A stretch of DNA of 64,000 nucleotides from Agromyces sp. S2-1-8 (GTDB taxonomy: Bacteria; Actinomycetota; Actinomycetes; Actinomycetales; Microbacteriaceae), in contig NZ_JAJOLP010000001.1 in NCBI RefSeq assembly GCF_021129215.1, positions 1,116,001-1,180,000 on the forward strand, read 5' to 3'. The position numbers were made by a program, and so were the translations under genes. Positions 1-64,000 of this stretch are shown here, piece by piece; positions within the stretch are counted from its first letter, which is position 1; every line of letters starts with the position of its first letter. The notes beneath the pieces were generated by a model that did not search any database, was not told the DNA's origin, and saw only the letters and a list, made by a program, of their open reading frames with translations.

Positions 1-2
1 CC

Positions 3-473
3 GAACGCACCAATCGGTTGCGCTGGCCGCGCGGTCGCGCGAGGTACTACCTCGCCCTGCTCATCGAGCTCGCCCGCCTGCGGCCGACCGCCTTCGAGCT
101 CGGCCTCGACGGCGCCGCGCCACGACCGGCGCCCGGCACGCTCATCGCCGTCGGCAGCACGCGCAGCTACGGCGGGGGCATGCCCGTGTGCCCCGACGCC
201 GACCCGGCCGACGGCCTGCTCGACGTCACCCACGTCGGACCGCTCGGCCGGGCGAAGCTCGTGCGCCTGTTCCCGCTGCTGCTGCGCGGCGTGCACGTCG
301 ACCGGCCCGAGGTGACGACCTCGCGCGTCGCGACCGTCGACGTCGACGCCCCCGGGCTCGTCGTCTACGCCGACGGCGAGCGGGTCGGAACCGGCCGCGC
401 GCGCATCCGGGTGGTGCCCGGCGCGCTCACGGTGCTCGTACCGTCGGACGATGCGCCCGAGGCCTCCGCATGA
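3..473 (+). CDS. Diacylglycerol kinase-family lipid kinase, C-terminal part (5' truncated by window edge)
   Basis: The reading frame is open to the first base, so the true start lies upstream. The visible 156 or so residues match the C-terminal domain of the DagK/YegS/sphingosine-kinase family: a glycine-rich stretch followed by a segment that places a lipid-kinase product in the membrane context, and the closing signature with YADGE, then RIRVVPGAL and VLVP, which is the usual end of these proteins. Such enzymes phosphorylate diacylglycerol or related lipids. The stop TGA overlaps the ATG of the downstream oxidoreductase (ATGA), so the two are probably co-translated. The N-terminal ATP-binding catalytic domain cannot be seen, so substrate is unknown. 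Confidence 0.75.
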   Translation, partial: ERTNRLRWPRGRARYYLALLIELARLRPTAFELGLDGAAPRPAPGTLIAVGSTRSYGGGMPVCPDADPADGLLDVTHVGPLGRAKLVRLFPLLLRGVHVDRPEVTTSRVATVDVDAPGLVVYADGERVGTGRARIRVVPGALTVLVPSDDAPEASA

Positions 474-2113
474 CCGCCTTCGACCACGACGTCGTCGTCA
501 TCGGATCGGGCTTCGGCGGCTCGGTCGCGGCGCTGCGCCTCTCGGCGAAGGGCTATCGCGTGCACGTCTACGAAGCAGGACGCCGCTTCGCCGACACCGA
601 CTTCGCGAAGACCTCGTGGAACGTTCGCCGCTACCTCTGGGCGCCCGCGATCGGATGCTTCGGGGTGCAGCGCATCCACCGGCTGCCCCACGTCATGATC
701 CTCGCCGGTGCGGGCGTCGGCGGCGGATCGCTCAACTACGCGAACACGCTCTACGAGCCCGGCCCGGCGTTCTTCGCCGATCCGCAGTGGGCGGCCCTCG
801 GCGACTGGCACGACGAGCTCGCCCCCCACTACGCCACCGCGAAGCGCATGCTCGGCGTCGTCGAGCAGTACCCGCACTCGGGCCCCGTCGAGCGGATCAT
901 GGAGGGGGCGGCGAACGACCTCGGCGTCGGCGACACCTTCCGCCGGGCACCCGTCGGGGTGTTCTTCGGCGCGCCCGGCGAGACGGTGCCCGATCCGTTC
1001 TTCGGCGGCGACGGCCCCGACCGCACGGGCTGCACGCTGTGCGGCAACTGCATGGTCGGCTGCCGGGTCGGCGCGAAGAACACCCTCGCGAAGAACTACC
1101 TCGCGCTCGCCGAGCGGCTCGGGGCGACGATCGAGCCGCTCCGCACGGTCGTCGAGGTGCGGCCGCGCGCGGGCGGCGGCTACGAGGTGACGACCGTGCG
1201 CAGCGGAGCGTGGCTCGCCCGCGACCGTCGCACGGTCAGCGCCGAGCAGGTCGTGTTCGCGGCCGGCACCTGGGGCACGCAGCAGCTGCTGCACCGGATG
1301 AAGGACTCGGGCGCCCTGCCCGCACTCCCCGATGCGCTGGGCCGGCTCACGCGCACGAACTCCGAGGCGCTCGACGGCGCCGTCGCGATCGCGGTGCCGG
1401 AGGAACTCGAGCTCGCCCGCGGCGTCGCCATCACGACGTCGTTCCACGTCGACGAGCGCACCCATGTCGAGAACGTGCGCTACGGACCCGGCTCGAATCT
1501 CATGGGCATGCTCGCGACCGGGCTCGTTCCGGGTGACCGATCGCTCCTCGCCCGACTCGGCTCGCTCGTCGGCGGGATGCTCCGGCATCCCGTCACCGCG
1601 CTGCGGCTCGGCTCGCTGCGCCGGTGGAGCGAACGCGGCATCATCGCCCTCGTCATGCAGACCGCCGACAACTCGCTCACCCTGTCGCTGCGGCGACGCT
1701 TCGGGCGACGGGTGCTCACGAGCGCCCAGGGCGAGGGCGACCCCAACCCGAGCCACCTGCCCGGCGCGCATCTCGCCGCACAGGCCATCGCGGCGCGGGT
1801 CGCGTCGGCGAGCGGTGTGCACGCCGAGGCGCGCGGCTCCTGGCCCGAGGTGTTCGGCATCCCGCTGACGGCGCACTTCCTGGGCGGAGCCGTCGTGTCG
1901 GGCTCGCCAGACCAGGGGGTCGTCGACCGGTACCACCGGGTCTGGGGCTACCCGGGGCTGCACGTCGTCGACGGCGCCGCGGTGCCCGCGAACCCGGGCG
2001 TGAACCCCTCCCTCACGATCACCGCCATGGCCGAGCGGGCCGTCTCGCTCTGGCCGCGGCGCAGCGGCGCCGACGAGCGGCCGACGCAGGAGGAGCTGCT
2101 CGCGCGGCACTGA
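470..2113 (+). CDS. GMC-family FAD-dependent oxidoreductase (cholesterol-oxidase-like)
   Basis: 547 residues, ATG chosen because it overlaps the upstream stop as ATGA; longer in-frame extension into the kinase gene is not credible. An FAD-binding Rossmann motif (VVVIGSGFGGSVAA) starts at residue 8. The middle carries a cysteine cluster (TGCTLCGNCMVGCR) typical of actinobacterial cholesterol-oxidase-like GMC proteins, and the C-terminus has the family motif with NPGVNPSLTITAMAER, where the last FAD contact lies. It likely oxidises an alcohol group on a sterol or other bulky substrate in the cytoplasm. Coupling to a lipid kinase hints at lipid metabolism, but the substrate is inferred only from family resemblance. 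Confidence 0.85.
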   Translation: MTAFDHDVVVIGSGFGGSVAALRLSAKGYRVHVYEAGRRFADTDFAKTSWNVRRYLWAPAIGCFGVQRIHRLPHVMILAGAGVGGGSLNYANTLYEPGPAFFADPQWAALGDWHDELAPHYATAKRMLGVVEQYPHSGPVERIMEGAANDLGVGDTFRRAPVGVFFGAPGETVPDPFFGGDGPDRTGCTLCGNCMVGCRVGAKNTLAKNYLALAERLGATIEPLRTVVEVRPRAGGGYEVTTVRSGAWLARDRRTVSAEQVVFAAGTWGTQQLLHRMKDSGALPALPDALGRLTRTNSEALDGAVAIAVPEELELARGVAITTSFHVDERTHVENVRYGPGSNLMGMLATGLVPGDRSLLARLGSLVGGMLRHPVTALRLGSLRRWSERGIIALVMQTADNSLTLSLRRRFGRRVLTSAQGEGDPNPSHLPGAHLAAQAIAARVASASGVHAEARGSWPEVFGIPLTAHFLGGAVVSGSPDQGVVDRYHRVWGYPGLHVVDGAAVPANPGVNPSLTITAMAERAVSLWPRRSGADERPTQEELLARH

Positions 2114-2191
2114 ACCGTTCGGGCGGCGCCGTCGAGGCGGGCGGCGTCGCCACGAGGCATCCGCCCCCTGTCGGCACCCGCCGCGCCCGAG

Positions 2192-2197
2192 TACCAT
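2192..2197 (+). promoter_or_regulatory. Candidate -10 box for a leaderless transcript
   Basis: TACCAT lies 7 nt upstream of the ATG at 2205, the spacing expected if transcription starts at the start codon. No Shine-Dalgarno sequence is visible in between. Confidence 0.45.
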
Positions 2198-2204
2198 CTC
2201 GCGC

Positions 2205-2939
2205 ATGGCCGAGCTGCCGGATTTCAGCGACCTGCGAGCCCTCTTCGTGAACTGCACGCTCAAGCGAAGTCCCGAGGTGAGCAACACCCAGGGGCTCATG
2301 GACGCGAGCATCGCGCTCATGCGCGAGCACGGCGTGCGCGTCGACGCCCTGCGATTCGTCGACCTGGATGTCGCGACCGGGGTCTACCCCGACATGCGCG
2401 AGCACGGCTGGGCGACCGACGCGTGGCCCGACGAGGTCTGGCCGCTCGTCGACGCCGCCGACATCCTCGTGGTGGGCGGGCCGATCTGGCTCGGCGACAA
2501 CTCGTCGATCACGAAGAAGTTCATCGAGCGCATCTACTCGATGAGCGGGCTCTTCAACGATCGCGGCCAGTACGTGTACTACGGCAAGGTCGGCGGGGCG
2601 GTCATCACCGGCAACGAAGACGGCATCAAGCACTGCGCGATGGACATCCTCTACAGCCTGCAGCACGTGGGCTACGCGATCCCGCCGGGCGCCGACGCGG
2701 GCTGGATCGGCGAGGCCGGGCCCGGCCCGAGCTACCTCGACCCCGGGTCGGGCGGCCCCGAGAACGACTTCACGAACCGCAACACCACGTTCATGACCTA
2801 CAACCTGCTGCACCTCGCGCGGCTGCTGAAGGACGCCGGCGGGTTCCCGGTCGGCGGCAACCTGCGCTCGGAGTGGGACGGGGGCGACCACTACGGGTTC
2901 GAGGTCGACCCGTACGACGAGAACCCCGAGTACCGCTGA
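2205..2939 (+). CDS. Flavodoxin-family NAD(P)H-dependent oxidoreductase
   Basis: 244 residues. The N-terminus has a flavodoxin-like phosphate-binding loop region (LFVNCTLKRSPEVSNTQGL, residues 13-31) and then ADILVVGGPIWLGDNSS (about residue 85), the FMN-contacting loop of NADPH-dependent FMN reductase-like proteins. It is longer than typical quinone reductases because of a C-terminal extension with conserved polar residues. It probably uses FMN to reduce quinones or similar compounds. Start ATG fits a leaderless promoter. Monocistronic: upstream gene ends 91 bp away and a secreted peptidase follows. Confidence 0.8.
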   Translation: MAELPDFSDLRALFVNCTLKRSPEVSNTQGLMDASIALMREHGVRVDALRFVDLDVATGVYPDMREHGWATDAWPDEVWPLVDAADILVVGGPIWLGDNSSITKKFIERIYSMSGLFNDRGQYVYYGKVGGAVITGNEDGIKHCAMDILYSLQHVGYAIPPGADAGWIGEAGPGPSYLDPGSGGPENDFTNRNTTFMTYNLLHLARLLKDAGGFPVGGNLRSEWDGGDHYGFEVDPYDENPEYR

Positions 2940-3108
2940 GCGCGGGGGACGAACGGGCCGGAATCGTTGAACAATCTGGACGCCCGGCTCTTGAGCCGTG
3001 CCACGTCCCCTCCGTAGGCTGCCCATACGTCTGGGGGGACGGTCGTGACGGATCCATCCTCGGATTCGTGTCGCATTCGCGCCATGCCATCTCGACGAGG
3101 AGAAGCAC

Positions 3109-4257
3109 ATGACCAACGACCCGAAGACTCAGCACCGTCGCCCGAGGGGGGTCGCGCTCGCCGCAGCAGCCGCCCTCGCACTCGCCGCCCCGCTCACGGC
3201 CGGCGCACCCGCCCTCGCCGACGCGAACTTCCCGTCGCCCGAGGGCAACACCAACATCTCGAGCATCGTCGACTACGCCGACCTCGTCGCCGAGCTCGAG
3301 AAGCTCGAGGCCACCTCGCGCTTCGGGCTCGACGCCTTCACCCTGGCCGAGGCCGGCACCGCGGTGAACACCTCCGAGACGGGGCGCGCCCTCTACGTCG
3401 CGACCGTCGGCGACGGCCCCGAGAACGTGTGGCTGCAGGGCCGCATCCACGGCAACGAGCCCTACGGCACCGAGTCGCTGCTCGCGGTGCTCAAGGAGCT
3501 CGGCACCAACGGCTCGCCCCAGTGGGAACTGCTGCGCGACGCGTACACGTTCCACGTCATCCCGATGTACAACCCCGACGGATCGGAGCTGAACATCCGC
3601 CACACGGTGCTGCAGGACGGCACGAACAAGCGGATCGACCTCAACCGCGACTGGGGTGTCGGCAAGTTCGAGGCCGCCGAGTCGGAGGCCTATTACGAGT
3701 ACTGGACGATGGTCGACCCGGCCTTCGCCGTCGACGTCCACCACCAGGGACTCAAGACCGAGCGCGGCGACGGCGACGAGGTCACCCTGTCGCTCGGCGT
3801 CTCGCTCGCACCCGGCGGGCCCACGCTGCCCGGCATCCAGGGCGGCGCCTACGACGTGCTCACCCGTCAGATGCAGGTGCACGTCTTCGACGAGCTCTCG
3901 AAGTACGGGTACATCAACATCGACCGCTACGACGTCGGACGCGGTGTCGAGATCGACATCAAGGGCGGCGTGGTCTCGGCGATGATGCTCGGGCTGAACC
4001 ACGACGGGCTGAACCCCGAGGGGCACAGCAACCCCGCGATCTTCTTCGAGACGAGCGGCAACACCTCCGACGGCAGCCTCGGCCAGAAGGCGCGCGGCAA
4101 GTCGATCCAGCAGAACGTGCTCGCGCTGCGGGAGCTGCTGACGGGCATGGCGACCGGCGAGGTGCCCCAGGAGGACCCGGCCCGATGGGACGAGATCCCG
4201 CACGCGCCGGTGACCGCGTACCAGACCGACACCGGAGTCATCCCCGCGTCGTTCTGA
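3109..4257 (+). CDS. Secreted M14-family zinc carboxypeptidase
   Basis: 382 residues with a strong Shine-Dalgarno (GAGGAGAAG) before the ATG. Residues 1-38 form a Sec signal peptide ending near ALADA. Family motifs are in order: HGNE with zinc ligands H114 and E117, NRDW around 179-182 (substrate-binding N and R), a zinc histidine in DVHHQG near 211, and AIFFETSG near 313 carrying the catalytic glutamate. These are the hallmarks of metallocarboxypeptidases that trim C-terminal residues from peptides outside the cell. A strong hairpin terminator follows 26 bp after the stop, so it is a single-gene unit. Confidence 0.88.
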   Translation: MTNDPKTQHRRPRGVALAAAAALALAAPLTAGAPALADANFPSPEGNTNISSIVDYADLVAELEKLEATSRFGLDAFTLAEAGTAVNTSETGRALYVATVGDGPENVWLQGRIHGNEPYGTESLLAVLKELGTNGSPQWELLRDAYTFHVIPMYNPDGSELNIRHTVLQDGTNKRIDLNRDWGVGKFEAAESEAYYEYWTMVDPAFAVDVHHQGLKTERGDGDEVTLSLGVSLAPGGPTLPGIQGGAYDVLTRQMQVHVFDELSKYGYINIDRYDVGRGVEIDIKGGVVSAMMLGLNHDGLNPEGHSNPAIFFETSGNTSDGSLGQKARGKSIQQNVLALRELLTGMATGEVPQEDPARWDEIPHAPVTAYQTDTGVIPASF

Positions 4258-4282
4258 GGTACTGCGTGCTCGACGTACGATC

Positions 4283-4322
4283 CGGCGGCGGCCGGTCCCG
4301 AACCCGGGGCCGGCCGCCGCCG
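4283..4322. terminator. Strong GC-rich hairpin after the M14 carboxypeptidase
   Basis: A perfect 13-bp stem (4283-4295 pairing with 4310-4322) encloses a 14-nt loop that can itself pair CCC with GGG. There is no long T tract, as is usual in actinobacteria. It lies between convergent genes and may stop both transcripts. Confidence 0.7.
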
Positions 4323-4364
4323 CCGTCGTCAGCCGTCCCGGCGTCGGGCGGCCCGTCGGCCCGC

Positions 4365-4880
4365 TCAGTGCCGCTCGTCGCGCTCGGCGAGGTAGGCCGC
4401 GTTGCCGCGGAGGGAGGCCTCGTAGCGCAGGAGCTCATCGGTGCGCACGCGGTCGGCGACGAGCTCGAGCATGATCGCGAAGGCGGCGTCGTGCCGGCCG
4501 GCCGCGTGCAGGCTCGTCGCGTGCCACACCTTCAGCGAGTCGGACTCGGGGAACGCGTCGCGTGCCCGCTCGAGCACTGCGAGTGACTCGTCGAGCCGGC
4601 CGAGGTTTCGCAGCGTGCTGCCGTACTGCAGCAGGCAGCGGCGCAGCGCGTCGCCGTCGAGCCCGGCGGCCATCGCCTGCTCGTAGTAGCCGGCCGCGGT
4701 CTGCTCTTCGCCGGCCGTGTCGTAGGCGCCGCCCACCTCGTAGAGCACCTCGGGTTCATCGGGATGCTCCACGAGGACGGCGAGGAACGCGTCGATCGTG
4801 GGCTGCATGTGGGCCCGGTCGCGCGCCGCGAAGATCTCGGCGAGGCGGGCGTGGAGTTCGGGCGGCGTCGGCTGCGGCAT
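4365..4880 (-). CDS. Tetratricopeptide repeat (TPR) protein
   Basis: 171 residues from ATG 4880 (an alternative ATG at 4898 adds six residues). The sequence is helical and contains recognisable TPR helix pairs, for example HPDEPEVLYEVGGAYDTAG then EEQTAAGYYEQAMAAG, and LGRLDESLAVLERARDAFP followed by WHATSLHAAGRHDAAF. Such proteins are usually adaptor or chaperone-like scaffolds; small actinobacterial versions resemble TPR_5-type proteins. There is no signal peptide or membrane segment. No partner is evident; the gene downstream on the other strand is the M14 peptidase. Confidence 0.75.
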   Translation of the reverse strand: MPQPTPPELHARLAEIFAARDRAHMQPTIDAFLAVLVEHPDEPEVLYEVGGAYDTAGEEQTAAGYYEQAMAAGLDGDALRRCLLQYGSTLRNLGRLDESLAVLERARDAFPESDSLKVWHATSLHAAGRHDAAFAIMLELVADRVRTDELLRYEASLRGNAAYLAERDERH

Positions 4881-4962
4881 CCGCCCAGTGTGCCGCACCC
4901 TTCGCTCGCGCGCGCTCAGGCGACTCGAGCGCGGGTGGGTGCGCCCGGCCCGCTTTGGGGAG

Positions 4963-5020
4963 GCGAGTCGCCGGAAGATGCTGCTTGCAGCGCGTTCGGG
5001 CGCACTTCCTGGCGACTCGC
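4963..5020. repeat. Palindromic element B1 (arms 4963-4981 and 5002-5020)
   Basis: Left arm GCGAGTCGCCGGAAGATGC and right arm GCACTTCCTGGCGACTCGC are imperfect inverted repeats (15 of 19 pair) separated by exactly 20 nt. Two relatives lie on the other side of the neighbouring nuclease gene. A partial arm (GGCGACTCGAG) also occurs at 4919-4929. Confidence 0.75.
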
Positions 5021-5051
5021 GTGTCTGGGCGTGGCGTCGGATCGGTCGAGT

Positions 5052-5975
5052 TCAGCGCGAGCGTGCGGCGAGTGCACGCGCGACCCGCGCGACCGTATCG
5101 GCCGGGTCGCGGAACAGCCCGTGCGATCGGACGCGCACCACGAGCCATCCCGCCTCGTGCAGTCGGTCGAACCGAGCGATGTCGTGCTCGTACTGCTGGG
5201 TGCTGGTGCGATGCTGGTCGCCGTCGTACTCGATGGCGATGCGCAGTTCGGGGTACGCGAGGTCCACACGGGCGATGAAGCGACCGTCGACGGCCGTGAC
5301 GACATGGTTCACGACCGGTTCGGGCAGTCCAGGACGTGCGAGCAGGAGTCGCACCAGTGTCTCGGGCCGCGACTCGGCGCCGACTCTCACGAGCGGTGCG
5401 GCTTCGGTCGCGAGGCGGCTCCCGCGCCCGCGGAACTCTTGCGCGGCTTCGACCAGTTCGTCGAGCGACAGGAACGGGCGCAGATCGAGTGGATCGAGGA
5501 CGGCCGGGTCGAGCACGAGGTGATCGCCGGCGGCGACGAGGTCGTCGAGTGCGAGGACCCCGGCGAGCTGCAGCCAGGTCGAGGCCGCGTCGGTCACGGG
5601 AAGGCCACCGCGGACGACGATCGTCGCGCGGTCGGGCCCGAGCTCGTGGCCGATCACGCCGCGCGTACGCGGGGGTCGCCGCGGAGCGAACGTGGAGACG
5701 TGCAGCGGCGCGGTCGGGTCGAACCGCGTCGGCAGCGGGACGCCCCAGAGCCGGGCGGCCGTGTCGTGGCTGAAGAACTGCCCTGGCCTCAGCCGGGGCA
5801 GGTAGGTGCGGCAGCGAGCCACCGTATCGGATGCCTCGGCGACCGTCCGGACTCCGTGGAAGGGCCGCAGCAGGTCGGGCCCGCGAAGGCGTCCGGTGCC
5901 GAGCCCCGAGCGAACGCCTTCCGCCGTCGTGAACGCGCGACGACCCAGCTCGTCGGGGAGCGGCACGCGAGGCAT
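5052..5975 (-). CDS. DUF559/Vsr-like endonuclease-domain protein
   Basis: 307 residues from ATG 5975, chosen because a CAGAGT -10-like box sits 6 nt upstream; an in-frame start at 6002 exists. The N-terminal two thirds resemble the AbiEi-type winged-helix region common in these actinobacterial proteins. The C-terminal 100 residues form a PD-(D/E)XK-like fold: SRPETLVRLLL, then RVDLAYPELRIAIEYDGDQH with the acidic and lysine-position residues, and DIARFDRLHEAGW then VVRV. The family is common in Microbacteriaceae and uncharacterised. It stands alone between palindromic repeats, not in an obvious restriction system. Nuclease activity is inferred from the motif only. Confidence 0.75.
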   Translation of the reverse strand: MPRVPLPDELGRRAFTTAEGVRSGLGTGRLRGPDLLRPFHGVRTVAEASDTVARCRTYLPRLRPGQFFSHDTAARLWGVPLPTRFDPTAPLHVSTFAPRRPPRTRGVIGHELGPDRATIVVRGGLPVTDAASTWLQLAGVLALDDLVAAGDHLVLDPAVLDPLDLRPFLSLDELVEAAQEFRGRGSRLATEAAPLVRVGAESRPETLVRLLLARPGLPEPVVNHVVTAVDGRFIARVDLAYPELRIAIEYDGDQHRTSTQQYEHDIARFDRLHEAGWLVVRVRSHGLFRDPADTVARVARALAARSR

Positions 5976-6053
5976 TCCGACACTCTGACGCACCTGGACC
6001 ACGGACGTCGCCCGTCATCCACAGGGCGAGTCACCGCCTCCGGTCTCAGGGGT

Positions 6054-6109
6054 CGAGTCGCCGAGAAGTGCCCTTCGCGACTCGCTCAGCCGCATCTTCC
6101 GGCGACTCG
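6054..6109. repeat. Palindromic element B2
   Basis: Arms CGAGTCGCCGAGAAGTGC (6054-6071) and GCATCTTCCGGCGACTCG (6092-6109) pair at 14 of 18 positions across a 20-nt spacer. The spacer shares about 12 of 20 bases with that of element B3. Confidence 0.75.
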
Positions 6110-6166
6110 TCGCACCGGGCGAGCGGGAACCCGGAGCGGCGCGCGCTCGTGCGCCCTGAGGCCGGA

Positions 6167-6222
6167 CGACTCGCCGAAAAGTGCGGTTCGATGCACGCTG
6201 AGCAGCACTTTTTGGCGACTCG
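6167..6222. repeat. Palindromic element B3
   Basis: Arms CGACTCGCCGAAAAGTGC (6167-6184) and GCACTTTTTGGCGACTCG (6205-6222) pair at 16 of 18 positions across a 20-nt spacer, the same geometry as B1 and B2. Confidence 0.8.
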
Positions 6223-6286
6223 GCGAGGGGGGAGACGAGGCACGCCGCGCGGACGGGAGGCGAGGCGAGGCGAGGCGGCGCGGGGC

Positions 6287-6985
6287 CTACGCCTCGACGA
6301 GCGCCCGCTTGACGACGCTCGTGAAGAAGCCGAGCCCGTCGACGCCCGAGCGCATCGCCGCAGCGGTGTCGGGGCCGAAGCCCGGCTCGACGGCGTGCTC
6401 GGGGTGCGGCATCAGGCCGACGACGTTGCCGCGCGCGTTCGTGATGCCCGCGATGTCGCGCAGCGACCCGTTCGGGTTCACGTCGACGTAGCGGAAGACC
6501 ACGCGGCCCTCGCCCTCGAGCCGGTCGAGCGTCTCGTCGGACGCGATGAAGCCGCCCTCGCCGTTCTTCAGCGGGATGGTGATCTGCTGGCCGGCGTCGA
6601 ACTCGGCGGTCCACGCGGTCGACGCGTTCTCGACGGTGAGCACCTGGTCGCGGCAGATGAACGAGCCGTGGTCGTTGCGGATGAGCCCGCCCTCGAGCAG
6701 GCCCGCCTCGGTCAGCATCTGGAAGCCGTTGCAGATGCCGAGCACGGGCATGCCCGCGTTCGCCGCGGCGACGACCTCGGTCATGATCGGCGAGAGCGAG
6801 GCGATCGCACCGCAGCGCAGGTAGTCGCCGTAGCTGAATCCGCCGGGCAGGATGAGCGCGTCGACGCCCTCGAGGTCGTGCGAGCCGTGCCAGAGCGCGA
6901 CGGGCTCGCCGCCCGCGAGTCGCACCGCGCGCTGCGCGTCGCGGTCGTCGAGCGAGCCGGGGAAGGTGATGACGCCGATACGCAT
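6287..6985 (-). CDS. purQ: Phosphoribosylformylglycinamidine synthase glutaminase subunit
   Basis: 232 residues, class I glutamine amidotransferase. It releases ammonia from glutamine for conversion of FGAR to FGAM in purine synthesis, working with PurS and PurL. Visible motifs: [17 protein letters not shown] at the start, [15 protein letters not shown], the nucleophile elbow [11 protein letters not shown] with the catalytic cysteine near residue 88, and [11 protein letters not shown] with the catalytic histidine and glutamate. It lies 14 bp after purS on the same strand. purL, which often follows, is not in this window; a repeat-filled gap follows instead. Confidence 0.95.
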
Positions 6986-6999
6986 GCGAACCCCGCCGC

Positions 7000-7332
7000 T
7001 CAGTGGGTCTCGCCCGCGGGGGCGCCGAAGCCGTCGCCCGCGACCGCACCGGCCTCGGCCGCCTCTTCGGCGAGCTCGGCGTTGGTGACCTCGTAGTGGA
7101 TGCCCACGACGTCCTCGATGACCTGGTTGGAGAGGATCTCCTCCGCGATCTGCTGCACGTTCGCGCGCAGCGCGTCGTCGACCGGACCGTCGACGGTGAG
7201 TTCGAAGCGCTTGCCGATGCGCACGCCGCTGAACCCGGTGTGACCGGTGCGGGCGAGGGCGCCGGCGACGGCCTTCCCCTGAGGATCGAGCAGTTCGGCC
7301 TTGGGCATCACGTCGACGACGATGGTGGGCAC
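7000..7332 (-). CDS. purS: Phosphoribosylformylglycinamidine synthase subunit PurS
   Basis: 110 residues, GTG start with GGAG about 7 nt upstream. The small PurS fold is recognisable from [31 protein letters not shown] and [18 protein letters not shown]. PurS bridges PurQ and PurL in the multi-subunit FGAM synthase of Gram-positive bacteria. The protein has a roughly 25-residue alanine- and glycine-rich C-terminal tail beyond the usual 80-85 residues. First gene of the purSQ unit. Confidence 0.93.
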
Positions 7333-7476
7333 CGCGGTTCTCCGTCCGGTGTCGAGGGTGTGGATGCCTCGATTCTAACCTGCGGTCGACCGCCTCCCGT
7401 GGTCGGGCTGTCCGCACCCCGCAGGGCGGGGCAGGCCCCGATGCGGCGGCTGCGGCGGGCGACGAGAATCCATCGC

Positions 7477-7890
7477 ATGAATCCCGTCGCGCAGGTGCTC
7501 GCCGCCCTCGAGGCGCTGACGCTCGTCACCGTCGGCGTGCTCGAGTCGTTCTTCTTTCGCAGCCCAGAGCTGTACCCGATCTTCCTCATCGACCCCGACG
7601 AGTACGACGCCGTGGCGCTGTGGACCCGCAACGTGGGCGTCTACAACATGCTCATGGGCGCGGCGATCGTCGCGGCGCTCGTGCTCGTGCACCGGGCGAA
7701 CGAGGTGGCGGGCCGCGCGATCATCCTGACGATCTGCGCGATGCACGTCGTGCTCGGCGTCTCGCTCGTGATCTCGGCCCCCGAGCTGTGGCTCTCGGCC
7801 GTGTTCGAGTTCGGGCTCGCGCTCGCGGTCGTCCTCGCGATCGTGATCGGCGACCGACGCCGAGCGCCCGCGCCCGCCGCCGCGATGTGA
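7477..7890 (+). CDS. DUF1304-family small membrane protein
   Basis: 137 residues with four hydrophobic segments (about 8-26, 56-74, 84-101, 107-125). The N-terminal helix plus [11 protein letters not shown] in the second segment is the DUF1304 pattern. Function of the family is unknown. ATG 7477 lies 7 nt after a GAGAAT hexamer (7464-7469), suggesting a leaderless transcript. Divergent from purS and convergent with the next gene. Confidence 0.75.
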
Positions 7891-7978
7891 CGGCGGGGCG
7901 CGCCTCGCGCTCCCCCACCGAGTCGATCGGGGATGCCTCGGCCGGAGGCAGCCGGACGAGGCATCCGTCGTTCGGTGC

Positions 7979-8362
7979 TCAGCGCCGCGTGAGCGCCTTG
8001 ACGACCAGGCAGACGCCGACGACCACGGCCGCTCCGACCGCGATGACCGCTGCGGGGTGCTCGCGGTACCGTGCCTTGACGTACGCGACGCCGTCGTCGA
8101 GCACCTCCCGCGCCTCCCCGGCGACGACGCTCGCCTGGGTGCCGATCGTCTCGACCGCTTCGGTCGCGCTGCGGCGCACGTCGCTCATCACGTCGCCGAC
8201 GGCGTCGGCGACGTTCTCGACGCGGTCGCCCAGGTCGTCGAGCCGGTCGCCCGCTTCGTCGACCAGGTCTTCGGTCACGTCGCCTGCGCGGTCGGCGGCG
8301 CGTTCGGCCGCGTGACGGGCGGCGGCGACGGTCTCGTCGAGGTCTCTCTCGGTGCCGGACAT
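7979..8362 (-). CDS. YqjD/ElaB-like coiled-coil protein with C-terminal membrane anchor
   Basis: 127 residues from ATG 8362, which has GAAGGGAG upstream. Residues 1-95 are charged, alanine-rich amphipathic helix with repeats such as AADRAGDVTEDLVDEAGDRLDDLGDRV split across heptads, likely coiled coil. The C-terminus reads VKARYREHP followed by a single transmembrane segment and KALTRR, like the ElaB/YqjD family whose Escherichia coli members tether ribosomes to the membrane. That role is not shown for actinobacteria. No obvious operon partner. Confidence 0.65.
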   Translation of the reverse strand: MSGTERDLDETVAAARHAAERAADRAGDVTEDLVDEAGDRLDDLGDRVENVADAVGDVMSDVRRSATEAVETIGTQASVVAGEAREVLDDGVAYVKARYREHPAAVIAVGAAVVVGVCLVVKALTRR

Positions 8363-8514
8363 GGGGGGGCTCCCTTCACGAGATGATCGGCAATCGTACG
8401 CTCGCGAACCCCGAGCGGCCCGATTCGGGCGAGGGGGTTGCCGTGGTGGCCGCACCTTGGTAACGCGGAGGCGGGAGGGCCGCCGGTCGGTTGCGCATCG
8501 ATTGTTCCGGACGT

Positions 8515-8534
8515 ATTATTCCGTGCGGAATAGT
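8515..8534. promoter_or_regulatory. Candidate PadR operator
   Basis: ATTATTCCG-TG-CGGAATAGT is an inverted repeat matching at 8 of 9 arm positions, 30 bp before the PadR start. PadR-type regulators usually repress their own promoter and an adjacent exporter. Confidence 0.6.
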
Positions 8535-8563
8535 TGTGAGCGGATGCCTCGGAGGGGACCGGA

Positions 8564-9172
8564 ATGACCACGCTCTCGCCGCTCGGCGTCACGGTGCTGG
8601 CGCTGCTCGCCGAACGCGACATGCACGCCTACGAGATGTACCAGCTCATGCTCGAACGATCCGAGGACAAGGTCGTCAAGGTCTCGCCCGGATCGCTCTA
8701 CCGGGCCGTCGAGCGCTTCGCCGCCGACGGCCTGATCGCCGAGGTTGCGGTCGAGCGCCAGGGCAACCGCCCCGAGCGCACGGTCTACGCGATCACCGAC
8801 GAGGGGCGCGAGCGGCTGCGTGCCACGATCGCCGAGATGCTCGGCCGCCACGTCAACGAGTACCCCGAGTTCCCCGTCGCGATCGGCGAGGCGCACCACC
8901 TGCCCGCGGCCGAGGTCGCCGAGCTGCTCGGCGTCAGGCTCGCGTCGATCCGCGAGCTGCTCGGCTTCATCGACGCCTCGCTCGCGAGGATCGAAGCCCG
9001 CGGGCTGCCGACCGCGTACATCCTCAACGTGCACTACACCCGAACGCTCCTCGTCGCCGAGGCGACGTGGCTCGAACAGACCATCGGCGATCTCGAGTCG
9101 GGCGAGCTCGCCTGGCCCGAGGCCGCCGGATCGAGTGGCGCGAAGCGCGTCTCGAGATCATCCGTCCATTGA
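8564..9172 (+). CDS. PadR-family transcriptional regulator
   Basis: 202 residues. The N-terminal winged helix shows the PadR layout: LSPLGVTVLALLAERDMHAYEMYQ, then SPGSLYRAVERFAADGLI and ERTVYAITDEGRERL. The C-terminal part is a Vir_C-type helical dimerisation region. The MFS exporter starts 38 bp downstream on the same strand and a palindrome lies just upstream, so this is most likely a ligand-responsive repressor of the exporter and itself. Confidence 0.88.
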   Translation: MTTLSPLGVTVLALLAERDMHAYEMYQLMLERSEDKVVKVSPGSLYRAVERFAADGLIAEVAVERQGNRPERTVYAITDEGRERLRATIAEMLGRHVNEYPEFPVAIGEAHHLPAAEVAELLGVRLASIRELLGFIDASLARIEARGLPTAYILNVHYTRTLLVAEATWLEQTIGDLESGELAWPEAAGSSGAKRVSRSSVH

Positions 9173-9210
9173 CCGGGGGCGACCGCCCCACCGACCGGAA
9201 GGTTCCACGC

Positions 9211-10752
9211 ATGGAACGCACCCTCAAGCCCTGGCCAGCGCTGTGGGCGCTCGTCATCGGGTTCTTCATGATCCTCGTCGACTCGACGATCGTGTCGATC
9301 GCGAACCCGGCGATCCTCGAGGACCTCGACACCGACCTGACCTCGGTGATCTGGGTGACGAGCGCCTACCTGCTCGCGTACGCGGTGCCGCTGCTCATCA
9401 CCGGGCGCCTCGGCGACCGCTTCGGGCCGAAGCGCGTCTACATGATCGGCCTCGTCGTGTTCACGTTCGCCTCGCTGTGGTGCGGACTGTCGGGCGACAT
9501 CACGACGCTCATCGTCGCCCGCGCGGTGCAGGGCCTCGGCGCGGCACTCATGACCCCGCAGACGATGGCCGTGATCACCCGCATCTTCCCGCCCGACCAG
9601 CGCGGCAAGGCCATGGGCCTCTGGGGTGCCGTCGCGGGCGTCGCGACGCTCGTCGGGCCGATCCTCGGCGGCGTGCTCGTCGACTCCCTCGGCTGGGAGT
9701 GGATCTTCTTCGTCAACGTGCCCGTCGGCATCGTCGCGTTCATCGCGGCCTGGCGGCTCGTGTCGAACCTCGAGACGCATTCGCACCGCTTCGACTGGCT
9801 CGGCGTCGTGCTGAGCGCCGTCGGCATGTTCCTCGTCGTCTTCGGCATCCAGGAGGGCGAGACGTACGACTGGGGCACGATCACCGGGCCGATCACGGTG
9901 TGGGGCGTCATCATCACGGGCGTCGTGGTGCTCGCCGGGTTCGTCGTCTGGCAGGCGTTCAACCGGGCCGAGCCGCTGCTGCCGCTCGGGCTCTTCCGCG
10001 ACCGCAACTTCTCGCTCTCGAACGTCGCGATCACCTTCGTGGGCCTCGCGATCGTGTCGATGCCGCTGCCCCTCGCGTTCTACTACCAGGTGGCGCGCGG
10101 GCTGACCCCGACGCAGGCGGCGCTCATGCTCATCCCGATGGCGGTCGTCACGGGTGCGATGGCGCCGGTCGTCGGCAGGCTCGTCGACCGTGTCGACCCC
10201 AAGTGGATCGCCGTCGCCGGCTTCGCGATCACCGCGGCCGCGCTCGCGTGGACGGCGACGCTGCTCGAGCCCGACACCGAGCTCTGGGTGCTGCTCATCC
10301 CCTCGGGGCTGCTCGGCCTCGGGCTCTCGGGCGTCTGGGCACCGCTCGCCTCGTCGGCGACGCGCAACCTGCCGCAGTCGCAGGCCGGCGCCGGATCGGG
10401 CGTCTACAACATGACCCGTCAGGTCGGCTCGGTGCTCGGCTCGGCCGCGATCGCGGCCCTCATGAACGCGCGACTGACGGCCGAGCTGCCCGGGTTCGAC
10501 ACGAACGCGGCCGAGCAGGCCGGCGGTGGGGCGGGCGGCATGCCGCCGCAGGTCCTCGACGGCTTCACCGCGGCGATGTCGCAGTCGATGCTCCTGCCGA
10601 TCCTCGGCTTCGCAGCCGGCGCGATCGTCGTGCTCTTCTTCGCGAAGCCGAAGGTCACGGTCGCGTGGGGGGCGAGCGGCAGCGCCCCGGCCGGGGCGAC
10701 CGCCGGGCCCGTCGACGCGGATGCCTCGCCGGAGGCCGCTCGCACCGAGTGA
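9211..10752 (+). CDS. DHA2-family MFS multidrug exporter (14 TM, EmrB/QacA type)
   Basis: 513 residues with about fourteen hydrophobic segments. Motif A is GRLGDRFGPKRVYMIGL (about residue 66), and motif C of drug antiporters is GPILGGVLVDSLGW (about 150). Asp in FMILVDSTIV of the first helix is the DHA2 motif D1. Expected role: proton-coupled export of hydrophobic drugs. GGAAGG precedes the ATG. It follows the PadR gene closely and is probably controlled by it. The cytoplasmic C-terminal tail is alanine- and proline-rich. Confidence 0.9.
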   Translation: MERTLKPWPALWALVIGFFMILVDSTIVSIANPAILEDLDTDLTSVIWVTSAYLLAYAVPLLITGRLGDRFGPKRVYMIGLVVFTFASLWCGLSGDITTLIVARAVQGLGAALMTPQTMAVITRIFPPDQRGKAMGLWGAVAGVATLVGPILGGVLVDSLGWEWIFFVNVPVGIVAFIAAWRLVSNLETHSHRFDWLGVVLSAVGMFLVVFGIQEGETYDWGTITGPITVWGVIITGVVVLAGFVVWQAFNRAEPLLPLGLFRDRNFSLSNVAITFVGLAIVSMPLPLAFYYQVARGLTPTQAALMLIPMAVVTGAMAPVVGRLVDRVDPKWIAVAGFAITAAALAWTATLLEPDTELWVLLIPSGLLGLGLSGVWAPLASSATRNLPQSQAGAGSGVYNMTRQVGSVLGSAAIAALMNARLTAELPGFDTNAAEQAGGGAGGMPPQVLDGFTAAMSQSMLLPILGFAAGAIVVLFFAKPKVTVAWGASGSAPAGATAGPVDADASPEAARTE

Positions 10753-10823
10753 GCGTTCGCTCATCGTGAAGGAGAGCAGGCACGGCGCGCGCGGTCACGC
10801 AGTAGCGTTGTGCCGCGGCGTGG

Positions 10824-11477
10824 ATGCGCGCTCTCGGCGAAGCGGTGGAGGTGGCGGTGGGATCCGGACGGCGTCGTCGTCGTGAAGGGGGCGCCGACCG
10901 TGCATCGCGATCGTGGCGCTGGACGCTGCGCCGCGCAGCACTCGCGCAGCATCGCGCACTGGTGGCGCTGCAGATCATCTCCGTTGCCTGCCTGATCGCC
11001 TTCGCGGTCTCGCGGACCCGGCTTCCCGACACTTTCACGGTCTTCGCCGCCGGCAAGCGGGGTGCCGGGATGTTCGCCGTGCCGACCGACTTCGCCCTGG
11101 CGGTTTCGGCGACCGCGTGCGCGATCACCGTCGCGGTCGCGGCGACGATGCTCACCTGGCTTCTTCGCTCGCGGCAGCAGCTGGTGCCGCGCGAAGCCGT
11201 CAGCTGGGCTGCCGTCCTCGAAATCCTCGGCTCGTGCATGACGATCGGGCTCACGGCGTCCGCGCTGAGCGGATGGCCGTTCGCCGCGGCCACGGTGCTC
11301 GTGACCGGAGCGGTGCTCTACATGGTGCTCGAGACGGCGCGCAGGCGTGCCGACGACCGGTGGCTGCTCGATGCGGGGCTCGACGAGATCGCCGCCGCTC
11401 GGCGGCAGGCCGGCCTCGCTCCGTACGCGGCCGAGGCAGCCGACCGGCGCGCTACGCCAGCCCCGCCCGCTCGGTGA
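10824..11477 (+). CDS. Hypothetical four-TM membrane protein
   Basis: 217 residues; I do not recognise a family. The first 45 residues are arginine-rich and cytoplasmic-looking. Four hydrophobic segments follow (about 46-62, 85-108, 125-145, 150-165), then a soluble tail with RRRADDRWLLDAGLDEIAAARRQAGL. The start is uncertain because several GTG codons lie near the ATG. The 3' end overlaps the kynU 3' end by 26 bp in convergent orientation. Confidence 0.6.
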   Translation: MRALGEAVEVAVGSGRRRRREGGADRASRSWRWTLRRAALAQHRALVALQIISVACLIAFAVSRTRLPDTFTVFAAGKRGAGMFAVPTDFALAVSATACAITVAVAATMLTWLLRSRQQLVPREAVSWAAVLEILGSCMTIGLTASALSGWPFAAATVLVTGAVLYMVLETARRRADDRWLLDAGLDEIAAARRQAGLAPYAAEAADRRATPAPPAR

Positions 11478-12711
11478 GCACCTCGCGGAGCACCTCGCGC
11501 GTGAGGTCGAGCCCGCGGTGCACCTCCTCGAAGCTCGTCGACAGCGGCGAGAGGCCGATGCGCAGGCCACCCGGGTCGCGGTAGTCGGGAATGACGTCGC
11601 GCTGCCACAGCCGCGCCGTGACCTCGCGCATCGCATCGTGGTGCAGCGTGACGTGGCCGCCGCGCTCCTCGGCGTCGGCGGGGGAGGCGAGCGTCACGCC
11701 GAGCGGCGCGAGCCACTCGTCGGCGAGGGCGATCGCGAACTCGGTGAGCGCGATCGACTTCGCGCGCAGCGCAGGCATCCCCGCCTCTTCGATCATCGCG
11801 AGGGTCTCCTCCATGGCGAGCATTCCCACGATCGGCGCGGTGCCGCTCGTGAAGCGTCGGATGTCGGGCACGGGCTCGTACGACGGCCCCATCATGAACA
11901 TGTCGGTGTTGCCCCACCAGCCCTGGATCGGCTGCTCGAGCACGCCCTGCAGGTCGTCGCGCACGTAGGCGAACGCTGGCGACCCGGGCCCCCCGTTGAG
12001 GTACTTGTACGTGCACCCGACGGCGAGGTCGAAGCCCCACGCATCGGCCTTCACGGGGACCGATCCGGCCGAGTGGCAGAGGTCCCAGAGGATGAGCGCA
12101 CCCGCGTCGTGCGCGATGCGGGTGAGTTCGGGGGCGTCGGCGAGATAGGCCGAGCGGTACGCGACGTGCGACACGACGACGAGCGCCGTCTCAGGCCCGA
12201 CGGCCTCGGCGAGCTGCTCGGGGGTGACGCCCGACGACGTGTCGACGTCGATCCAGCGCAGTCGCATGCCACGCTCGCGGGCGATGCCGTCGACGATGTA
12301 GCGGTCGGTCGGGAAGTTGTCGGTGTCGATCACGATCTCGCGCCGGTGGGGGTCGCGAGCGAGCTGCGCGTCGACGGCGGCGCGCGCGAGCTTGTAGAGC
12401 AGCACCGTCGTCGAGTCGCCGATGACGGTCTGGCCGGCCTTCGCTTCGATGACGGCGCGGCCGACGCGGTCGCCGATCTCGGTCGGCAGCTGCAGCCACG
12501 CCTCGTCCCATCCGCGGATGAGGCGTCCGCCCCAGTCCTCGCGGAGGAACCGCTCGACCCGCTCGACCGCCGACACGGGCGGACGGCCGAGCGAGTTGCC
12601 GTCGAAGTAGACGAGGTCCGTGTCGGCTCCGACGAATCGCTTGCGGTAGTGGGCGAGCCCGTCGGCGCGGTCCATGCGGCGGGCGAAGGCGAGGTTCGGG
12701 TCGAGGGTCAC
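11452..12711 (-). CDS. kynU: Kynureninase
   Basis: 419 residues. The GTG start overlaps the upstream stop as GTGA. Kynureninase is a PLP enzyme that cleaves kynurenine to anthranilate and alanine. Signatures: FDGNSLGRPP near residue 40, ILWDLCHSAGSVP with the PLP-binding aspartate near 210, and GCTYKYLNGGPGSPAF with the Schiff-base lysine near 236. Substrate-loop GWWGNTDMF is also present. It is the last gene of kynA-amidohydrolase-kynU, so the cell can convert tryptophan to anthranilate. Confidence 0.95.
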   Translation of the reverse strand: MTLDPNLAFARRMDRADGLAHYRKRFVGADTDLVYFDGNSLGRPPVSAVERVERFLREDWGGRLIRGWDEAWLQLPTEIGDRVGRAVIEAKAGQTVIGDSTTVLLYKLARAAVDAQLARDPHRREIVIDTDNFPTDRYIVDGIARERGMRLRWIDVDTSSGVTPEQLAEAVGPETALVVVSHVAYRSAYLADAPELTRIAHDAGALILWDLCHSAGSVPVKADAWGFDLAVGCTYKYLNGGPGSPAFAYVRDDLQGVLEQPIQGWWGNTDMFMMGPSYEPVPDIRRFTSGTAPIVGMLAMEETLAMIEEAGMPALRAKSIALTEFAIALADEWLAPLGVTLASPADAEERGGHVTLHHDAMREVTARLWQRDVIPDYRDPGGLRIGLSPLSTSFEEVHRGLDLTREVLREVLTERAGLA

Positions 12712-13727
12712 AACAACTCCAGGTCGTCGGCGGGCACGACGCGCGCGGTCGCGAGCCGGTCGGGCAGGGGGGTGGGGGAGGTGCCGGGCACGGCCGGATC
12801 GGCGCCCGCGACGAACGTCGCGATGCCGCCGAGGCCCCAGTCGCCGCGTTCGGCGCGCGGCCAGGGGTCGGCGAGCGCCTGCACGAGATCGGTTGCCTCG
12901 AGCCCGGCCCGCTCGAGCAGTGCGAGCTCGACGGCGTTCACCCCCACGGGCAGCTCGCCGTTGCCGAGATCGGTGCCGTAGAGCACTCGGCCTCCGGCCG
13001 CATGGAAGCGGGCCAGGTTGTCGATCGCGCAGTCGAGTTCGGGGGAGTCGCCGAAGTCGCGCGCGTGGATGGCGAGCGTCGAGATCCACGCCTGCCGGGC
13101 GGCGGCGCGCGCGATGAGCTCGTCGTCGAGCCGCTCGGTCCACGGCGTGTGCACGAGGGCGTCGACGCCCGCCTCGATCGCGAGGCTCGCAGTTCCGGCG
13201 CCCTCGGCGTGCACGGCGACCGGCAGGCTCCGCGCGTGCGCGGCGGTCACGACCGCTTCGAGCGTGGCTCGGTCGAACACCGGGCCCGCATCGGCGTTGA
13301 GCACGACCTTGACCACGGATGCCCCGAACGCGCGCTGCTCGTCGACGGCGGCCTCGATCGAGTCGGGCAGTGCCGTGTGGTCGCGGCGGTCGCCGTCGCC
13401 GCCCTCGACCGCGGCGAGCTCTCGCACGCTGCCCTCGGGCCGCCACGGCCGATCGGAGGGGTACCCGCCGACGGCGGTCAGGAAGGCGCCGGCGAACGCC
13501 ACGGCCGGCAGCCCGTCGCGCGCGGCGCGCGCTGCGACGACCGAGGGACTCGCGCCGAGGTCCACGACAGCCGCGATGCCGAGGGCGACGATCGGGTCGG
13601 GGTCGACGAGCTCGACGTGCACGTGGTGGTCGATGAACGGCGGCAGCACGACGCCGACCTCTCCCGCGTGCGCCCCGTTGAGCGAGCGCCGGGCGGCCCG
13701 CCCGAGCGGTTCGTGCACGTCGCCCAT
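12708..13727 (-). CDS. Amidohydrolase-superfamily protein in the kyn operon; candidate N-formylkynurenine formamidase
   Basis: 339 residues from ATG 13727 (a TTG at 13733 overlaps the kynA stop and is an alternative). Metal-binding residues of the amidohydrolase barrel are all visible: H35-V-H37 in FIDHHVHVE, K140 in VVKVVLNADAGP (candidate carbamylated lysine), H173 in VAVHAEG, H193 in LVHTPW and D253 in YGTDLGNG. It sits between kynA and kynU with 3-4-bp overlaps, and no KynB or arylformamidase is in the window. The missing pathway step is deformylation of N-formylkynurenine, an amide hydrolysis that fits this superfamily. The assignment is inferred from context. Confidence 0.8.
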   Translation of the reverse strand: MGDVHEPLGRAARRSLNGAHAGEVGVVLPPFIDHHVHVELVDPDPIVALGIAAVVDLGASPSVVAARAARDGLPAVAFAGAFLTAVGGYPSDRPWRPEGSVRELAAVEGGDGDRRDHTALPDSIEAAVDEQRAFGASVVKVVLNADAGPVFDRATLEAVVTAAHARSLPVAVHAEGAGTASLAIEAGVDALVHTPWTERLDDELIARAAARQAWISTLAIHARDFGDSPELDCAIDNLARFHAAGGRVLYGTDLGNGELPVGVNAVELALLERAGLEATDLVQALADPWPRAERGDWGLGGIATFVAGADPAVPGTSPTPLPDRLATARVVPADDLELL

Positions 13728-13729
13728 GA

Positions 13730-14623
13730 TCAACCCGGGATCTCGGTTCGCACCGCGTAGAGCTCGGGGAAGAACGTGAGCTCGAGCGCGCGCTTGAGGA
13801 ACGGGGCGCCGCTCGAACCGCCCGTGCCGGTCTTCGAGCCGATGATGCGCTCGACGGTCTTGAGGTGACGGAACCGCCAGAGCTGGAAGTTGTCCTCAAG
13901 GTCGACGAGCTCCTCGCAGGTCTCGTAGGCCGACCAGTGCTCGTCGGTGTCGCCGTAGATCTGCGCGAACACGGGGACGAGCTCGGGGGTGAAGGTCCAG
14001 GCGAGGGTCACGTCGCGCTCGAGCACCTCGGTCGGGATCGGGTAGCCGGCCCGGGCGAGCAGGCGGAGGAACTCGTCGTACAGGCTCGGCGACTCGAGCG
14101 CATGGCGCAGCAGGGCGGTGGCCGAGGCATCCGACTCGAAGATCTGCAGCATCTTCGCGTTCTTGTTGCCGAGCACGAACTCGACCGCGCGGTACTGGTA
14201 CGACTGGAACCCGCTCGCGTTGCCGAGCACGCCGCGGAACTGCGCGTACTCGGTCGGGGTGAGCGTCGCGAGCACCGACCACTGCTCGGTGAGGGTCTTC
14301 TGGATGTGCTTGACGCGGGCGATGCACTTGAGCGCCCGGCCGAGCTCGTCGGCGCGCAGCAGGTCGCGCGCGGTCTCGAGCTCGTGCAGCACGAGCTTCA
14401 GCCACAGCTCGGTGGTCTGGTGCTGGATGATGAACAGCAGCTCGTCGTGGTGCTCGGGACGCGAGATCGGGCGCTGCGCGCTGAGCAGCGTCGGCAGGTC
14501 GAGGTAGCCGCCGTAGCTCATGCGGTCGCTGAAGTCGGTGACGACCGTCGCCTCGATGGTTCGGGTGTTCGCCGCGACGCCGTCGCTCACGCCTTCGCCC
14601 GCGCTGGCTGACTCAGTACTCAC
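13730..14623 (-). CDS. kynA: Tryptophan 2,3-dioxygenase
   Basis: 297 residues, GTG start. This haem enzyme opens the indole ring of tryptophan to give N-formylkynurenine. Family signatures include SYGGYLDLPTLLSAQRP, HDELLFIIQHQTTELWLKL, GNASGFQSYQYR and WRFRHLKTVERIIGSKTGTGG, where the histidine is the proximal haem ligand. The final residues LKRALELTFFPELYAVR are also conserved. First gene of a three-gene kynurenine operon. A tetR gene is divergently placed 251 bp away, but palindromic repeats fill the gap. Confidence 0.95.
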   Translation of the reverse strand: MSTESASAGEGVSDGVAANTRTIEATVVTDFSDRMSYGGYLDLPTLLSAQRPISRPEHHDELLFIIQHQTTELWLKLVLHELETARDLLRADELGRALKCIARVKHIQKTLTEQWSVLATLTPTEYAQFRGVLGNASGFQSYQYRAVEFVLGNKNAKMLQIFESDASATALLRHALESPSLYDEFLRLLARAGYPIPTEVLERDVTLAWTFTPELVPVFAQIYGDTDEHWSAYETCEELVDLEDNFQLWRFRHLKTVERIIGSKTGTGGSSGAPFLKRALELTFFPELYAVRTEIPG

Positions 14624-14647
14624 CCGTCAAGCCTAAGCGCGACGGTC

Positions 14648-14710
14648 GGTCGAGTAGCGCTGAGCCGCCACCAGGTCGGTCGAGGAGCGACGAAGGAGCG
14701 TATCGAGACC
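14648..14710. repeat. Family A palindromic repeat (GTCGAGTAG type), two units
   Basis: A half unit GGTCGAGTAGCGC at about 14648 is followed by a full unit GGTCGGTCGAGGAGCG ... GCGTATCGAGACC at 14674-14710. The ends GGTC/TCGA and TCGA/GACC are inverted. The same word set recurs at five other places in the window. Confidence 0.75.
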
Positions 14711-14825
14711 ACCGCTCCGACCCCGAACCGACGCGACGGGCGCTCGCCGTAATCTCCCGGCTCGCCCGCCGCGCGGTCGTCCTCCACTCCCCCGTGAAGG
14801 TCGGTCGTCTCGTTCTTCGGGTAAA

Positions 14826-14841
14826 CGGAGACGGCTCTCCG
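14826..14841. promoter_or_regulatory. Candidate TetR operator
   Basis: CGGAGA-CGGC-TCTCCG is a perfect inverted repeat with 6-bp arms, 34 bp before the TetR start and overlapping the expected -35 region. Confidence 0.55.
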
Positions 14842-14862
14842 AATCATACGTGAAGAACCGCG

Positions 14863-14868
14863 TACAGT
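14863..14868 (+). promoter_or_regulatory. Candidate -10 box of a leaderless tetR transcript
   Basis: TACAGT is separated by 6 nt (GAAGCG) from the ATG at 14875. Confidence 0.45.
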
Positions 14869-14874
14869 GAAGCG

Positions 14875-15531
14875 ATGACCTCCTCGGCTTCGTCGCGCCG
14901 GGACGCACGGCGCAATCACGAACGTCTGCTCGCCGAAGCACGGCGGCTCTTCGCCGAGCGGGGCATCGACGCGCCGCTCGACGAGCTCGCGACGCGCGCG
15001 GGAGTCGGGGCGGGCACCGTCTACCGACACTTCCCCAATCGCGACGCACTCGTCCGCGAGCTCTACGACAACGCCGTCGCAGAGCTGCACGACCTCGCCC
15101 CCGAGATCCTCGGTGCCGAGACCGGCTGGCGATCGGTCGAGCTCTATGTCGAGCGCCTCGGCGCCTGGGTCGCGGACTCGCCGTTCCTGCCCGCCGTCAT
15201 GCGACGGGTCGCCGAGCTCGACCCGTCGCATCGCCCGGGCATCGAGTTCGAGCCGCTCGTCAACGGCATGATCGAGCGCGCCCAGGCCGAGGGCGCCCTG
15301 CGCGCCGACGTCACGGCCGTCGACCTCAGCATCCTCGTCGACATGCTCGGCTCGCTCGGCCAGTACGGCGGCGAGTACCTGCCGTTCTGGCGGCGTCAGC
15401 TCACGATCATCCTCGACGGGCTGCGGGCGCGACCGGGCACGACCCCGATGCCCGTGCCGGGCCAGGCGTTCGACGCCTTCCACGACATGTCCCACGCGAA
15501 GGGCCCGAAGCCGCGTCCGTCGGTCGAGTAG
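14875..15531 (+). CDS. TetR/AcrR-family transcriptional regulator
   Basis: 218 residues. The N-terminal helix-turn-helix is clear: RNHERLLAEARRLFAERG, then APLDELATRAGVGAGTVYRHFPNRDALVRELY. The C-terminal ligand domain is of the TetR_C type and not informative on ligand. A palindrome lies upstream. Its last codons and TAG stop are supplied by a family A repeat (GTCGAGTAG). Neighbours are the divergent kyn operon and a convergent MOSC gene, so the target is not obvious. Confidence 0.87.
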   Translation: MTSSASSRRDARRNHERLLAEARRLFAERGIDAPLDELATRAGVGAGTVYRHFPNRDALVRELYDNAVAELHDLAPEILGAETGWRSVELYVERLGAWVADSPFLPAVMRRVAELDPSHRPGIEFEPLVNGMIERAQAEGALRADVTAVDLSILVDMLGSLGQYGGEYLPFWRRQLTIILDGLRARPGTTPMPVPGQAFDAFHDMSHAKGPKPRPSVE

Positions 15532-15589
15532 CGCCCGGCCGGCCCACCGTCGGTCGAGGAGCGCCCGAAGGAGGGCGCGTATCGAGACC
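15518..15589. repeat. Family A palindromic repeat overlapping the tetR stop codon
   Basis: GTCGGTCGAGTAGCGCCC at 15519 and a full unit at 15549-15589 ending GCGTATCGAGACC. The full unit contains a perfect inner hairpin GCGCCC-gaagga-GGGCGC (15561-15578). Confidence 0.75.
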
Positions 15590-15640
15590 ACGCCCCGAGC
15601 GGCCTGAACCCGACCCCGAGCGACCTCGGCCTCGTCGGCC

Positions 15641-16336
15641 TCAGCCCGCGAGCCCGACCCCGTCACCCACGCGGATCACCGCGGGCGCCACCACGTCGGC
15701 GTACACCGCGAGCGACATCTCGCGCTCCTTCGTGAGCGGCTTCAGCAGTCGCCCCTCCGCCGTCGTGCCGTCCTGCGCGACATCCACGGTTCGGCACCGC
15801 TCGATGCGTTCGACGACCCGCAGCCGGGCGTCGCCGACGGTGATCTCCCGCCCGAGCCAGCCCTCCTCGACGAACGGCTCGTCGGTCTCCACGACGAGGT
15901 TGACGCGCAGCCGTCGCGGGTCGGAGTCGATGCCGAAGCGCTCGGCGCACCACGCGAGCGAGGCGGTGCCGACGATCGAGATCTGCCCGCCGTCCTGCAT
16001 GGGGATGTCGCGCTCGGGCAGCGCTCGGACGCTCGCGCCCATGCGCTCGGACAGGTCGGCGTCGAGCTCCTCCTCGCCGACGAGCCACAGGCCGTGGTCG
16101 CCCCGCTGCACCTGCACCGAGCCGTCCGCCGTCGTCGAAGCCGCGTACTCGAAGACCGCGTCGCGCCGGCGGAAGCGTCGCGTGTTCTTGCCCGACGCGA
16201 ACTTGCCGTCGACGTCGACGACGGCGAAACCGCGATCGCCGACGAGTCCGCGCGCGTCGAGCGCCACCTGGGTGAGGGCCTCGCCGCCCATCGCCTTGAC
16301 GGGGTATCGGCGGATCGATCGGAGCGGGTAGGTCAT
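15641..16336 (-). CDS. MOSC-domain protein with MOSC_N beta-barrel
   Basis: 231 residues. The N-terminus reads LRSIRRYPVKAMGGEAL followed by GLVGDRGFAVVD, the MOSC_N pattern; the C-terminal MOSC core has RLRVNLVVET and RVVERIERCRTVDVAQDG, with the conserved cysteine near residue 187. MOSC proteins carry sulfur or act in Mo-cofactor-linked reductions such as N-hydroxyl reduction (YcbX, YiiM). It starts 26 bp downstream of the VOC gene on the same strand and may be co-transcribed. The substrate is not predictable from sequence. Confidence 0.85.
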   Translation of the reverse strand: MTYPLRSIRRYPVKAMGGEALTQVALDARGLVGDRGFAVVDVDGKFASGKNTRRFRRRDAVFEYAASTTADGSVQVQRGDHGLWLVGEEELDADLSERMGASVRALPERDIPMQDGGQISIVGTASLAWCAERFGIDSDPRRLRVNLVVETDEPFVEEGWLGREITVGDARLRVVERIERCRTVDVAQDGTTAEGRLLKPLTKEREMSLAVYADVVAPAVIRVGDGVGLAG

Positions 16337-16362
16337 CGGGTCAGCCTATCCGCGGGACCCGA

Positions 16363-17262
16363 TCATCCCGCCGCGCGCACCTCGACGAGGTTGGCCCACG
16401 GGTCGTCGAACGCGAGCGTCCGGCCGTCGTCGCGCGTGCCGACCCGGTAGTGGGCCATGCGCTCGCCGAGTTCGCCGAGGTCGTCGGCGGTGGGCACGAC
16501 GATCTCGACCTTGCCGAGGCCGAGGGCGAGCCCGCGGCGGCCGGCGCCGCGACTGTTCCACGTGTTCATCGCCATGTGGTGGTGGTACCCGCCGGCCGAC
16601 ACGAAGAGCGCCTGGTCGCCCATCTCGGCGGTCGTCTCGAAGCCCAGCCGGTCGACGTAGAACTCGCGTGCGCTCGCGACGTCGCCGACCGAGAGGTGCA
16701 CGTGGCCGACGACGGCGTCGCCCAGCCGGTCGCCCGAGGCGACGGCGGCCGTGCCGGTCTCGCCGAGGTGGTCGCGCAGGTAGCCGTTCGGGTCGAGGTA
16801 GATGGTCGCCATCTCGACGGTGCCGTGCACCCAGCTCCAGGTCGAGCGGTCGCGGTCGAAGTACAGCTCGACGCCGTTGCCCTCGGGGTCGGTGAAGTAG
16901 AAGGCCTCGCTCACGAGGTGGTCGGCGCTGCCGGTGAAGGTGCCGGGGTAGCGAGTCGCGACCGAGGCGATCGCCGTCGCGAGCGCTTCACGCGCGTCGA
17001 AGAGGATCGCGGTGTGGAAGAGCCCGGCGTCGCGCGGCGACGCGTGCTTCAGCTCGGGCGCGTGCTGCAGGATCACGATCGGCGTCGCGCCGCGGCCGAG
17101 CACGGCGACGGGGCCGTCGTGGCTGAGCAGCTCGAGGGTGACGCCGTCGCGGTAGTAGCGGATCATGTCGTCGAGGTCGGCGACGCGCAGCGTCACCGCA
17201 CCCATGCCGGTGTCGGCCGCGAGGAGTCCGGCGCCTTCGGGCGCCCCATTGGTTGTAAGCAC
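16363..17262 (-). CDS. VOC-family dioxygenase/glyoxalase-like protein (two VOC domains)
   Basis: 299 residues from GTG 17262, chosen because a TAGTAT -10-like box lies 5 nt upstream; ATG 17205 is an alternative. Two vicinal-oxygen-chelate repeats are visible: residues about 20-140 (GAVTLRVADLDDMIRYYRD, HTAILF, PEGNGVELYFDRDR) and about 170-290 (VGHVHLSVGDVASAREFYVDRLG, YHHHMAMNTW). The pattern resembles catechol 2,3-dioxygenase-like CatE proteins, with metal ligands H and E in place. A MarR-like palindrome overlaps its start, suggesting induction by an aromatic or oxidant. Confidence 0.82.
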   Translation of the reverse strand: MLTTNGAPEGAGLLAADTGMGAVTLRVADLDDMIRYYRDGVTLELLSHDGPVAVLGRGATPIVILQHAPELKHASPRDAGLFHTAILFDAREALATAIASVATRYPGTFTGSADHLVSEAFYFTDPEGNGVELYFDRDRSTWSWVHGTVEMATIYLDPNGYLRDHLGETGTAAVASGDRLGDAVVGHVHLSVGDVASAREFYVDRLGFETTAEMGDQALFVSAGGYHHHMAMNTWNSRGAGRRGLALGLGKVEIVVPTADDLGELGERMAHYRVGTRDDGRTLAFDDPWANLVEVRAAG

Positions 17263-17269
17263 AACTAAT
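17248..17269. promoter_or_regulatory. MarR-type operator overlapping the VOC gene start
   Basis: ATTGGTTGT-AAGC-ACAACTAAT is an inverted repeat (8 of 9 arm positions). It covers the TAGTAT -10 candidate (17267-17272, minus strand) and the GTG start, so binding would block initiation. No MarR gene is adjacent. Confidence 0.6.
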
Positions 17270-17327
17270 ACTAACGGATGTCGCGGCGAATCCATTCCGG
17301 ATCGGCAGAATCGCGGCATCCCCCGAC

Positions 17328-17357
17328 TGGTATCATCGTGGTATCACCGGAGGTGAT
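17328..17357. promoter_or_regulatory. Operator of the RHH/Doc module: tandem TGGTATCA plus ATCACC/GGTGAT palindrome
   Basis: TGGTATCA occurs at 17328-17335 and 17339-17346, one helical turn apart. It overlaps ATCACC-GGA-GGTGAT (17343-17357), which also contains the ribosome binding site GGAGGTGAT. Ribbon-helix-helix antitoxins typically bind such phased repeats and repress their own operon. Confidence 0.65.
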
Positions 17358-17360
17358 CTC

Positions 17361-17564
17361 ATGGCCCTCACGCTGCGCCTCTCCGAAGAGGACGACCGAC
17401 TGCTCACCGAGCTTGCCGCACGCGAGCACCGCTCGAAGAACGACGTCGTGCTCGCCGCGATCCGCGATCGCGCCGAGCGCGCGGCGAAGGCCGAGCGCAC
17501 CCGCGCCGCATTCGCCCGCATCGAGGCACGCGACGCCGACGCGCTCGACCTGCTGTCGCAGTGA
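17361..17564 (+). CDS. Ribbon-helix-helix (CopG-like) antitoxin
   Basis: 67 residues. ALTLRLSEEDDRLLTELAAREHRSKNDVVLAAIRDRAERA is the RHH pattern in two parts: the beta strand near residues 2-7 and helices to about 42. The remainder is a charged helix that would wrap the toxin. It overlaps the downstream Doc gene by 4 bp (GTGA). Excellent Shine-Dalgarno GGAGG. Most Doc toxins pair with Phd folds; an RHH partner is a variation seen in actinobacteria. Confidence 0.8.
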   Translation: MALTLRLSEEDDRLLTELAAREHRSKNDVVLAAIRDRAERAAKAERTRAAFARIEARDADALDLLSQ

Positions 17565-17932
17565 CCGAGTACGTCGAGCCGGCCGACGTCGAGGAGTGGC
17601 TCGCATCGCGCGGCTTCCACGTGCGCGATCGCGGGTTGCTGCTGTCGGCGCTCGCCGCACCGATGCCGGTCTTCGGCGAAGAGGTGCATCCCGGCCTGCA
17701 TGAGAAGGCCGCGGTGCTGCTCATCGGGCTGAGTCGCAACCATCCGCTGTTCGACGGCAACAAGCGTCTCTCGTGGCTCGTGACTGCCGTCTTCTACGAA
17801 CTCAACGGGTTCGACCTCGTCGAGCCGGAGCCCCGGGCGATCGACCGTTTCGTGCGCGCGGTGGCGGCCGGCGCGGTCGGGCGCGACGAGGCGATCGCCT
17901 GGCTCGAGGCGCGCGCGGCGCCGTTCGACTGA
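17561..17932 (+). CDS. Doc-type (Fic-fold) toxin
   Basis: 123 residues, GTG start within GTGA. The Doc active-site motif is HPLFDGNKR at residues 61-69. P1 Doc is a kinase that phosphorylates EF-Tu and halts translation. The catalytic His, Asp, Asn, Lys and Arg are all present, so the protein looks intact. The final LEARAAPFD helix is typical length. Forms a two-gene type II toxin-antitoxin module with the RHH gene. Confidence 0.88.
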   Translation: MTEYVEPADVEEWLASRGFHVRDRGLLLSALAAPMPVFGEEVHPGLHEKAAVLLIGLSRNHPLFDGNKRLSWLVTAVFYELNGFDLVEPEPRAIDRFVRAVAAGAVGRDEAIAWLEARAAPFD

Positions 17933-17981
17933 ACTGCACCGGCGTTCGGGTCGTCGGTCGAGGGGGCGCCACGCTGCCATC

Positions 17982-17999
17982 AGTGCACTATCATGCACT
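17982..17999. promoter_or_regulatory. Operator and leaderless promoter of the XRE-cupin gene
   Basis: AGTGCA-CTATCA-TGCACT is a perfect inverted repeat. The -10-like TATCAT (17989-17994) lies inside it, 6 nt before the ATG at 18001. Autorepression by the encoded regulator is the natural reading. Confidence 0.7.
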
Positions 18000-18000
18000 C

Positions 18001-18606
18001 ATGGATGCCGAGACGGAGACGCTCGCGCTCGCGATCGGGCGCAGGGTGCGCGACGAGCGACAGGCGCGCGATTGGACCCTCGACCGACTCGCAGCCGAGG
18101 CCGGCGTCAGCCGGCGCATGATCGTCAACGTCGAGCAGGGTGCCGTGAACCCGAGCGTCGGCACGCTGCTGCGACTCAGCGACGCCCTGGGCATCGGACT
18201 GCCCGCCCTCGTCGAGCCGCGGGCCGTGGCATCCGACCTCGTCAAGGTGACCCGCCACGGCGCGGGCGCCGCGCTCTGGAGCGGTGAACGTGGCGGCCGT
18301 GGCGTGCTCGTCGCGGGCACCGAGACCCCCGACGTCGTCGAGCTCTGGGACTGGACGCTCGAACCCGGCGAACGGCACGCGAGCGAAGCGCACTCGACCG
18401 GCACGCGCGAACTCCTGCAGGTGCTCGACGGCGAACTCGTCATCGAGGTGGGCGACGCGACCCACGCGCTCGCCGTCGGCGACGCGCTGACCTTCCCCGG
18501 CGACGTCGACCACGCCTACGCCAACACCGCCGACCGGCCCGCGCGATTCTCGCTCGCGGTGTTCGAACCCGGCGTCGGCACGACCCATCGCGAGGCGGGA
18601 TCGTGA
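18001..18606 (+). CDS. XRE-family regulator with C-terminal cupin domain
   Basis: 201 residues. Residues 8-70 are a Cro/C1-type HTH (IGRRVRDERQARDWTLDRLAAEAG split by the turn, then RRMIVNVEQGAVNPSVGTLLRLSDALG). Residues 120-190 are a cupin (RELLQVLDGELVIEV, VGDALTFPGDVDHAYAN) which usually binds a small ligand. Its stop overlaps the GTG of the EamA exporter, a common pairing in which the regulator senses the compound the exporter removes, often an amino acid. Confidence 0.9.
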   Translation: MDAETETLALAIGRRVRDERQARDWTLDRLAAEAGVSRRMIVNVEQGAVNPSVGTLLRLSDALGIGLPALVEPRAVASDLVKVTRHGAGAALWSGERGGRGVLVAGTETPDVVELWDWTLEPGERHASEAHSTGTRELLQVLDGELVIEVGDATHALAVGDALTFPGDVDHAYANTADRPARFSLAVFEPGVGTTHREAGS

Positions 18607-19493
18607 GCCGCGCGAGCGAGCGGGTGCCGCCGTGGACGATGGCGGTCGCCGCGATGCTCATGATCCAGGCGACGAACGCGCTCTCGGTGCCGCTCATCGA
18701 GCAGCTCGGCGCAGCCGGCACCGCGTGGCTGCGGCTCGCGTTCGGCGCGCTCTTCTTCATCGTCATCGCGCGGCCGCCGCTGCGCCGCGTCCGCCGCGTC
18801 GACGTGCTGCCCCTCGTCGGCCTCGGCGTCGCGACCGGCGTCATGATGGTCGCGTTCCTGTCGGCGGTCGACCGCATTCCGCTCGGCACGGCCGTGGCCA
18901 TCGAGTTCCTCGGGCCGCTCACCGTCGCGGCGATCCGCAGCCACAGCCGCCGCATGCTCGTCTGGCCCGTGCTCGCGCTCGCCGGCGTCATCCTGCTCAC
19001 CGAGCCCTGGCACCGGCAGGTCGACCTCGTCGGGGTCGGCTTCGCCGCCCTCGCAGGCACCGGCTGGGGCGTCTACATCCTGCTCACGCAGAAGGTCGGC
19101 GACCGCTTCTCGGGCGTGAGCGGCCTCTCGATCACGATCCCGATCGCCGCGGTGGTGACGGCCTTCGTCGGCGTACCGCAGGTGGCCGGCCACTTCGAGT
19201 GGTGGGTGCTGCTCGTCGCCGCCGGCCTCGCGCTGCTCTCGCCCGTCATCCCGTTCGGGCTCGAGATGCTGGCCCTGCGCCGCATGACGCACACCGCGTT
19301 CGGCACGCTCATGGCGCTCGAGCCCGCCTTCGGCGTCGTGCTCGGACTCGTCGTGCTGCACCAGATCCCGTCGTTGGCGCAGGTCGCGGGCATCGTGCTC
19401 GTCGTGCTCGCCGGGGCGGGAGCGCAGCGCGGAGGCATCCGCAACCGACCGACCGGCGACCCCGATCCCGCACCCCTGGAGGAACGAGTATGA
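18603..19493 (+). CDS. EamA/DMT-family exporter (RhtA-like)
   Basis: 296 residues with about ten transmembrane segments in two EamA repeats. Motifs: GTAWLRLAFGALFFIVIARPP in the first repeat and HTAFGTLMALEPAFGVVLGL in the second, close to the RhtA threonine/homoserine exporter group. GTG start overlaps the regulator stop, and its own stop overlaps the next ATG (ATGA), so three genes form one operon. Substrate is probably an amino acid or analogue but is not determined by sequence. Confidence 0.86.
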   Translation: MSRASERVPPWTMAVAAMLMIQATNALSVPLIEQLGAAGTAWLRLAFGALFFIVIARPPLRRVRRVDVLPLVGLGVATGVMMVAFLSAVDRIPLGTAVAIEFLGPLTVAAIRSHSRRMLVWPVLALAGVILLTEPWHRQVDLVGVGFAALAGTGWGVYILLTQKVGDRFSGVSGLSITIPIAAVVTAFVGVPQVAGHFEWWVLLVAAGLALLSPVIPFGLEMLALRRMTHTAFGTLMALEPAFGVVLGLVVLHQIPSLAQVAGIVLVVLAGAGAQRGGIRNRPTGDPDPAPLEERV

Positions 19494-19831
19494 GCACGAC
19501 ACCCGCCTGCAGTTCGACGTTCATCTTCGAGATCGGCGAACTGGATGACGCGTTCCATCGCCTCAACGACGAGATCGCCGAGCGGGCCCGGCGCATTCCG
19601 GGCTTCCTCGGCGAGGAGGAGTGGCACAACGAGGCGACCGGGCTGCACGCCGAGGTGTACTACTGGTCGAGCATGGAGGCGCTGCGCGAGCTCGTCGGCA
19701 TGGACGCCCACCGCATCGCCAAGGGGCGCAACGGCGAGTGGCTCGGCGAGTACCGCGTCGTGATCTCCGAGGTGCAGACGGTCTACGGCAACCCGGCGCT
19801 CGGCCTCGCGCACGTGCCGGCGGAGGCGTAG
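19490..19831 (+). CDS. Antibiotic biosynthesis monooxygenase (ABM)-like protein
   Basis: 113 residues. The small ferredoxin-like fold is suggested by RIPGFLGEEEWHNEATGLHAEVYYWSS split around residue 40-60, then EALRELVGMDAHRIAKGRNGEWLGEYRVVISEVQTVYGN. ABM-domain proteins dimerise and oxidise quinols or act as haem degraders; here function is unknown. GGAGGAACG precedes the ATG within the exporter's last codons. Third gene of the XRE-EamA operon. Confidence 0.75.
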   Translation: MSTTPACSSTFIFEIGELDDAFHRLNDEIAERARRIPGFLGEEEWHNEATGLHAEVYYWSSMEALRELVGMDAHRIAKGRNGEWLGEYRVVISEVQTVYGNPALGLAHVPAEA

Positions 19832-19835
19832 TCGC

Positions 19836-20774
19836 ATGGCCGGCGCAGGCATATTCACCGGACTCAGCGCGTTTCCGCTCACGCCGTTCTCCGACGACGC
19901 CGTCGACGAGCGCGCGTTCGCCGGGCTCGTCGGGCGGCTCGCTTCCGCGGGTGTCGACACGATCACCGCGCTCGGCTCGACCGGGTCGTACGCGTATCTC
20001 TCGACCGACGAGCGCGCCCGGGTGGCACGGCTCGCGGTCGAGCACGCGGGCGAGACGCCGGTCGTCGTCGGCGTGGGCGCGTTGCGCACCCGCGACGTGC
20101 TCGCGAACGTGCGCAATGCCGAGGCGGCGGGGGCCAGGGGAGTGCTGCTCGCCCCGATGACGTACCAGCCGCTCACGCACGACGACGTCGTCGAGCTGTT
20201 CCGTGAGGTCGTGTCGAGCACCGAGCTGCCGGTCATCGTCTACGACAACCCCGCCACGACGCACTTCGCCTTCACGAGCGAGCTCTACGCGCGGCTCGCC
20301 GAGCTGCCGGGCGTCGCATCGATCAAGATCCCGGGCATGCCGCTCGATGAGGCGGCGATGCGCGAGCGGGTCGCCGCGATCCGCGCGGTCGTGCCCGAGC
20401 ACGTGACGATCGGCATCTCGGGCGATGCGTTCGCGGCGACCGGGCTGAACGCCGGTTGCGACGTCTGGTACTCGGTCATCGGCGGCACGCTGCCCGAGCT
20501 GGCGCTTCGCATCACGCGCGCGGCGCAGGCCGGGCGGGTCTCCGACGCGTACGCGGAATCGGCCCGGCTCGATCCGCTGTGGAAGCTGTTCGCCGAGCTC
20601 GGCGGAAGCCTGCGCGTCGTCGCCGCGATCGCCGAACAGCTCGGGCTCGCGCCCGCCCGGTGCCTGCCGCGGCCGATCCTCGGCCTCGACGAGGGGCAGC
20701 GGGCGCGGGTCGCCGAGGTCGTCGCGGAGCTGGGGCTCGCCGCCCCGGTCGCCGGCGACCTCACAGAACTGTAG
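19836..20774 (+). CDS. DHDPS/N-acetylneuraminate lyase-family aldolase
   Basis: 312 residues, class I aldolase TIM barrel. VIVYDNPATT carries the catalytic tyrosine Y136, and SIKIPGMP carries the Schiff-base lysine K164. The usual GTTGE loop reads GSTGSYAYL, which argues against true dihydrodipicolinate synthase and for a side-branch aldolase acting on a 2-keto acid. It begins 4 bp after the ABM gene and may belong to the same operon, in which case the exporter and aldolase might handle related compounds. Confidence 0.82.
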   Translation: MAGAGIFTGLSAFPLTPFSDDAVDERAFAGLVGRLASAGVDTITALGSTGSYAYLSTDERARVARLAVEHAGETPVVVGVGALRTRDVLANVRNAEAAGARGVLLAPMTYQPLTHDDVVELFREVVSSTELPVIVYDNPATTHFAFTSELYARLAELPGVASIKIPGMPLDEAAMRERVAAIRAVVPEHVTIGISGDAFAATGLNAGCDVWYSVIGGTLPELALRITRAAQAGRVSDAYAESARLDPLWKLFAELGGSLRVVAAIAEQLGLAPARCLPRPILGLDEGQRARVAEVVAELGLAAPVAGDLTEL

Positions 20775-20836
20775 GAACTTCTGAGACCACGTCCGCGCGT
20801 CGAGTCGCGACACGCCGTCGGCGGGTCAGAAGTTCC
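20774..20836. repeat. Long inverted repeat at the convergent 3' ends (possible bidirectional terminator)
   Basis: GGAACTTCTGA (20774-20784) and TCAGAAGTTCC (20826-20836) are a perfect 11-bp inverted repeat with a 41-nt spacer. The left arm begins at the last base of the aldolase TAG stop. Confidence 0.6.
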
Positions 20837-20896
20837 CACCGTCGAGTCAGCGGCCCGCGCTGGGGGCTCGAGTCGGCCGCTGCGCGGCGGCGCTCG

Positions 20897-21313
20897 TCAT
20901 CCAGCGCTCGGCTGGCTGAAGCGCAGCATGTTGCCCGCAGGGTCGCGGAAGGCGCAGTCGCGCACGCCGTAGAACTGGTCCATCGGCTCCTGCAGCACCT
21001 CGGCGCCCGCGGCGCGGATCGACTCGAACGTCGCGTCGACGTCGGGCGTCGTGAAGTTCACGCCGCGCAGCAGGCCCTTGGCGAGCAGTTGCGCCGCGGC
21101 ATCCTTGTCGGACTGGGTCGCGTTCGGGTCGGCGATCGGCGGTTCGAGCACGATGTTGACGTCGGGCTGCGACGGCGAGCCGACCGTGACCCATCGCATG
21201 CCCTCGTAGGCGATGTCGTTGCGCACCTCGAGGCCGAGCACGTCGCGGTAGAAGGGGATCGCGGTGTCGTGGTCGTCGACCGCGATGAAGCACTGGGAGA
21301 GTGAGATGTCCAT
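20897..21313 (-). CDS. VOC-family protein (glyoxalase/bleomycin-resistance type)
   Basis: 138 residues from ATG 21313, with upstream TTG/GTG starts judged too long. One VOC domain: SQCFIAVDDHDTAIPFYRDVLGLEVR, GVNFTTPDVDATFESIRAAGAEVLQEP and DCAFRDPAGNMLRFSQPS. These proteins bind a metal and often detoxify electrophiles or sequester drugs. It lies 10 bp behind a small AraC regulator on the same strand, a common pairing for a regulator and an accessory resistance protein. Confidence 0.82.
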   Translation of the reverse strand: MDISLSQCFIAVDDHDTAIPFYRDVLGLEVRNDIAYEGMRWVTVGSPSQPDVNIVLEPPIADPNATQSDKDAAAQLLAKGLLRGVNFTTPDVDATFESIRAAGAEVLQEPMDQFYGVRDCAFRDPAGNMLRFSQPSAG

Positions 21314-21323
21314 GACCTCGACG

Positions 21324-21743
21324 CTACCGAGGCGAGGTCTTGCCCGCTTCTCCATTCCTGACGGGGCGGGTCTGGATCTTCACGATGCACGCCGGAATCG
21401 GCGCCGCGACGTCGTGCGACCGGGCCCGGTAGGCGCTCGGGCTCTCGCCGACGAGCTCGGTGAACCGCGAGCTGAACGAACCGAGCGAGGTACAGCCGAC
21501 CGCGAAGCACACCTCGGTCACGCTGAGGTCGCCGCGGCGCAGCAGCGCCTTGGCCCGCTCGATGCGCCGCGTCATGAGGTAGCTGTACGGGGTCTCGCCG
21601 TACGCCTCGCGGAAGCTGCGCGAGAAGTGCCCCGCCGACATGAGGGCGACCCTCGCGAGGGCCTCCACGTCGAGCGGCTGCTCGTAGTCGCGGTCCATCG
21701 TGTCGCGGGCGCGGCGCAGGCGGCGCAGGTCGTCGAGGTTCAT
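21324..21743 (-). CDS. AraC-family transcriptional regulator (DNA-binding domain only)
   Basis: 139 residues from ATG 21743. Almost the whole protein is the two-HTH AraC domain: LDVEALARVALMSAGHFSRSFREAYG and MTRRIERAKALLRRGDLSVTEVCFAVGC with SLGSFSSRFTELVGESPSAYR. There is no ligand domain, so activity may depend on expression level as in MarA/SoxS-type proteins. The downstream VOC gene is the likely target. Confidence 0.85.
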   Translation of the reverse strand: MNLDDLRRLRRARDTMDRDYEQPLDVEALARVALMSAGHFSRSFREAYGETPYSYLMTRRIERAKALLRRGDLSVTEVCFAVGCTSLGSFSSRFTELVGESPSAYRARSHDVAAPIPACIVKIQTRPVRNGEAGKTSPR

Positions 21744-21777
21744 CGGGTGGGGGTCACCTCCTCGTGTCCATCGCGCG

Positions 21778-21808
21778 GGTCTCGATTCGCTTCGTTCCTC
21801 GACCACCG
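21778..21808. repeat. Family A palindromic repeat unit
   Basis: GGTCTCGATTCGCTTCGTTC followed by CTCGACCACC is the reverse-oriented version of the GTCGAG ... TCGAGACC unit; it lies between the AraC gene and purC. Confidence 0.7.
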
Positions 21809-21827
21809 GGTTCCGAGCGCCCGCTCG

Positions 21828-22778
21828 TCAACCCTCGATCGGCAGCCGCAGCCGGTCGAGCAGCTCGCGATATCGCGCGGCGGTCTGTGCGACGACCTCG
21901 TCGGGCAGCACCGGCGGGCGGCCCTGCTGGTCCCAGTTCGCGGCGAGCCAGTCGCGCACGATCTGCTTGTCGAAGCTCGCCATGCGCTCGGCCGGGGTCG
22001 TGCCGGCGGCGTAGGCCGCGGCATCCCAGTACCGGCTCGAATCGCTCGTGAGCACCTCGTCGGCGAGCGTCACGATGCCCGTCGCGCGGTCGGCGCCGAA
22101 CTCGAACTTCGTGTCGGCGAGGATGAGCCCGCGCTCTTCGGCGATGGTCGAGGCGCGTGCGAACACCTCGAGCGAGAGCTCGCGCAGCTGCGCGGCGACG
22201 ACCTCGCCGACGAGCTCGATCGTGCGCTCGTACGAGATGTTCTCGTCGTGCGCGCCGAGCGGCGCCTTCCATGCGGGCGTGTAGATCGGCTCGGGCAGGC
22301 GGTCGCCGTCGGCGAGGCCCTCGGGCAGCTCGATGCCGCCGATCGCACCGGTCGCGACGTACTCCTTGTAGCCGCTGCCCGTGAGGTACCCGCGCACGAC
22401 GCACTCGATCGGGAACATGTCGAGCGTGCGGCACAGCGTCGCCCGGTCGGCGACCTCGGCCGGCACCTCGGGGAGCTCGAGCACCTCGAGCCGGTCGTCG
22501 AGCGGGTGCGCGAGGTGGTTCGGCACCTGTGGAAGCTCGTCGAACCACCAGTGCGTGAGCGCCGTGAGCATGGCGCCCTTGCCCGGGATCGCCGGCTCGA
22601 GCAGGTGGTCGAACGCGCTCACGCGGTCGCTCGCGACGACGAGCACGACGGGCGAGGTCGCGAGCGGGTCGCCCGTCCAGCTGTCGTCGTCGGTCATCAG
22701 CTTCGTCGGCACGTACAGGTCGCGCACCTTGCCCGAGTAGACGTGGGTCCAGCCGGGCAGTTCACCGGTGTCGGTCAT
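21828..22778 (-). CDS. purC: Phosphoribosylaminoimidazole-succinocarboxamide synthase
   Basis: 316 residues from ATG 22778, preceded by GAGGAGATC. SAICAR synthetase joins aspartate to CAIR in purine synthesis. Motifs: YSGKVRDLY near residue 14, ASDRVSAFDHLL, RGYLTGSGYKEY, DTKFEFG and TLADEVLTSDSSRYW. Length is close to the fungal-like long form common in actinobacteria. It follows purD by 32 bp on the same strand, so purD-purC is an operon. Confidence 0.95.
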   Translation of the reverse strand: MTDTGELPGWTHVYSGKVRDLYVPTKLMTDDDSWTGDPLATSPVVLVVASDRVSAFDHLLEPAIPGKGAMLTALTHWWFDELPQVPNHLAHPLDDRLEVLELPEVPAEVADRATLCRTLDMFPIECVVRGYLTGSGYKEYVATGAIGGIELPEGLADGDRLPEPIYTPAWKAPLGAHDENISYERTIELVGEVVAAQLRELSLEVFARASTIAEERGLILADTKFEFGADRATGIVTLADEVLTSDSSRYWDAAAYAAGTTPAERMASFDKQIVRDWLAANWDQQGRPPVLPDEVVAQTAARYRELLDRLRLPIEG

Positions 22779-22810
22779 GCTGATCTCCTCGCTTCGGGCC
22801 GCTTCGCCGC

Positions 22811-24154
22811 TCACTCCGCGACGCGCGCCGCGATGTCGGTGCGGTACTGGCCGCCGTCGAGCCGCACCTGGCCGAGGGCCTCGTAGGCGCGTCGGCGGGC
22901 GTCGGCGAAGCCGTCGCCGAGGGCGACCACGTTGAGCACGCGGCCGCCGGTCGCGATGAGCGGCGCGTCGTCGCCCGGCTGCGCGTCGTCGGGCAGGGCG
23001 CCCACCGCGGTCGCGGCGTGGGCGAGGTGCACGCCGGGCACGGATGCCGCGGCGTCGAGCCCCTCGATGACCCGGCCCGTCTCGGGTGACTCGGGGTAGC
23101 CCTCGCTCGCGAGCACGACCGTGACGGCGGCCCGGTCGCTGAACACCGGCCGGTCGAGCCCGCCCAGCCCACCCGTGGCGGCCGCGAGCAGCAGGCCCGA
23201 CAGCGGGGTCTCGAGGCGGGGCAGCACGACCTGGGTCTCGGGGTCGCCGAAGCGGGCGTTGAACTCGATCACGCGGATCCCGCGGGAGGTGAGGATGAGT
23301 CCCGCGTAGAGCAGGCCGATGAACGGCGTCTCCTCCGACGCGAGCCGGCGCACCGTCGGCAGCGCGATGGTCTCGATGACCTCGTCGACGAATGCCTGCT
23401 CGCTGCCGAACCGACCGCCTCGACCGTCGACCGCGTCGGCGAGCCAGGGCAGCGGGGAGTAGGCGCCCATGCCGCCCGTGTTCGGGCCCTGGTCGCCGTC
23501 GCGCAGGCGCTTGTAGTCCTGGGCGGGTGAGAGCGGCAGCACGTGCTCGCCGTCGGAGAGGAGGAAGAGCGAGACCTCCTGGCCGTCGAGGAACTCCTCG
23601 ACGAGCACGGGGCCCTGCTGCAGGTAGTGGGCGGCGTGCGCGAGCGCGGCGTCGCGGTCTTCGGTGACGAGCACGCCCTTGCCGGCGGCGAGGCCGTCGG
23701 CCTTCACGACGTGCGGCGCACCGAACTCGTCGAGCGTCGCGGCGACCTCGTCGATGGTGGTGGCGAGCGTCGCGCGGCCGGTCGGGACGCCAGCGGCGTC
23801 CATGATGCGCTTCGCGAAGGTCTTCGAGCCCTCGAGTGCTGCCGCCTGCCTGCCCGGCCCGAACACCGGGATGCCGCGGGCGCGGAGCGCGTCGGCGACG
23901 CCGGCGACGAGGGGCGCCTCGGGGCCGACGACGACGAGGTCGATGCCGTTGTCGGCGGCGTACCCGGTGACGAGATCGGCGTCGGTCGCGTCGATGCCGA
24001 CGGTCGTCACGCTGCCGCGGGCCGACGAGGTCGGCGATGCCGCGATGCCGGCGTTGCCGGGAGCGGCGATGATCTCGTGGCCGGCCTCCTCATCGAGGAG
24101 CGCGAGGATGATGGCGTGCTCGCGCGCGCCCGAGCCGAGGACGAGGATTCTCAC
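22811..24154 (-). CDS. purD: Phosphoribosylamine-glycine ligase
   Basis: 447 residues, ATP-grasp enzyme making GAR from phosphoribosylamine and glycine. It opens with MRILVLGSGAREHAI, then VVGPEAPLVAGVADALR, GIPVFGPGRQAAALEGSK, KADGLAAGKGV, VEEFLDGQEVSLF and the GARS signature RFGDPETQ. The gene is intact and starts divergently 82 bp from lspA. It leads the purD-purC unit. Confidence 0.95.
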   Translation of the reverse strand: MRILVLGSGAREHAIILALLDEEAGHEIIAAPGNAGIAASPTSSARGSVTTVGIDATDADLVTGYAADNGIDLVVVGPEAPLVAGVADALRARGIPVFGPGRQAAALEGSKTFAKRIMDAAGVPTGRATLATTIDEVAATLDEFGAPHVVKADGLAAGKGVLVTEDRDAALAHAAHYLQQGPVLVEEFLDGQEVSLFLLSDGEHVLPLSPAQDYKRLRDGDQGPNTGGMGAYSPLPWLADAVDGRGGRFGSEQAFVDEVIETIALPTVRRLASEETPFIGLLYAGLILTSRGIRVIEFNARFGDPETQVVLPRLETPLSGLLLAAATGGLGGLDRPVFSDRAAVTVVLASEGYPESPETGRVIEGLDAAASVPGVHLAHAATAVGALPDDAQPGDDAPLIATGGRVLNVVALGDGFADARRRAYEALGQVRLDGGQYRTDIAARVAE

Positions 24155-24224
24155 CGGATCAGGCTACCGCTTCGGGCCGTCGCCCTCCGCTTCGACGGCG
24201 GCGGCCGCGAACGCGCGCCGGTGC

Positions 24225-24230
24225 GAGAAT
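24225..24230 (+). promoter_or_regulatory. Candidate -10 box of a leaderless lspA transcript
   Basis: GAGAAT lies 6 nt upstream of ATG 24237. The same hexamer and spacing precede the genes at 7477 and 52899. Confidence 0.4.
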
Positions 24231-24236
24231 GTCCGG

Positions 24237-24803
24237 ATGAGCTCAGACCCGGCCGCTCCCGGCGACGCACCGACCGACGCCGGCCCCGCGGCCGCGCGCG
24301 AGCCCGCAGCATCCGGCCGGCGCCTGTTCTGGTGGGTGATCGCCATCGCCGTCGTCGTCGTGGTCGTCGATCAGGCCAGCAAGTGGTGGGCCGTCGCCGA
24401 ACTCGGCGACGGCACCGCCGTTCCCGTGATCGGCGATCTCATCCGCTTCGTGCTCGTGTACAACCCGGGCGCCGCGTTCTCGATCGGCACCGAGCACACG
24501 TGGATCTTCGCGATCCTCGCGGGCGTCGGCGCCGTCGCCGTCGCGTGGTACGCGTGGCGGGTGCGCTCGGTCGGCTGGACGATCGCGCTCGGGCTGCTGC
24601 TCGGCGGCGCCGTGACGCACCTCGGCGATCGACTGTTCCGGGAGCCCGGATTCGGCCGGGGCCACGTCGTCGACTTCATCGGGTACGGCGACTGGTTCAT
24701 CGGCAACGTCGCCGACATCGCGATCTTCGCCGGCGCGGTGATGATCCTCGTCCTCACGCTCATGGGCGTCTCGCCCAAGGGCGGGCGCACGCGCGACGCC
24801 TGA
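24237..24803 (+). CDS. lspA: Lipoprotein signal peptidase (signal peptidase II)
   Basis: 188 residues with four transmembrane segments. LspA cleaves the signal peptide of prolipoproteins after lipidation. Conserved blocks: VVDQASKWW near residue 43, YNPGAAFSIG near 75, THLGDRLFR with catalytic aspartate D131, and VADIAIFAG with catalytic D160. The usual Asn of NLIDR is His here. The N-terminus carries about 28 extra alanine- and proline-rich residues. An acceptor lipoprotein (PCu(A)C type) is encoded at 39.2 kb. Confidence 0.92.
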   Translation: MSSDPAAPGDAPTDAGPAAAREPAASGRRLFWWVIAIAVVVVVVDQASKWWAVAELGDGTAVPVIGDLIRFVLVYNPGAAFSIGTEHTWIFAILAGVGAVAVAWYAWRVRSVGWTIALGLLLGGAVTHLGDRLFREPGFGRGHVVDFIGYGDWFIGNVADIAIFAGAVMILVLTLMGVSPKGGRTRDA

Positions 24804-24844
24804 CGCGCGCAGGCACGTCGCCCGTCGGTGGCAGAATCGCCCAC

Positions 24845-25237
24845 ATGGCACGAGCGAGGATCGGCGACGAGATCGGGCGGGCGGCGGTCGCGACGATCGT
24901 CGCGATCGCGGCACGGCACGAGGGGGATGTCGCGGCCGCGACGTCCTCGGTCGACCGTGCGACGCTCGCCCTCGCGGTGCGGTACTCGCTGCAGCTGCTC
25001 GCCGAGCAGGCGCCGGGCGGCACGCTCGAGGTGCGGGTGCCGCCGTTCGCGGCCGTGCAGTGCGTCGAGGGGCCGAAGCACACCCGCGGCACGCCGCCCA
25101 ACGTGATCGAGACCGACGCCGCGACCTGGCTCGCCCTCGCGACGGGCGCGCGGTCGTGGGCCGACGCCCGAACGTCGGGCACGGTGCACGCCTCCGGACA
25201 GCGCGCCGACCTCGAGGGGCTGCTGCCGGTCGTCTGA
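24845..25237 (+). CDS. Sterol-carrier-protein-2-like family protein
   Basis: 130 residues. The bacterial sterol carrier-like fold is suggested by VPPFAAVQCVEG, RGTPPNVIETDAATWLALATG and GTVHASGQRADLEGLLPV, the C-terminal pattern of the small actinobacterial SCP2/MDMPI-like family. Function is unknown; members bind hydrophobic ligands. CAGAAT lies 7 nt before the ATG. A small membrane protein gene follows. Confidence 0.7.
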   Translation: MARARIGDEIGRAAVATIVAIAARHEGDVAAATSSVDRATLALAVRYSLQLLAEQAPGGTLEVRVPPFAAVQCVEGPKHTRGTPPNVIETDAATWLALATGARSWADARTSGTVHASGQRADLEGLLPVV

Positions 25238-25281
25238 GCGCGAGCGGCGCTCCCCGGCCGCCGGTGCGCGACAATGGAAGG

Positions 25282-25641
25282 GTGAGCGACACCCACGAAC
25301 GGCCCGAACCGCAGTACGAGACCGAGGCGACCCGCGACGAGGTCGTGGTCCGGCGGTCTCCGCGCTACGGGGTGTGGATGCTCGCAGGCGCGGTCGTCGG
25401 TGCGATCGTCGCGTTCGTGCTCTCGTTCGCCTTCGCGCCGACGGAGGCGCAGATCGCCGAGCGCGTGCAAGAGGACTTCACGTACGACCAGGGCCAGGTG
25501 TTCGGCTTCCTGCTGCTCGGCGGCGTCGCCGTCGGCGTCGCCCTCGGCGCCCTCGTCGCCCTCGTCGTCGATCGCGCCATGTCGCGCCGCGTCACGCACG
25601 CCGTCGCCGAGCACGACGAGACGCACCGCGTCGACGGCTGA
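25282..25641 (+). CDS. Small two-TM membrane protein
   Basis: 119 residues, GTG start with GGAAGG immediately before it and a GACAAT box 6 nt upstream. The N-terminal 30 residues are charged. Two membrane helices (about 33-52 and 74-98) flank a short loop with PTEAQIAERVQEDFTYDQGQ. Homologues are frequent next to purF in Microbacteriaceae from memory and sometimes carry unsupported potassium-transporter names. No function can be assigned. Confidence 0.65.
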   Translation: MSDTHERPEPQYETEATRDEVVVRRSPRYGVWMLAGAVVGAIVAFVLSFAFAPTEAQIAERVQEDFTYDQGQVFGFLLLGGVAVGVALGALVALVVDRAMSRRVTHAVAEHDETHRVDG

Positions 25642-25760
25642 GACGCCTCCCGACACCCGTCGATCGGGTTCCCCGTCGGCTCGGGTCCCTGCGGCATGGC
25701 ATCGACGTCGCCGCGCGGCATCCAGTCGTCGTTCGGCCGACCCGCCGGCGCACGCGCGTG

Positions 25761-25807
25761 GCGACTCCGACACCGAGTCGGCTCGCGATTCAGTGTCGGA
25801 GGAGTCG
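25761..25807. terminator. Candidate bidirectional terminator before purF 3' end
   Basis: TCCGACAC (25766-25773) pairs with GTGTCGGA (25793-25800), and flanking CGACTC with GAGTCG extends the stem past a two-base bulge. It lies in the 194-bp gap between convergent genes. Confidence 0.5.
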
Positions 25808-25835
25808 GAGCGGAGGCGTCGGCTCGTCGCGCCGC

Positions 25836-27293
25836 TCAGCTGAGCTGCGTGCGCTCCACCCAGCCGAGGTACTCCTCGGTGACCGTGCCGGTGACGTACT
25901 CGCCCGTGAAGCACGAGAGGTCGAGCCGGTCGATCGAGGTGCCCTCGGTGATCGCCGCCTGCAGGTCGGCGACCTCCTGGTAGATCATGTGGTCGGCGCC
26001 GAGCTCGGCCGCGATCTCGGGGATCTTGCGCCCGTGGGCGATGAGCTCCTGCCGGCTCGGCATGTTGATGCCGTACACGTGCGGGTAGCGCACGGGCGGG
26101 GCGGCCGAGGCGAACGTCACCTTGTTGGCGCCGGCGTCGCGGGCCATCTGCACGATCTGCTGCGACGTGGTGCCCCGCACGATCGAGTCGTCGACGATGA
26201 GGATGTTCTTGCCGCGGAACTCGGTACCCATGGCGTTGAGCTTCTGGCGCACCGATCGCTTGCGCTCGGACTGGCCGGGCATGATGAAGGTGCGGCCGAC
26301 GTAGCGGTTCTTGTAGAAGCCCTCGCGGTACTCGATGCCGAGCTTCTGGGCGACCTGCATCGCCGACGGGCGCGACGAGTCGGGGATGGGCATGACGACG
26401 TCGACGTCGCCGAGCGGCATGTGCGTCGCCACGGTGTCGGCGAGGCGGTCGCCCATGCGCAGGCGCGACTCGTAGACCGAGATGCCGTTCATGACCGAGT
26501 CGGGTCGGGCGAGGTAGACGTACTCGAACGAGCACGGCACGAGCACCGGGTTCTTCGCGCACTGGCGCGAGATCATCTCGCCGTCGAGGGTGATGAAGAT
26601 CGCCTCGCCGGGCTCGACGTCGCGCACGATCTCGTAGTCGCCGTTCTCGAGCACGAGCGACTCGCTCGCCACGATCCACTCGTCGCGGCCGGACTCGGTG
26701 ACGCGCTTGCCGAGGATGAGCGGGCGGATGCCGAACGGGTCGCGGAACGCGAGCAGGCCGTAACCGGCGATCATCGAGATCACCGCGTACGACCCCTCGA
26801 CGCGCTCGTGCACCTGCGAGACCGCCTCGAACACCTGGTCGGGGTCGAGCTCGAGGCCCTTGATCTGGCCCTGCAGCTCGGTCGCGAGCACGTTGAGCAG
26901 CATCTCGGTGTCGCTCGTCGAGTTCACGTGGCGGCGGTCGATCGAGAACAGGTCGCTCGAGAGCTCGCGCGTGTTCGTGAGGTTGCCGTTGTGCACGAGG
27001 ATGATGCCGTACGGCGCGTTCACGTAGAACGGCTGCGCCTCCTCTTCGCGCTCGGCGGCGCCCTTCGTCGTGTACCGCACGTGCCCGAGCCCCATGTTGC
27101 CGATGAGCGAGCGCATGTCGCGGGTGCGGAACGCCTCGCGCACCTGCCCGCGCGCCTTCGCCATGTGGAAGACGGGGCCGTCGGCGGTCGCGATGCCCGT
27201 CGAATCCTGGCCGCGGTGCTGCAGGAGCAGCAGGCTGTCGTAGATCTGCTGGTTGACGGGCTCGGTGGAGACGATGCCGACGATGCCGCACAT
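25836..27293 (-). CDS. purF: Amidophosphoribosyltransferase
   Basis: 485 residues from ATG 27293 so that the catalytic cysteine is residue 2 (MCGIVGIVS). It makes phosphoribosylamine from PRPP and glutamine, the first committed purine step. Other motifs: LLQHRGQDSTGIA, GLGHVRYTT, VHNGNLTN, PIPDSSRPSAM and the PRPP loop ILIVDDSIVRGTTSQQ. It has no four-cysteine iron-sulfur ligand set that I can confirm by eye. A CMD-like gene lies 100 bp upstream on the same strand. Confidence 0.96.
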   Translation of the reverse strand: MCGIVGIVSTEPVNQQIYDSLLLLQHRGQDSTGIATADGPVFHMAKARGQVREAFRTRDMRSLIGNMGLGHVRYTTKGAAEREEEAQPFYVNAPYGIILVHNGNLTNTRELSSDLFSIDRRHVNSTSDTEMLLNVLATELQGQIKGLELDPDQVFEAVSQVHERVEGSYAVISMIAGYGLLAFRDPFGIRPLILGKRVTESGRDEWIVASESLVLENGDYEIVRDVEPGEAIFITLDGEMISRQCAKNPVLVPCSFEYVYLARPDSVMNGISVYESRLRMGDRLADTVATHMPLGDVDVVMPIPDSSRPSAMQVAQKLGIEYREGFYKNRYVGRTFIMPGQSERKRSVRQKLNAMGTEFRGKNILIVDDSIVRGTTSQQIVQMARDAGANKVTFASAAPPVRYPHVYGINMPSRQELIAHGRKIPEIAAELGADHMIYQEVADLQAAITEGTSIDRLDLSCFTGEYVTGTVTEEYLGWVERTQLS

Positions 27294-27393
27294 GCGAGCG
27301 ATGGCTCCTCGTGGGGGTGTGGTGAACGACCGGAACCGGCCTCGTCGATTCTCCCACACCGCGCGGGTGAGCCCGCCGAGTGCGGGGGGTTGC

Positions 27394-27903
27394 TCAGATG
27401 CGCAGCTTGGGGCGCCATCCGCGCGTCGAGACGGCGAGTTCGTTCCACGCGTTCACCGAGACGACGAGGGCGAGCAGCGCCGCGAGCTCGTCGTCGGTGA
27501 ACGCGGTGGATGCCTCGTGCCAGACGTCGTCGGGCACGTGGGTCTCCGAGAGCCGGGTGACGGCGTCGACGAGCTCGAACGCCGCGCGCTCGCGCGCCGT
27601 GAAGAAGTTCGACTCGCGCCAGACGGCGACCGCGTAGAGGCGCTGCACGTGCTCGCCGGCCGTGGCCGCGTCGCGCGAGTGCAGGTCGACGCAGTACGAG
27701 CAGCCGTTGAGCTGCGAGGCGCGGAGGCGCACGAGTTCGCGCAGCCCCTTCTCGATGCCGGCGCGGTCGGCCTCGGCCTCGGCGGCGTCGTCGAGCGCGC
27801 TCACCGCCCGGACGAACGCGGGCGCGACCCCGTCGAGGTCGAGTCGCCGGGTCGGGGCGACGGGAGCGGTGGGCGGGGCGGTGTCGATGGTCGTCGTGGT
27901 CAT
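27394..27903 (-). CDS. Carboxymuconolactone decarboxylase/AhpD-like protein
   Basis: 169 residues. The core motif is RLRASQLNGCSYCVDLHSRDA around residues 60-80, with the redox CxxC and downstream histidine of AhpD-type alkylhydroperoxidase-like proteins. LVSVNAWNELAVSTRG near the C-terminus is also conserved. It probably reduces peroxides or acts as a thiol peroxidase. It is divergent from a MocR regulator only 47 bp away, which most likely controls it. Confidence 0.85.
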   Translation of the reverse strand: MTTTTIDTAPPTAPVAPTRRLDLDGVAPAFVRAVSALDDAAEAEADRAGIEKGLRELVRLRASQLNGCSYCVDLHSRDAATAGEHVQRLYAVAVWRESNFFTARERAAFELVDAVTRLSETHVPDDVWHEASTAFTDDELAALLALVVSVNAWNELAVSTRGWRPKLRI

Positions 27904-27942
27904 GGGAGTCACGCTACGGATCGACCGCCGCGCTGGTAACGT

Positions 27943-27981
27943 CCAATGCCGTGGCACAGGATTGGGCCAATTCCGGATTGG
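27943..27981. promoter_or_regulatory. CCAAT/ATTGG array between the CMD-like gene and its MocR regulator
   Basis: CCAAT at 27943, ATTGGGCCAAT at 27961-27971 and ATTGG at 27977 form alternating half sites that overlap the MocR start. Spacing suggests a dimeric regulator binding here. Confidence 0.5.
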
Positions 27982-29369
27982 ATCTGCATCTCGAGGTCGA
28001 CCCGCGGCGCAAGGCCGCGTCGCTCGAGGAGGCGTTGCGCGCTGCCGTGGTCGACGGCCGGCTCGCGCCGGGCATCCGGCTGCCGCCCAGCCGTGCCCTC
28101 GCGGCCGACCTCGGCCTCGCGCGCAACAGCGTGGCCGAGGTCTACGCCCGGCTCGTCGGCGAGGGGCGGCTCGAGGCGCGGGTCGGCTCGGGCACCTGGG
28201 TGCGCGGGGTGCCCGAGCCCGCACCGGGAGCGCGCGTCGACCGATCCACCCGGTTCGACCTCGACCTTCGCGGCGGGCTGCCGGACGCCTCGGGCTTCGG
28301 CCGGTCGGCGTGGGGTCGCGCCGTCGCACGGGCGCTGGCCGACGCGCCCGCAGCCGCCTTCGCCTACGGCGCGCCAGAAGGCGCGGCCGGGCTGCGCACG
28401 GCGCTCGCCGGGTACCTGGCGCGCACCCGCGGCGTCGTCGCCGGCGCCGACGGCCTCGTCGTCACCCACGGCTTCGGCGAACTGCTCTCGCTCGTGGCCC
28501 GGGCGATCGCCGCCCGCGGCGGACGGCGCATCGCGGTCGAGGCGTACGGGCACTCCTCGCACCGGGACGTGCTCGCCGCGGCGGGCCTCGAGCCCGTGCC
28601 GGTCCCGCTCGACGCCGACGGCATGGTCGTCGACCGGCTGGCCGCCACGGGCGTCGACGCCGTGCTCGTCACGCCCGCGCACCAGTTCCCCACCGGGGTT
28701 CCGCTCTCCGCGTCACGACGCACGACGCTCGCCGACTGGGCGCGCGACGCCGGCGCGATCGTGATCGAGGACGACTACGACGGCGAGTTCCGCTTCGACG
28801 GGCGGGCGATCGGCGCGTTCCAGGCGCTCGCCCCCGCGCAGACCGTCTACGGCGGAACCGCGAGCAAGGCGCTCGCGCCCGCGCTCGGCATCGGCTGGGG
28901 CGTCGTGCCGCCGACGCTGCGCGACGCGGTGCTCGAGCAACGACGGCTGAGCGGGGCTGCGACCGATGCGCTGTCGCAGCTCGCGCTCGCCGCGCTCATC
29001 TCGGCGGGCGACTACGACCGGGCCGTGCGCGGTGCGCGCCTGCGCTACCGGGCCCGCCGCGAGCGGCTCGAGCGGCTCATCGCCGACGGACTGCCCGGTG
29101 CCCGGGTGGCCGGGCTCGAGGCCGGCCTGCACTGCCTGCTCGAACTGCCGGGCGGTACCGCCGAGGCGGAGGTGGAGCGCGCGGCCTCGGCGATCGGCCT
29201 GCGCTACGGCGGGCTCGCCTCGTACGCCGCGGATGCCGCGACCGTCGCGTCGCGTCCGCCGACGATGGTGGTCGGGTACGGCGCCCCGCCCGAGCACCGG
29301 TTCGAGCGGGCGATCGCCGCGGTCATCGCGTCGGTCGAGCGGGCGCGACCGATGGCACCGACCGGCTGA
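27951..29369 (+). CDS. MocR-family regulator (GntR HTH fused to aminotransferase fold)
   Basis: 472 residues, GTG start. Residues 12-85 are a GntR winged helix (SLEEALRAAVVDGRLAPGIRLPPSR split at the wing, then AADLGLARNSVAEVYARLVGEGRLEAR). Residues 110-465 are a class I aminotransferase-like domain with the PLP lysine in GGTASKALAPALG. Such proteins sense PLP or amino-type ligands and act as activators or repressors. The adjacent divergent AhpD-like gene is the likely target. Confidence 0.88.
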   Translation: MAQDWANSGLDLHLEVDPRRKAASLEEALRAAVVDGRLAPGIRLPPSRALAADLGLARNSVAEVYARLVGEGRLEARVGSGTWVRGVPEPAPGARVDRSTRFDLDLRGGLPDASGFGRSAWGRAVARALADAPAAAFAYGAPEGAAGLRTALAGYLARTRGVVAGADGLVVTHGFGELLSLVARAIAARGGRRIAVEAYGHSSHRDVLAAAGLEPVPVPLDADGMVVDRLAATGVDAVLVTPAHQFPTGVPLSASRRTTLADWARDAGAIVIEDDYDGEFRFDGRAIGAFQALAPAQTVYGGTASKALAPALGIGWGVVPPTLRDAVLEQRRLSGAATDALSQLALAALISAGDYDRAVRGARLRYRARRERLERLIADGLPGARVAGLEAGLHCLLELPGGTAEAEVERAASAIGLRYGGLASYAADAATVASRPPTMVVGYGAPPEHRFERAIAAVIASVERARPMAPTG

Positions 29370-29424
29370 TCCGGGCGGTGCGCCGGCGCCGAGGCATCCG
29401 CGCGTGCTCGACCGATGACCGGGC

Positions 29425-29859
29425 TCAGTACTCCGAGGGCTTCGGAAGCACCGCCATCGTGCACCGCGAGATGCACACGAGCTTGCCGTCCTCCTGCGTG
29501 ATGCGGATGTCCCACACCTGCGTCGTGCGGCCGCGGGTGATCGGGCGCGCCTCGCCGTAGACCCATCCCTCGGCGATCGGGCGCAGGTGGTTCGCGTTGA
29601 TCTCCATGCCGACGCAGTAGAACTGCGCCGGGTCGACCGTGAAGGTCGCGCCCCAGCTCGCGAGGGTCTCGGCGAGGGCGACGGAGGCGCCGCCGTGCAG
29701 CACGCCCCCGGGCTGGCGCGTGCGGCCGTCGACGGGCATGCGGCCCTTCAGGGACTCGTCGGTGACCTCGGTCATCTCGATGCCGAGTGCGTGGATCGCG
29801 GTGCCGTCGCGGCGGGAGTTCGCCCACTCGAGGGAGGGCTCGCCGAACCAGATGCTCAT
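29425..29859 (-). CDS. PaaI-family hotdog thioesterase
   Basis: 144 residues. The hotdog thioesterase signature is RQPGGVLHGGASVALAETLAS near residue 50, with the catalytic HGG and Glu. MEINANHLRPI and VYGEARPITRGRTTQVWDI complete the 4HBT layout. It resembles the 1,4-dihydroxy-2-naphthoyl-CoA or phenylacetyl-CoA thioesterases, but substrate cannot be named. It lies 23 bp behind a hypothetical gene on the same strand. Confidence 0.82.
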   Translation of the reverse strand: MSIWFGEPSLEWANSRRDGTAIHALGIEMTEVTDESLKGRMPVDGRTRQPGGVLHGGASVALAETLASWGATFTVDPAQFYCVGMEINANHLRPIAEGWVYGEARPITRGRTTQVWDIRITQEDGKLVCISRCTMAVLPKPSEY

Positions 29860-29882
29860 GCGAGAGAGTCTGTCACGCCCGC

Positions 29883-30494
29883 CTACGCGAGTTCGGCGAT
29901 GATCGGGTGGATCGCGTCGTCGAAGGCCGAGGCGTCCGACCGCAGCGAATCGGTGACGCCGACGGTCATCGCGCCGATCCACCAGACGCCGGTGCCCGAC
30001 AGCGGCAGCACCTCGACGTTGAGCTCGAACGAGTGGGCGCGGCGCCCGACCTCGCGCTCGTGCTCGGCGATGGTGCCGGCGTACGCGCGGTACGAGTCGC
30101 CGCGGCGGGCCGCGGAGGCGTTGCGATACGCGTCGTGCGCCCACTCCGTCCATGCGCGGGCGGCCTCGGCGTGCGGGACGATCTCTCGCGCGAGGATCTC
30201 GGCGCCCTTCACCGGCAGGGCGACGTCGGTGTCGAACGCCTCGACGAGTTCGAGCGGCACGGGCGACGGATGCGCCTCGGGCTCGACGGTCATCGCCCAC
30301 CACGCGCGCCACTGGCGCTCGAGCAGGTCGTGCTCGTCGATCTCGAGCCGTTCGCCGACGGGGCCGACGTCGCGCAGTCGCGGCAGTTCGACGGGGGAGG
30401 AGATCGCGAGCACCTCGCGCAGATAGAGCGCGAGCAGAACCGGGCGACTCGCATTCTCACGGATCACCCACGACGGTGCCGCCCCTGGCTGCAT
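29883..30494 (-). CDS. Hypothetical protein
   Basis: 203 residues from ATG 30494. I do not recognise a domain. It is soluble, without signal peptide or membrane segment, rich in aromatic and acidic residues, with EHDLLERQWRAWWAMTVEPE near residue 60 and EREVGRRAHSFELNVEVLPL near 155. Codon use looks native (GC-rich third positions). It is divergent from purM (64 bp between starts) and upstream of the thioesterase gene, with which it may be co-transcribed. Confidence 0.65.
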   Translation of the reverse strand: MQPGAAPSWVIRENASRPVLLALYLREVLAISSPVELPRLRDVGPVGERLEIDEHDLLERQWRAWWAMTVEPEAHPSPVPLELVEAFDTDVALPVKGAEILAREIVPHAEAARAWTEWAHDAYRNASAARRGDSYRAYAGTIAEHEREVGRRAHSFELNVEVLPLSGTGVWWIGAMTVGVTDSLRSDASAFDDAIHPIIAELA

Positions 30495-30546
30495 ACCCCG
30501 AATTCTACGCTCGCGCACCCCAGTCGGCGGCAGCGACGCGGCCCGG

Positions 30547-30552
30547 TACCCT
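30547..30552 (+). promoter_or_regulatory. Candidate -10 box of a leaderless purM transcript
   Basis: TACCCT lies 6 nt upstream of the GTG start at 30559. Confidence 0.45.
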
Positions 30553-30558
30553 TGACGG

Positions 30559-31674
30559 GTGAGCGCGAACTCGTCCTACGCCGCTGCCGGAGTCGACACC
30601 GCAGCCGGCGACCTCGCCGTCGAACTCATGAAGGAGGCGGTCGCCAAGACCCACGGGCCCAACGTGCTCGGCGGGGTGGGCGGCTTCGCCGGCCTCTACG
30701 ACCTCTCCTTCGCGAAGGACTTCGAGCGGCCGCTCCTCGCGACCTCGACCGACGGCGTCGGCACGAAGATCGCGATCGCGCAGGCGCTCGACAAGCACGA
30801 CACGATCGGCCAGGACCTCGTGGGCATGGTCGTCGACGACATCGTCGTGGTCGGTGCGAAGCCGCTCTTCATGACCGACTACATCGCGTGCGGCAAGGTC
30901 GTGCCCGAGCGCATCGCCTCGATCGTGACGGGCATCGCCCGTGCCTGCGCCGAGACCGGCACCGCCCTCGTCGGCGGCGAGACCGCCGAGCACCCGGGCC
31001 TCATGGGCGCCGACGACTACGACGTCGCGGGCGCGGCGGTCGGCGTCGTCGAGGCCGACAAGGCGCTCGGCGCCGAGAAGGTGCAGTCGGGCGACGCGGT
31101 CATCGCGATCGCGTCGAGCGGCCTGCACTCCAACGGCTTCTCGCTCGTGCGCCACATCCTCGCCGGCCAGGGCGTCGCCTACGGGCACGCCTCGGCCGAG
31201 CTCGGCATGACGTGGGGCGAGGCGCTCCTCGAGCCGACCCGCCTCTACTCGGGCCAGCTCGTCGAGCTGCTCGCAGGCCCGCACGGCGACGCCGTGCACT
31301 CGCTCTCGCACGTCACGGGCGGCGGCATCGCCGCGAACCTCGCGCGCGTGCTGCCCCGCGGCTCGTTCGCCGAGGTCGACCGCTCGACCTGGTCGCCGGC
31401 GCCCGTGTTCCGCGTGCTCAACGAGCTCGCCGGCACGAGCCTCGAATCGACCGAGGGCACCTGGAACCTCGGCATCGGCTTCTTCGCCGTCGTCGAGCCC
31501 GGCGCCGCGGCATCCGTGATCGCCGAACTCGACCGCCTCGGCCTGCCGGCCTGGCAGGTCGGCACCGTGGGCCTCGGCGAGCCGCCGCAGGTCGCGGGCG
31601 CCGACCGCTGGGAGCAGGGCGCGAAGGGCGTCGACGGCGGCGCGGTGCGCCTCGTCGGCAGCTACGCGAGCTGA
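30559..31674 (+). CDS. purM: Phosphoribosylformylglycinamidine cyclo-ligase
   Basis: 371 residues. AIR synthetase, fifth purine step, ATP-dependent ring closure of FGAM. Motifs: SYAAAGVDTAAGDLAVELMK, GVGTKIAIAQALDKHDTIG, DDIVVVGAKPLFMTDYIACG, LVGGETAEHPGLM and ASSGLHSNGFSLVR, then HVTGGGIAANLARVLP. Intact and of normal length. A luciferase-like gene follows 20 bp later. Confidence 0.96.
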   Translation: MSANSSYAAAGVDTAAGDLAVELMKEAVAKTHGPNVLGGVGGFAGLYDLSFAKDFERPLLATSTDGVGTKIAIAQALDKHDTIGQDLVGMVVDDIVVVGAKPLFMTDYIACGKVVPERIASIVTGIARACAETGTALVGGETAEHPGLMGADDYDVAGAAVGVVEADKALGAEKVQSGDAVIAIASSGLHSNGFSLVRHILAGQGVAYGHASAELGMTWGEALLEPTRLYSGQLVELLAGPHGDAVHSLSHVTGGGIAANLARVLPRGSFAEVDRSTWSPAPVFRVLNELAGTSLESTEGTWNLGIGFFAVVEPGAAASVIAELDRLGLPAWQVGTVGLGEPPQVAGADRWEQGAKGVDGGAVRLVGSYAS

Positions 31675-31694
31675 GCGACGGCGACCGCGGCGAC

Positions 31695-32453
31695 ATGCGC
31701 ACGCCCGTCTCGATCGGCATCACGAGCCTCACCCCGCTCGAGACGGTGCGCGCGCTCGCGCCGCGCGTCGAGCGGCTCGGCTTCCACGCGCTGTGGATCA
31801 ACGACCTGCCGGGCGGTGACTCGCTCGACGGTCTCCGGGCGGCGGCGTCGGTCACCGAGCGCATCGGCCTCGCGACCGGCGTGATCCCGCTCGACCGCCG
31901 GCCGGCCGGCACGCTCGTGCTCGGCGGCATCCCCGCAGACCGGCTCGTGCTCGGCGTCGGGTCCGGGCGCGCCGAGCGACCCCTCGCGCTCGTCGAGCAG
32001 GGGATCGCGGCGCTGCGCGACGCGACCGAGGCGGCGATCGTCGTCGGGGCGCTCGGCCCGCGCATGCGGCGGCTGGCCGCCGAGCGCGGAGACGGGGCGC
32101 TCTTCAACTGGCTCACCCCCGACGCCGCGGCCACGACGACCGCCGAGCTGCACGACGCCGGCGGAGCCCGCTCGGTGCGCGGCATCCTCTACACGCGCAC
32201 GACGGTCGACGATGCCGCACGCCCCGCGCTCGAGCGCGAGGCCGCCGCGTACGAGGGCTTTCCGGCCTATGCGGCGAACTTCGCCCGGCTCGGCTTCCGC
32301 GCGATCGACGCGACGATCGGCGACCCCGACGCGCTCGCCGCGTACGAGGGCGCGCCCGACGAGCTCGTGCTGCGCGCGATCACGCCGTCGAACGCGCTCG
32401 ACGAGCTCGAGCGCTTCGTCGAGACGACCGCCGCGTGGGTGCGCTCGGCGTGA
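31695..32453 (+). CDS. Luciferase-like (LLM) flavin-dependent oxidoreductase
   Basis: 252 residues. TIM-barrel pattern of the bacterial luciferase/F420 family: RVERLGFHALWINDLPGGDSL, VTERIGLATGVIPLDRR, RLVLGVGSGRAERPLALVEQG. It is shorter than typical LLM enzymes (about 300-350 residues); the middle segment between the barrel strands is compact. FMN or F420 dependence is not decidable by eye. Likely co-transcribed with purM. Confidence 0.75.
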   Translation: MRTPVSIGITSLTPLETVRALAPRVERLGFHALWINDLPGGDSLDGLRAAASVTERIGLATGVIPLDRRPAGTLVLGGIPADRLVLGVGSGRAERPLALVEQGIAALRDATEAAIVVGALGPRMRRLAAERGDGALFNWLTPDAAATTTAELHDAGGARSVRGILYTRTTVDDAARPALEREAAAYEGFPAYAANFARLGFRAIDATIGDPDALAAYEGAPDELVLRAITPSNALDELERFVETTAAWVRSA

Positions 32454-32484
32454 GTCGCGCCGAGCGATCGCCCGTGCGGGCGGC

Positions 32485-33180
32485 TCAGTCGGCGAGGCCG
32501 TGCTCGAGCAGCCGCTCGAGCACGGAGCCGGGCGGCACCGCGTCGTACTTGTAGCTCAGTTTCTGCAGCGGAGACACGTCGAGGATCTGGCGCACGACTC
32601 CGGGTCGCCAGGGCTGCATCATCTCGAGCTGCAGCAGGTGCGCCGCCGTCGACGAGAGCGTGGGCACGGCGTCCCACTGCCCACGAGCCTCGGGCACGAG
32701 TACCTGCAGCACCTCGAAGACGCGGTGGTAGAGGAAGTAGTCGGGCAGGTCGTCGTTCGCCGCCCACCACGCGTCGAGGGCGAGGCGCTGCAGTGCGATG
32801 ATCGGGGTCGCCGGATGCGAGGCGATGAACCAGTTGCCGATCTGCCGCCGCGTCCACCGCGGGAACACCGTGCCGGCGCGCAGGCACCGCCGCAGCTCGT
32901 CGTCGAGCGGACGATCGACCCAGGCCGTCGCGTCGACCCAGACCCCGCCGTGCTCGGCGAGCACGGCGGTGCGCACGTAGTCCGAGAAATGGGCGGGCCG
33001 GTCGTGCTCGAGGAGTGCGGCGACGCGGTCGGGAATCTCGACGAGGTCACGAGCGGAGTCGCCGTCGAGCACGCGCAGTGAGGGGTGCACCCGCCGCAAC
33101 TGGGCGATGCACGCCCGCACGAGCGGCGGGGCGGTCTCGACCGGTGCGTTCCAGTAGGTGTACACCCGGTCGGTCGGCAT
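32485..33180 (-). CDS. Capsular-polysaccharide-type glycosyltransferase, main (C-terminal) part
   Basis: 231 residues from the first ATG in this frame. VYTYWNAPVE, ARDLVEIPDRVAALL, HFSDYVRTAVLAEHGGVWVDAT (the DxD-like catalytic loop) and IGNWFIASHP match the capsular polysaccharide synthesis / mannosyltransferase OCH1-like family. The frame stays open and protein-like upstream of this ATG (RWARWRARRAARAYGGIAM), showing that the real N-terminus lies further upstream, in a different frame. See the N-terminal fragment entry. The product would glycosylate cell-wall or capsule polymers. Confidence 0.75.
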   Translation of the reverse strand: MPTDRVYTYWNAPVETAPPLVRACIAQLRRVHPSLRVLDGDSARDLVEIPDRVAALLEHDRPAHFSDYVRTAVLAEHGGVWVDATAWVDRPLDDELRRCLRAGTVFPRWTRRQIGNWFIASHPATPIIALQRLALDAWWAANDDLPDYFLYHRVFEVLQVLVPEARGQWDAVPTLSSTAAHLLQLEMMQPWRPGVVRQILDVSPLQKLSYKYDAVPPGSVLERLLEHGLAD

Positions 33181-33422
33181 GGCGATCCCCCCGTACGCGC
33201 GGGCGGCGCGACGCGCACGCCAGCGCGCCCACCTCGGCGGCGTCGCCGGCAGGCCGGCGGCACGGCGGAGGTCGGCGAGCTGGGCGCGAGCAGGCGCACG
33301 ACCCGTGCGTACGCCGCGTAGGCGGCGGCGAGGTCGAGTGTGTCCTCGAACCGCTTCGAACGCTCGAGCTGCGCGCGCAGGCCCGCGACCACGCGATCGG
33401 TGCTGCGGTGGGCGGCGGCCAT
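33181..33422 (-). pseudogene. N-terminal segment of the glycosyltransferase, separated by a frameshift
   Basis: ATG 33422 opens a frame reading AAHRSTDRVVAGLRAQLERS, then FEDTLDLAAAYAAYARVVRLL, a plausible amphipathic N-terminus. At about 33284-33291 the sensible continuation moves to the other frame (AQLADLRRAAGLPATPPRW ... ), which runs into the annotated glycosyltransferase. Restoring one base would join them into a protein of about 313 residues. Either a real disruption or a sequencing error. Confidence 0.6.
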
Positions 33423-33548
33423 GCGTCGAGGGTATCGGTGCGCAAGCGCCGTCGTCGGTTCCTGCCGCAGGCGCACCGACGAACGGGAGCGCGCGCTCAG
33501 CAGGAGCGGCGGAGGTTCGCGGGGAGCGTGTCTTCGACGGAGCGACGA

Positions 33549-33776
33549 TCAGGCGCGCTGTTCGCGCTGCTCGTCGTCGGCGTAGGTGTCGTCGTCAGCG
33601 TACGTGTCGTCGTCATCGTCGGCATACTCTGCCCACTTCGACGCCTCATCGCTGTACTCGTCATGCTGCGAGCCGGTGAGCTCGCGCTCAAGCGCGTTGT
33701 AGTCGGTGTTGGGGCTGAAGTACTTCAGCTCCCGAGCGACCTTGGTGTGCTTGGCTTTCTGACGGCCGCGCCCCAT
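33549..33776 (-). CDS. DUF3073-family small acidic protein
   Basis: 75 residues. MGRGRQKAKHTKVARELKYF then SPNTDYNALERELTG is the conserved DUF3073 core of actinobacteria; the C-terminus is a run of Asp/Tyr/Ala (DDDDDTYADDDTYADDE) formed by short tandem codon repeats. Function unknown; the basic N-terminus and acidic C-terminus suggest nucleic-acid or ribosome association, which is only inference. Divergent from the flavin monooxygenase gene. Confidence 0.88.
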   Translation of the reverse strand: MGRGRQKAKHTKVARELKYFSPNTDYNALERELTGSQHDEYSDEASKWAEYADDDDDTYADDDTYADDEQREQRA

Positions 33777-33956
33777 GCGTGACCCCCTTACGACATCTGG
33801 CCGGGTGGGATGGTCTTCACCCGGCGCTCCCTTGAGAAATTCGTCCAGCCGCCAGTTTAGCACCGCCGAAGACGCCGATCGCCGGTCGCCACAGCCTGCC
33901 GATCGCGCTCGGGCGACGTGCTGCGAGCACACAGCAAGACATGCTGAGATTGTCAG

Positions 33957-35132
33957 GTGACGACGAGCCCCGAACGCGTGAAGGTGGTCGTGATCGGTGC
34001 CGGCCAGGCCGGGCTCTCGGTCGCGTACTACCTGCGTCGATTCGAGCTCGTCGCCGGGCAGGACTTCGTGATGCTCGACCGCGCGCCCGGCCCCGGCGGC
34101 GCATGGCAGCACCGCTGGTCGTCGCTCAGGCTCGGCACCGCGCATCGCGTGAACGACCTGCCGGGCATGGCCGAACTCGGCCTCAGCTTCGACACGGCCG
34201 ACCGGGCACTGCCCGCGAAGGACGTGGTCGCCGACTACTACGGCCGGTTCGAGCAGCACTTCGACCTGCAGGTGCGACGCCCGATGAACGTGCGCTCGGT
34301 GTCGAACGAGGGCGCCGACCTGCTCGTGCGCTACGAGGACCTCAGCCCCCAGCCCGTCGAGGAGCTCACGACGCGCGGCCTCTTCGGCCGACGCCGCAAG
34401 ACGTTCTCGGCGCCCGCCACGCCCACCATGCCGCAGCACGCGCTCGCGACGCAGTTCCTCGTGAACGCGACCGGCACGTGGGGCTCGCCGTTCGTGCCGT
34501 TCTACCCGGGCATGGGCGAGTTCGAGGGACGCCACGTGCACACCTCCGACTTCACCGACGCCGAGGACTTCCGCGACCAGCACGTCGTCGTCGTCGGCGG
34601 CGGCACGAGCGCGATCGGCTTCATGCTCGAGCTCGAGGATGTCGCGGCCGGGCTCACCTGGGTCTCCCGGCGCCCGATCGACTGGATCGACCGGCAGGAG
34701 CTCGACCTCGAGGGCGCATCGGCCGCCGTCGCCATGCAGGACGAGGCTGCCCGCTCCGGGCGGGCGCTGCCCTCGATCGTGAGCGGAACGGGCGTGCCGA
34801 AGAGCCGCCGCATCGCCGCGGGGATCGAGCGCGGACTCCTCGTCGCGCGCCCGATGTTCGACCGCATCGAGGGCGACCGCGTCGTCTGGGACGGCGAGCA
34901 GCAGGGGTCGGCGCGCGCCGACGCGATCATCTGGGCCACGGGGTTCCGACCCGAGCTGCGGCACCTCGCGCCGCTCAAGCTGCGCGAGAAGGCCGGCGGA
35001 GTGACGGTCGGGCAGGGTGCGGCGTGGAGCGACCCGCGGGTGTTCCTCGCCGGCTACGGACCGCAGGCCTCGACGATCGGTGCCAGCCGGGCCGGGCGCA
35101 TGATCGCCCGCCAGATCATGGCGATGCTGTAG
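33957..35132 (+). CDS. FAD/NAD(P)-dependent flavin monooxygenase-like oxidoreductase
   Basis: 391 residues, GTG start. FAD motif VVVIGAGQAGLSVAYYL near residue 10, second nucleotide-binding motif HVVVVGGGTSAIGFML near residue 205, and ATGFRPELRHLAPL near 330, the pattern of flavin-containing and Baeyer-Villiger-like monooxygenases (CzcO family). GAYYGRF-like and WRHRW-like stretches are present as WQHRWSSLRL. Likely oxygenates a lipophilic or amine substrate. TGAGAT lies 6 nt upstream of the GTG. Confidence 0.85.
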   Translation: MTTSPERVKVVVIGAGQAGLSVAYYLRRFELVAGQDFVMLDRAPGPGGAWQHRWSSLRLGTAHRVNDLPGMAELGLSFDTADRALPAKDVVADYYGRFEQHFDLQVRRPMNVRSVSNEGADLLVRYEDLSPQPVEELTTRGLFGRRRKTFSAPATPTMPQHALATQFLVNATGTWGSPFVPFYPGMGEFEGRHVHTSDFTDAEDFRDQHVVVVGGGTSAIGFMLELEDVAAGLTWVSRRPIDWIDRQELDLEGASAAVAMQDEAARSGRALPSIVSGTGVPKSRRIAAGIERGLLVARPMFDRIEGDRVVWDGEQQGSARADAIIWATGFRPELRHLAPLKLREKAGGVTVGQGAAWSDPRVFLAGYGPQASTIGASRAGRMIARQIMAML

Positions 35133-35153
35133 CGAGGAGCGAGCCCTCGCTGC

Positions 35154-35561
35154 TCAACCGGCGGAACGGACGGCGAAGTCGTACGATTCGCGCACCAGGT
35201 CGGTCAGCATGTCGAGATCGACGACCGCGAGATCCTTGAGGTAGAGGCATCCCACCCCGGTGGTGTGCGGCCCGAGGCGCTCGAGCAGTTCGGAGTCCTC
35301 CGCGAACCCCGGCAGCAGGTACACCGTCGACGCAGCCTTGCGCGGTGAGAAGGCGGCCGCGGGCGTGACGCCCTCGCGACCGCTGTCGTACCGGTAGCGG
35401 TACTCGCCGAAGCCCACGATCGACGGGCCCCACATGTACGCCTCTTCGCCGGTCACGCGCTGCATGAGGGCGAGCAGGGTGTCGGCGTCGCGCCGGCGCA
35501 CGCGATGCGTCACCGAGTCGAGGAACACCTCCACCGGGACATCCGTGCGACCGGTCGCCAT
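35154..35561 (-). CDS. DUF1801-domain protein
   Basis: 135 residues. VEVFLDSVTHRVRRRDADTL, then MWGPSIVGFGEYRYRYDSGR and FSPRKAASTVYLLPGF match the DUF1801/YdhG family, and the ending with LDMLTDLVRESYDFA is also typical. Function unknown. Convergent with the monooxygenase and 9 bp downstream of the KimA-like permease on the same strand. Confidence 0.85.
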   Translation of the reverse strand: MATGRTDVPVEVFLDSVTHRVRRRDADTLLALMQRVTGEEAYMWGPSIVGFGEYRYRYDSGREGVTPAAAFSPRKAASTVYLLPGFAEDSELLERLGPHTTGVGCLYLKDLAVVDLDMLTDLVRESYDFAVRSAG

Positions 35562-35570
35562 GCCGTGAGC

Positions 35571-37706
35571 CTACCGCCCGCGCTTGCCCGTCGTCTCGGC
35601 GATCGGCCGGCGCGGCACCGCCCGCACCGGCTCGCCGCGGCGGTCCTGGCCGGGCAGGGGGCGCGAACGGCGGCCGTAGATGAGGTCGGACGAGTCCAGC
35701 AGCCACGGCACGAGGGCGATCGTGACGCCGTGCACGAGCATGAGCTTCTGCCGGATGCGCCGAGCCTTGTGGTTGTGGAGGATGTTCTCCCACCAGTGGC
35801 CGACGATGTACTGCGGCATGTACACGGTCACGACCTCGGAGCCGTGCTCCTCGCGATGCTGCTTGATGTGCTGGATCAGCGGGTGGCTGAGATCGCGGTA
35901 GGGCGACGACAGGATGCGCAGCTTGACGTGGATGTTCATCTTCACCCAGTCCTTCTTCAGCTGCTTCGTCTGCGCGTCGTCGAGCGAGACGTGCACCGCC
36001 TCGATCGAGTCGTGCCGGGCGGCGATGGCGTAGTCGAGCGCCTTGAGGGTCGGCTTCTGCATGCGGCCGACGAGCACGATCGCGTGGTCGCCCGAGGCGC
36101 CGAACGTCGTGGTCGGGTCGACCTCGACCTCCTTCTCGACGTCGCGGTAGTACCGGTGCACGCCCATCATGAGGATGAACAGGATCGGCATCATGAGGAA
36201 CACCATCCACGCGCCGTGCGTGAACTTCGTGATCGTGACGACGACGAGGACGACCGCGGTGAGCGTGGCGCCGAACGTGTTGATGCACAGCGAGCGGATG
36301 ATCGCGCCGCGGGTCATCGGGCGGTGGTCGTCGTCGGCGGGGCCGGGGCGACCCGGCTTGGCCGCCTTCTGCTTCGCGGCGCCGGCCGCGCTCGCGCCGG
36401 TCCGTGCGCGGCCCGCGCGCAGGAGGCCGATCCAGTGCCGCACCATGCCGCTCTGGCCGAGCGTGAACGACACGAACACGCCGATGATGTAGAGCTGGAT
36501 GAGCAGTGTCAGGTTGGCCTGGAACGCGACGAGGATGACCATCGCGGCGAGGCCGAGGATGATGACGCCGTTCGAGTAGATGAGGCGGTCGCCGCGCGTC
36601 GAGAGCGACTTCGGCGCGTAGCCGTCGCGGGCGAGCACGGAGCCGAGCAGCGGGAATCCGTTGAACGCGGTGTTCGCCGCGAGCAGCAGCACGAGGGCGG
36701 CGGCGGCCTGCACGACGAAGAAGAGGATCGAGTCGTTGCCGAACACCGCGGCGGCGATCTGCGCGATGAGGCTCGGCTGCGGCGCGGTCAGGCAGTCGTT
36801 CCAGCCGATGAGGTCGCACGGGTCCTCGGCGTAGTGCACGCCGGAGACGAGCGCGAGGGCCGTGAGGCCGACGAACATCACGATCGCGAGCCCGACCATG
36901 AGCGAGAGCGTCTTCTGCGCGTTGCGCACCTTGGGTGCGCGGAACGCGGGCACGCCGTTGGCGACGGCCTCGACGCCGGTCAGCGCGGAACAGCCGCTCG
37001 CGAACGAGCGGAGCAGCAGCAGGATGATCGCGGCCTGCGTGAGGTCCTCGCCCTCGACCGAGTACTGCGACGACTCGGCCACGGGCGGGTTGCCCATCGC
37101 GATCTGCACGAGCCCGGTGCCGACGAGCAGCAGCACGCTCGCCGCGAAGAAGTAGGTGGGCACCGCGAAGGCCTTGCCCGACTCGCTCACGCCGCGGAGG
37201 TTCATCGCGGCGAGGATGATGACGAACACGACCGCGAGCTCGACCCGCCACGGGTTGAGCGCCGGGAAGGCGGAGATGATGTTGTCGACGCCAGATGCGA
37301 CCGACACGACGACGGTCATGACGTAGTCGACGAGCAGGGCCGAGGCCACAACGAGCCCGGCCTTCTCGCCGAGGTTCTTGTGCGCGACCTCGTAGTCGCC
37401 GCCGCCCGAGGGGTACGCGCGGATCAGCTGGCGGTAGCTCAGTGCGACCGTGGCCATGAGCAGCACGACCACCGCGGCGACCCACGGCGCGAAGGCCAGG
37501 AACGCGAGGCCGCCGACCGTGAGCACCATGAGGAGCTCCTGCGGCGCGTACGCGACCGACGACAGGGCGTCGCTCGCGAACACCGGCAGGGCGATGCGCT
37601 TGGGGAGGAGCTGCCCCTCGAGCTTCTCGGTGGGCAGGGGGTCGCCGATGATCCAGTGCTTCGGCGACTTCAGTTCGGCAGGCGGCTCGCCCGCGTCGTT
37701 CGTCAC
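35571..37706 (-). CDS. KimA-like APC-family permease (probable potassium/proton importer)
   Basis: 711 residues. The start GTG 37706 is chosen because TTGACA and TAGTGT boxes lie immediately upstream. About twelve transmembrane segments occupy residues 45-490, beginning with FASDALSSVAYAPQELL, the hallmark of KimA/YdaO-type transporters, and SGGGDYEVAHKNLGEKAG. The C-terminal 200 residues are a soluble USP-like domain (HAIVLVGRMQKPTLKALDYAI). KimA of Bacillus subtilis is a high-affinity K+ importer inhibited by c-di-AMP. Potassium specificity here is by family only. Confidence 0.8.
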   Translation of the reverse strand: MTNDAGEPPAELKSPKHWIIGDPLPTEKLEGQLLPKRIALPVFASDALSSVAYAPQELLMVLTVGGLAFLAFAPWVAAVVVLLMATVALSYRQLIRAYPSGGGDYEVAHKNLGEKAGLVVASALLVDYVMTVVVSVASGVDNIISAFPALNPWRVELAVVFVIILAAMNLRGVSESGKAFAVPTYFFAASVLLLVGTGLVQIAMGNPPVAESSQYSVEGEDLTQAAIILLLLRSFASGCSALTGVEAVANGVPAFRAPKVRNAQKTLSLMVGLAIVMFVGLTALALVSGVHYAEDPCDLIGWNDCLTAPQPSLIAQIAAAVFGNDSILFFVVQAAAALVLLLAANTAFNGFPLLGSVLARDGYAPKSLSTRGDRLIYSNGVIILGLAAMVILVAFQANLTLLIQLYIIGVFVSFTLGQSGMVRHWIGLLRAGRARTGASAAGAAKQKAAKPGRPGPADDDHRPMTRGAIIRSLCINTFGATLTAVVLVVVTITKFTHGAWMVFLMMPILFILMMGVHRYYRDVEKEVEVDPTTTFGASGDHAIVLVGRMQKPTLKALDYAIAARHDSIEAVHVSLDDAQTKQLKKDWVKMNIHVKLRILSSPYRDLSHPLIQHIKQHREEHGSEVVTVYMPQYIVGHWWENILHNHKARRIRQKLMLVHGVTIALVPWLLDSSDLIYGRRSRPLPGQDRRGEPVRAVPRRPIAETTGKRGR

Positions 37707-37714
37707 GGCGGATG

Positions 37715-37742
37715 ACACTACACCTGCGCGCGTGCATGTCAA
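37715..37742 (-). promoter_or_regulatory. Promoter of the KimA-like gene, leaderless
   Basis: On the minus strand TTGACA (37742-37737), a 16-bp spacer, TAGTGT (37720-37715) and then 8 nt to the GTG start. This leaves no room for a 5' UTR and thus none for a c-di-AMP riboswitch. Confidence 0.6.
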
Positions 37743-37797
37743 GTCGGCTTGCTAGACTCGAGGCGCATTTCTTCCATCGAGCCCGGGGAGCCCCGAC

Positions 37798-38412
37798 GTG
37801 AATCGTGCGACGCAGCTCGCGCGCGGTGCTGCGACCGCCTCGGTGGCCCTCTTCCTCGCGGCCTTCTCGCACGGGGTCGCCGGCGGTGAGGCGCCCGGTT
37901 CGGTCGGGCTCGCGCTCGCGGCGATCGTCGCGCTCGGCGCCTCGGTCGCCTTCGTCGGCCGGCGAACGACGCCCGTGCGCACGGCGCTCGCCGTGATCGC
38001 GAGCCAGGCGGCCTTCCACCTCCTCTTCGGCGTCGGCTCGGGCCCCGCATCGGGCGAATTCGTCACCACGGGCGGCGGCCACCACGCCACGATGGCCTTC
38101 GTCGAGTCGGCCGGCGCCGCCTCGACCGCGGCGCACGACGGGCACGGCGCCGCCATGCTCATCGGGCACGCGCTCGCCGCGGTCGCCACCATCGTCTACC
38201 TGCTCGTGCTCGAGCGCACGGCCTGGTCGGCGCTCGCGACGGCGACCCGCCGCTTCGCGCTCGTGTTCGCCGGTCGTGCCGGCGAGCCGGTCGCGATCAT
38301 CGCCCCGCCGACGCCGCGCCTCGCGACCCTCGTTCCGCCCGCACTGCGCTCGCGCCTGCGCTTCGCGGCACTCCGCTATCGCGGCCCGCCGCTCCTCCCC
38401 GCCTTCGCGTGA
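37798..38412 (+). CDS. His-rich membrane protein of the copper cluster
   Basis: 204 residues, GTG start. Four hydrophobic segments (about 12-30, 34-50, 60-78, 118-136). The loop around 95-120 is rich in histidine (TTGGGHHATMAFVE, then AAHDGHGAAMLIGHALA), suggesting metal binding. I cannot name a family. It precedes CopC by 108 bp on the same strand, so it probably serves copper handling. Confidence 0.65.
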   Translation: MNRATQLARGAATASVALFLAAFSHGVAGGEAPGSVGLALAAIVALGASVAFVGRRTTPVRTALAVIASQAAFHLLFGVGSGPASGEFVTTGGGHHATMAFVESAGAASTAAHDGHGAAMLIGHALAAVATIVYLLVLERTAWSALATATRRFALVFAGRAGEPVAIIAPPTPRLATLVPPALRSRLRFAALRYRGPPLLPAFA

Positions 38413-38520
38413 ACCCTCCGCCCTCGGGGCGGAACCATCGAAGACTCCGGATGCCTCGCGCCGACGATCGGCGCACGCATCGATGCATGCCGTCCGGAGC
38501 ATGAGGAGAAGGACTCCCGA

Positions 38521-39192
38521 ATGCACACCACTTCCATCGCGCTCCGTCGCACCACGAACCCCCTGCGCACCGTCGTCGTCGCGGCGACCGCGCTCACCTT
38601 CGCGGGCGCGATCGCGCTCTCGGGCGGCACCGCCGCCCTCGCCCACGACGAGCTCGTCGGCTCGACCCCCGAGAACGGACAGGTGCTCGAGACGCCGCCC
38701 GCCGAGGTCTCGCTGCAGTTCTCGGACGACATCATCGAGGTCGGCACCGCCGTCGAGGTCGTCGACCACCACGGCGAGGAGGTCGAGGTCGGCGAGCCCG
38801 TGATCGACGGGCCGAACGTCACCGCGACGCTGCCGGCCGACCTCGAAGGCGAGTACCAGGTGCGCTGGCGCGCAGTGTCGAGCGACGGCCACCCGATCGA
38901 GGGCACGATCGACTTCGGCGTGGGCGCCGACGCGACGGGCACCTGGACCGAGGAGGCGCCGCACGACGCTCCCGCGGCCGACGAGGACGACCACGGCGAC
39001 GAGGGCGACCACGCCGACGACGCCGACGACGCCGCGGCGAACGGTCCCGACGGATGGGCCGTCGCGGGCTTCATCGTCGGCGGGCTCGGCATCATCGCGC
39101 TCATCGTCGCGATCATCGTGAGCGCGCGCCGCAAGAGCGCAGGCCCGGGTGCCGGCGACGGCCCGGCCTCCGGCACCGGCACCGACGCCTGA
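38521..39192 (+). CDS. copC: CopC-domain copper resistance protein, membrane-anchored
   Basis: 223 residues. GAGGAGAAGG ribosome site. Residues 1-40 are a signal peptide ending LAHDE, where the first His after cleavage starts the CopC copper site. The domain shows HDELVGSTPENGQVLETPP, QFSDDI, YQVRWRAVSSDGHPIEG (copper-binding DGH) and ends near residue 140. A His/Asp-rich linker (DDHGDEGDHADDADD) and one C-terminal transmembrane helix follow. It binds copper outside the membrane and may pass it to the cluster's other products. Confidence 0.9.
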   Translation: MHTTSIALRRTTNPLRTVVVAATALTFAGAIALSGGTAALAHDELVGSTPENGQVLETPPAEVSLQFSDDIIEVGTAVEVVDHHGEEVEVGEPVIDGPNVTATLPADLEGEYQVRWRAVSSDGHPIEGTIDFGVGADATGTWTEEAPHDAPAADEDDHGDEGDHADDADDAAANGPDGWAVAGFIVGGLGIIALIVAIIVSARRKSAGPGAGDGPASGTGTDA

Positions 39193-39211
39193 CCGGGCGG
39201 GAGCGATCGAG

Positions 39212-39745
39212 ATGCGTTCCACCGCGATCACCCCTGCCCTCGGAGCGGCGTTGGCCGCGCTGCTCCTCCTGTCCGGCTGCAGCACGGTCACCGGCGGCTC
39301 CGCCGATCCCGACGCCCGGGTCGCGGCGGCCGCTCCCGGCGCGTCGTCGGTGGTCGTCGAGGAGGCCTGGATCAAAGCCGCCGACGACGGCATGACCGCA
39401 CTCTTCGGCGACGTCGTCAACGGCGGCGACGGCGACCTGGTGCTCGTCGGCGCCGTGACCGACGCCGCCGAGTCGGCCGAACTGCACGAGACGGTCGGAT
39501 CCGACGGCGCCATGCTGATGCGCGAGAAGGACGGCGGCTTCCCGATCCCCGCCGGCGAGACCCTGACGCTCGAGCCGGGCGCCGACCACGTGATGCTCAT
39601 GGGCCTCGGCGGACCGCTGCTCGCGGGCGACGAGGTCACGGTGACCCTCGAGTTCGATGACGGTTCGACGCTCGAGGTCACGGCGCCCGTCAAGGACTAC
39701 GCGGGCGCGAACGAGCAGTACGACGACGGACACGGGTCGGACTGA
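39212..39745 (+). CDS. PCu(A)C-family copper chaperone lipoprotein
   Basis: 177 residues from ATG 39212. A lipobox LLLLSGC makes the protein a lipoprotein with Cys near residue 23. The PCu(A)C copper-binding motif is modified: typical H(M)X10MX21HXM appears as LHETVGSDGAMLMREKDGG and then ADHVMLMGL. It delivers Cu(I), classically to cytochrome oxidase. Its last base overlaps the DyP start (TGATG), so the two are coupled. Confidence 0.87.
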   Translation: MRSTAITPALGAALAALLLLSGCSTVTGGSADPDARVAAAAPGASSVVVEEAWIKAADDGMTALFGDVVNGGDGDLVLVGAVTDAAESAELHETVGSDGAMLMREKDGGFPIPAGETLTLEPGADHVMLMGLGGPLLAGDEVTVTLEFDDGSTLEVTAPVKDYAGANEQYDDGHGSD

Positions 39746-40986
39746 TGGCCGGCGAACCCGGCGGTTCCGGGTTCTCGCGGCGGCACCTCCTCTTCGGGGG
39801 CGCCGCCGCGGCCGGAGCCGGCGCCGCTGCGGTGCTCGGCGCCCAGGCGTTGGCCGGCGCGCTCGCCCCCACGGAGGACGGCACGGCGGCGTCGGCGCGA
39901 GGGGTGGGTGCGACGGCGGTCGGCGACGCCCTCGTCCCCTTCCACGGTGCGCACCAGGCCGGCGTCGAGACCCCGCCGCAAACGCATGCCCGCTTCATCG
40001 CGCTCGATCTCCGCTCCGACGTCGACGCTGCGGCCCTGCGGCGGATGCTGCGCGTGCTCAGCGACGACGCAGCACGGGTCACGCAGGGCCGAGCGCCGCT
40101 GGCCGACTCCGAACCGGAACTCGCGCTCGCACCGGCGCGGCTGACGGTGACGTTCGGGTTCGGCCCAGGGCTCGTGGCCCGCGCCGGCGGCATCGCACCC
40201 GACTGGCTCCGCCCCCTGCCGCCCTTCGGCGTCGACCGTCTGCGCCCGGAGTGGAGCGACGGCGACCTGCTGATCCACCTCGGTGCCGACGATCCGGTCA
40301 CCGTGGCCCACGCCGCCCGGATGCTGCTGAAGGATGCGCGCTCGTTCGCGAACGTGCGCTGGTCGCAGCAGGGCTTCCGCAGGGCGGCCGGGGCCGAGGC
40401 CTCCGGATCGACGATGCGCAACCTGTTCGGACAGCTCGACGGCACCGTCAACCCGGTGCCCGGGAGCGCCGACTTCGACGAGCTCGTCTGGTCGAATGGC
40501 GGTCCCGGCTGGATGGCGGGCGGCACGTCCCTCGTGCTGCGGCGCATCGCGATGGACCTGGACGGCTGGGATCGGGTCGACCGCCCGGGCCGGGAGGCCG
40601 CGGTCGGTCGACGCCTCCGCGACGGGGCGCCGCTCACCGGTGCACGCGAGCACGACGAGCCCGATTTCGCAGCGTTGACCCCGGTCGGCTTCCCCGTCAT
40701 CGCGGACTACTCGCACCTGCGGCGCTCGCGCAGCGACGTCCCGGGGGAGCGGATCTTCCGTCGTGGGTACAACTACGACGAGGCACCCGCCGGCGGCGCC
40801 GTCTCGGACGCGGGGCTGCTGTTCGCCTCGTACCAGGCCGACGTCGATCGCCAGTTCGTGCCGATCCAGCGCCGCCTCGACGAGCTCGACCTGCTCAACG
40901 AGTGGACGACGCCCGTGGGCTCGGCGGTGTTCGCGATCCCGCCGGGCTGCGGCCCCGACGGGTACGTGGGGGACTCGCTCGTCTGA
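39745..40986 (+). CDS. Tat-exported DyP-type haem peroxidase
   Basis: 413 residues. Twin-arginine signal FSRRHLLFGGAAAAG at residues 10-24. DyP features: LFGQLDGTVNP near residue 230 (GxxDG with the distal aspartate), the proximal haem histidine in YSHLRRSRS near 323, and the EfeB-like ending GLLFASYQADVDRQFVPIQR. It sits in a CopC/PCu(A)C cluster, an arrangement known in actinobacteria and resembling EfeB export systems. Role may be peroxide-dependent oxidation or haem/iron handling at the cell surface. Confidence 0.9.
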   Translation: MAGEPGGSGFSRRHLLFGGAAAAGAGAAAVLGAQALAGALAPTEDGTAASARGVGATAVGDALVPFHGAHQAGVETPPQTHARFIALDLRSDVDAAALRRMLRVLSDDAARVTQGRAPLADSEPELALAPARLTVTFGFGPGLVARAGGIAPDWLRPLPPFGVDRLRPEWSDGDLLIHLGADDPVTVAHAARMLLKDARSFANVRWSQQGFRRAAGAEASGSTMRNLFGQLDGTVNPVPGSADFDELVWSNGGPGWMAGGTSLVLRRIAMDLDGWDRVDRPGREAAVGRRLRDGAPLTGAREHDEPDFAALTPVGFPVIADYSHLRRSRSDVPGERIFRRGYNYDEAPAGGAVSDAGLLFASYQADVDRQFVPIQRRLDELDLLNEWTTPVGSAVFAIPPGCGPDGYVGDSLV

Positions 40987-41035
40987 CGACGAGCACGGTG
41001 GATGTCGCGGCCCGGGTCGCGGCATCCGCCGCCCG

Positions 41036-41416
41036 TCACCGGAACGCGAGGTACATGCCGGCCGCGGCCGCGAGGCCGACGGCGAGGGTGACGACGACGT
41101 TGAGCACGGCCGCCCGCCACCGGCCGCCCGAGACCAGTTCGATCGTCTCGACGCTCCAGGTGCTGAACGTCGTGAGGCCGCCGCAGAATCCCGTCACGAG
41201 GATGAGCCGCAGGTCGCCGTCGAGCGCGGCGCGCTCCGCGAGGCCGATGAGCGCGCCGGCGACGCCCGAGCCGACGACGTTGACGATCAGGATGCCGCCG
41301 GGGAGGTGCCCGGGCCGCACCGGCAGCGCGCGCGAGAGCGCGTAGCGCGCGACGGCCCCGACCGCGCCCGCCACGAGCACGGCCGTGACGACGATCGGGC
41401 TGAGCGAGCCGGTCAC
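41036..41416 (-). CDS. crcB: Fluoride channel subunit CrcB (second of tandem pair)
   Basis: 126 residues, GTG start overlapping the upstream stop as GTGA. Four membrane helices. Motifs: GAVGAVARYALSR, IVNVVGSGVAGAL (pore Asn) and GFCGGLTTFSTWSVE (the Phe-box region and central Na+ site). Fluc channels are dual-topology dimers that expel fluoride; a tandem pair can form a heterodimer. C-terminus ends right after helix 4. Confidence 0.92.
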   Translation of the reverse strand: MTGSLSPIVVTAVLVAGAVGAVARYALSRALPVRPGHLPGGILIVNVVGSGVAGALIGLAERAALDGDLRLILVTGFCGGLTTFSTWSVETIELVSGGRWRAAVLNVVVTLAVGLAAAAGMYLAFR

Positions 41417-41832
41417 AGCGTCGCCCCGTCGTCGCTGACCTCGTGCGGCATCGGACGGTGCGCGAGGTGCGAGCCGAGCTCGAGCCCGAGTGCGGCGAGG
41501 CCGATCCCGCCGACGACCGAGGCCAGGAGGTAGCCCGCGCCGACCCAGAACGCGCCGTCGCTCGTCAGTACGACGACGGCCGCCATCACGGCCGACAGCG
41601 TGGTGAACGAGCCGAGCACCCCCGATCCGAGGCCCGCCTTGAGCCACATGGGCGTCGCCGGCCTCGTCCAGAGGCCCCCGACGAGCCAGCCGAGCGCGAA
41701 CGTGCCGGCGAGGTTGATGACGAGCGTCTCGAGGGGGAATGCACCCGCGGGCGGTGCGAACGCGAGGTCGAAGGCGAGGCGGAGGCCGGTTCCGATGAGG
41801 CCGCCGACGGCGACCGCGAGATACGCGCGCAC
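41413..41832 (-). CDS. crcB: Fluoride channel subunit CrcB (first of tandem pair)
   Basis: 139 residues, GTG start. Motifs: GGLIGTGLRLAFD, LVINLAGTFALGWL and GSGVLGSFTTLSAVM, with the key Asn and Phe-box residues visible. Sequence differs clearly from its partner, as expected for a fixed-orientation heterodimer. C-terminal tail HLAHRPMPHEVSDDGATL is cytoplasmic or external by topology. No room for a fluoride riboswitch upstream because a GNAT gene ends 9 bp away. Confidence 0.9.
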   Translation of the reverse strand: MRAYLAVAVGGLIGTGLRLAFDLAFAPPAGAFPLETLVINLAGTFALGWLVGGLWTRPATPMWLKAGLGSGVLGSFTTLSAVMAAVVVLTSDGAFWVGAGYLLASVVGGIGLAALGLELGSHLAHRPMPHEVSDDGATL

Positions 41833-41841
41833 CCCTGAAGG

Positions 41842-42354
41842 CTACGCCGCGCCGGGCGGGACGAGCGTCGCGACCCAGTCGTTGGTGCGGAGCACGCCGC
41901 CGCCCGTCTCGAAGTCCGCTTCACCGAGCAGGGTGAACCCCGCCTTGCGGCACACGGCGTTCGACGCGGGGTTGTCGACGCTCGGGTAGGCGTGTACGGG
42001 CAGCGTCTCGCCGGCGGCGCGGGCGAACTCGAGCATGGCGATGACGGCGGCCGGGGCGATGCCGCGCCCGCGGTACCGGGCCTCGACCGACCAGCCGCTC
42101 TCGAGCGCCGGCTCGCCGTGCCACTCGTGCTGCCAGTAGCCGACCATGCCGACGCCCTCGGGATGCCCGGGGATCGTGATGCGGAACTGCTGCCCCGTGC
42201 CGTCGCGCGCGAGCGCGAGGTAGCGGGCGTGCCGCGAGACGACCTGCTCGTCGGTCTCGACGCCGCCGACCCAGTCCATCAGCTCGGGGGTGTTCGCCCG
42301 ACGGAGCAGCCCGAGGTCGCCCTCGGACCACGGATGCACCTCGACGTCGTCCAT
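41842..42354 (-). CDS. GNAT-family N-acetyltransferase
   Basis: 170 residues from ATG 42354. Acetyl-CoA-binding motif A is WSVEARYRGRGIAPAAVIAML near residue 90, and the later SNAVCRKAGFTLLGEAD is the B motif. Belongs to the RimJ/RimL-like group of GNAT_3 proteins with unknown acceptor. Lies just upstream of the crcB pair on the same strand and may share its transcript. Confidence 0.83.
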   Translation of the reverse strand: MDDVEVHPWSEGDLGLLRRANTPELMDWVGGVETDEQVVSRHARYLALARDGTGQQFRITIPGHPEGVGMVGYWQHEWHGEPALESGWSVEARYRGRGIAPAAVIAMLEFARAAGETLPVHAYPSVDNPASNAVCRKAGFTLLGEADFETGGGVLRTNDWVATLVPPGAA

Positions 42355-42404
42355 GCGACCATCGAACCACCGGCCGCCGACAGCGACGACGGCCGGCACC
42401 GGGC

Positions 42405-43040
42405 TCAGCGGTCGAGTGCCGCGAGCACGTCGGCACGCACCTGCGCGAGCCGCGCCTTCAGCAGGGTGACCGCCTCATGGGGCACGTGGTCGGCCTGCGT
42501 GCGGGTGCGAAGGTCGGTGCGCACCTGACGACGGAACTCGTTGAGCACGAGCTCGGCCTCCTGCAGCGCGCGCCGCGACTCCACCTGGGCGTCGACCGTC
42601 GCCGACCGGGCACTCTCGGCGGTCGCCTTCGCCGCGTCCTTCGCCGAGCGCTTCGCGTCGCGGGCGGCGCTCGCGAGCTCGGCGCGCAGCGAGCGCATCG
42701 CGTCGTTGACCTCGGCGCGCACGCCGTCGGCGAGGCGACGGATCGAGTCGGTCACCTCGTCCTCGATCGCGTCGAGTTCGGGGCGGCGGGCCTCGAGCTC
42801 GGTGCGCCCGGCGTCGGTGATCTCGTAGACCGACTTGCGGCCGTCGCTCGTCTTCGTGACGAGCCCCTCCTCCTCGAGCTTCGACAGGCGCGGGTAGATC
42901 GTGCCGGCGCTCGGCGAGTAGGTGCCGCCGAATCGGTCGGAGAGGGCCTGGATCAGCTCGTAGCCGTGCCGCGGCTGCTCGTCGAGGAGCGCCAGCAGGT
43001 AGAGCCGCAGGCTGCCATGGGCGAACACGGGCGGGGTCAC
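42405..43040 (-). CDS. PadR-family regulator with long C-terminal coiled coil
   Basis: 211 residues, GTG start overlapping the DUF4097 stop (GTGA). Winged helix: LRLYLLALLDEQPRHGYELIQAL, YSPSAGTIYPRLSKLEEEG and KSVYEITDAGRTELEAR. A long Ala/Lys/Arg-rich helix (residues 100-200) replaces the usual short dimerisation part. It is coupled to the DUF4097 gene and two palindromes lie upstream of that unit, so it likely autoregulates the pair. Confidence 0.85.
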   Translation of the reverse strand: MTPPVFAHGSLRLYLLALLDEQPRHGYELIQALSDRFGGTYSPSAGTIYPRLSKLEEEGLVTKTSDGRKSVYEITDAGRTELEARRPELDAIEDEVTDSIRRLADGVRAEVNDAMRSLRAELASAARDAKRSAKDAAKATAESARSATVDAQVESRRALQEAELVLNEFRRQVRTDLRTRTQADHVPHEAVTLLKARLAQVRADVLAALDR

Positions 43041-43960
43041 GCGGCGCCCCCGACCTCGGTGCGGGACGACTCGTCGTCGGCGCCCGCACCGGAACCGGAG
43101 CCGGAGCCGGAGCCGGTCGCTGCGTCGCCGGCCGCGCCGGAGGCATCCCCGGGGACGGGCTCGCGTCGCATGACCGAGATCGACCCCGAGACGCTGTTCG
43201 CGCCGAAGTCGAGCCAGCGCCCGGCGAGCTCGCCGGTCACCCGCTCGAAGCCCTTGCCGAGCACGCCCTTCATCGTCACGTCGTCGATGAGCACGGTGCC
43301 GCCGACGGTGTTGACGCGATACCGGGCCCCGGCCCCGGCGTCGAAGCGCACGGTGAGGTCGCCCGAGACGGTGTTCGTGTCGATGCGGCTCGGGGTGCCG
43401 TGCGCGTCGACGATCATGTTGCCCGCGACGGTGTCGGCATTGAAGACCGTGATCGCGCCGGTGGCGATGATGTCGCCCGACACGGAGTGCGCCGTGACCC
43501 GGCCGGTGTGGTTGCCGACCGAGAGCTCGCCCGACACGGTCGAGAGCTCGAGGTCGCCGTCGTGGTCGTCGACCACGAGCTCGCCCGAGACGGTGCTGAG
43601 CTTGGCGTCGCCGTCGAAGCCGGAGACGAGCGCGTCGCCCGACACGACGCCGAGCTTCACCAGCGCCGTGCGCGGCGCGAGGATCGACACGTCGGCCTTG
43701 GCGTTGTTCGCCCAGCCCTTGAAGGCATCGATGAAGTTGTCCCAGCGCAGCTGCGGGTGGTCGATCTCGAGGGCGTCGCCGTCGATCGTCACGAGCAGGT
43801 CCTTGCCGGTCACGCTCGAGACCTCGATGCGGGCGCCTGGCTCGTCGTGGGCGATGAGGTCGACCTTGCCGCCGATGAGGCTGACCTTGAGCTTGCGGAC
43901 GAGTTCGAGGTCGATGACCCGCGATTCGCCCGGGGTGATGACCCACTTCTCGATCGTCAT
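43037..43960 (-). CDS. DUF4097-family beta-repeat protein
   Basis: 307 residues from ATG 43960 preceded by AAGGAGCAC. Repeating strands such as AKLSTVSGELVVDD, LELSTVSGELSVGN, VTAHSVSGDIIATG and IDTNTVSGDLTVRF indicate a right-handed beta-helix. The family (DUF4097/LiaF-like adhesin fold) is frequently next to PadR regulators and envelope-stress genes. No signal peptide; it may be cytoplasmic. The C-terminus is a Gly/Ser-rich tail. Confidence 0.82.
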   Translation of the reverse strand: MTIEKWVITPGESRVIDLELVRKLKVSLIGGKVDLIAHDEPGARIEVSSVTGKDLLVTIDGDALEIDHPQLRWDNFIDAFKGWANNAKADVSILAPRTALVKLGVVSGDALVSGFDGDAKLSTVSGELVVDDHDGDLELSTVSGELSVGNHTGRVTAHSVSGDIIATGAITVFNADTVAGNMIVDAHGTPSRIDTNTVSGDLTVRFDAGAGARYRVNTVGGTVLIDDVTMKGVLGKGFERVTGELAGRWLDFGANSVSGSISVMRREPVPGDASGAAGDAATGSGSGSGSGAGADDESSRTEVGGAA

Positions 43961-44021
43961 GTCGTGCTCCTTCTGTGCGGGCGGAGTGCCGCGAGGCATC
44001 CGGCCCTGAAATCCGGGGTTT

Positions 44022-44062
44022 CGCGATATATCGCGTCTTGATGTGCAACACGATATATCGCG
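44022..44062. promoter_or_regulatory. Two PadR-type palindromes upstream of the DUF4097-PadR unit
   Basis: CGCGATATATCGCG (44022-44035) is a perfect palindrome; CACGATATATCGCG (44049-44062) is the same with one mismatch. Centres are 27 bp apart. They lie between the DUF4097 start (43960) and the divergent MerR gene. Confidence 0.75.
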
Positions 44063-44088
44063 TTCCTGAGAATCTCAACCTGTTTCGT

Positions 44089-44119
44089 TTGACCTTGACG
44101 TTACGTCAAGTTCTACGGT
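44089..44119 (+). promoter_or_regulatory. MerR-type promoter with 19-bp spacer
   Basis: TTGACC (44089-44094) and TACGGT (44114-44119) are separated by 19 bp. The spacer holds a perfect 17-bp palindrome CTTGACGT-T-ACGTCAAG (44094-44110), the classic twisted promoter bound by MerR regulators. Confidence 0.75.
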
Positions 44120-44179
44120 GGAACCCGTACCGGCAACGGTGCAGCACGACACGAACCGAACGCGAGAGGAGGCGGCGCC

Positions 44180-44938
44180 GTGGACTGGTCGATCCAGGAG
44201 ATCGCGAAGCTCGCCGGCACGACGAGCCGCACCCTGCGGCACTACGACGACATCGGCCTGCTCGAACCGAGCCGCGTGGCCGGCAACGGCTACCGCCATT
44301 ACGACGAGCGCGCACTCGTGCGCCTGCAGCGCATCCTGCTGCTGCGCGAGCTCGGGCTCGGACTGCCGGCCATCGGCGAGGTGCTCGAGGGCGACGCCGA
44401 CGAGGCGCATGCGCTCGGCGCGCACCTCGACTGGCTCCGGCAGGAGCAGGGCCGGCTGGCGCGTCAGATCGCGTCGGTCGAGAAGACCATCGAGGCATTG
44501 GAAGGAGGTGAACGACTCATGGCAGACGAGATGTTCGACGGCTTCGACCACACCCGGTACAAGGAGGAGGTCGAAGAGCGCTGGGGCAAGGAGGCGTACG
44601 CGAGCGGTGACCGCTGGTGGCGCGGCCTCGGCGAGGCCGGCCGGCGCGAGTGGAAGGCTCGCGCCGAGGCGCTCGGTCGCGACTGGATCGCGGCGGCGGA
44701 GTCGGGCGTGCAGCCCGGCGGCCCCGAGGGGCAGGCGCTCGCGAAGCGCCACGTCGAGTGGCTGACCGGCATTCCCGGCACGCCCGCGGCGGCGCCCGGC
44801 GGCGACGTCAAGGCGTACGTGATCGGCCTCGGCGAGATGTACGTGGCCGACCCGCGCTTCGGCGTGAACTACGGCGGTCCGCACGGCGCCGAGTTCGTGC
44901 GCGATGCGTTGCGGGCGTACGCCGACCGCGAGCTCTAG
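44180..44938 (+). CDS. MerR-family regulator with TipA-S-like effector domain
   Basis: 252 residues, GTG start with GAGAGGAGG upstream. Residues 3-70 are a MerR winged helix (WSIQEIAKLAGTTSRTLRHYDDIGL is split: helix-turn-helix then GYRHYDERALVRLQRILLLRELG). Residues 112-252 match the TipAS antibiotic-recognition fold (ERWGKEAYASGDRWWRGLGE, then RFGVNYGGPHGAEFVRDALRAYA). TipAL in Streptomyces traps thiopeptides and activates its own promoter. An internal ATG at 44520 with GGAGG (AAGGAGGTGAACG) could yield a TipAS-only product. Confidence 0.88.
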   Translation: MDWSIQEIAKLAGTTSRTLRHYDDIGLLEPSRVAGNGYRHYDERALVRLQRILLLRELGLGLPAIGEVLEGDADEAHALGAHLDWLRQEQGRLARQIASVEKTIEALEGGERLMADEMFDGFDHTRYKEEVEERWGKEAYASGDRWWRGLGEAGRREWKARAEALGRDWIAAAESGVQPGGPEGQALAKRHVEWLTGIPGTPAAAPGGDVKAYVIGLGEMYVADPRFGVNYGGPHGAEFVRDALRAYADREL

Positions 44939-44947
44939 GGGCTGGGC

Positions 44948-45015
44948 GGTCGAGGAGGCGCGCGGCGCCGCATCGACACCACCCGCGTCGTCTCGATGCG
45001 CTTCGCCCCTCGACC
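44948..45015. repeat. Family A palindromic repeat, two units
   Basis: GGTCGAGGAGGCGCGCGGCG ... CATCGACACC (44948-44980) and GTCTCGATGCGCTTCGCCCC then TCGACC (44990-45015) are face-to-face copies of the family A unit, after the MerR stop. Confidence 0.7.
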
Positions 45016-45025
45016 GACGATGGTC

Positions 45026-45065
45026 GCTGCGGCCTCCGAGGTGTCCCGGCCTCGGAGGCCGCAGC
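45026..45065. terminator. Strong 16-bp hairpin between convergent genes
   Basis: GCTGCGGCCTCCGAGG (45026-45041) pairs perfectly with CCTCGGAGGCCGCAGC (45050-45065) across an 8-nt loop. It can terminate both the MerR gene and yczE. Confidence 0.8.
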
Positions 45066-45068
45066 CGT

Positions 45069-45725
45069 CTAGTCCGCCGCGGCGGCCACGGGGGTCGCGG
45101 CGGTCCCGGTGCCGACGGCATCGGTTCGGGGCGTCCGCGCCTTCTCGGGCACCCGGAAGAGCGGCAGCGTGACGCCGCAGAGCGGCCCGATGAGCAGCGC
45201 GAACGCCACGGTTCCGAAGCCGACGTCGCCGCCGAGCAGCCAGCCGACGAGCAGCACGGTCACCTCGACGAGGGTGCGGCCGACCCAGATCGGCCAGCCC
45301 GTGCGGGCGTGGATGCCGGTCATGAGGCCGTCGCGCGGTCCCGGGCCGAAGCGGCTGCCGATGTAGAGGCCGCTCGCGACGGCGAGCAGCAGCAGGCCGC
45401 CCGCGAAGAGCAGGATGCGCTGCCACAGCTCGGGCGGCGTCTGGATGAACCACAGGCCGAGCTCGATGCTCGGGCCGATGAGCAGGATGTTGAGCACCGT
45501 CCCGGCGCCGGGGCGCTGGCGCAGCGGGATCCAGAGCAGCAGCACGAGCGCGCCGATGATGTTCGTGAGCCAGCCGATGCCGATGCCCGTGAGGTGCGAG
45601 AGCCCCTGGGCGAACACCGTCCACGGGTCGACCCCGAGCGCCGCGCGGATCATCATCGCGTCGGCGATGCCGTAGAGCACGAGTCCGATGAGCAGTTGGG
45701 GAATCCGGCGGGCCATAACATCCAT
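45069..45725 (-). CDS. YczE-family membrane protein
   Basis: 218 residues (ATG 45725; ATG 45716 is also possible). Five or six membrane helices. LIGLVLYGIADAMMIRAALG, GVDPWTVFAQGLS and GLYIGSRFGPGPRDGLMTG are the YczE/YyaS/YitT signatures. The family is uncharacterised in detail. It is divergently transcribed from a MocR regulator of the YczR type, the arrangement known for this family. Confidence 0.85.
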   Translation of the reverse strand: MDVMARRIPQLLIGLVLYGIADAMMIRAALGVDPWTVFAQGLSHLTGIGIGWLTNIIGALVLLLWIPLRQRPGAGTVLNILLIGPSIELGLWFIQTPPELWQRILLFAGGLLLLAVASGLYIGSRFGPGPRDGLMTGIHARTGWPIWVGRTLVEVTVLLVGWLLGGDVGFGTVAFALLIGPLCGVTLPLFRVPEKARTPRTDAVGTGTAATPVAAAAD

Positions 45726-45764
45726 CCAATTCGATGATTGGCCTTGACATCTATAGCCAATTCG
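45726..45764. promoter_or_regulatory. YczR-type operator region
   Basis: CCAATTCG repeats directly at 45726-45733 and 45757-45764, 31 bp (three turns) apart, with an inverted ATTGG at 45737-45741 and TTGACA at 45744. The 53-bp gap controls both yczE and its MocR regulator. Confidence 0.65.
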
Positions 45765-45778
45765 TCTGAAGTGGCATT

Positions 45779-47242
45779 ATGTCGGATGCCTCGCTGAGTG
45801 CCCGTGCCCTGCAGAACCTCCTCGGAGACTGGCGGGGCGGCCTTCCCGGCGCCGCGTACCTCGCGCTCGCCGACCGGGTTCGGCTGCTCGTGCTCGACGG
45901 GAGGGTCAGCGTCGACACCCGGCTGCCGGCCGAGCGAGAGCTCGCCGAACGGCTCGGCGTCAGCCGCACGACCGTCACCGCCGCCTACCGGCACCTGCGC
46001 GAGCAGGGCTACCTGCGGAGCCTGCGCGGGTCGGGGAGCGTCGCCCGCATCCCTGGAGCGCCCGTGGTGCTGCCGGTCCCACCGGCCGCCACGCACCTCG
46101 ACCTGTCGAAGGCGGCACCGCCCGCACTGCCGTGGCTCGCCGAGGTGGCCCGCGACGCGGCCGACGAACTGCCTGCGCATCTCGGCGACTCGGGGTTCGA
46201 CCCGATCGGCATGCCCGCCCTCCGCCAGGCGATCGCCGACCGCTACGGCGTGCGCGGACTGCCGACCCGGTCGGAGCAGATCATGGTGACGATCGGGGCG
46301 CAGCACGCCATCGGGCTGCTCGCGCGGGTGCTCGTCGGCCGGGGCGATCGCGCCGTCATCGAGGCGCCGACCTACCCGCACGCGTACGAGGCGCTGCAGC
46401 TCGCGGGCGCACGGCTCGTGCCCGTGCCGGTCGCGCCCCACGACCCGCGGTTCGACAGCGGCGTCCCGCCGCACGGCGACGAGGTCGAGGCGCTCGAGCG
46501 CGCGCTCGCCCGTACCAACCCGTCGACGGCGTACCTCATGCCCGACTTCCAGAACCCCACCGGCCGCAGCCTCGACGCCGAGGCGCGACGCCGGCTGCTC
46601 GACGTCGCCGCACGCCAGGGCACGGTCGTCATCGCCGACGAGACCACCGCCGAGCTCGACATCGACCGCGACCGCGCGCCGCTGCCGCTCGCGGCCTACG
46701 GGCCGCCCGGCACCGCGGTGCTCATCGGCTCCCTCGGCAAGACGGTGTGGGGCGGGGTGCGCATCGGCTGGATCCGTGCGGAGCCCCCGCTCATCCGCCG
46801 ACTGCTCGCGGCCCGACTGCCGGGCGACCTCGGCACGCCGATCCTCGAGCAGCTCATCGCGACCCGGCTCATCGGGCGGATGGACGAGATCCTCGAGCTG
46901 CGCCGGTCCGAGCTCCGTGCGGGTCGCGATCGGGTCGAGACGCTCATCGCCGAGCTGTTCCCCGACTGGCGCGTGCCGCACGTCGACGGGGGCATCGCCG
47001 TCTGGATCGGCCTCGGTGCACCGATCAGCTCGCAGCTCGCGCTCGCGGCCCGGGCGCAGGGGCTGCTCATCGCCGCGGGTCCGCGATTCGGCATCGACGG
47101 GGCGTTCGAACGGTTCCTGCGTCTGCCGATCTGCCAGCCGGTGGCCGAGACCGAGGCCGCCGTGCACGCACTGCGCCGTGCCTGGGAGTCGATGCCCGGA
47201 GTCGCCGCGGCCGACGCCGGGCTGCTGCCCGCCGTCGTCTAG
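45779..47242 (+). CDS. YczR-type MocR regulator
   Basis: 487 residues. GntR-type winged helix at residues 30-100 (YLALADRVRLLVLDGRVSVDTRL split at the turn, then ELAERLGVSRTTVTAAYRHL). Aminotransferase-like domain from 120 with PTYPHAYEALQLAGARLVPV, MPDFQNPTGR and GSLGKTVWGGVRIGW, the lysine being the PLP site. Belongs with YczE by synteny. Ligand is unknown. ATG overlaps a CATTAT stretch, so a slightly later start cannot be excluded. Confidence 0.88.
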   Translation: MSDASLSARALQNLLGDWRGGLPGAAYLALADRVRLLVLDGRVSVDTRLPAERELAERLGVSRTTVTAAYRHLREQGYLRSLRGSGSVARIPGAPVVLPVPPAATHLDLSKAAPPALPWLAEVARDAADELPAHLGDSGFDPIGMPALRQAIADRYGVRGLPTRSEQIMVTIGAQHAIGLLARVLVGRGDRAVIEAPTYPHAYEALQLAGARLVPVPVAPHDPRFDSGVPPHGDEVEALERALARTNPSTAYLMPDFQNPTGRSLDAEARRRLLDVAARQGTVVIADETTAELDIDRDRAPLPLAAYGPPGTAVLIGSLGKTVWGGVRIGWIRAEPPLIRRLLAARLPGDLGTPILEQLIATRLIGRMDEILELRRSELRAGRDRVETLIAELFPDWRVPHVDGGIAVWIGLGAPISSQLALAARAQGLLIAAGPRFGIDGAFERFLRLPICQPVAETEAAVHALRRAWESMPGVAAADAGLLPAVV

Positions 47243-47363
47243 CTCGGGGCGCGCACCGGCCGTTCACGTACCGGTCACGATCGCGTCACCGGCGCGGAAC
47301 CCCGGCGACAGCCGTCGGCGGGACTCTGGGCCCGACTCGCCCGTCGACCCCAGGAGCCCCCTC

Positions 47364-49733
47364 ATGCCCGCACGCCCGCTGTCCCTCACCGCATTCGCGG
47401 TGGCATCCGTCGTCGCCGGGTGCGCGCTCGCCGCCCCAGCCGTCGCCGCGCCCCGCTCGAACGACACCGCGACCGCCGCGATCGCCGCCGACCGCGAGGA
47501 GACCGCGGGCCCCGGCTTCTCGCGGACCGCGACCTACCCCGTCTTCCAGAACGCGGCCGCGGGCGTCGATCCGGCCGAGGCCGCCGTCGCCGAGATCTCG
47601 GCCGTCTCGGACGACGGCCGCACGGTCGTCTACACCGACGCCCTCGGCAAGCGCATCGGCTTCGTCGACCTCGGCGACCCCGAGCACCCGGTCGGCACCG
47701 GCACCGTCGAGCTCGCCGAGCTCGGCCACGCCGACGACCAGCCCACCTCGGTCGCGATCGTCGGCGACCGCGTGCTCGTCGTGATCGACGAGACGGGCGG
47801 CGACTTCCCGAACCCGCGCGGCCGTCTCGACGTGCTCGACCTCACGACCCGCGAGCGGCTCGCCTCGATCGACCTCGGCGGCCAGCCCGACTCCATCGCC
47901 GTCTCTCCCGACCGCAGGACCGCCGCGATCGCGATCGAGAACCAGCGCGACGAGGAGCTCGAGGTCGACGGCGTCGAGGGCGGCCTGCCGCAGGCGCCCG
48001 GCGGCTTCGTGCAGACCGTGAAGCTCACCCCGGCGAAACCGTCGAGCTGGAAGGCCCGGCCGGTCGCGTTCGACGACCGCTGGGCGAAGGCGGCCTTCGC
48101 CGCGGCCGGCGTGTACGCCGCGGGCGACCCCGAGCCCGAGTACGTCGCGTTCTCGCCGTCGGGACAGCTCGCCGTCACCCTCCAGGAGAACAACGCCGTC
48201 GCGCTCGTCGACGTGCAGAGCCGCCGGGTCACGGGCGCCTTCTCGGCCGGCACCGTGACCGGATCGGGCTTCGACGTCAAGAAGGACAAGAAGGTCGACG
48301 CGACCGGGTCGATCACCGACGTGCCGCGCGAGCCCGATGCGATCGCCTGGGTCGACGACCGGCACGTCGCGACCGCCAACGAGGGCGACCTGCGCGGCGG
48401 CACCCGCGGCTGGTCGGTGTTCGACGTGCGCACGGGCGACGTGGTCTGGGACGCGGGCGACTCGTTCGAGCAGCTCGCGATCTCGCGCGGGCTCTACAAC
48501 GACGACCGGGCCGGCAAGAAGGGCCCGGAGCCCGAGGGCCTCGCGGTCGCGACGATCCGAGGCATCCGCTACGGGTTCGTCGCGAGCGAGCGCTCGAACT
48601 TCGTCGCCGTCTACGACCTCACCGAGCCCGCATCGCCGCGCTTCGTGCAGACGTTCTTCTCGACGAACGGCCCAGAGGGCATCCTTCCGGTGCCCTCGCG
48701 CGACCTCCTCGTCGTCTCGAGCGAGACCGACGCCGCCTCGGTCTCGGTGCGTGCGAGCGTCAACGTGTACCGGTTCGGCGACGAGGCGGCGCGGCCGTCC
48801 GTCGTGAGCGGCGACGACGCGAAGGGCCGGGCGATCGGCTGGCTCGCGCTGGGCGCGCTGTCGGCCAAGCCCGGTGAAGCGTCGGCGATCTACGCCGCGA
48901 GCGACAACGCGCTCAGCCCGTCGACGATCTTCACGGTGGATGTCGCGGCCGAGCCCGCACGCGTCACCGACCGGCTCGTCGTCACGAAGGGCGGCGCCCC
49001 GCAGGCGCTCGACGTCGAGGGCGTGTACGCCCGCCCCCAGGGCGGGTTCTGGCTCGCGAACGAGGGCGCGACGGGAGCCGCGAACTCGCTCGTGCGCACC
49101 GACGGCGCAGGCGCCGTCGTCGAGACCGTCGCGCTGCCCGCCGATATCGCGGCGCACGTCGGCAAGTGGGGCTTCGAGGGCGTCACCGCCACGACCGATG
49201 CCGCGGGCGCCGAGGTCGTCTTCGTCGCCCTGCAACGTCCGTTGTGGGCCGACCCGGCGGCGGCGGCGGGCCCGATCGACGGCGAGGGCGTGACCCGCGT
49301 CGGGCGCTACGACACCGCATCGAAGACGTGGACCTGGTTCGGCTACCGGCTCGAGCAGACCTCGGTCGCCGGGGACTGGCTCGGCCTCTCGGAGATCGTG
49401 GCGGTCGACGCCGACACGCTCGCCGTCATCGAGCGCGACAAGCTCAACGGTCCGGCGGCGGCGGTCAAGCGCGTCTCCACCGTCGAGGTCGGCGGCGTCG
49501 CCGGGGTGGCCGGCGTCGGAGCGCCCGGCGAACTGCCGGTGCTCGAGAAGTCGCTCGCGGTCGACGTGCTGCCGGCGCTCCGGGCCGGCAACGGCTGGAC
49601 GCAGGAGAAGCTCGAGGGGCTCACGATCGGGGCCGACGGCGACGTCTACGCCGTGACCGACAACGACGGGCTCAAGGATGCCACGGGCGAGACGGTCTTC
49701 CTCCGCCTCGGCGCAGCCGGCGACCTGTTCTGA
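47364..49733 (+). CDS. Secreted esterase-like-activity-of-phytase family protein with beta-propeller N-terminus
   Basis: 789 residues. Signal peptide 1-33 (CALAAPAVAAP). The N-terminal 370 residues look like a seven-bladed propeller (DGRTVVYTDALGKRIGFVDL, PDSIAVSPDRRTAAIAIENQ). Residues 400-780 match the PF13449 phytase-like esterase family: PEPEGLAVATIRGIRYGFVA, GPEGILPVPSRDLLVVSSE, EGVTATTD and WLGLSEIVAVDADTLAVIERD then YAVTDNDGLKDATGET. Probable extracellular phosphoesterase or ligand-binding protein. A strong terminator follows. Confidence 0.82.
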   Translation: MPARPLSLTAFAVASVVAGCALAAPAVAAPRSNDTATAAIAADREETAGPGFSRTATYPVFQNAAAGVDPAEAAVAEISAVSDDGRTVVYTDALGKRIGFVDLGDPEHPVGTGTVELAELGHADDQPTSVAIVGDRVLVVIDETGGDFPNPRGRLDVLDLTTRERLASIDLGGQPDSIAVSPDRRTAAIAIENQRDEELEVDGVEGGLPQAPGGFVQTVKLTPAKPSSWKARPVAFDDRWAKAAFAAAGVYAAGDPEPEYVAFSPSGQLAVTLQENNAVALVDVQSRRVTGAFSAGTVTGSGFDVKKDKKVDATGSITDVPREPDAIAWVDDRHVATANEGDLRGGTRGWSVFDVRTGDVVWDAGDSFEQLAISRGLYNDDRAGKKGPEPEGLAVATIRGIRYGFVASERSNFVAVYDLTEPASPRFVQTFFSTNGPEGILPVPSRDLLVVSSETDAASVSVRASVNVYRFGDEAARPSVVSGDDAKGRAIGWLALGALSAKPGEASAIYAASDNALSPSTIFTVDVAAEPARVTDRLVVTKGGAPQALDVEGVYARPQGGFWLANEGATGAANSLVRTDGAGAVVETVALPADIAAHVGKWGFEGVTATTDAAGAEVVFVALQRPLWADPAAAAGPIDGEGVTRVGRYDTASKTWTWFGYRLEQTSVAGDWLGLSEIVAVDADTLAVIERDKLNGPAAAVKRVSTVEVGGVAGVAGVGAPGELPVLEKSLAVDVLPALRAGNGWTQEKLEGLTIGADGDVYAVTDNDGLKDATGETVFLRLGAAGDLF

Positions 49734-49751
49734 GCCCGTCTTCGGGCAGGT

Positions 49752-49787
49752 GACGGCGGCCCGGGCCTCGCGGCTCGGGCCGCCGTC
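49752..49787. terminator. Terminator of the phytase-like gene
   Basis: GACGGCGGCCCG (49752-49763) pairs perfectly with CGGGCCGCCGTC (49776-49787), 18 bp after the stop, followed by a T-rich stretch (GTTCGTGTTGCTT). Confidence 0.85.
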
Positions 49788-49965
49788 GTTCGTGTTGCTT
49801 CCCCCTGATTTCCCCTTCGCATCCATGAGGGTGCGGGGCGACGTGCGACTGCGAAACGCACGCCGCCCCGACCCGGCCACGCCATGGACGAGCGCGGCCG
49901 GCCGTGCCGCACGGGTCTGAGGCACGGAGTCGTTCGACCGGCACGACCCGCTGAGCCGGTCGGGG

Positions 49966-49991
49966 CCCGGCGCCGGCAGGGCGGCGCCGGG
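49966..49991. terminator. Hairpin downstream of the chaplin-like gene
   Basis: CCCGGCGCC (49966-49974) pairs with GGCGCCGGG (49983-49991) with an 8-nt loop, just beyond the minus-strand stop at 50000. Confidence 0.65.
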
Positions 49992-49999
49992 ATGACCCG

Positions 50000-51520
50000 C
50001 TATCGGCGCAGCGTGGACCGCCGCACCGTGAACCGACGCAGTCCGACGAGCACGAGGCCGGCCGTCAGCGCGAGCGCTGCGAGGCCGAGCGCCGAGACGT
50101 CGGCGCCCGTCGAGGCGAGCGCGCCGTCGCCGGCCGCGATCACCATGTCACCGTCGGAGGCGACCGAAGAGCCGTCAGAACCGTCGTCGGAGCCGCCGTT
50201 CGAACCGTCACCGGGGTCGGTGGGGTTCGTCGGGTCCGTGGGGTCCGTGGGGTCGGTCGGGTCCGTCGGGTCCGTCGGGTCCGTCGGGTCCGTCGGGTCG
50301 GTCGGGTCCGTCGGGTCGACGATGGTCGTCGAGCCGTCCGTCTCGCTGTCGCCGATCACCGAGATCGCGTTGCCGCCGATCGTGATGGGCAGGGACAGGT
50401 CAGGCAGCAGCTGTGTTCCCCCGAGCAGCCCGCCGTCACCGTCCGTCGTCGCCGAACCGCCCCCGGTTCCCGGCAGAACGACCGTCTCTGCATTCGTCGA
50501 CGTGGAGTCGCCGATGCCCGAGATCGCATTGCCGCCGATCGTGATCGGCAGATCGAGCGCCGGCAGCACCTGCGTGCCGCCGAGGATCGAGTCCTCGCCG
50601 GACGTCGTCGCCTCGCCCGAGCCGCCCCCGGTGAGCACCGCGGTGGTCGCATCCGACGAGGTCGAGTCGCCGATCACCGAGATCGCGTTGCCGCCGACGG
50701 TGATCGGTGCATCGAGCGAGGGCAGCACCTGCGTGCCGCCGAGCAGGCTGTCCTCACCCGACGTCACCGCCTCGCCCGTGCCGGAGCCCGACCCGCCCGT
50801 GCCCACTTCGGTCACGGCGTCGCTCGACGACGAGTCGCCGATGCCCGAGATCGCGTTGCCGCCGACCGTGATCGGCAGATCCAGGTCGCCGAGGATCTGG
50901 GTGCCGCCGAGCAGGCTGTCCTCGCCCGACGTCACCGCCTCGCCGGCGCCCTCGTCCGAGCCGCCGGCCTCGGTCGCCACCGCGGTCGTCGCGTCGCTCG
51001 ACGACGAGTCGCCGACGACCGAGATCGCGTTGCCGCTCACGGTGACCGGCACGTCGACGTCGACGAGCCCCTGGGTGCCGCCCAGCAGCGAGTCGTCGCC
51101 ACTGGTCTCGGCGCTGCCCGCTTCGCTCGCACCGTCGTCGGTCGCGACCTCGGTGGTCGCATCCGACGACGACGAGTCGCCGATCACCGAGATCGCGTTG
51201 CCGCCCACGGTCACCGGGATGTCCACGTCGATGAGCGCCTGGCTGCCCGACCCGATGCCGTCGTCGCCGGAGGTGACGGCGACCGGTTCGGCGTCAGCGG
51301 TCGAGACCTCCGTCGCGGCATCCGACGACGACGAGTCGCCGATGAGCGAGATCGCGTTGCCGCCGATCGTCACGGGAAGGTCGATCGAGATCCCCGCCTG
51401 GGTTCCCGATGCGATGCCGTCGTCGCCACCCGTGTCCGCGTGGGCGACGCCGGCCCCGAGGAGCGTGAGCCCCCCGGCGAAGAGGGTCGCGTACAGCGCC
51501 CTCAATGCCATTCTCTTCAT
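50000..51520 (-). CDS. Seven-module chaplin-like surface protein with LAXTG sortase signal
   Basis: 506 residues, strong AGGAGG site before the ATG. Signal peptide 1-28 (GAGVAHAD). Seven modules of about 40 residues start near 32, 85, 140, 199, 255, 308 and 361; each reads roughly LPITVGGNAISVIGDSSSSDA with a preceding GTQ. This matches the chaplin core PVNVCGNTVNVIG except that the cysteines are replaced by glycine or serine. Ten DPT tripeptides (402-431) form a rigid spacer, then LASTG at 468-472, a hydrophobic helix and RR tail: a sortase E-type LAXTG anchor. Likely a covalently wall-linked, hydrophobic surface protein. Confidence 0.85.
   Translation of the reverse strand: MKRMALRALYATLFAGGLTLLGAGVAHADTGGDDGIASGTQAGISIDLPVTIGGNAISLIGDSSSSDAATEVSTADAEPVAVTSGDDGIGSGSQALIDVDIPVTVGGNAISVIGDSSSSDATTEVATDDGASEAGSAETSGDDSLLGGTQGLVDVDVPVTVSGNAISVVGDSSSSDATTAVATEAGGSDEGAGEAVTSGEDSLLGGTQILGDLDLPITVGGNAISGIGDSSSSDAVTEVGTGGSGSGTGEAVTSGEDSLLGGTQVLPSLDAPITVGGNAISVIGDSTSSDATTAVLTGGGSGEATTSGEDSILGGTQVLPALDLPITIGGNAISGIGDSTSTNAETVVLPGTGGGSATTDGDGGLLGGTQLLPDLSLPITIGGNAISVIGDSETDGSTTIVDPTDPTDPTDPTDPTDPTDPTDPTDPTDPTNPTDPGDGSNGGSDDGSDGSSVASDGDMVIAAGDGALASTGADVSALGLAALALTAGLVLVGLRRFTVRRSTLRR
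50228..50317 (-). repeat. Ten tandem 9-bp units encoding Asp-Pro-Thr
   Basis: Plus-strand unit is GGGTCCGTC or one-base variants. Near-identical copies suggest recent slippage, so copy number may vary between strains. Confidence 0.85.
50324..51427 (-). repeat. Seven chaplin-like modules (about 160-170 bp each)
   Basis: Each unit carries the near-identical core GAGATCGCGTTGCCGCCG on the plus strand, with divergent linkers of 10-20 residues. Cores at codons 48-62, 102-114, 157-170, 215-228, 271-284, 325-337 and 378-390. Confidence 0.85.
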
Positions 51521-51621
51521 GATCCAGTCCTCCTGACTGATGGGTGATTTCGCTCCCGGGCAGGGAGCGATGACCGTGTCCGCGGGGGCACGCAGGCGCG
51601 TGCGAGCGGACCGGTCCCCGG

Positions 51622-52755
51622 TCAGTCAGGGGTGGAATCGGTGTCGTACACCGGCGACGACGGCAGCTCGTCGTCGACGGAGTGGAGCACGAGCGACGTG
51701 AGTGCGTCGAGTTCGAGAGCGGCGTGGGCCGTGTCGGCGGCGCTCGACGCGCCGCCCGAGCCCGCGCCGGAAGCGCCCGAGCCGGAACCGGCTCCGCCGG
51801 AGCCGCCGGCAGGCGGTGTCGCCACGGGTGAATGGTCGCCGGGCGGGGCTCCGCCGCCACCCGGCAGTGCGGCGCCGGAACCGAGGCCGCCCACCGTCTC
51901 GGCGACCCGTCCGGACCCCTCGGGTCCGAGTGCGATGCCCGACGAGGGCACCGCAGCCGATGCGCCGGGAAGCACGGGCGCCAGCGGCGCGTTCGGCGCC
52001 TGAACGCCCGGTGTGCCGGGCTGCTCGCCGGGAACACCCGGGTCGACCCCCGGGATGCCCGGGCCGGCCGAACCGCCGTCGCCCGGAAGCACGGGGATCG
52101 AGGGGATCTCGGGGATGACGCCGGTGCCGTCGGTCGGCAGCTCGCCGGGCGTGCCGACGACCGTGCCGAGGGTGTCGTCGACCGCGCCGACGACGGGGTC
52201 GAGGACGCCTCCGACGGTGTCGTCGCCGAGCAGGCCGCCGACGATCGGGAGCGATCCGACGAGTCCGTCGACAGCACCGGTGACAGGGGTCGTGATCGAG
52301 CCGACGGTGTCGCCGCCGGCGATGTCGGAGACCGTGCCCGTGACCTCGTTGACGACCGTTCCGACGGTGCCGTTTCCGGTGCTGACCACGTCATTCGTGG
52401 TGTCGGTGACGGTGTCGACGACGTTCGGAACGACCGCTTCGACGACGTCGCCGACAGGTGCCGGGGCGACGTCGACGACGGGCTCGACGAGCTGGTTCAC
52501 CGGCTCGGTGACCGCGTCGACGACCCCGCCGAGCGTGTCGCCGACCGCACCGGTCGCATCGGTCACGCCGCCCACGAGCGAGGTCACGCCGCCGAGCAGT
52601 CCGCCCGGCTTCGACTCCTCGGCCGATGCGCTCGATGCGCTCGAGAAGAGCGAGAACGCGAGCCAGATCGCCGAGCACACGAGGGCCAGGAGGCCATATC
52701 GAAGAAGCGCAGCGCGGAGCCACGGCACCTGCCGCTCGGCAACCGCTGTGGCCAT
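51622..52755 (-). CDS. Secreted low-complexity Val/Gly/Thr-Pro protein of the chaplin-like locus
   Basis: 377 residues from ATG 52755, which has GAGGTGG upstream (ATG 52782 adds nine residues). Residues 10-45 form one long hydrophobic segment, signal or anchor. Residues 50-200 consist of degenerate units such as VGDTLGGVVDAV, VVNEVTGTVSDI and GLVGSLPIVGGLLGDD, hydrophobic beta-prone repeats; 200-280 are Pro/Gly-rich (PGIPGVDPGVPGEQPGTPG); then a Gly/Ser linker and a soluble tail. No sortase motif. It lies 101 bp upstream of the chaplin-like gene on the same strand, so both are probably surface components. No known family. Confidence 0.7.
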   Translation of the reverse strand: MATAVAERQVPWLRAALLRYGLLALVCSAIWLAFSLFSSASSASAEESKPGGLLGGVTSLVGGVTDATGAVGDTLGGVVDAVTEPVNQLVEPVVDVAPAPVGDVVEAVVPNVVDTVTDTTNDVVSTGNGTVGTVVNEVTGTVSDIAGGDTVGSITTPVTGAVDGLVGSLPIVGGLLGDDTVGGVLDPVVGAVDDTLGTVVGTPGELPTDGTGVIPEIPSIPVLPGDGGSAGPGIPGVDPGVPGEQPGTPGVQAPNAPLAPVLPGASAAVPSSGIALGPEGSGRVAETVGGLGSGAALPGGGGAPPGDHSPVATPPAGGSGGAGSGSGASGAGSGGASSAADTAHAALELDALTSLVLHSVDDELPSSPVYDTDSTPD

Positions 52756-52898
52756 GGCCCACCACCTCACGTCGAGCGCCACCTTACCGAGGGTGCTCGC
52801 CGCGCGACGACCCCCGTTCGGGGGTCAATCGGATCTTCTTCACCTCGAATTCGACACTCGGTGACATCCGTCGTCGACCCTGCTGCGAGAATCGAGCA

Positions 52899-55800
52899 AT
52901 GCACCTGCTCGCTGCGCTCAGCATGAAGAACCGCGCCCTCATCGCGCTCGTCACGATCGTGGTCGCGATCTTCGGCGGCATCTCGCTCACGAGCCTCAAG
53001 CAGGAGCTCGCGCCCTCGATCGAGTTCCCGCAGTTGTCGATCGTCTCCAGCTATCCGGGCGCTTCACCCGATGTCGTCAACAACGACGTGTCGACGCCCA
53101 TCGAGACCGCGATCCAGGGCATCACGGGCCTCGAGTCGACCTCGACGACGAGCTCGACCGGACTCAGCCGGGTCACGGCGAGCTTCACGTACGGCACCGA
53201 CCTCGCGTTCGCCGAGCAGAAGCTGCTGTCGGCGGTCAACCGCATCCAGAATCAGTTGCCCGACGACGTCGACCCGCAGGTCATCGCGCTCTCGCTCGAC
53301 GACTTCCCCGTGCTGCAGATCGCGGTCACCGGCGCCGACGACGTCAGCGCCCTCTCCGACGAGATCGAGCGCACGACGCTCGGCGAGATCACCGACGTCG
53401 ACGGCGTCCGCGACGCGACCCTCGTGGGCGAGATCGGCCAGCGCGTGACGATCACGCCCGACCCCGAGAAGCTCGCCGCCCACGGCCTGACGCAGCAGAC
53501 GATCCGCGACGCGCTCGCCCAGAACGGCCTGCTCGTGCCGGCCGGCACGATCACCGAGGGCGACTCGACCTTCGCGGTGCAGACGGGCACCCGCATCGGC
53601 AGCGTCGACGAGATCGCGGCGCTGCCGGTGCTCGGCGCGACCGAGGTGCAGGTGCCGGACGACTCGGAGTTCGTGCCCGACGACGTCACGACGCCGCCGA
53701 CCGACGGTGGAGACGGTCTCGCCGACGGCACCGACGTCGTGCGCGTGCCCGTCGCGGCGACCATCGCGGATGTCTCGACCGTCGCCCTGACCGACAACCC
53801 CGTGACGAGCATCTCGCGCGTGAACGGCGAGCCGGCCCTCACCATCTCGGTCACGAAGCTCCCGGCCGCGAACACGGTCGAGGTGTCGAACGCGGTGACG
53901 GCGCTGCTGCCCGACCTCGAGGCGTCGCTCGACACGACCAACCCGGGGGCGACGTTCACCGTCGTCTTCGACCAGGCGCCCTACATCGAGCAGTCGATCG
54001 AGTCGCTCGCGACCGAGGGACTGCTCGGCCTCGCCTTCGCGGTCCTCGTCATCCTGATCTTCCTGATGTCGGTGCGGGCGACCCTCGTCACCGCGATCTC
54101 GATCCCCACGTCGGTGCTCATCACCTTCATCGGCCTGCAGGTCGCCGACTACACGCTCAACATCCTCACGCTCGGCGCGCTCACGATCGCGATCGGGCGC
54201 GTGGTCGACGACTCGATCGTCGTCATCGAGAACATCAAGCGGCACCTCGTCGAGGGCGTCGACAAGGCGTCGACCATCGTGCGCGCCGTGCGCGAGGTCG
54301 CCGGCGCGATCACCGCGTCGACGATCACGACCGTCGCCGTCTTCCTGCCGATCGCGCTCGTCGAGGGCGTGACGGGCGAGCTGTTCCGGCCGTTCTCGCT
54401 CACGGTCACGATCGCCCTGCTCGCGTCGCTGCTCGTCTCGCTCACCATCGTGCCCGTGCTCGCGTACTGGTTCCTGAAGCCCGCGAAGCTGCGCAAGGTC
54501 GAGGGCTCCGAAGACACCGCCGACGAGGCGGAGCTCGAGGCCGAGGAGGCCGCCGCCGCATTCGTCGACGACGTGTGGCTCGCACCCGAGCTGCGAGACG
54601 AGAGCGGCGCGACCGGGCTGCCCGTCTCGCGCCCGTCGGGCGTCGCGACGGCCGAGCGGGCCGCCGCCGAGGCATCCCCCTCGGTCGCCCACCCGGTGGT
54701 CGACGAGCTCGAGCACCCGTCGCGGCTGCAGCGCGGTTACCTGCCGATCATCGCCTGGACGCTCAAGCACGGCGTCGTCACGATCATCATCGCGGTGCTC
54801 GTGCTCGCCGGCACGGTCGCGATGACGCCGCTCATGAAGACCAACTTCCTCGGGTCGAGCGGGCAGAACACGTTCCGCGTGTCGCAGGAGCTGCCCGTCG
54901 GCACGAGCCTCGACGCGCTCGACGCGGCGTCGAAGCCGGTCGAGCAGGTGCTGCGCGACACCGATGGCGTCGAGACCGTGCAGACCTCGATCGGCACCGG
55001 TTCCAACCCGCTCGCCGCGGCGTTCGGCGGCGGCGGCGCGAACGTGACCTACTCGGTCACGACCGACGACGACGCCGACCAGGACGCCCTGCAGGCCGAG
55101 GTGCGCGACGAGCTCGACGGGCTCGACGCCGACGAGGTGGGCGAGGTCTCGCTCGCCGCATCGAGCGGCTTCGGCGCCTCGAACGACATCGAGGTCGACA
55201 TCACCGCCTCGAACGCGGAGGACCTGCAGGACGCGACCGACGCGGTCGTCGACGAGCTCGACGGCGTCGACTCGGTGTCGCAGGTCACGTCGAACCTCTC
55301 CGAGTCGCGCCCGTACGTGGCGGTCGAGGTGAACCGGGCGGATGCCGCGGCGGCCGGCTACTCCGAGGTCGCGCTCGGCGGGCTCGTGTCGGCGGCGATG
55401 CAGCCGCAGAGCGCCGGATCGGTCGTGATCGACGAGAAGACGCTGACGATCTACCTCGCGAGCGAGAACCCGCCGGTCACCGTCGAGGAGCTCTCGGCGC
55501 TCGAGGTGCCGACCCCGGCCGGCGTCGTGCGCCTCGACACCCTCGCGACGGTCGAGCAGGTCGAGGGTCCCGCCTCGGTCACGACCGTGCAGGGGCTGCG
55601 CAGCTCGACCGTGTCGGCCACTCCCGCCGGCGACGACCTCGGCACGGCGTCGGGTCAGGTGCAGGCGGCCGTGAACACGGTCGACCTGCCCGAGGGAACG
55701 ACGGCGTCGATCGGCGGCGTCACCGCCGACCAGCAGGAGTCGTTCTCGCAGCTCGGCCTCGCGCTGCTCGCGGCGATCCTCATCGTCTACATCGTCATGG

Positions 55801-56321
55801 TCGCGACGTTCCGCTCGCTGCTGCAGCCGCTGCTGCTGCTCGTCTCGGTGCCGTTCGCGGCCACGGGCGCGATCGCACTGCAGGTCGTCACGGGCATCCC
55901 GCTCGGCGTCGCCTCGCTCGTCGGCGTGCTCATGCTCGTCGGCATCGTCGTCACGAACGCGATCGTGCTGGTCGACCTCGTGAACCAGTACCGCGACCGC
56001 GGCATGAACGTGCGCGACGCGCTCATGCACGGTGCGTCGCGTCGTCTGCGCCCGATCCTGATGACGGCGCTCGCGACGATCTTCGCGCTGCTGCCCATGG
56101 CGCTCGGCATCACCGGTCACGGCGGGTTCATCTCGCAGCCGCTCGCGATCGTCGTGATCGGCGGCCTCCTGTCGTCGACGCTGCTCACGCTCGTCGTGCT
56201 GCCCGTGCTCTACGACCTCGTCGAGGGCGGTCGCGAGCGCCGGCGGGCGAGGAAGGCGGCCAAGGCGGCGGGTGCGGGAGCGACGCCGGCGGCCCCCGAG
56301 GTCGCCGCGCCGGTCGAGTAG
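52899..56321 (+). CDS. RND-family efflux permease (HAE1/SwrC-like)
   Basis: 1140 residues, AcrB-like. N-terminal helix, then FPQLSIVSSYPGASPDVVNNDVS, the family marker. Porter subdomains at 35-340 and 700-900; membrane blocks at 380-560 and 960-1110 with GRVVDDSIVVIENIKRHL (motif with acidic residues) and GIVVTNAIVLVDLVNQYRDRG. An acidic insert near 520-600 (EGSEDTADEAELEAEEAAA) between TM halves is unusual. No periplasmic adaptor or outer-membrane partner is adjacent, as in Gram-positive SwrC/YerP. GAGAAT lies 6 nt before the ATG. Its TAG stop is provided by a family A repeat. Confidence 0.9.
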   Translation: MHLLAALSMKNRALIALVTIVVAIFGGISLTSLKQELAPSIEFPQLSIVSSYPGASPDVVNNDVSTPIETAIQGITGLESTSTTSSTGLSRVTASFTYGTDLAFAEQKLLSAVNRIQNQLPDDVDPQVIALSLDDFPVLQIAVTGADDVSALSDEIERTTLGEITDVDGVRDATLVGEIGQRVTITPDPEKLAAHGLTQQTIRDALAQNGLLVPAGTITEGDSTFAVQTGTRIGSVDEIAALPVLGATEVQVPDDSEFVPDDVTTPPTDGGDGLADGTDVVRVPVAATIADVSTVALTDNPVTSISRVNGEPALTISVTKLPAANTVEVSNAVTALLPDLEASLDTTNPGATFTVVFDQAPYIEQSIESLATEGLLGLAFAVLVILIFLMSVRATLVTAISIPTSVLITFIGLQVADYTLNILTLGALTIAIGRVVDDSIVVIENIKRHLVEGVDKASTIVRAVREVAGAITASTITTVAVFLPIALVEGVTGELFRPFSLTVTIALLASLLVSLTIVPVLAYWFLKPAKLRKVEGSEDTADEAELEAEEAAAAFVDDVWLAPELRDESGATGLPVSRPSGVATAERAAAEASPSVAHPVVDELEHPSRLQRGYLPIIAWTLKHGVVTIIIAVLVLAGTVAMTPLMKTNFLGSSGQNTFRVSQELPVGTSLDALDAASKPVEQVLRDTDGVETVQTSIGTGSNPLAAAFGGGGANVTYSVTTDDDADQDALQAEVRDELDGLDADEVGEVSLAASSGFGASNDIEVDITASNAEDLQDATDAVVDELDGVDSVSQVTSNLSESRPYVAVEVNRADAAAAGYSEVALGGLVSAAMQPQSAGSVVIDEKTLTIYLASENPPVTVEELSALEVPTPAGVVRLDTLATVEQVEGPASVTTVQGLRSSTVSATPAGDDLGTASGQVQAAVNTVDLPEGTTASIGGVTADQQESFSQLGLALLAAILIVYIVMVATFRSLLQPLLLLVSVPFAATGAIALQVVTGIPLGVASLVGVLMLVGIVVTNAIVLVDLVNQYRDRGMNVRDALMHGASRRLRPILMTALATIFALLPMALGITGHGGFISQPLAIVVIGGLLSSTLLTLVVLPVLYDLVEGGRERRRARKAAKAAGAGATPAAPEVAAPVE

Positions 56322-56381
56322 GCGCGGAGCCCCCGCTGCGGGGATCGATGCACGTCCTGCTCCGTCGGCGCTACTCGACCG
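56311..56381. repeat. Family A palindrome providing stop codons to both convergent genes
   Basis: CGGTCGAGTAGGCGCGGAGC (56311-56330) and GCTCCGTCGGCGCTACTCGACCG (56359-56381) face each other, with inner hairpin CCCCGC-T-GCGGGG (56331-56343). GTCGAGTAG on each strand ends the RND permease and the sigma factor. Confidence 0.8.
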
Positions 56382-57732
56382 CCGGGGGCCCGCCGAGCTC
56401 TGCGATCCGCGCGAGCAGCGCCTCGCGCTCCCGTGCGTTGCCCGTGAGCCGGGCGGCCGTCTCGAGCTCGCCGCGCGCCTCGCCGGTGCGCCCGAGGCGA
56501 GCGAGCAGCTCGCCGCGCACGGCCGGCAGCGGGGGATACCCGGCGAGCCTCCCGCCGGCGACGAGCTCGTCGACGACCCGGAGCGCCGACGCCGGCCCCG
56601 TCGCCATCGCGATCGCCGCGGCGCGGTTGAGCTCCACGACGGGCGACGGGGCGATGCGACCGAGCGCCTCGTAGAGCACGACGACCTGGGCCCAGTCGGT
56701 CTCGTCGGCCGAGGGGGCGACCGCATGGCAGCCGGCGATCGCGGCCTGCAGGCCGTACGCGGCGCGCCCGCGCCCGATGCGGTCGGCCCGGTCGAGCGCC
56801 GCCCGCCCGCGGGCGATCTGCGCGCGGTCCCAGCGCGAGCGGTCCTGCTTGTCGAGGGGGATCGCACTGCCGTCGCGCGCCGTGCGCGCCGGGAAGCGGG
56901 CGGCGGTGAACTCCATGAGCGCGACGAGCGACTGCGCCTCGGGCTCGCGGGGCATGAGGCCCGCCACGATCCGGGCGAGCCGCAGGGCCTCGGCCGAGAC
57001 GTCCGGCCGCAGCCATTCCTCGCCCGACGCGGGCAGGTAGCCCTCGTTGAAGATCAGGTAGAGCACGTGCAGCACCGAGGCGAGGCGCTCGGGGTACTCG
57101 TTCGGCTCGGGCACGGCGAAGGGCACGTTCGCGGCGGCGAGGGTCTTCTTCGCGCGCACGATCCGCTGCTGGATCGTCGCGGTCGGCACGAGGAACGCGC
57201 GGGCGATCTCCTCGCTCGAGAGGCCGCCGACGATGCGCAGCGTCAGCGCGATCTGGGCCTCGCGCGACAGCACGGGGTGGCATGAGACGAAGACGAGCCG
57301 CAGCACGTCGTCGTCGATCGTGTCGGGGTCCCAGAAGGTGTCGGATGCCTCGCCGCCCTGCTGCTCGAGATCGCGCGCCATCGCGGCGTACCGCTCGTCG
57401 AGCCGTTCGCGCCGGCGCCAGCCGTCGATGGCCCGGCGCTTCGCGACCGCCGTCAGCCATGCGCCGGGGTTGCGCGGCACGCCCTCGTCGGGCCACTGCC
57501 CGAGGGCCTCGACGAGCGCCTCCTGCGCGAGGTCCTCGGCCTGGCCGACGTCGCCGGTGAAGCGGGCGAGCGTCGCGACGATGCGAGCCGACTCGATGCG
57601 CCAGACCGCGGCGATCTCGCGCCGGGCGCGGTCGGCGTCGGCCGGGCCGGAGGTGCCGCCGCCGGAATGCCGGGCCCGGTCGGCGTCGGCGTGCGCCGAA
57701 CCGGCCGAGCCCGAGGCATCCGTCTCGCTCAT
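56371..57732 (-). CDS. ECF42-type RNA polymerase sigma factor with C-terminal TPR-like domain
   Basis: 453 residues. Sigma region 2 at about 40-110 (RIESARIVATLARFTGDVGQAED, ALVEALGQWPDEGVPRNPGAWL), region 4 at about 150-200 (ALTLRIVGGLSSEEIARAFLV, then QQRIVRAKKTL), followed by the long SnoaL-free C-terminal extension typical of ECF42 (PNEYPERLASVLHVLYLIFNEGY, VALMEFTAARFPART). ECF42 factors work with a DGPF/YCII protein, present just upstream. Stop from a family A repeat. Confidence 0.9.
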   Translation of the reverse strand: MSETDASGSAGSAHADADRARHSGGGTSGPADADRARREIAAVWRIESARIVATLARFTGDVGQAEDLAQEALVEALGQWPDEGVPRNPGAWLTAVAKRRAIDGWRRRERLDERYAAMARDLEQQGGEASDTFWDPDTIDDDVLRLVFVSCHPVLSREAQIALTLRIVGGLSSEEIARAFLVPTATIQQRIVRAKKTLAAANVPFAVPEPNEYPERLASVLHVLYLIFNEGYLPASGEEWLRPDVSAEALRLARIVAGLMPREPEAQSLVALMEFTAARFPARTARDGSAIPLDKQDRSRWDRAQIARGRAALDRADRIGRGRAAYGLQAAIAGCHAVAPSADETDWAQVVVLYEALGRIAPSPVVELNRAAAIAMATGPASALRVVDELVAGGRLAGYPPLPAVRGELLARLGRTGEARGELETAARLTGNAREREALLARIAELGGPPAVE

Positions 57733-57739
57733 GGTGCGG

Positions 57740-58174
57740 TCACGCCCCCGCCGTGCCCAGGCGACCCTCGGCCTCCTCGCGCCAGCCGGCCTCCTTCTGG
57801 ATCCACTCGTTGTCCTGCGGGAAGTCCTCGAGCTCGGTGACGCGACGCACCTCGAGCTTCGAGCCGGGGCCGAGCGGGCAGCGCTTGGCCCACTCCGCGG
57901 CCTCCTCGGGGCTCTGCGCCTGGATGATCCAGAAGCCGTTGAAGAGCTCCTTCGTCTCGCCGTAGGGGCCGTCCGTCACCACGGGCGGGGTCTGGTCGAA
58001 GTCGACGACGAAACCCTCCTTCGCGTCGGTCAGTCCCTCGCCCGCGAGCAGCACGCCGGCCTTGATGAGCGACTCGTTGTAGGCGCCCATCGCGGCGATG
58101 ACCTCGTTGAAATCGAGCTGCTCGTAGGCCTCGACGGCGGCGTCGTTCGATCGCATGATCAGCATGTACTTCAC
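57740..58174 (-). CDS. YCII/DGPF-domain protein, partner of the ECF42 sigma factor
   Basis: 144 residues from GTG 58174 with AAGGAGAAC upstream. VKYMLIMRSNDAAVEAYEQL, then GLTDAKEGFVVDFDQTPPVV, TDGPYGETKELFNGFWII (the DGP[FY] motif) and ELEDFPQDNEW match the family. Ferredoxin-like fold of unknown chemistry. It precedes the sigma gene by 7 bp, forming the conserved two-gene module. Confidence 0.9.
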   Translation of the reverse strand: MKYMLIMRSNDAAVEAYEQLDFNEVIAAMGAYNESLIKAGVLLAGEGLTDAKEGFVVDFDQTPPVVTDGPYGETKELFNGFWIIQAQSPEEAAEWAKRCPLGPGSKLEVRRVTELEDFPQDNEWIQKEAGWREEAEGRLGTAGA

Positions 58175-58327
58175 GGTGTTCTCCTTGTTCGGATCGATGT
58201 CGATGCGGGGCCGAAGTGCCCGCCTCACTCATGCGTCGAACGGGGCGGGGGCCGGATCGACATCCGGGCGGAAAAAGTTCGGAACTGTTTCGGCCATGTT
58301 CTCAGACGCCGATCGGCTTGGTGATTG

Positions 58328-58344
58328 ATACCCCACCGGGGTAT
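58328..58344 (+). promoter_or_regulatory. CsoR-type copper operator with -10 box
   Basis: ATACCCC-ACC-GGGGTAT is a perfect inverted repeat of the CsoR operator class. TATAGT (58342-58347) is a good -10 with TTGGTG (58318-58323) 18 bp upstream. No csoR gene is in the window. Confidence 0.8.
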
Positions 58345-58375
58345 AGTTCTGAATATCGAGGGAAGGATGACCGAC

Positions 58376-58744
58376 ATGACCCACAGCCACGCCGCCACCA
58401 CCGTGCCCGAGGGCGCCACCGAACTCCAGCTGGTCGACCAGGCCGCCGCTGCGGATGCCTCGTGCGCGTGCTGCGCGATCCCCGACGCCGCGGCGACGTC
58501 GACCGCGCCCGCCGAACTCGACGGACTCGTGAGCGCCCACTACGCCGTCGCCGGCATGACCTGCGGCAACTGCGTGCGCCACGTCAGCGCCGAGCTCGCC
58601 GCCATCGAGGGCGTGGAGGCGGTCGAGGTCGAGCTCGTCGCCGGCGGCGTCTCGACCGTCACGGTGCGCAGCAGCTCGCCGCTCGCCGACGCCGCGGTCG
58701 CCGCCGCCGTCGAGGAGGCCGGCTACGAGGTCGTCCCGCGCTGA
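58376..58744 (+). CDS. Heavy-metal-associated (HMA) domain copper chaperone-like protein
   Basis: 122 residues; ATG 58376 has GGAAGG at ideal distance, ATG 58367 is the alternative. The N-terminus is His/Thr-rich (MTHSHAATT) and carries CACC near residue 32. The C-terminal half is an HMA domain, VAGMTCGNCVRHVSAEL with the CxxC copper site and EAGYEVVPR at the end. It combines a long unstructured metal-rich leader with a CopZ-like fold. CsoR-type operator upstream marks it as copper-induced. Confidence 0.87.
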   Translation: MTHSHAATTVPEGATELQLVDQAAAADASCACCAIPDAAATSTAPAELDGLVSAHYAVAGMTCGNCVRHVSAELAAIEGVEAVEVELVAGGVSTVTVRSSSPLADAAVAAAVEEAGYEVVPR

Positions 58745-58757
58745 GCGCGGGAGGGCG

Positions 58758-61079
58758 TCAGCCTGCGACCGGCTCGAGGCGCACGATGACGGCCTTCGAG
58801 ACGGGGGTGTTGCTGCCGTCGGCGGCGCTCTCGAGGGGCACGAGCACGTTCGCCTCGGGATAGTAGGCGGCGGCGCAGCCGCGCGCGGTCGGGTACGCGA
58901 CGAGGCGCTGGGCGGGCAGCACCCGGTCGGCCTGGCCGGGCCACTCGCTCACGACGTCGACGCGCTGCCCGTCGGCGAGTCCGAGCTCGGCGAGATCGTC
59001 GGGGTGCACGAACACGACGTCGCGGCCCTTCCTGATGCCGCGGTAGCGGTCGTTCAGGCTGTAGATCGTCGTGTTGAACTGGTCGTGCGAGCGAAGCGTC
59101 TGCAGGATGAGCCGGCCGGCCGGCCGTTCGAGGTGCTCGAGCTCGTTGACCGTGATCTGCGCCCTGCCCGTCGGGGTGTCGAACCGGCGCACCCGCGGTG
59201 AGATGGGCAGTTCGAAGCCGTTCTTCCTGCGGACGTCGTCGTTGTAGCGCTCGAATCCCGGCACGACGCGCGAGATCCGGTCGCGGATGAGGTCGTAGTC
59301 GCGCTCGAATTCGGACCAGGGGATGTCGGGCGCCTCGAGACGCTCCGCTCCAGCGGAGGCACCGGTGCCGCCGAGCGTCGCCTGCGCCATGCGGCACACG
59401 ACCGCGACCTCCGAGAGCAGGCCCGGCGCCACCGGCGGGATCGCGCCGTGGCTGCCGTGCACCGAGCACACCGTGTCCTCGACCGAGACGAACTGCGGAA
59501 CGCCGCCCTGCAGGTCGACCTCGGTGCGGCCGAGCACGGGCAGGATGAGCGCCTCCTCGCCCGTGACGACGTGCGAGCGGTTGAGCTTGGTCGACACCTG
59601 CACGGTGAGCTTCGCCCGCCGCATGGCCTGCTCCGCGACCTCCGTGTCGGAGATGGCGGCGACGAAGTTGCCGGCCATCGCGACGAACACGTCGATCTCG
59701 CCGTCGCGCAGCCCCTGCACGGTCTTCACCGCGTCGCGGCCGTGCTCGCGCGGCACGGGGAATCCGAACTCGGCCTCGAGGGCGGCGAGGAAGCGCTCGG
59801 GCATCTGCTCCCAGATGCCCATCGTGCGGTCGCCCTGCACGTTGCTGTGCCCGCGGATCGGGGCCGCGCCGGCGCCCGGCTTGCCCATGTTGCCGCGCAG
59901 GAGCAGGAGGTTGACGATCTCCTTGATGGTGTCGACCGACTTCTTCTGCTGGGTGAGGCCCATCGCCCACGTGACGATCACCCGGTCGGCCGCGAGGTAC
60001 GCGTCGGCGAGCTCGTCGATCTCGGCCGAGCTGATGCCGGTCGCCGCGAGCACCTCCGCCTCGTCGAGGCCGGCCAGGTGCGTGCGGAAGTCGGCGAGCC
60101 CATCGGTGCAGGCGGCGAGGAACTCGTGGTCGAGCACGGTGCCGGGCGAGGCGTCCTCGGCGTCGAGCACCCGCTTCGAGACCGCCTGCAGCAGCGCCAT
60201 GTCGCCGCCGGAGCGGATCTGGATGAACTGGTCGGCGAGCTTCGTGCCGCGTCCGATGACGCCGCGCGGTCGCTGCGGGTTCTTGTAGCGCATGAGCCCG
60301 GCCTCGGGTAGCACGTTGACCGCGACGATGCGCCCGCCGCGCCGCTTCTGGTCCTCGAGCGCCGAGAGCATGCGCGGATGGTTCGTGCCCGGGTTCTGCC
60401 CCATCACGATGATGAGGTCGGCCTGCTCGAAGTCGTCGTAGACGACGGTCGCCTTGCCGACGCCGATCGACTCGGTGAGCGCGGTGCCGGATGACTCGTG
60501 GCACATGTTCGAGCAGTCGGGCAGGTTGTTCGTGCCGTAGGCGCGCACGAACAGCTGGTAGAGGAACGCGGCCTCGTTCGACACCCGGCCGCTCGTGTAG
60601 AACGCGGCCCGGTCTGGGCTCTCGAGTGCACCCAGGCGCTCGCCGATGAGCGCGAACGCGGCCTCCCACGAGATCGGCTCGTAGTGGTCGGAGCCGGCCG
60701 GCTTGTGGACGGGCTCGACGAGCCGGCCCTGCTGGCCGAGCCAGTACTCGCTCCTGTCGAGCAGCGAGGTCAACGAGTGCTCGGCCCAGAACGAGGTCGG
60801 CACGGTGACGGGCGTCGCCTCCCACGTGACGGCCTTCATGCCGTTCTCGCAGAACTCGAGCGTGTGCCGGTGCTCGGGCGGGTCGGCCCAGGCGCAGCTC
60901 ATGCAGTCGAAGCCGCCGTCCTGGTTGATCGTGAGCGACAGCTTCGCCGTTCGGCCGAGGCCCATGTCGTCGAGCGCGGGAACCATCGCGTGCACGATGG
61001 CGGGCACGCCGACCGCGGCGTCCTCCAGGTGCCCGACGTGGAGGTCGGGGTAGGGGTCGGTCGCGCGCTGTTCGTTCAC
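58758..61079 (-). CDS. FdhF/YdeP-type molybdopterin oxidoreductase
   Basis: 773 residues from GTG 61079 with CGAGG 5 nt upstream; GTG 61085, overlapping the fdhD stop as GTGA, is an alternative. The N-terminus has GGFDCMSCAWADP as in YdeP proteins. The bis-MGD domain follows: FYTSGRVSNEAAFLYQLFVR, CHESSGTALTESIG, LIIVMGQNPGTNHPRML and QTLRSHDQFNTTIYSLNDRYRG near the end. Family members are formate-dehydrogenase-like with unknown physiological substrate; E. coli YdeP is linked to acid resistance. Forms an operon with fdhD. Confidence 0.9.
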   Translation of the reverse strand: MNEQRATDPYPDLHVGHLEDAAVGVPAIVHAMVPALDDMGLGRTAKLSLTINQDGGFDCMSCAWADPPEHRHTLEFCENGMKAVTWEATPVTVPTSFWAEHSLTSLLDRSEYWLGQQGRLVEPVHKPAGSDHYEPISWEAAFALIGERLGALESPDRAAFYTSGRVSNEAAFLYQLFVRAYGTNNLPDCSNMCHESSGTALTESIGVGKATVVYDDFEQADLIIVMGQNPGTNHPRMLSALEDQKRRGGRIVAVNVLPEAGLMRYKNPQRPRGVIGRGTKLADQFIQIRSGGDMALLQAVSKRVLDAEDASPGTVLDHEFLAACTDGLADFRTHLAGLDEAEVLAATGISSAEIDELADAYLAADRVIVTWAMGLTQQKKSVDTIKEIVNLLLLRGNMGKPGAGAAPIRGHSNVQGDRTMGIWEQMPERFLAALEAEFGFPVPREHGRDAVKTVQGLRDGEIDVFVAMAGNFVAAISDTEVAEQAMRRAKLTVQVSTKLNRSHVVTGEEALILPVLGRTEVDLQGGVPQFVSVEDTVCSVHGSHGAIPPVAPGLLSEVAVVCRMAQATLGGTGASAGAERLEAPDIPWSEFERDYDLIRDRISRVVPGFERYNDDVRRKNGFELPISPRVRRFDTPTGRAQITVNELEHLERPAGRLILQTLRSHDQFNTTIYSLNDRYRGIRKGRDVVFVHPDDLAELGLADGQRVDVVSEWPGQADRVLPAQRLVAYPTARGCAAAYYPEANVLVPLESAADGSNTPVSKAVIVRLEPVAG

Positions 61080-61081
61080 GG

Positions 61082-62047
61082 TCACCTCGGCTGTGTGGGT
61101 GCGGGCACGCGGGCGGGCTCGCCCGGGCGGTCGGGTGCGGTCGCGCGGCCGTGCCTGCCGCCGCGGTCGGGTCGGGCGCTGCGGGATGCCGCGGCCGAGG
61201 CATCCGGGCGAGCCGTCGCGGCCGGCTCGACCAGCCGGTCGGGTCGCGAGTACGCCACCAGCGACGGGTCGCGCACGAAGCCGAGGAGGGTCAGGCCGAC
61301 CTCGTTCGCGAAGTCGACGGCGAGCGACGACGGCGCCGACACGGCCGAGAGCACCGGGATGCCGGCCATGCCCGCCTTCTGCACGAGCTCGAAGCTCGCG
61401 CGCCCCGAGACCTGCAGCACCATGCCGCGCAGGGGCAGCAGGCCTTCGCGGGCGGCCCACCCGACGACCTTGTCGACGGCGTTGTGGCGGCCCACGTCTT
61501 CGCGCACCACGAGCAGCTCGCCCGTTCGGCCGTCGAAGAGGGCCGCGGCGTGCAGGCCGCCGGTCTGGTCGAACACGTCCTGGGCGGCGCGCAGCCGGCC
61601 GGGCAGCGCGATGACGAGCTCGGGGTCGATGCGCACGGGGTCGTCGTCGACGGCGAAGGCCGAGCGCGTGCGCACCGCGTCGATGCTGGCCTTGCCGCAG
61701 ACACCGCAAGCGCTCGTCGTGAGCCGGTCGCGGTGCAGCGAGGCGTGCGGTGGGGCGACCCCGGGGGCGAGCGTCACGTCGAGCACGTTGTAGGTGTTGA
61801 CGCCGTCGGCGCCTGCGCAGTGGATCGCACCCGCGACGTCGGTGCCGTGCACCACGACGCCCTCGGAGACGAGATAGCCGATCGCCAGGTCGACGTCGTG
61901 GCCAGGCGTGCGCATCGTGACCGCGAGCTGCGACCCGCCGACCCGTATCTCGAGGGGCTCCTCGACGGCGAGCAGGTCGTCGCGCCGACTCACCGACCCG
62001 CCGACCGTGACGCGTGTGATCCGCTTCCTCGCGGTGATCCTGCCCAT
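61082..62047 (-). CDS. fdhD: Formate dehydrogenase accessory sulfurtransferase
   Basis: 321 residues. FdhD transfers sulfur to the Mo-bis-MGD of formate dehydrogenases. TTSACGVCGKAS holds the catalytic CxxC (C114, C117), VREDVGRHNAVDKVVGWA is the family signature, and QVSGRASFELVQKAGMAGIP follows. The C-terminal 45 residues are a Pro/Ala/Arg-rich tail beyond the normal length. Directly precedes and overlaps the FdhF-type gene. Confidence 0.93.
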   Translation of the reverse strand: MGRITARKRITRVTVGGSVSRRDDLLAVEEPLEIRVGGSQLAVTMRTPGHDVDLAIGYLVSEGVVVHGTDVAGAIHCAGADGVNTYNVLDVTLAPGVAPPHASLHRDRLTTSACGVCGKASIDAVRTRSAFAVDDDPVRIDPELVIALPGRLRAAQDVFDQTGGLHAAALFDGRTGELLVVREDVGRHNAVDKVVGWAAREGLLPLRGMVLQVSGRASFELVQKAGMAGIPVLSAVSAPSSLAVDFANEVGLTLLGFVRDPSLVAYSRPDRLVEPAATARPDASAAASRSARPDRGGRHGRATAPDRPGEPARVPAPTQPR

Positions 62048-62173
62048 CCCTCCTTGGTATCAGCATCGGTGGCCCGCGCAAAGCGCCGGACGTCCACCGA
62101 TTCAGATGCCCGGCATCACCGATCGAGATGCCCGCTTCGCCGGGATGCCGCAGCGCGCCCCCGCCCGACTGCC

Positions 62174-62179
62174 TAGCAT
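62174..62179 (+). promoter_or_regulatory. Candidate -10 box of a leaderless mobA transcript
   Basis: TAGCAT lies 6 nt (GAACGC) before ATG 62186; the 138-bp gap to fdhD is divergent and otherwise empty of ribosome sites. Confidence 0.5.
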
Positions 62180-62185
62180 GAACGC

Positions 62186-62869
62186 ATGATCGAGCTCGGT
62201 GCCGTGGTGCTCATGGGCGGCCGTGCCTCACGGCTCGGCGGCATCGTCAAGGGCGACCTCGGCATCGACGGACGGACCCTGCTCGAACGCGCCGTCGACG
62301 CGGCGGCGCCCGCGGGGGAGATCGTCGTGGTCGGCGAGGCCGGACGATCGCGGTTGCCCGCCGCGGTCCTGGTCGTGCGCGAGGACCCGCCGTTCGGCGG
62401 CCCCGCCGCGGCCGTCGCCGCGGGGGTGCGCGCGCTGGGATCGGATGCCTCGGCCGTGCTGCTGCTCGCCGGCGACCTGCCGTTCGCGGCCGACGCGGTG
62501 CCGGGGCTGCTCGCGGAGTTCGGCGTGGTCGCGGGCCGCATGCGCGGGGCGGGCGACGCAGGTGGCGAGGGCCCCGGAATCGAGGGGGCCGAGCGCGGAG
62601 CGCGCGACGCGGCCGACGGGGTGCGGGCGGTCGATGCCGAGGGCCGGGCGCAGCACCTGCTGTGCGTCGTGCGGCGGCACCCGCTCGAACGGGCGATCGC
62701 CGAGCTCGAGGCGCGCGGGCCGCTCGAGGGCAGTTCGATGCGGTCCCTCCTCGCGCCGCTGCGATTCGTCGATCTCGGGGTGCCGGGGACTGCCACCATG
62801 GATGTGGACACCTGGGCCGACGCGGAATCCGTCGGCGCGACCGGTGCGACCCGAGGGGAGACCCCATGA
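62186..62869 (+). CDS. mobA: Molybdenum cofactor guanylyltransferase-like NTP transferase
   Basis: 227 residues. Nucleotide-binding motif LGAVVLMGGRASRLGGIVKGDL near residue 4 is the MobA loop with GG-R-G-K; LLLAGDLPFAADA near 92 is the metal-binding aspartate region. MobA adds GMP to molybdopterin to form MGD, required by the FdhF-type enzyme nearby. A Gly/Glu-rich insert near 125-145 is lineage-specific. Overlaps the next gene by 4 bp (ATGA). Confidence 0.88.
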   Translation: MIELGAVVLMGGRASRLGGIVKGDLGIDGRTLLERAVDAAAPAGEIVVVGEAGRSRLPAAVLVVREDPPFGGPAAAVAAGVRALGSDASAVLLLAGDLPFAADAVPGLLAEFGVVAGRMRGAGDAGGEGPGIEGAERGARDAADGVRAVDAEGRAQHLLCVVRRHPLERAIAELEARGPLEGSSMRSLLAPLRFVDLGVPGTATMDVDTWADAESVGATGATRGETP

Positions 62870-63135
62870 CCGCGAACGACGACGACCTCGACCGCACCCT
62901 GCAGGAGTGGGCCGACCGGGTGCGCGCCGAGCTCGACCTGCCCGACGTGCCGCTCGACGTGAACGCCGTGCTCGGCGTCGCCGGTGTCGCGGCGCACGCG
63001 GTCGTGCGGCCGGCCGCGCCGATCACCACGTACCTCGCCGGCTACGCCGCCGGCGTCGCCGCCGCGCGCGGCGCGGACCCCGAGGCGGCCGCTCGCGACG
63101 CGCTCGACCGGGTGCGACGGCTCGCGTCGTCGTGA
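62866..63135 (+). CDS. DUF6457-family small protein
   Basis: 89 residues. LDRTLQEWADRVRAELDLPD, VLGVAGVAAHAVVRPAAPIT then TYLAGYAAGVAAARG match the small DUF6457 family that sits between mobA and moeA in many actinobacteria. Function unknown; synteny points to molybdenum cofactor assembly. Both ends overlap its neighbours (ATGA and GTGA). Confidence 0.8.
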   Translation: MTANDDDLDRTLQEWADRVRAELDLPDVPLDVNAVLGVAGVAAHAVVRPAAPITTYLAGYAAGVAAARGADPEAAARDALDRVRRLASS

Positions 63136-64000
63136 CGGTGCACCGGGCCGGGCTCGACCTCGTGACCGCGCGGGCGCGAGCCGCTGCCGCGGCGCCCGAC
63201 CTCGTCGTCGAGGAGGTGCCGCTGGATGCCGCGATCGGCCGGGTGCTCGCGGGCGACCTCGTCACGCCGATCCCGCTGCCGCACTACACCTCGTCGGCGA
63301 TGGACGGCTGGGCGGTGCGGGGTCCCGGCCCGTGGCGGGTCGTCGAGGCCGACACCGCGGCCGCCGCGCCGTCCTCCGAGACGGAGCTCGCTCCCGGCGG
63401 CGCCGTCGTCATCGTGACGGGTGGGCTCGTGCCCGCAGGCGCCGAGGCGGTCCTGCGGCGCGAGGCCGGTCGCGTCGTCGACGGGCGACTCGAAGCGGTC
63501 GGCGACCTCGGCCGGCGCGATGTCGCGGGCCGACGCCACCTCAGGGCGGCCGGCGCCGAGGCGAGGGCGGGGGAGGTCGTGCTGCCCGACGGAATGCCGC
63601 TGACCCCGCCGCGCATCGCACTCGCGGCCGCGACCGGTGTCGACCGCCTGGTCGTACGACGACGGCCGAGGGTCGCACTCGTGCTGACCGGGGACGAGGT
63701 CATCGAGTCGGGGGTGCCGGCGCCCGGGCGCGTACGAGACAGCTTCCGAACGATGCTGCCCGCGATGCTCGACGCCCTCGGTGCCGAGGTCGTGGCGGTG
63801 CACCGCGCGGGCGACGACCTCGCCGCGACCGAGACCGCCGTCACCGCCGACGCCGCCGACCTCGTCATGACGACGGGCGGCACCGGCGGGTCGGGCGTCG
63901 ATGTCGTGCGCGCCGCCGTCGACGGGCTCGGCGCCGAGTGGCTCGTGCCGTCCGTCGCGATCCGCCCCGGCGGGCCGACCTTCCTCGCACGAGCCGGGGG
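63132..64000 (+). CDS. moeA: Molybdopterin molybdotransferase, 3' end beyond window
   Basis: Open from GTG 63132 (GTGA overlap) to the window edge, about 289 residues. MoeA inserts molybdate into adenylated molybdopterin. Motifs: HYTSSAMDGWAVRG near residue 55, IVTGGLVPAGAEAVLRRE, VALVLTGDEVIESGVPAPGRVRDSF near 180, and MTTGGTGGSGVDVV near 245, which holds the catalytic and Mg-binding region. The final domain is cut off. It completes the mobA-DUF6457-moeA operon. Confidence 0.93.
   Translation, partial: MTVHRAGLDLVTARARAAAAAPDLVVEEVPLDAAIGRVLAGDLVTPIPLPHYTSSAMDGWAVRGPGPWRVVEADTAAAAPSSETELAPGGAVVIVTGGLVPAGAEAVLRREAGRVVDGRLEAVGDLGRRDVAGRRHLRAAGAEARAGEVVLPDGMPLTPPRIALAAATGVDRLVVRRRPRVALVLTGDEVIESGVPAPGRVRDSFRTMLPAMLDALGAEVVAVHRAGDDLAATETAVTADAADLVMTTGGTGGSGVDVVRAAVDGLGAEWLVPSVAIRPGGPTFLARAG

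Follow-up and report, generated by a model that had tools for sequence, protein, structure and literature searches.

A seven-module chaplin without cysteines

What would a single multi-module chaplin that lacks cysteine build at the surface of Agromyces, and with what help? To our knowledge, chaplins have been studied almost solely as the aerial-growth coat of Streptomyces. The gene considered here lies in a 64,000-nucleotide stretch of the Agromyces sp. S2-1-8 genome, hereafter the window. Sequence comparison agrees with the genus, since pieces of 1.1-1.5 kb from five named Agromyces loci recur without any difference in loci taken from genomes of that genus. The initial annotation placed it in an unbranched actinobacterium, a doubtful description given that Agromyces forms branching hyphae that fragment.

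The ORF (50000..51520, on the reverse strand, as are all features below unless marked otherwise) encodes 506 amino acids from an ATG with AGGAGG 8 nt upstream. A predicted signal peptide (residues 1-28, 51437..51520, ending AHA before D; residues 2-25 are helical in a low-confidence model) is followed by seven tandem chaplin-type modules with their linkers (residues 31-401, 50318..51430), a stalk of DPT repeats (residues 402-436, 50213..50317), and an LASTG sorting signal (residues 468-472, 50105..50119) that precedes a hydrophobic segment and a tail rich in Arg. The modules are about 42 residues long, share the core P-[VI]-T-[VI]-x-G-N-A-I-S, with the core proline at residues 49, 102, 158, 216, 272, 325 and 378, and are 52-81% identical to one another (mean 66%). 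The core spacing proposed in the initial annotation was confirmed, while the ending of its consensus proved slightly narrow, modules 1 and 3 ending in L-I-G and V-V-G. Its count of seven cysteine-free modules was likewise correct: no cysteine occurs in the whole protein, and the residue before GN, a cysteine in most Streptomyces domains, is glycine in six modules and serine in one.

PF03777 (ChpA-C) matched the protein with E=8.2e-11, its 42 bits being twice the cut-off of 21. Comparison of a profile of 36 modules (seven from the window and 29 from homologues) with one of 12 Streptomyces domains gave a profile-profile alignment over 31 columns (95.6%, E=1.3e-8). The assignment to the chaplin family made from the letters alone is therefore right. 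No solved chaplin-like structure was found, the best E-values being 0.04 for the protein, a match to the stalk, and 0.79 for the Streptomyces profile; the AlphaFold model shows repeated beta strands with low confidence (pLDDT 55.1).

The C-terminus, with its LAXTG motif, hydrophobic stretch and basic tail, is that of a long chaplin, whereas seven modules stand where long chaplins have two domains. The class E sortase that had been anticipated elsewhere in the genome was found: the single sortase match (PF04203) is class E by NF033747, with 227 bits against a cut-off of 160. Class E sortases use LAXTG signals and anchor ChpC, according to the available part of PMC5148588, and we infer that one of this class would anchor the Agromyces chaplin to the wall.

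This chaplin appears to be alone. In the source genome PF03777 exceeded its cut-off in the seven-module ORF only, all seven module-profile matches fell within that ORF, and the one further PF03777 match (9.6 bits, E 4.79) lay far below cut-off; by these two profiles no second chaplin gene, short or long, was detected. Its composition is also distinctive. Of the 369 amino acids in the module region 54 are acidic and none is basic (net charge -54), and its GRAVY is 0.15, against 0.71 and a charge of -1 for one Streptomyces short chaplin. The highly hydrophobic mature protein typical of chaplins is thus absent here, hydrophobicity being confined to the module cores, which score 0.74-0.97 as compared to 0.99 for a Streptomyces chaplin core.

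Acidity of this degree, the Pro-rich stalk and the lack of a detected short chaplin for co-assembly would all suit a wall-anchored adhesin or spacer with stably folded beta modules, forming no polymeric coat or amyloid. PMC4255298, as far as its accessible text goes, mentions a chaplin role in surface attachment, possibly an older one, and places chaplin-like proteins even in a non-sporulating Arthrobacter. We regard an adhesin or spacer as a tentative possibility, set against cores nearly as hydrophobic as those of Streptomyces and against fibrils that form without disulfides from ChpE and from reduced chaplins (PMC3079736, in the portion available). The preferred reading is that the chaplin, together with the partner described below, likely builds a cell-surface coat without small chaplins of the Streptomyces type.

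A conserved upstream partner

Directly upstream of the chaplin lies an ORF of 377 amino acids from an ATG (51622..52755), with a GTG at 52782 as another possible start. The initial annotation covered 50000-51520 and noted neither this partner gene, which lies beyond that interval, nor the RNA element at its end. The product is predicted to carry a signal peptide; it also has amphipathic segments rich in Val, whose hydrophobic moments peak at 90-100 degrees, a Pro/Gly/Ser linker and a C-terminus ending in DTDSTPD (..DELPSSPVYDTDSTPD). AlphaFold modelled it as helices with low confidence (pLDDT 59.5). No Pfam or NCBIfam family exceeded its cut-off in the window partner. One of 19 relatives scanned in Pfam touches Collagen_mid; precomputed labels among 74 homologues comprise PF27499 in three and PF15984 in one, and six of the 74 that were scanned, including two bearers of PF27499, had nothing over cut-off.

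Partner and chaplin mostly occur together. All 20 Microbacteriaceae loci picked by their chaplin (L006-L024 and L043) have a partner-type ORF upstream, L006 covering the end of that ORF alone. A partner profile matched 79 of 299 Microbacteriaceae genomes, 72 of which are among the 93 with chaplin modules. Ten of the 21 genomes with chaplin only by profile were examined, and in each the ORF upstream of the chaplin shares the partner's end; of the seven with partner only, five (G271, G320, G181, G108 and G112; G099 and G171 were left out) have a chaplin-like start downstream, judged by the N-terminus alone. The upstream same-strand ORF ends in -PD in 29 and in -PG in one of 30 chaplin-chosen Microbacteriaceae loci. 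Beyond this family, a -PD ORF precedes the chaplin in two genomes of family f2 (G628, G643), three of family f24 (ending PPVVRTAADDPSFSPD), G405 (..SRPD) and a Nakamurella (..FSPD). Multi-module loci chosen by chaplin alone thus have the upstream ORF in 37 of 37 cases, with -PD in 36 and -PG in one. Among Streptomyces loci L080-L109, 27 of the 30 including 700 nt upstream of a chaplin domain, no -PD ORF of more than 80 amino acids was found within that distance.

Across 60 Agromyces genomes, the source included, the chaplin was detected in 42, the partner in 43 and the RNA element in 43, with one further weak partial match. One of them, G019, has partner and element with no chaplin detected. 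Three others (G036, G013 and G030; L242, L243 and L244) carry a second partner copy, and that of G019 (L232) is its only detected copy. These four copies have the usual ends, a Pro/Ala-rich middle and the same RNA element, after which comes an ORF of 35-54 codons. Its end, RRFPMRR, GRFPMRR or RSPMRR, resembles the C-terminus of some chaplins, so that it may be what is left of a chaplin or else encode a small protein.

Two neighbours deserve mention. Divergent from the partner gene, 52626-56321 on the forward strand encodes an AcrB/D/F-type RND transporter (PF00873, E=9e-208) in this Gram-positive actinobacterium, and such a transporter also adjoins the chaplin locus in L007, L011 and L012. The convergent neighbour (46776-49733, forward strand) has phytase-like esterase and choice-of-anchor I domains.

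A predicted three-way junction between the two genes

The region from the partner end to the chaplin start (51511..51645) is predicted to fold as a three-way junction. Its fold has a z-score of -4.49, and none of 200 shuffles was as stable. In helix P1, the last two partner codons and stop, CCT-GAC-TGA (51622..51630), face TCAGTCAGG (51532..51540), which runs into the chaplin Shine-Dalgarno sequence AGGAGG (51529..51534); P2 (approximately 51572..51619) and the CGCTCCC/GGGAGCG hairpin P3 (51551..51569) complete the junction.

A covariance model built from nine Agromyces sequences had one match in the source genome and, outside Agromyces, matched 19 of 45 dissimilar sequences at full length with E<0.001; 26 of 46 dissimilar sequences fell short of E<=0.001. 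The 19 and the window gave a cross-genus alignment of 20 distinct sequences, fitted to the model, in which 89.9% of cells pair. Shuffling lowers this to 67.1%, with none of 500 shuffles reaching the observed value, and sliding the structure by 1-3 columns lowers it to 37-47%. Two-sided changes affect 20 of 26 pairs, including all 18 in the P1 extension, P2 and P3 (helices 2-5). P1 proper has such changes in two of eight pairs, and one of its pairs fails in 13 of 19 sequences. Within Agromyces (30 distinct sequences, model-fitted alignment) two-sided changes affect six of 26 pairs, and all eight P1 pairs are invariant. Covariation is therefore the basis for P2 and P3, whereas the case for P1 comes mainly from codon usage and permutations, described below.

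Such covariation in P2 and P3 could mark a switch that senses a ligand or protein and masks the chaplin Shine-Dalgarno, with partner translation not the main input. Near P3 (51551-51581) the junction letters CCGAAG before and CAC after the helix recur, by eye, in several genera, as they might if a ligand or protein bound there. Rfam, searched over 51300-53000 up to E=10, has no match that overlaps the element. Two observations make a sensing switch of this kind unlikely in our view: the 5' strand of P1 consists of partner coding sequence and stop, so that any translating ribosome must disturb P1, and the junction letters of Agromyces differ from those of the other genera.

The partner tail matches the chaplin Shine-Dalgarno

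The final codons of the partner have the form CCY-GAY-stop and can pair with the chaplin Shine-Dalgarno region; for the window, CCTGACTGA and TCAGTCAGG are complementary at every position. Partner stop and chaplin ATG lie 101 nt apart in the window and 67-230 nt across loci, a long spacer for translational coupling. Tails were compared in the window and 100 loci, amounting to 95 distinct sequences. Counts of tail residues are biased, since the partner profile by which many of these loci were selected itself covers the tail, and the chaplin-chosen loci form the unbiased set.

Codon choice at the tail is strongly skewed. Of the 95 sequences, 57 use CCT and 38 CCC for the last proline, and none uses CCG or CCA, whereas the 1355 proline codons within up to 120 preceding codons comprise 129 CCT, 554 CCC, 616 CCG and 56 CCA (Fisher 1e-27, relatedness ignored). 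The aspartate codon covaries with the spacer: among loci with a TGA stop, CAATC is present in seven of nine with GAT and in 10 of 78 with GAC, and CAGTC in 29 of the 78 GAC loci. Bulges vary, so duplex energies were used rather than exact 5-mers. Among 46 mutually dissimilar sequences, duplexes of the last 18 nt of the partner with the 40 nt before the chaplin start averaged -15.0 kcal/mol for true pairs and -11.8 kcal/mol when pairs were mismatched; in 10,000 permutations the true pairing was never equalled. When the tail was recoded at random with synonymous codons, the native codons ranked at a mean percentile of 0.166, and 19 of 46 fall below 0.05. Compared with other stretches of its own gene, the terminal 18-mer paired best in six of 46 sequences and ranked among the top 5% in 13, for a mean percentile of 0.241, a control that is positive yet weaker than the permutation test. 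Relatedness, which inflates permutation tests, was not fully removed from any of these comparisons. The true Shine-Dalgarno is the single best duplex partner in two of 46 sequences, with a median rank of seven.

Some features of the tail speak for the protein. Proline is kept in 95 and aspartate in 94 of the 95 sequences, even where RNA pairing allows other residues, and the three f24 partners keep the tail codons and share an identical 16-residue end, although pairing over the Shine-Dalgarno looks weak there (-7.8 kcal/mol in L144; L143 and L145 lie outside the 46). One could then take the -PD end as a processing, export or docking signal with the Shine-Dalgarno match as a by-product. That is quite improbable, since such a signal leaves the absence of CCG and CCA (0 of 95 versus 672 of 1355) unexplained, and gives no account of the complementarity specific to true pairs, the synonymous-codon bias or the association of GAT with CAATC. 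A protein motif alone was our own first reading of the tail and was dropped, the codon bias indicating an RNA constraint; both constraints may act on it. A -PG variant (CCT-GGC-TGA) occurs in three loci, a Leifsonia and two more (L014, L152, L192), and pairing in L014 is weak (-9.3 kcal/mol).

Family spread and kinship

A database search scored 7994 candidates and retained 301 proteins at E<=0.001, mostly Microbacteriaceae where named, many already annotated as chaplin family protein or DUF320. Modules were counted in the window protein and the best 120 of the 301 homologues, fragments included. These 121 proteins hold 742 modules, four of which have any cysteine; 97 of the 121 carry LAxTG and five LPxTG, and the 101 complete members, the window protein among them, have 3-11 modules each. 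The module profile matched 93 of the 299 sampled Microbacteriaceae genomes. PF03777 alone under-counts, finding the family in 33 of the 60 Agromyces genomes as against 42 by module profile. The DPT stalk pulled many low-complexity loci of unrelated phyla into L025-L079, of which L036 and L043 alone were taken further as chaplin loci, with L030, L032, L064 and L076 giving entry to Streptomyces genomes.

Outside Microbacteriaceae, family f24 loci have 6-8 modules and one Nakamurella locus has 16. The initial annotation had proposed seven tandem modules as a new surface-coat architecture. That claim did not survive: because relatives and other families (6-16 modules) are multi-modular and cysteine-free domains are in print, the architecture is a widespread variant and no singular find. 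Loss of cysteine as a new trait was also rejected. ChpE (PMC3079736) and the C-terminal, second domain of ChpB (PMC13251363) are described as cysteine-free in the available parts of these papers, as is the second domain of one long chaplin in each Streptomyces genome compared below. With such exceptions inside the family, the two conserved cysteines per domain, which the 506-residue protein lacks, are not strictly defining.

Cysteines come as a pair or not at all in the 72 modules of nine loci (L122-L129 and L036): 54 modules have the pair, 18 have none and none has a single cysteine, a pattern that fits gain or loss of the disulfide as a unit. In the 6-8-module chaplins of family f24 (L123-L129) the first module is cysteine-free in six of seven and the others have the pair; no LPXTG-type motif was seen by eye in these proteins, and the sequence of L125, the seventh f24 locus, ends before the chaplin start. 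In four relatives (P0024, P0070, P0094 and P0104) a single module has acquired two cysteines spaced by five residues (GNAVCxVGDC), neither of them where the classical chaplin cysteines lie.

Convergence on a short glycine-asparagine motif would account for single-module PF03777 scores of 15-33 bits, where four Streptomyces genomes give 62-103 bits in all but one of their 39 matches, and for the mostly unmatched last 12 or so of 57 profile positions, but is very improbable given the whole-protein E of 8e-11, the 31-column profile match, and intermediates that combine cysteine-free and cysteine-paired modules within one protein.

How the locus may work

We consider it probable, from sequence and predicted folds, that the locus encodes a translationally coupled pair, a secreted partner and an anchored chaplin, which forms a hydrated, beta-rich wall layer and not a rodlet coat. 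CCT-GAC-TGA of the partner would pair with TCAGTCAGG-AGG ahead of the chaplin start, and the two hairpins between the P1 strands would complete the three-way junction that hides the chaplin Shine-Dalgarno. On reaching the end of the partner, a ribosome would melt P1 and free the chaplin site for translation, and opening of P1 would thereby fix the order and ratio of the two products. A stop codon and the next gene's ribosome-binding site within one helix are the anatomy of translational coupling by RNA unfolding; the pairing of the downstream Shine-Dalgarno with the end of the upstream gene is predicted from permutation, codon and covariation results and is weak in family f24. Given such coupling, chaplin and partner would be made together, with the partner first.

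The partner, likely secreted, may be a co-subunit or assembly factor for the anchored chaplin, in the place of short chaplins; its predicted export and amphipathic segments suggest that it helps to secrete, space or nucleate the chaplin. Since chaplin-like hydrophobic cores sit in a strongly acidic chain, the product is likely to be a hydrated, wall-bound, beta-rich layer or fibre serving surface attachment or protection, as opposed to a hydrophobic rodlet coat of the Streptomyces type.

A broader claim would be that of a two-protein chaplin system outside Streptomyces, in which an anchored, cysteine-free, multi-module chaplin and an amphipathic secreted partner are held in order and ratio by a conserved three-way-junction RNA, the stop codon of the partner clamping the chaplin ribosome-binding site. 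On this claim we judge the chances to be even, together with its corollary that the pair may predate the Streptomyces short-chaplin coat, as the presence of the -PD upstream ORF in other families suggests.

A widespread single-gene, cysteine-free chaplin with its own partner would open two questions to study, the role of chaplins prior to aerial growth and the assembly of a chaplin layer in which disulfides and short chaplins are lacking. The RNA element is unusual in that evolution has preserved the codons and stop of one gene to suit the ribosome-binding site of its neighbour, and it provides a directly testable model for long-distance translational coupling. Titles and abstract openings retrieved for chaplin with Microbacteriaceae, Microbacterium, Agromyces or translational coupling held no functional description of multi-module Microbacteriaceae chaplins.

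Comparison with known systems

The Agromyces chaplin shares with the Streptomyces long chaplins ChpA-C (PF03777) a signal peptide, chaplin domains, a Pro-rich linker and LAXTG, and in all four Streptomyces genomes compared (L084, L085, L086, L091) one long chaplin has a cysteine-free second domain. It differs in that long chaplins have two domains and are accompanied by short chaplins, whereas Agromyces has seven acidic GD-type modules and no short chaplin detected; the conserved upstream partner and RNA element also belong to the Agromyces locus. ChpE is likewise a cysteine-free chaplin whose fibrils need no disulfide, as the accessible part of PMC3079736 has it, but is short, single-domain, secreted and unanchored. 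Proteins annotated as chaplin family or DUF320 domain-containing are of the same family, with the same module architecture and sorting signal, and what is new over these multi-module chaplins is the partner gene and the RNA element. The rodlins RdlA/B resemble the partner as secreted companions of chaplins, secretion of the Agromyces partner being predicted; the latter, judged by Pfam and NCBIfam profiles alone, differs in having no family match over cut-off.

For the RNA element the nearest parallels are cases of coupling by RNA unfolding, with phage f1 VII-IX, MS2 coat-lysis and E. coli rpmI-rplT at +52 nt given as examples in the available text of PMC12548453. As in these, translation of the upstream gene would, by prediction, open a structure over the downstream ribosome-binding site. 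The Agromyces-type locus differs from them in placing the stop codon within the helix, in its spacer of 67-230 nt, and in a predicted three-way junction that recurs across genera.
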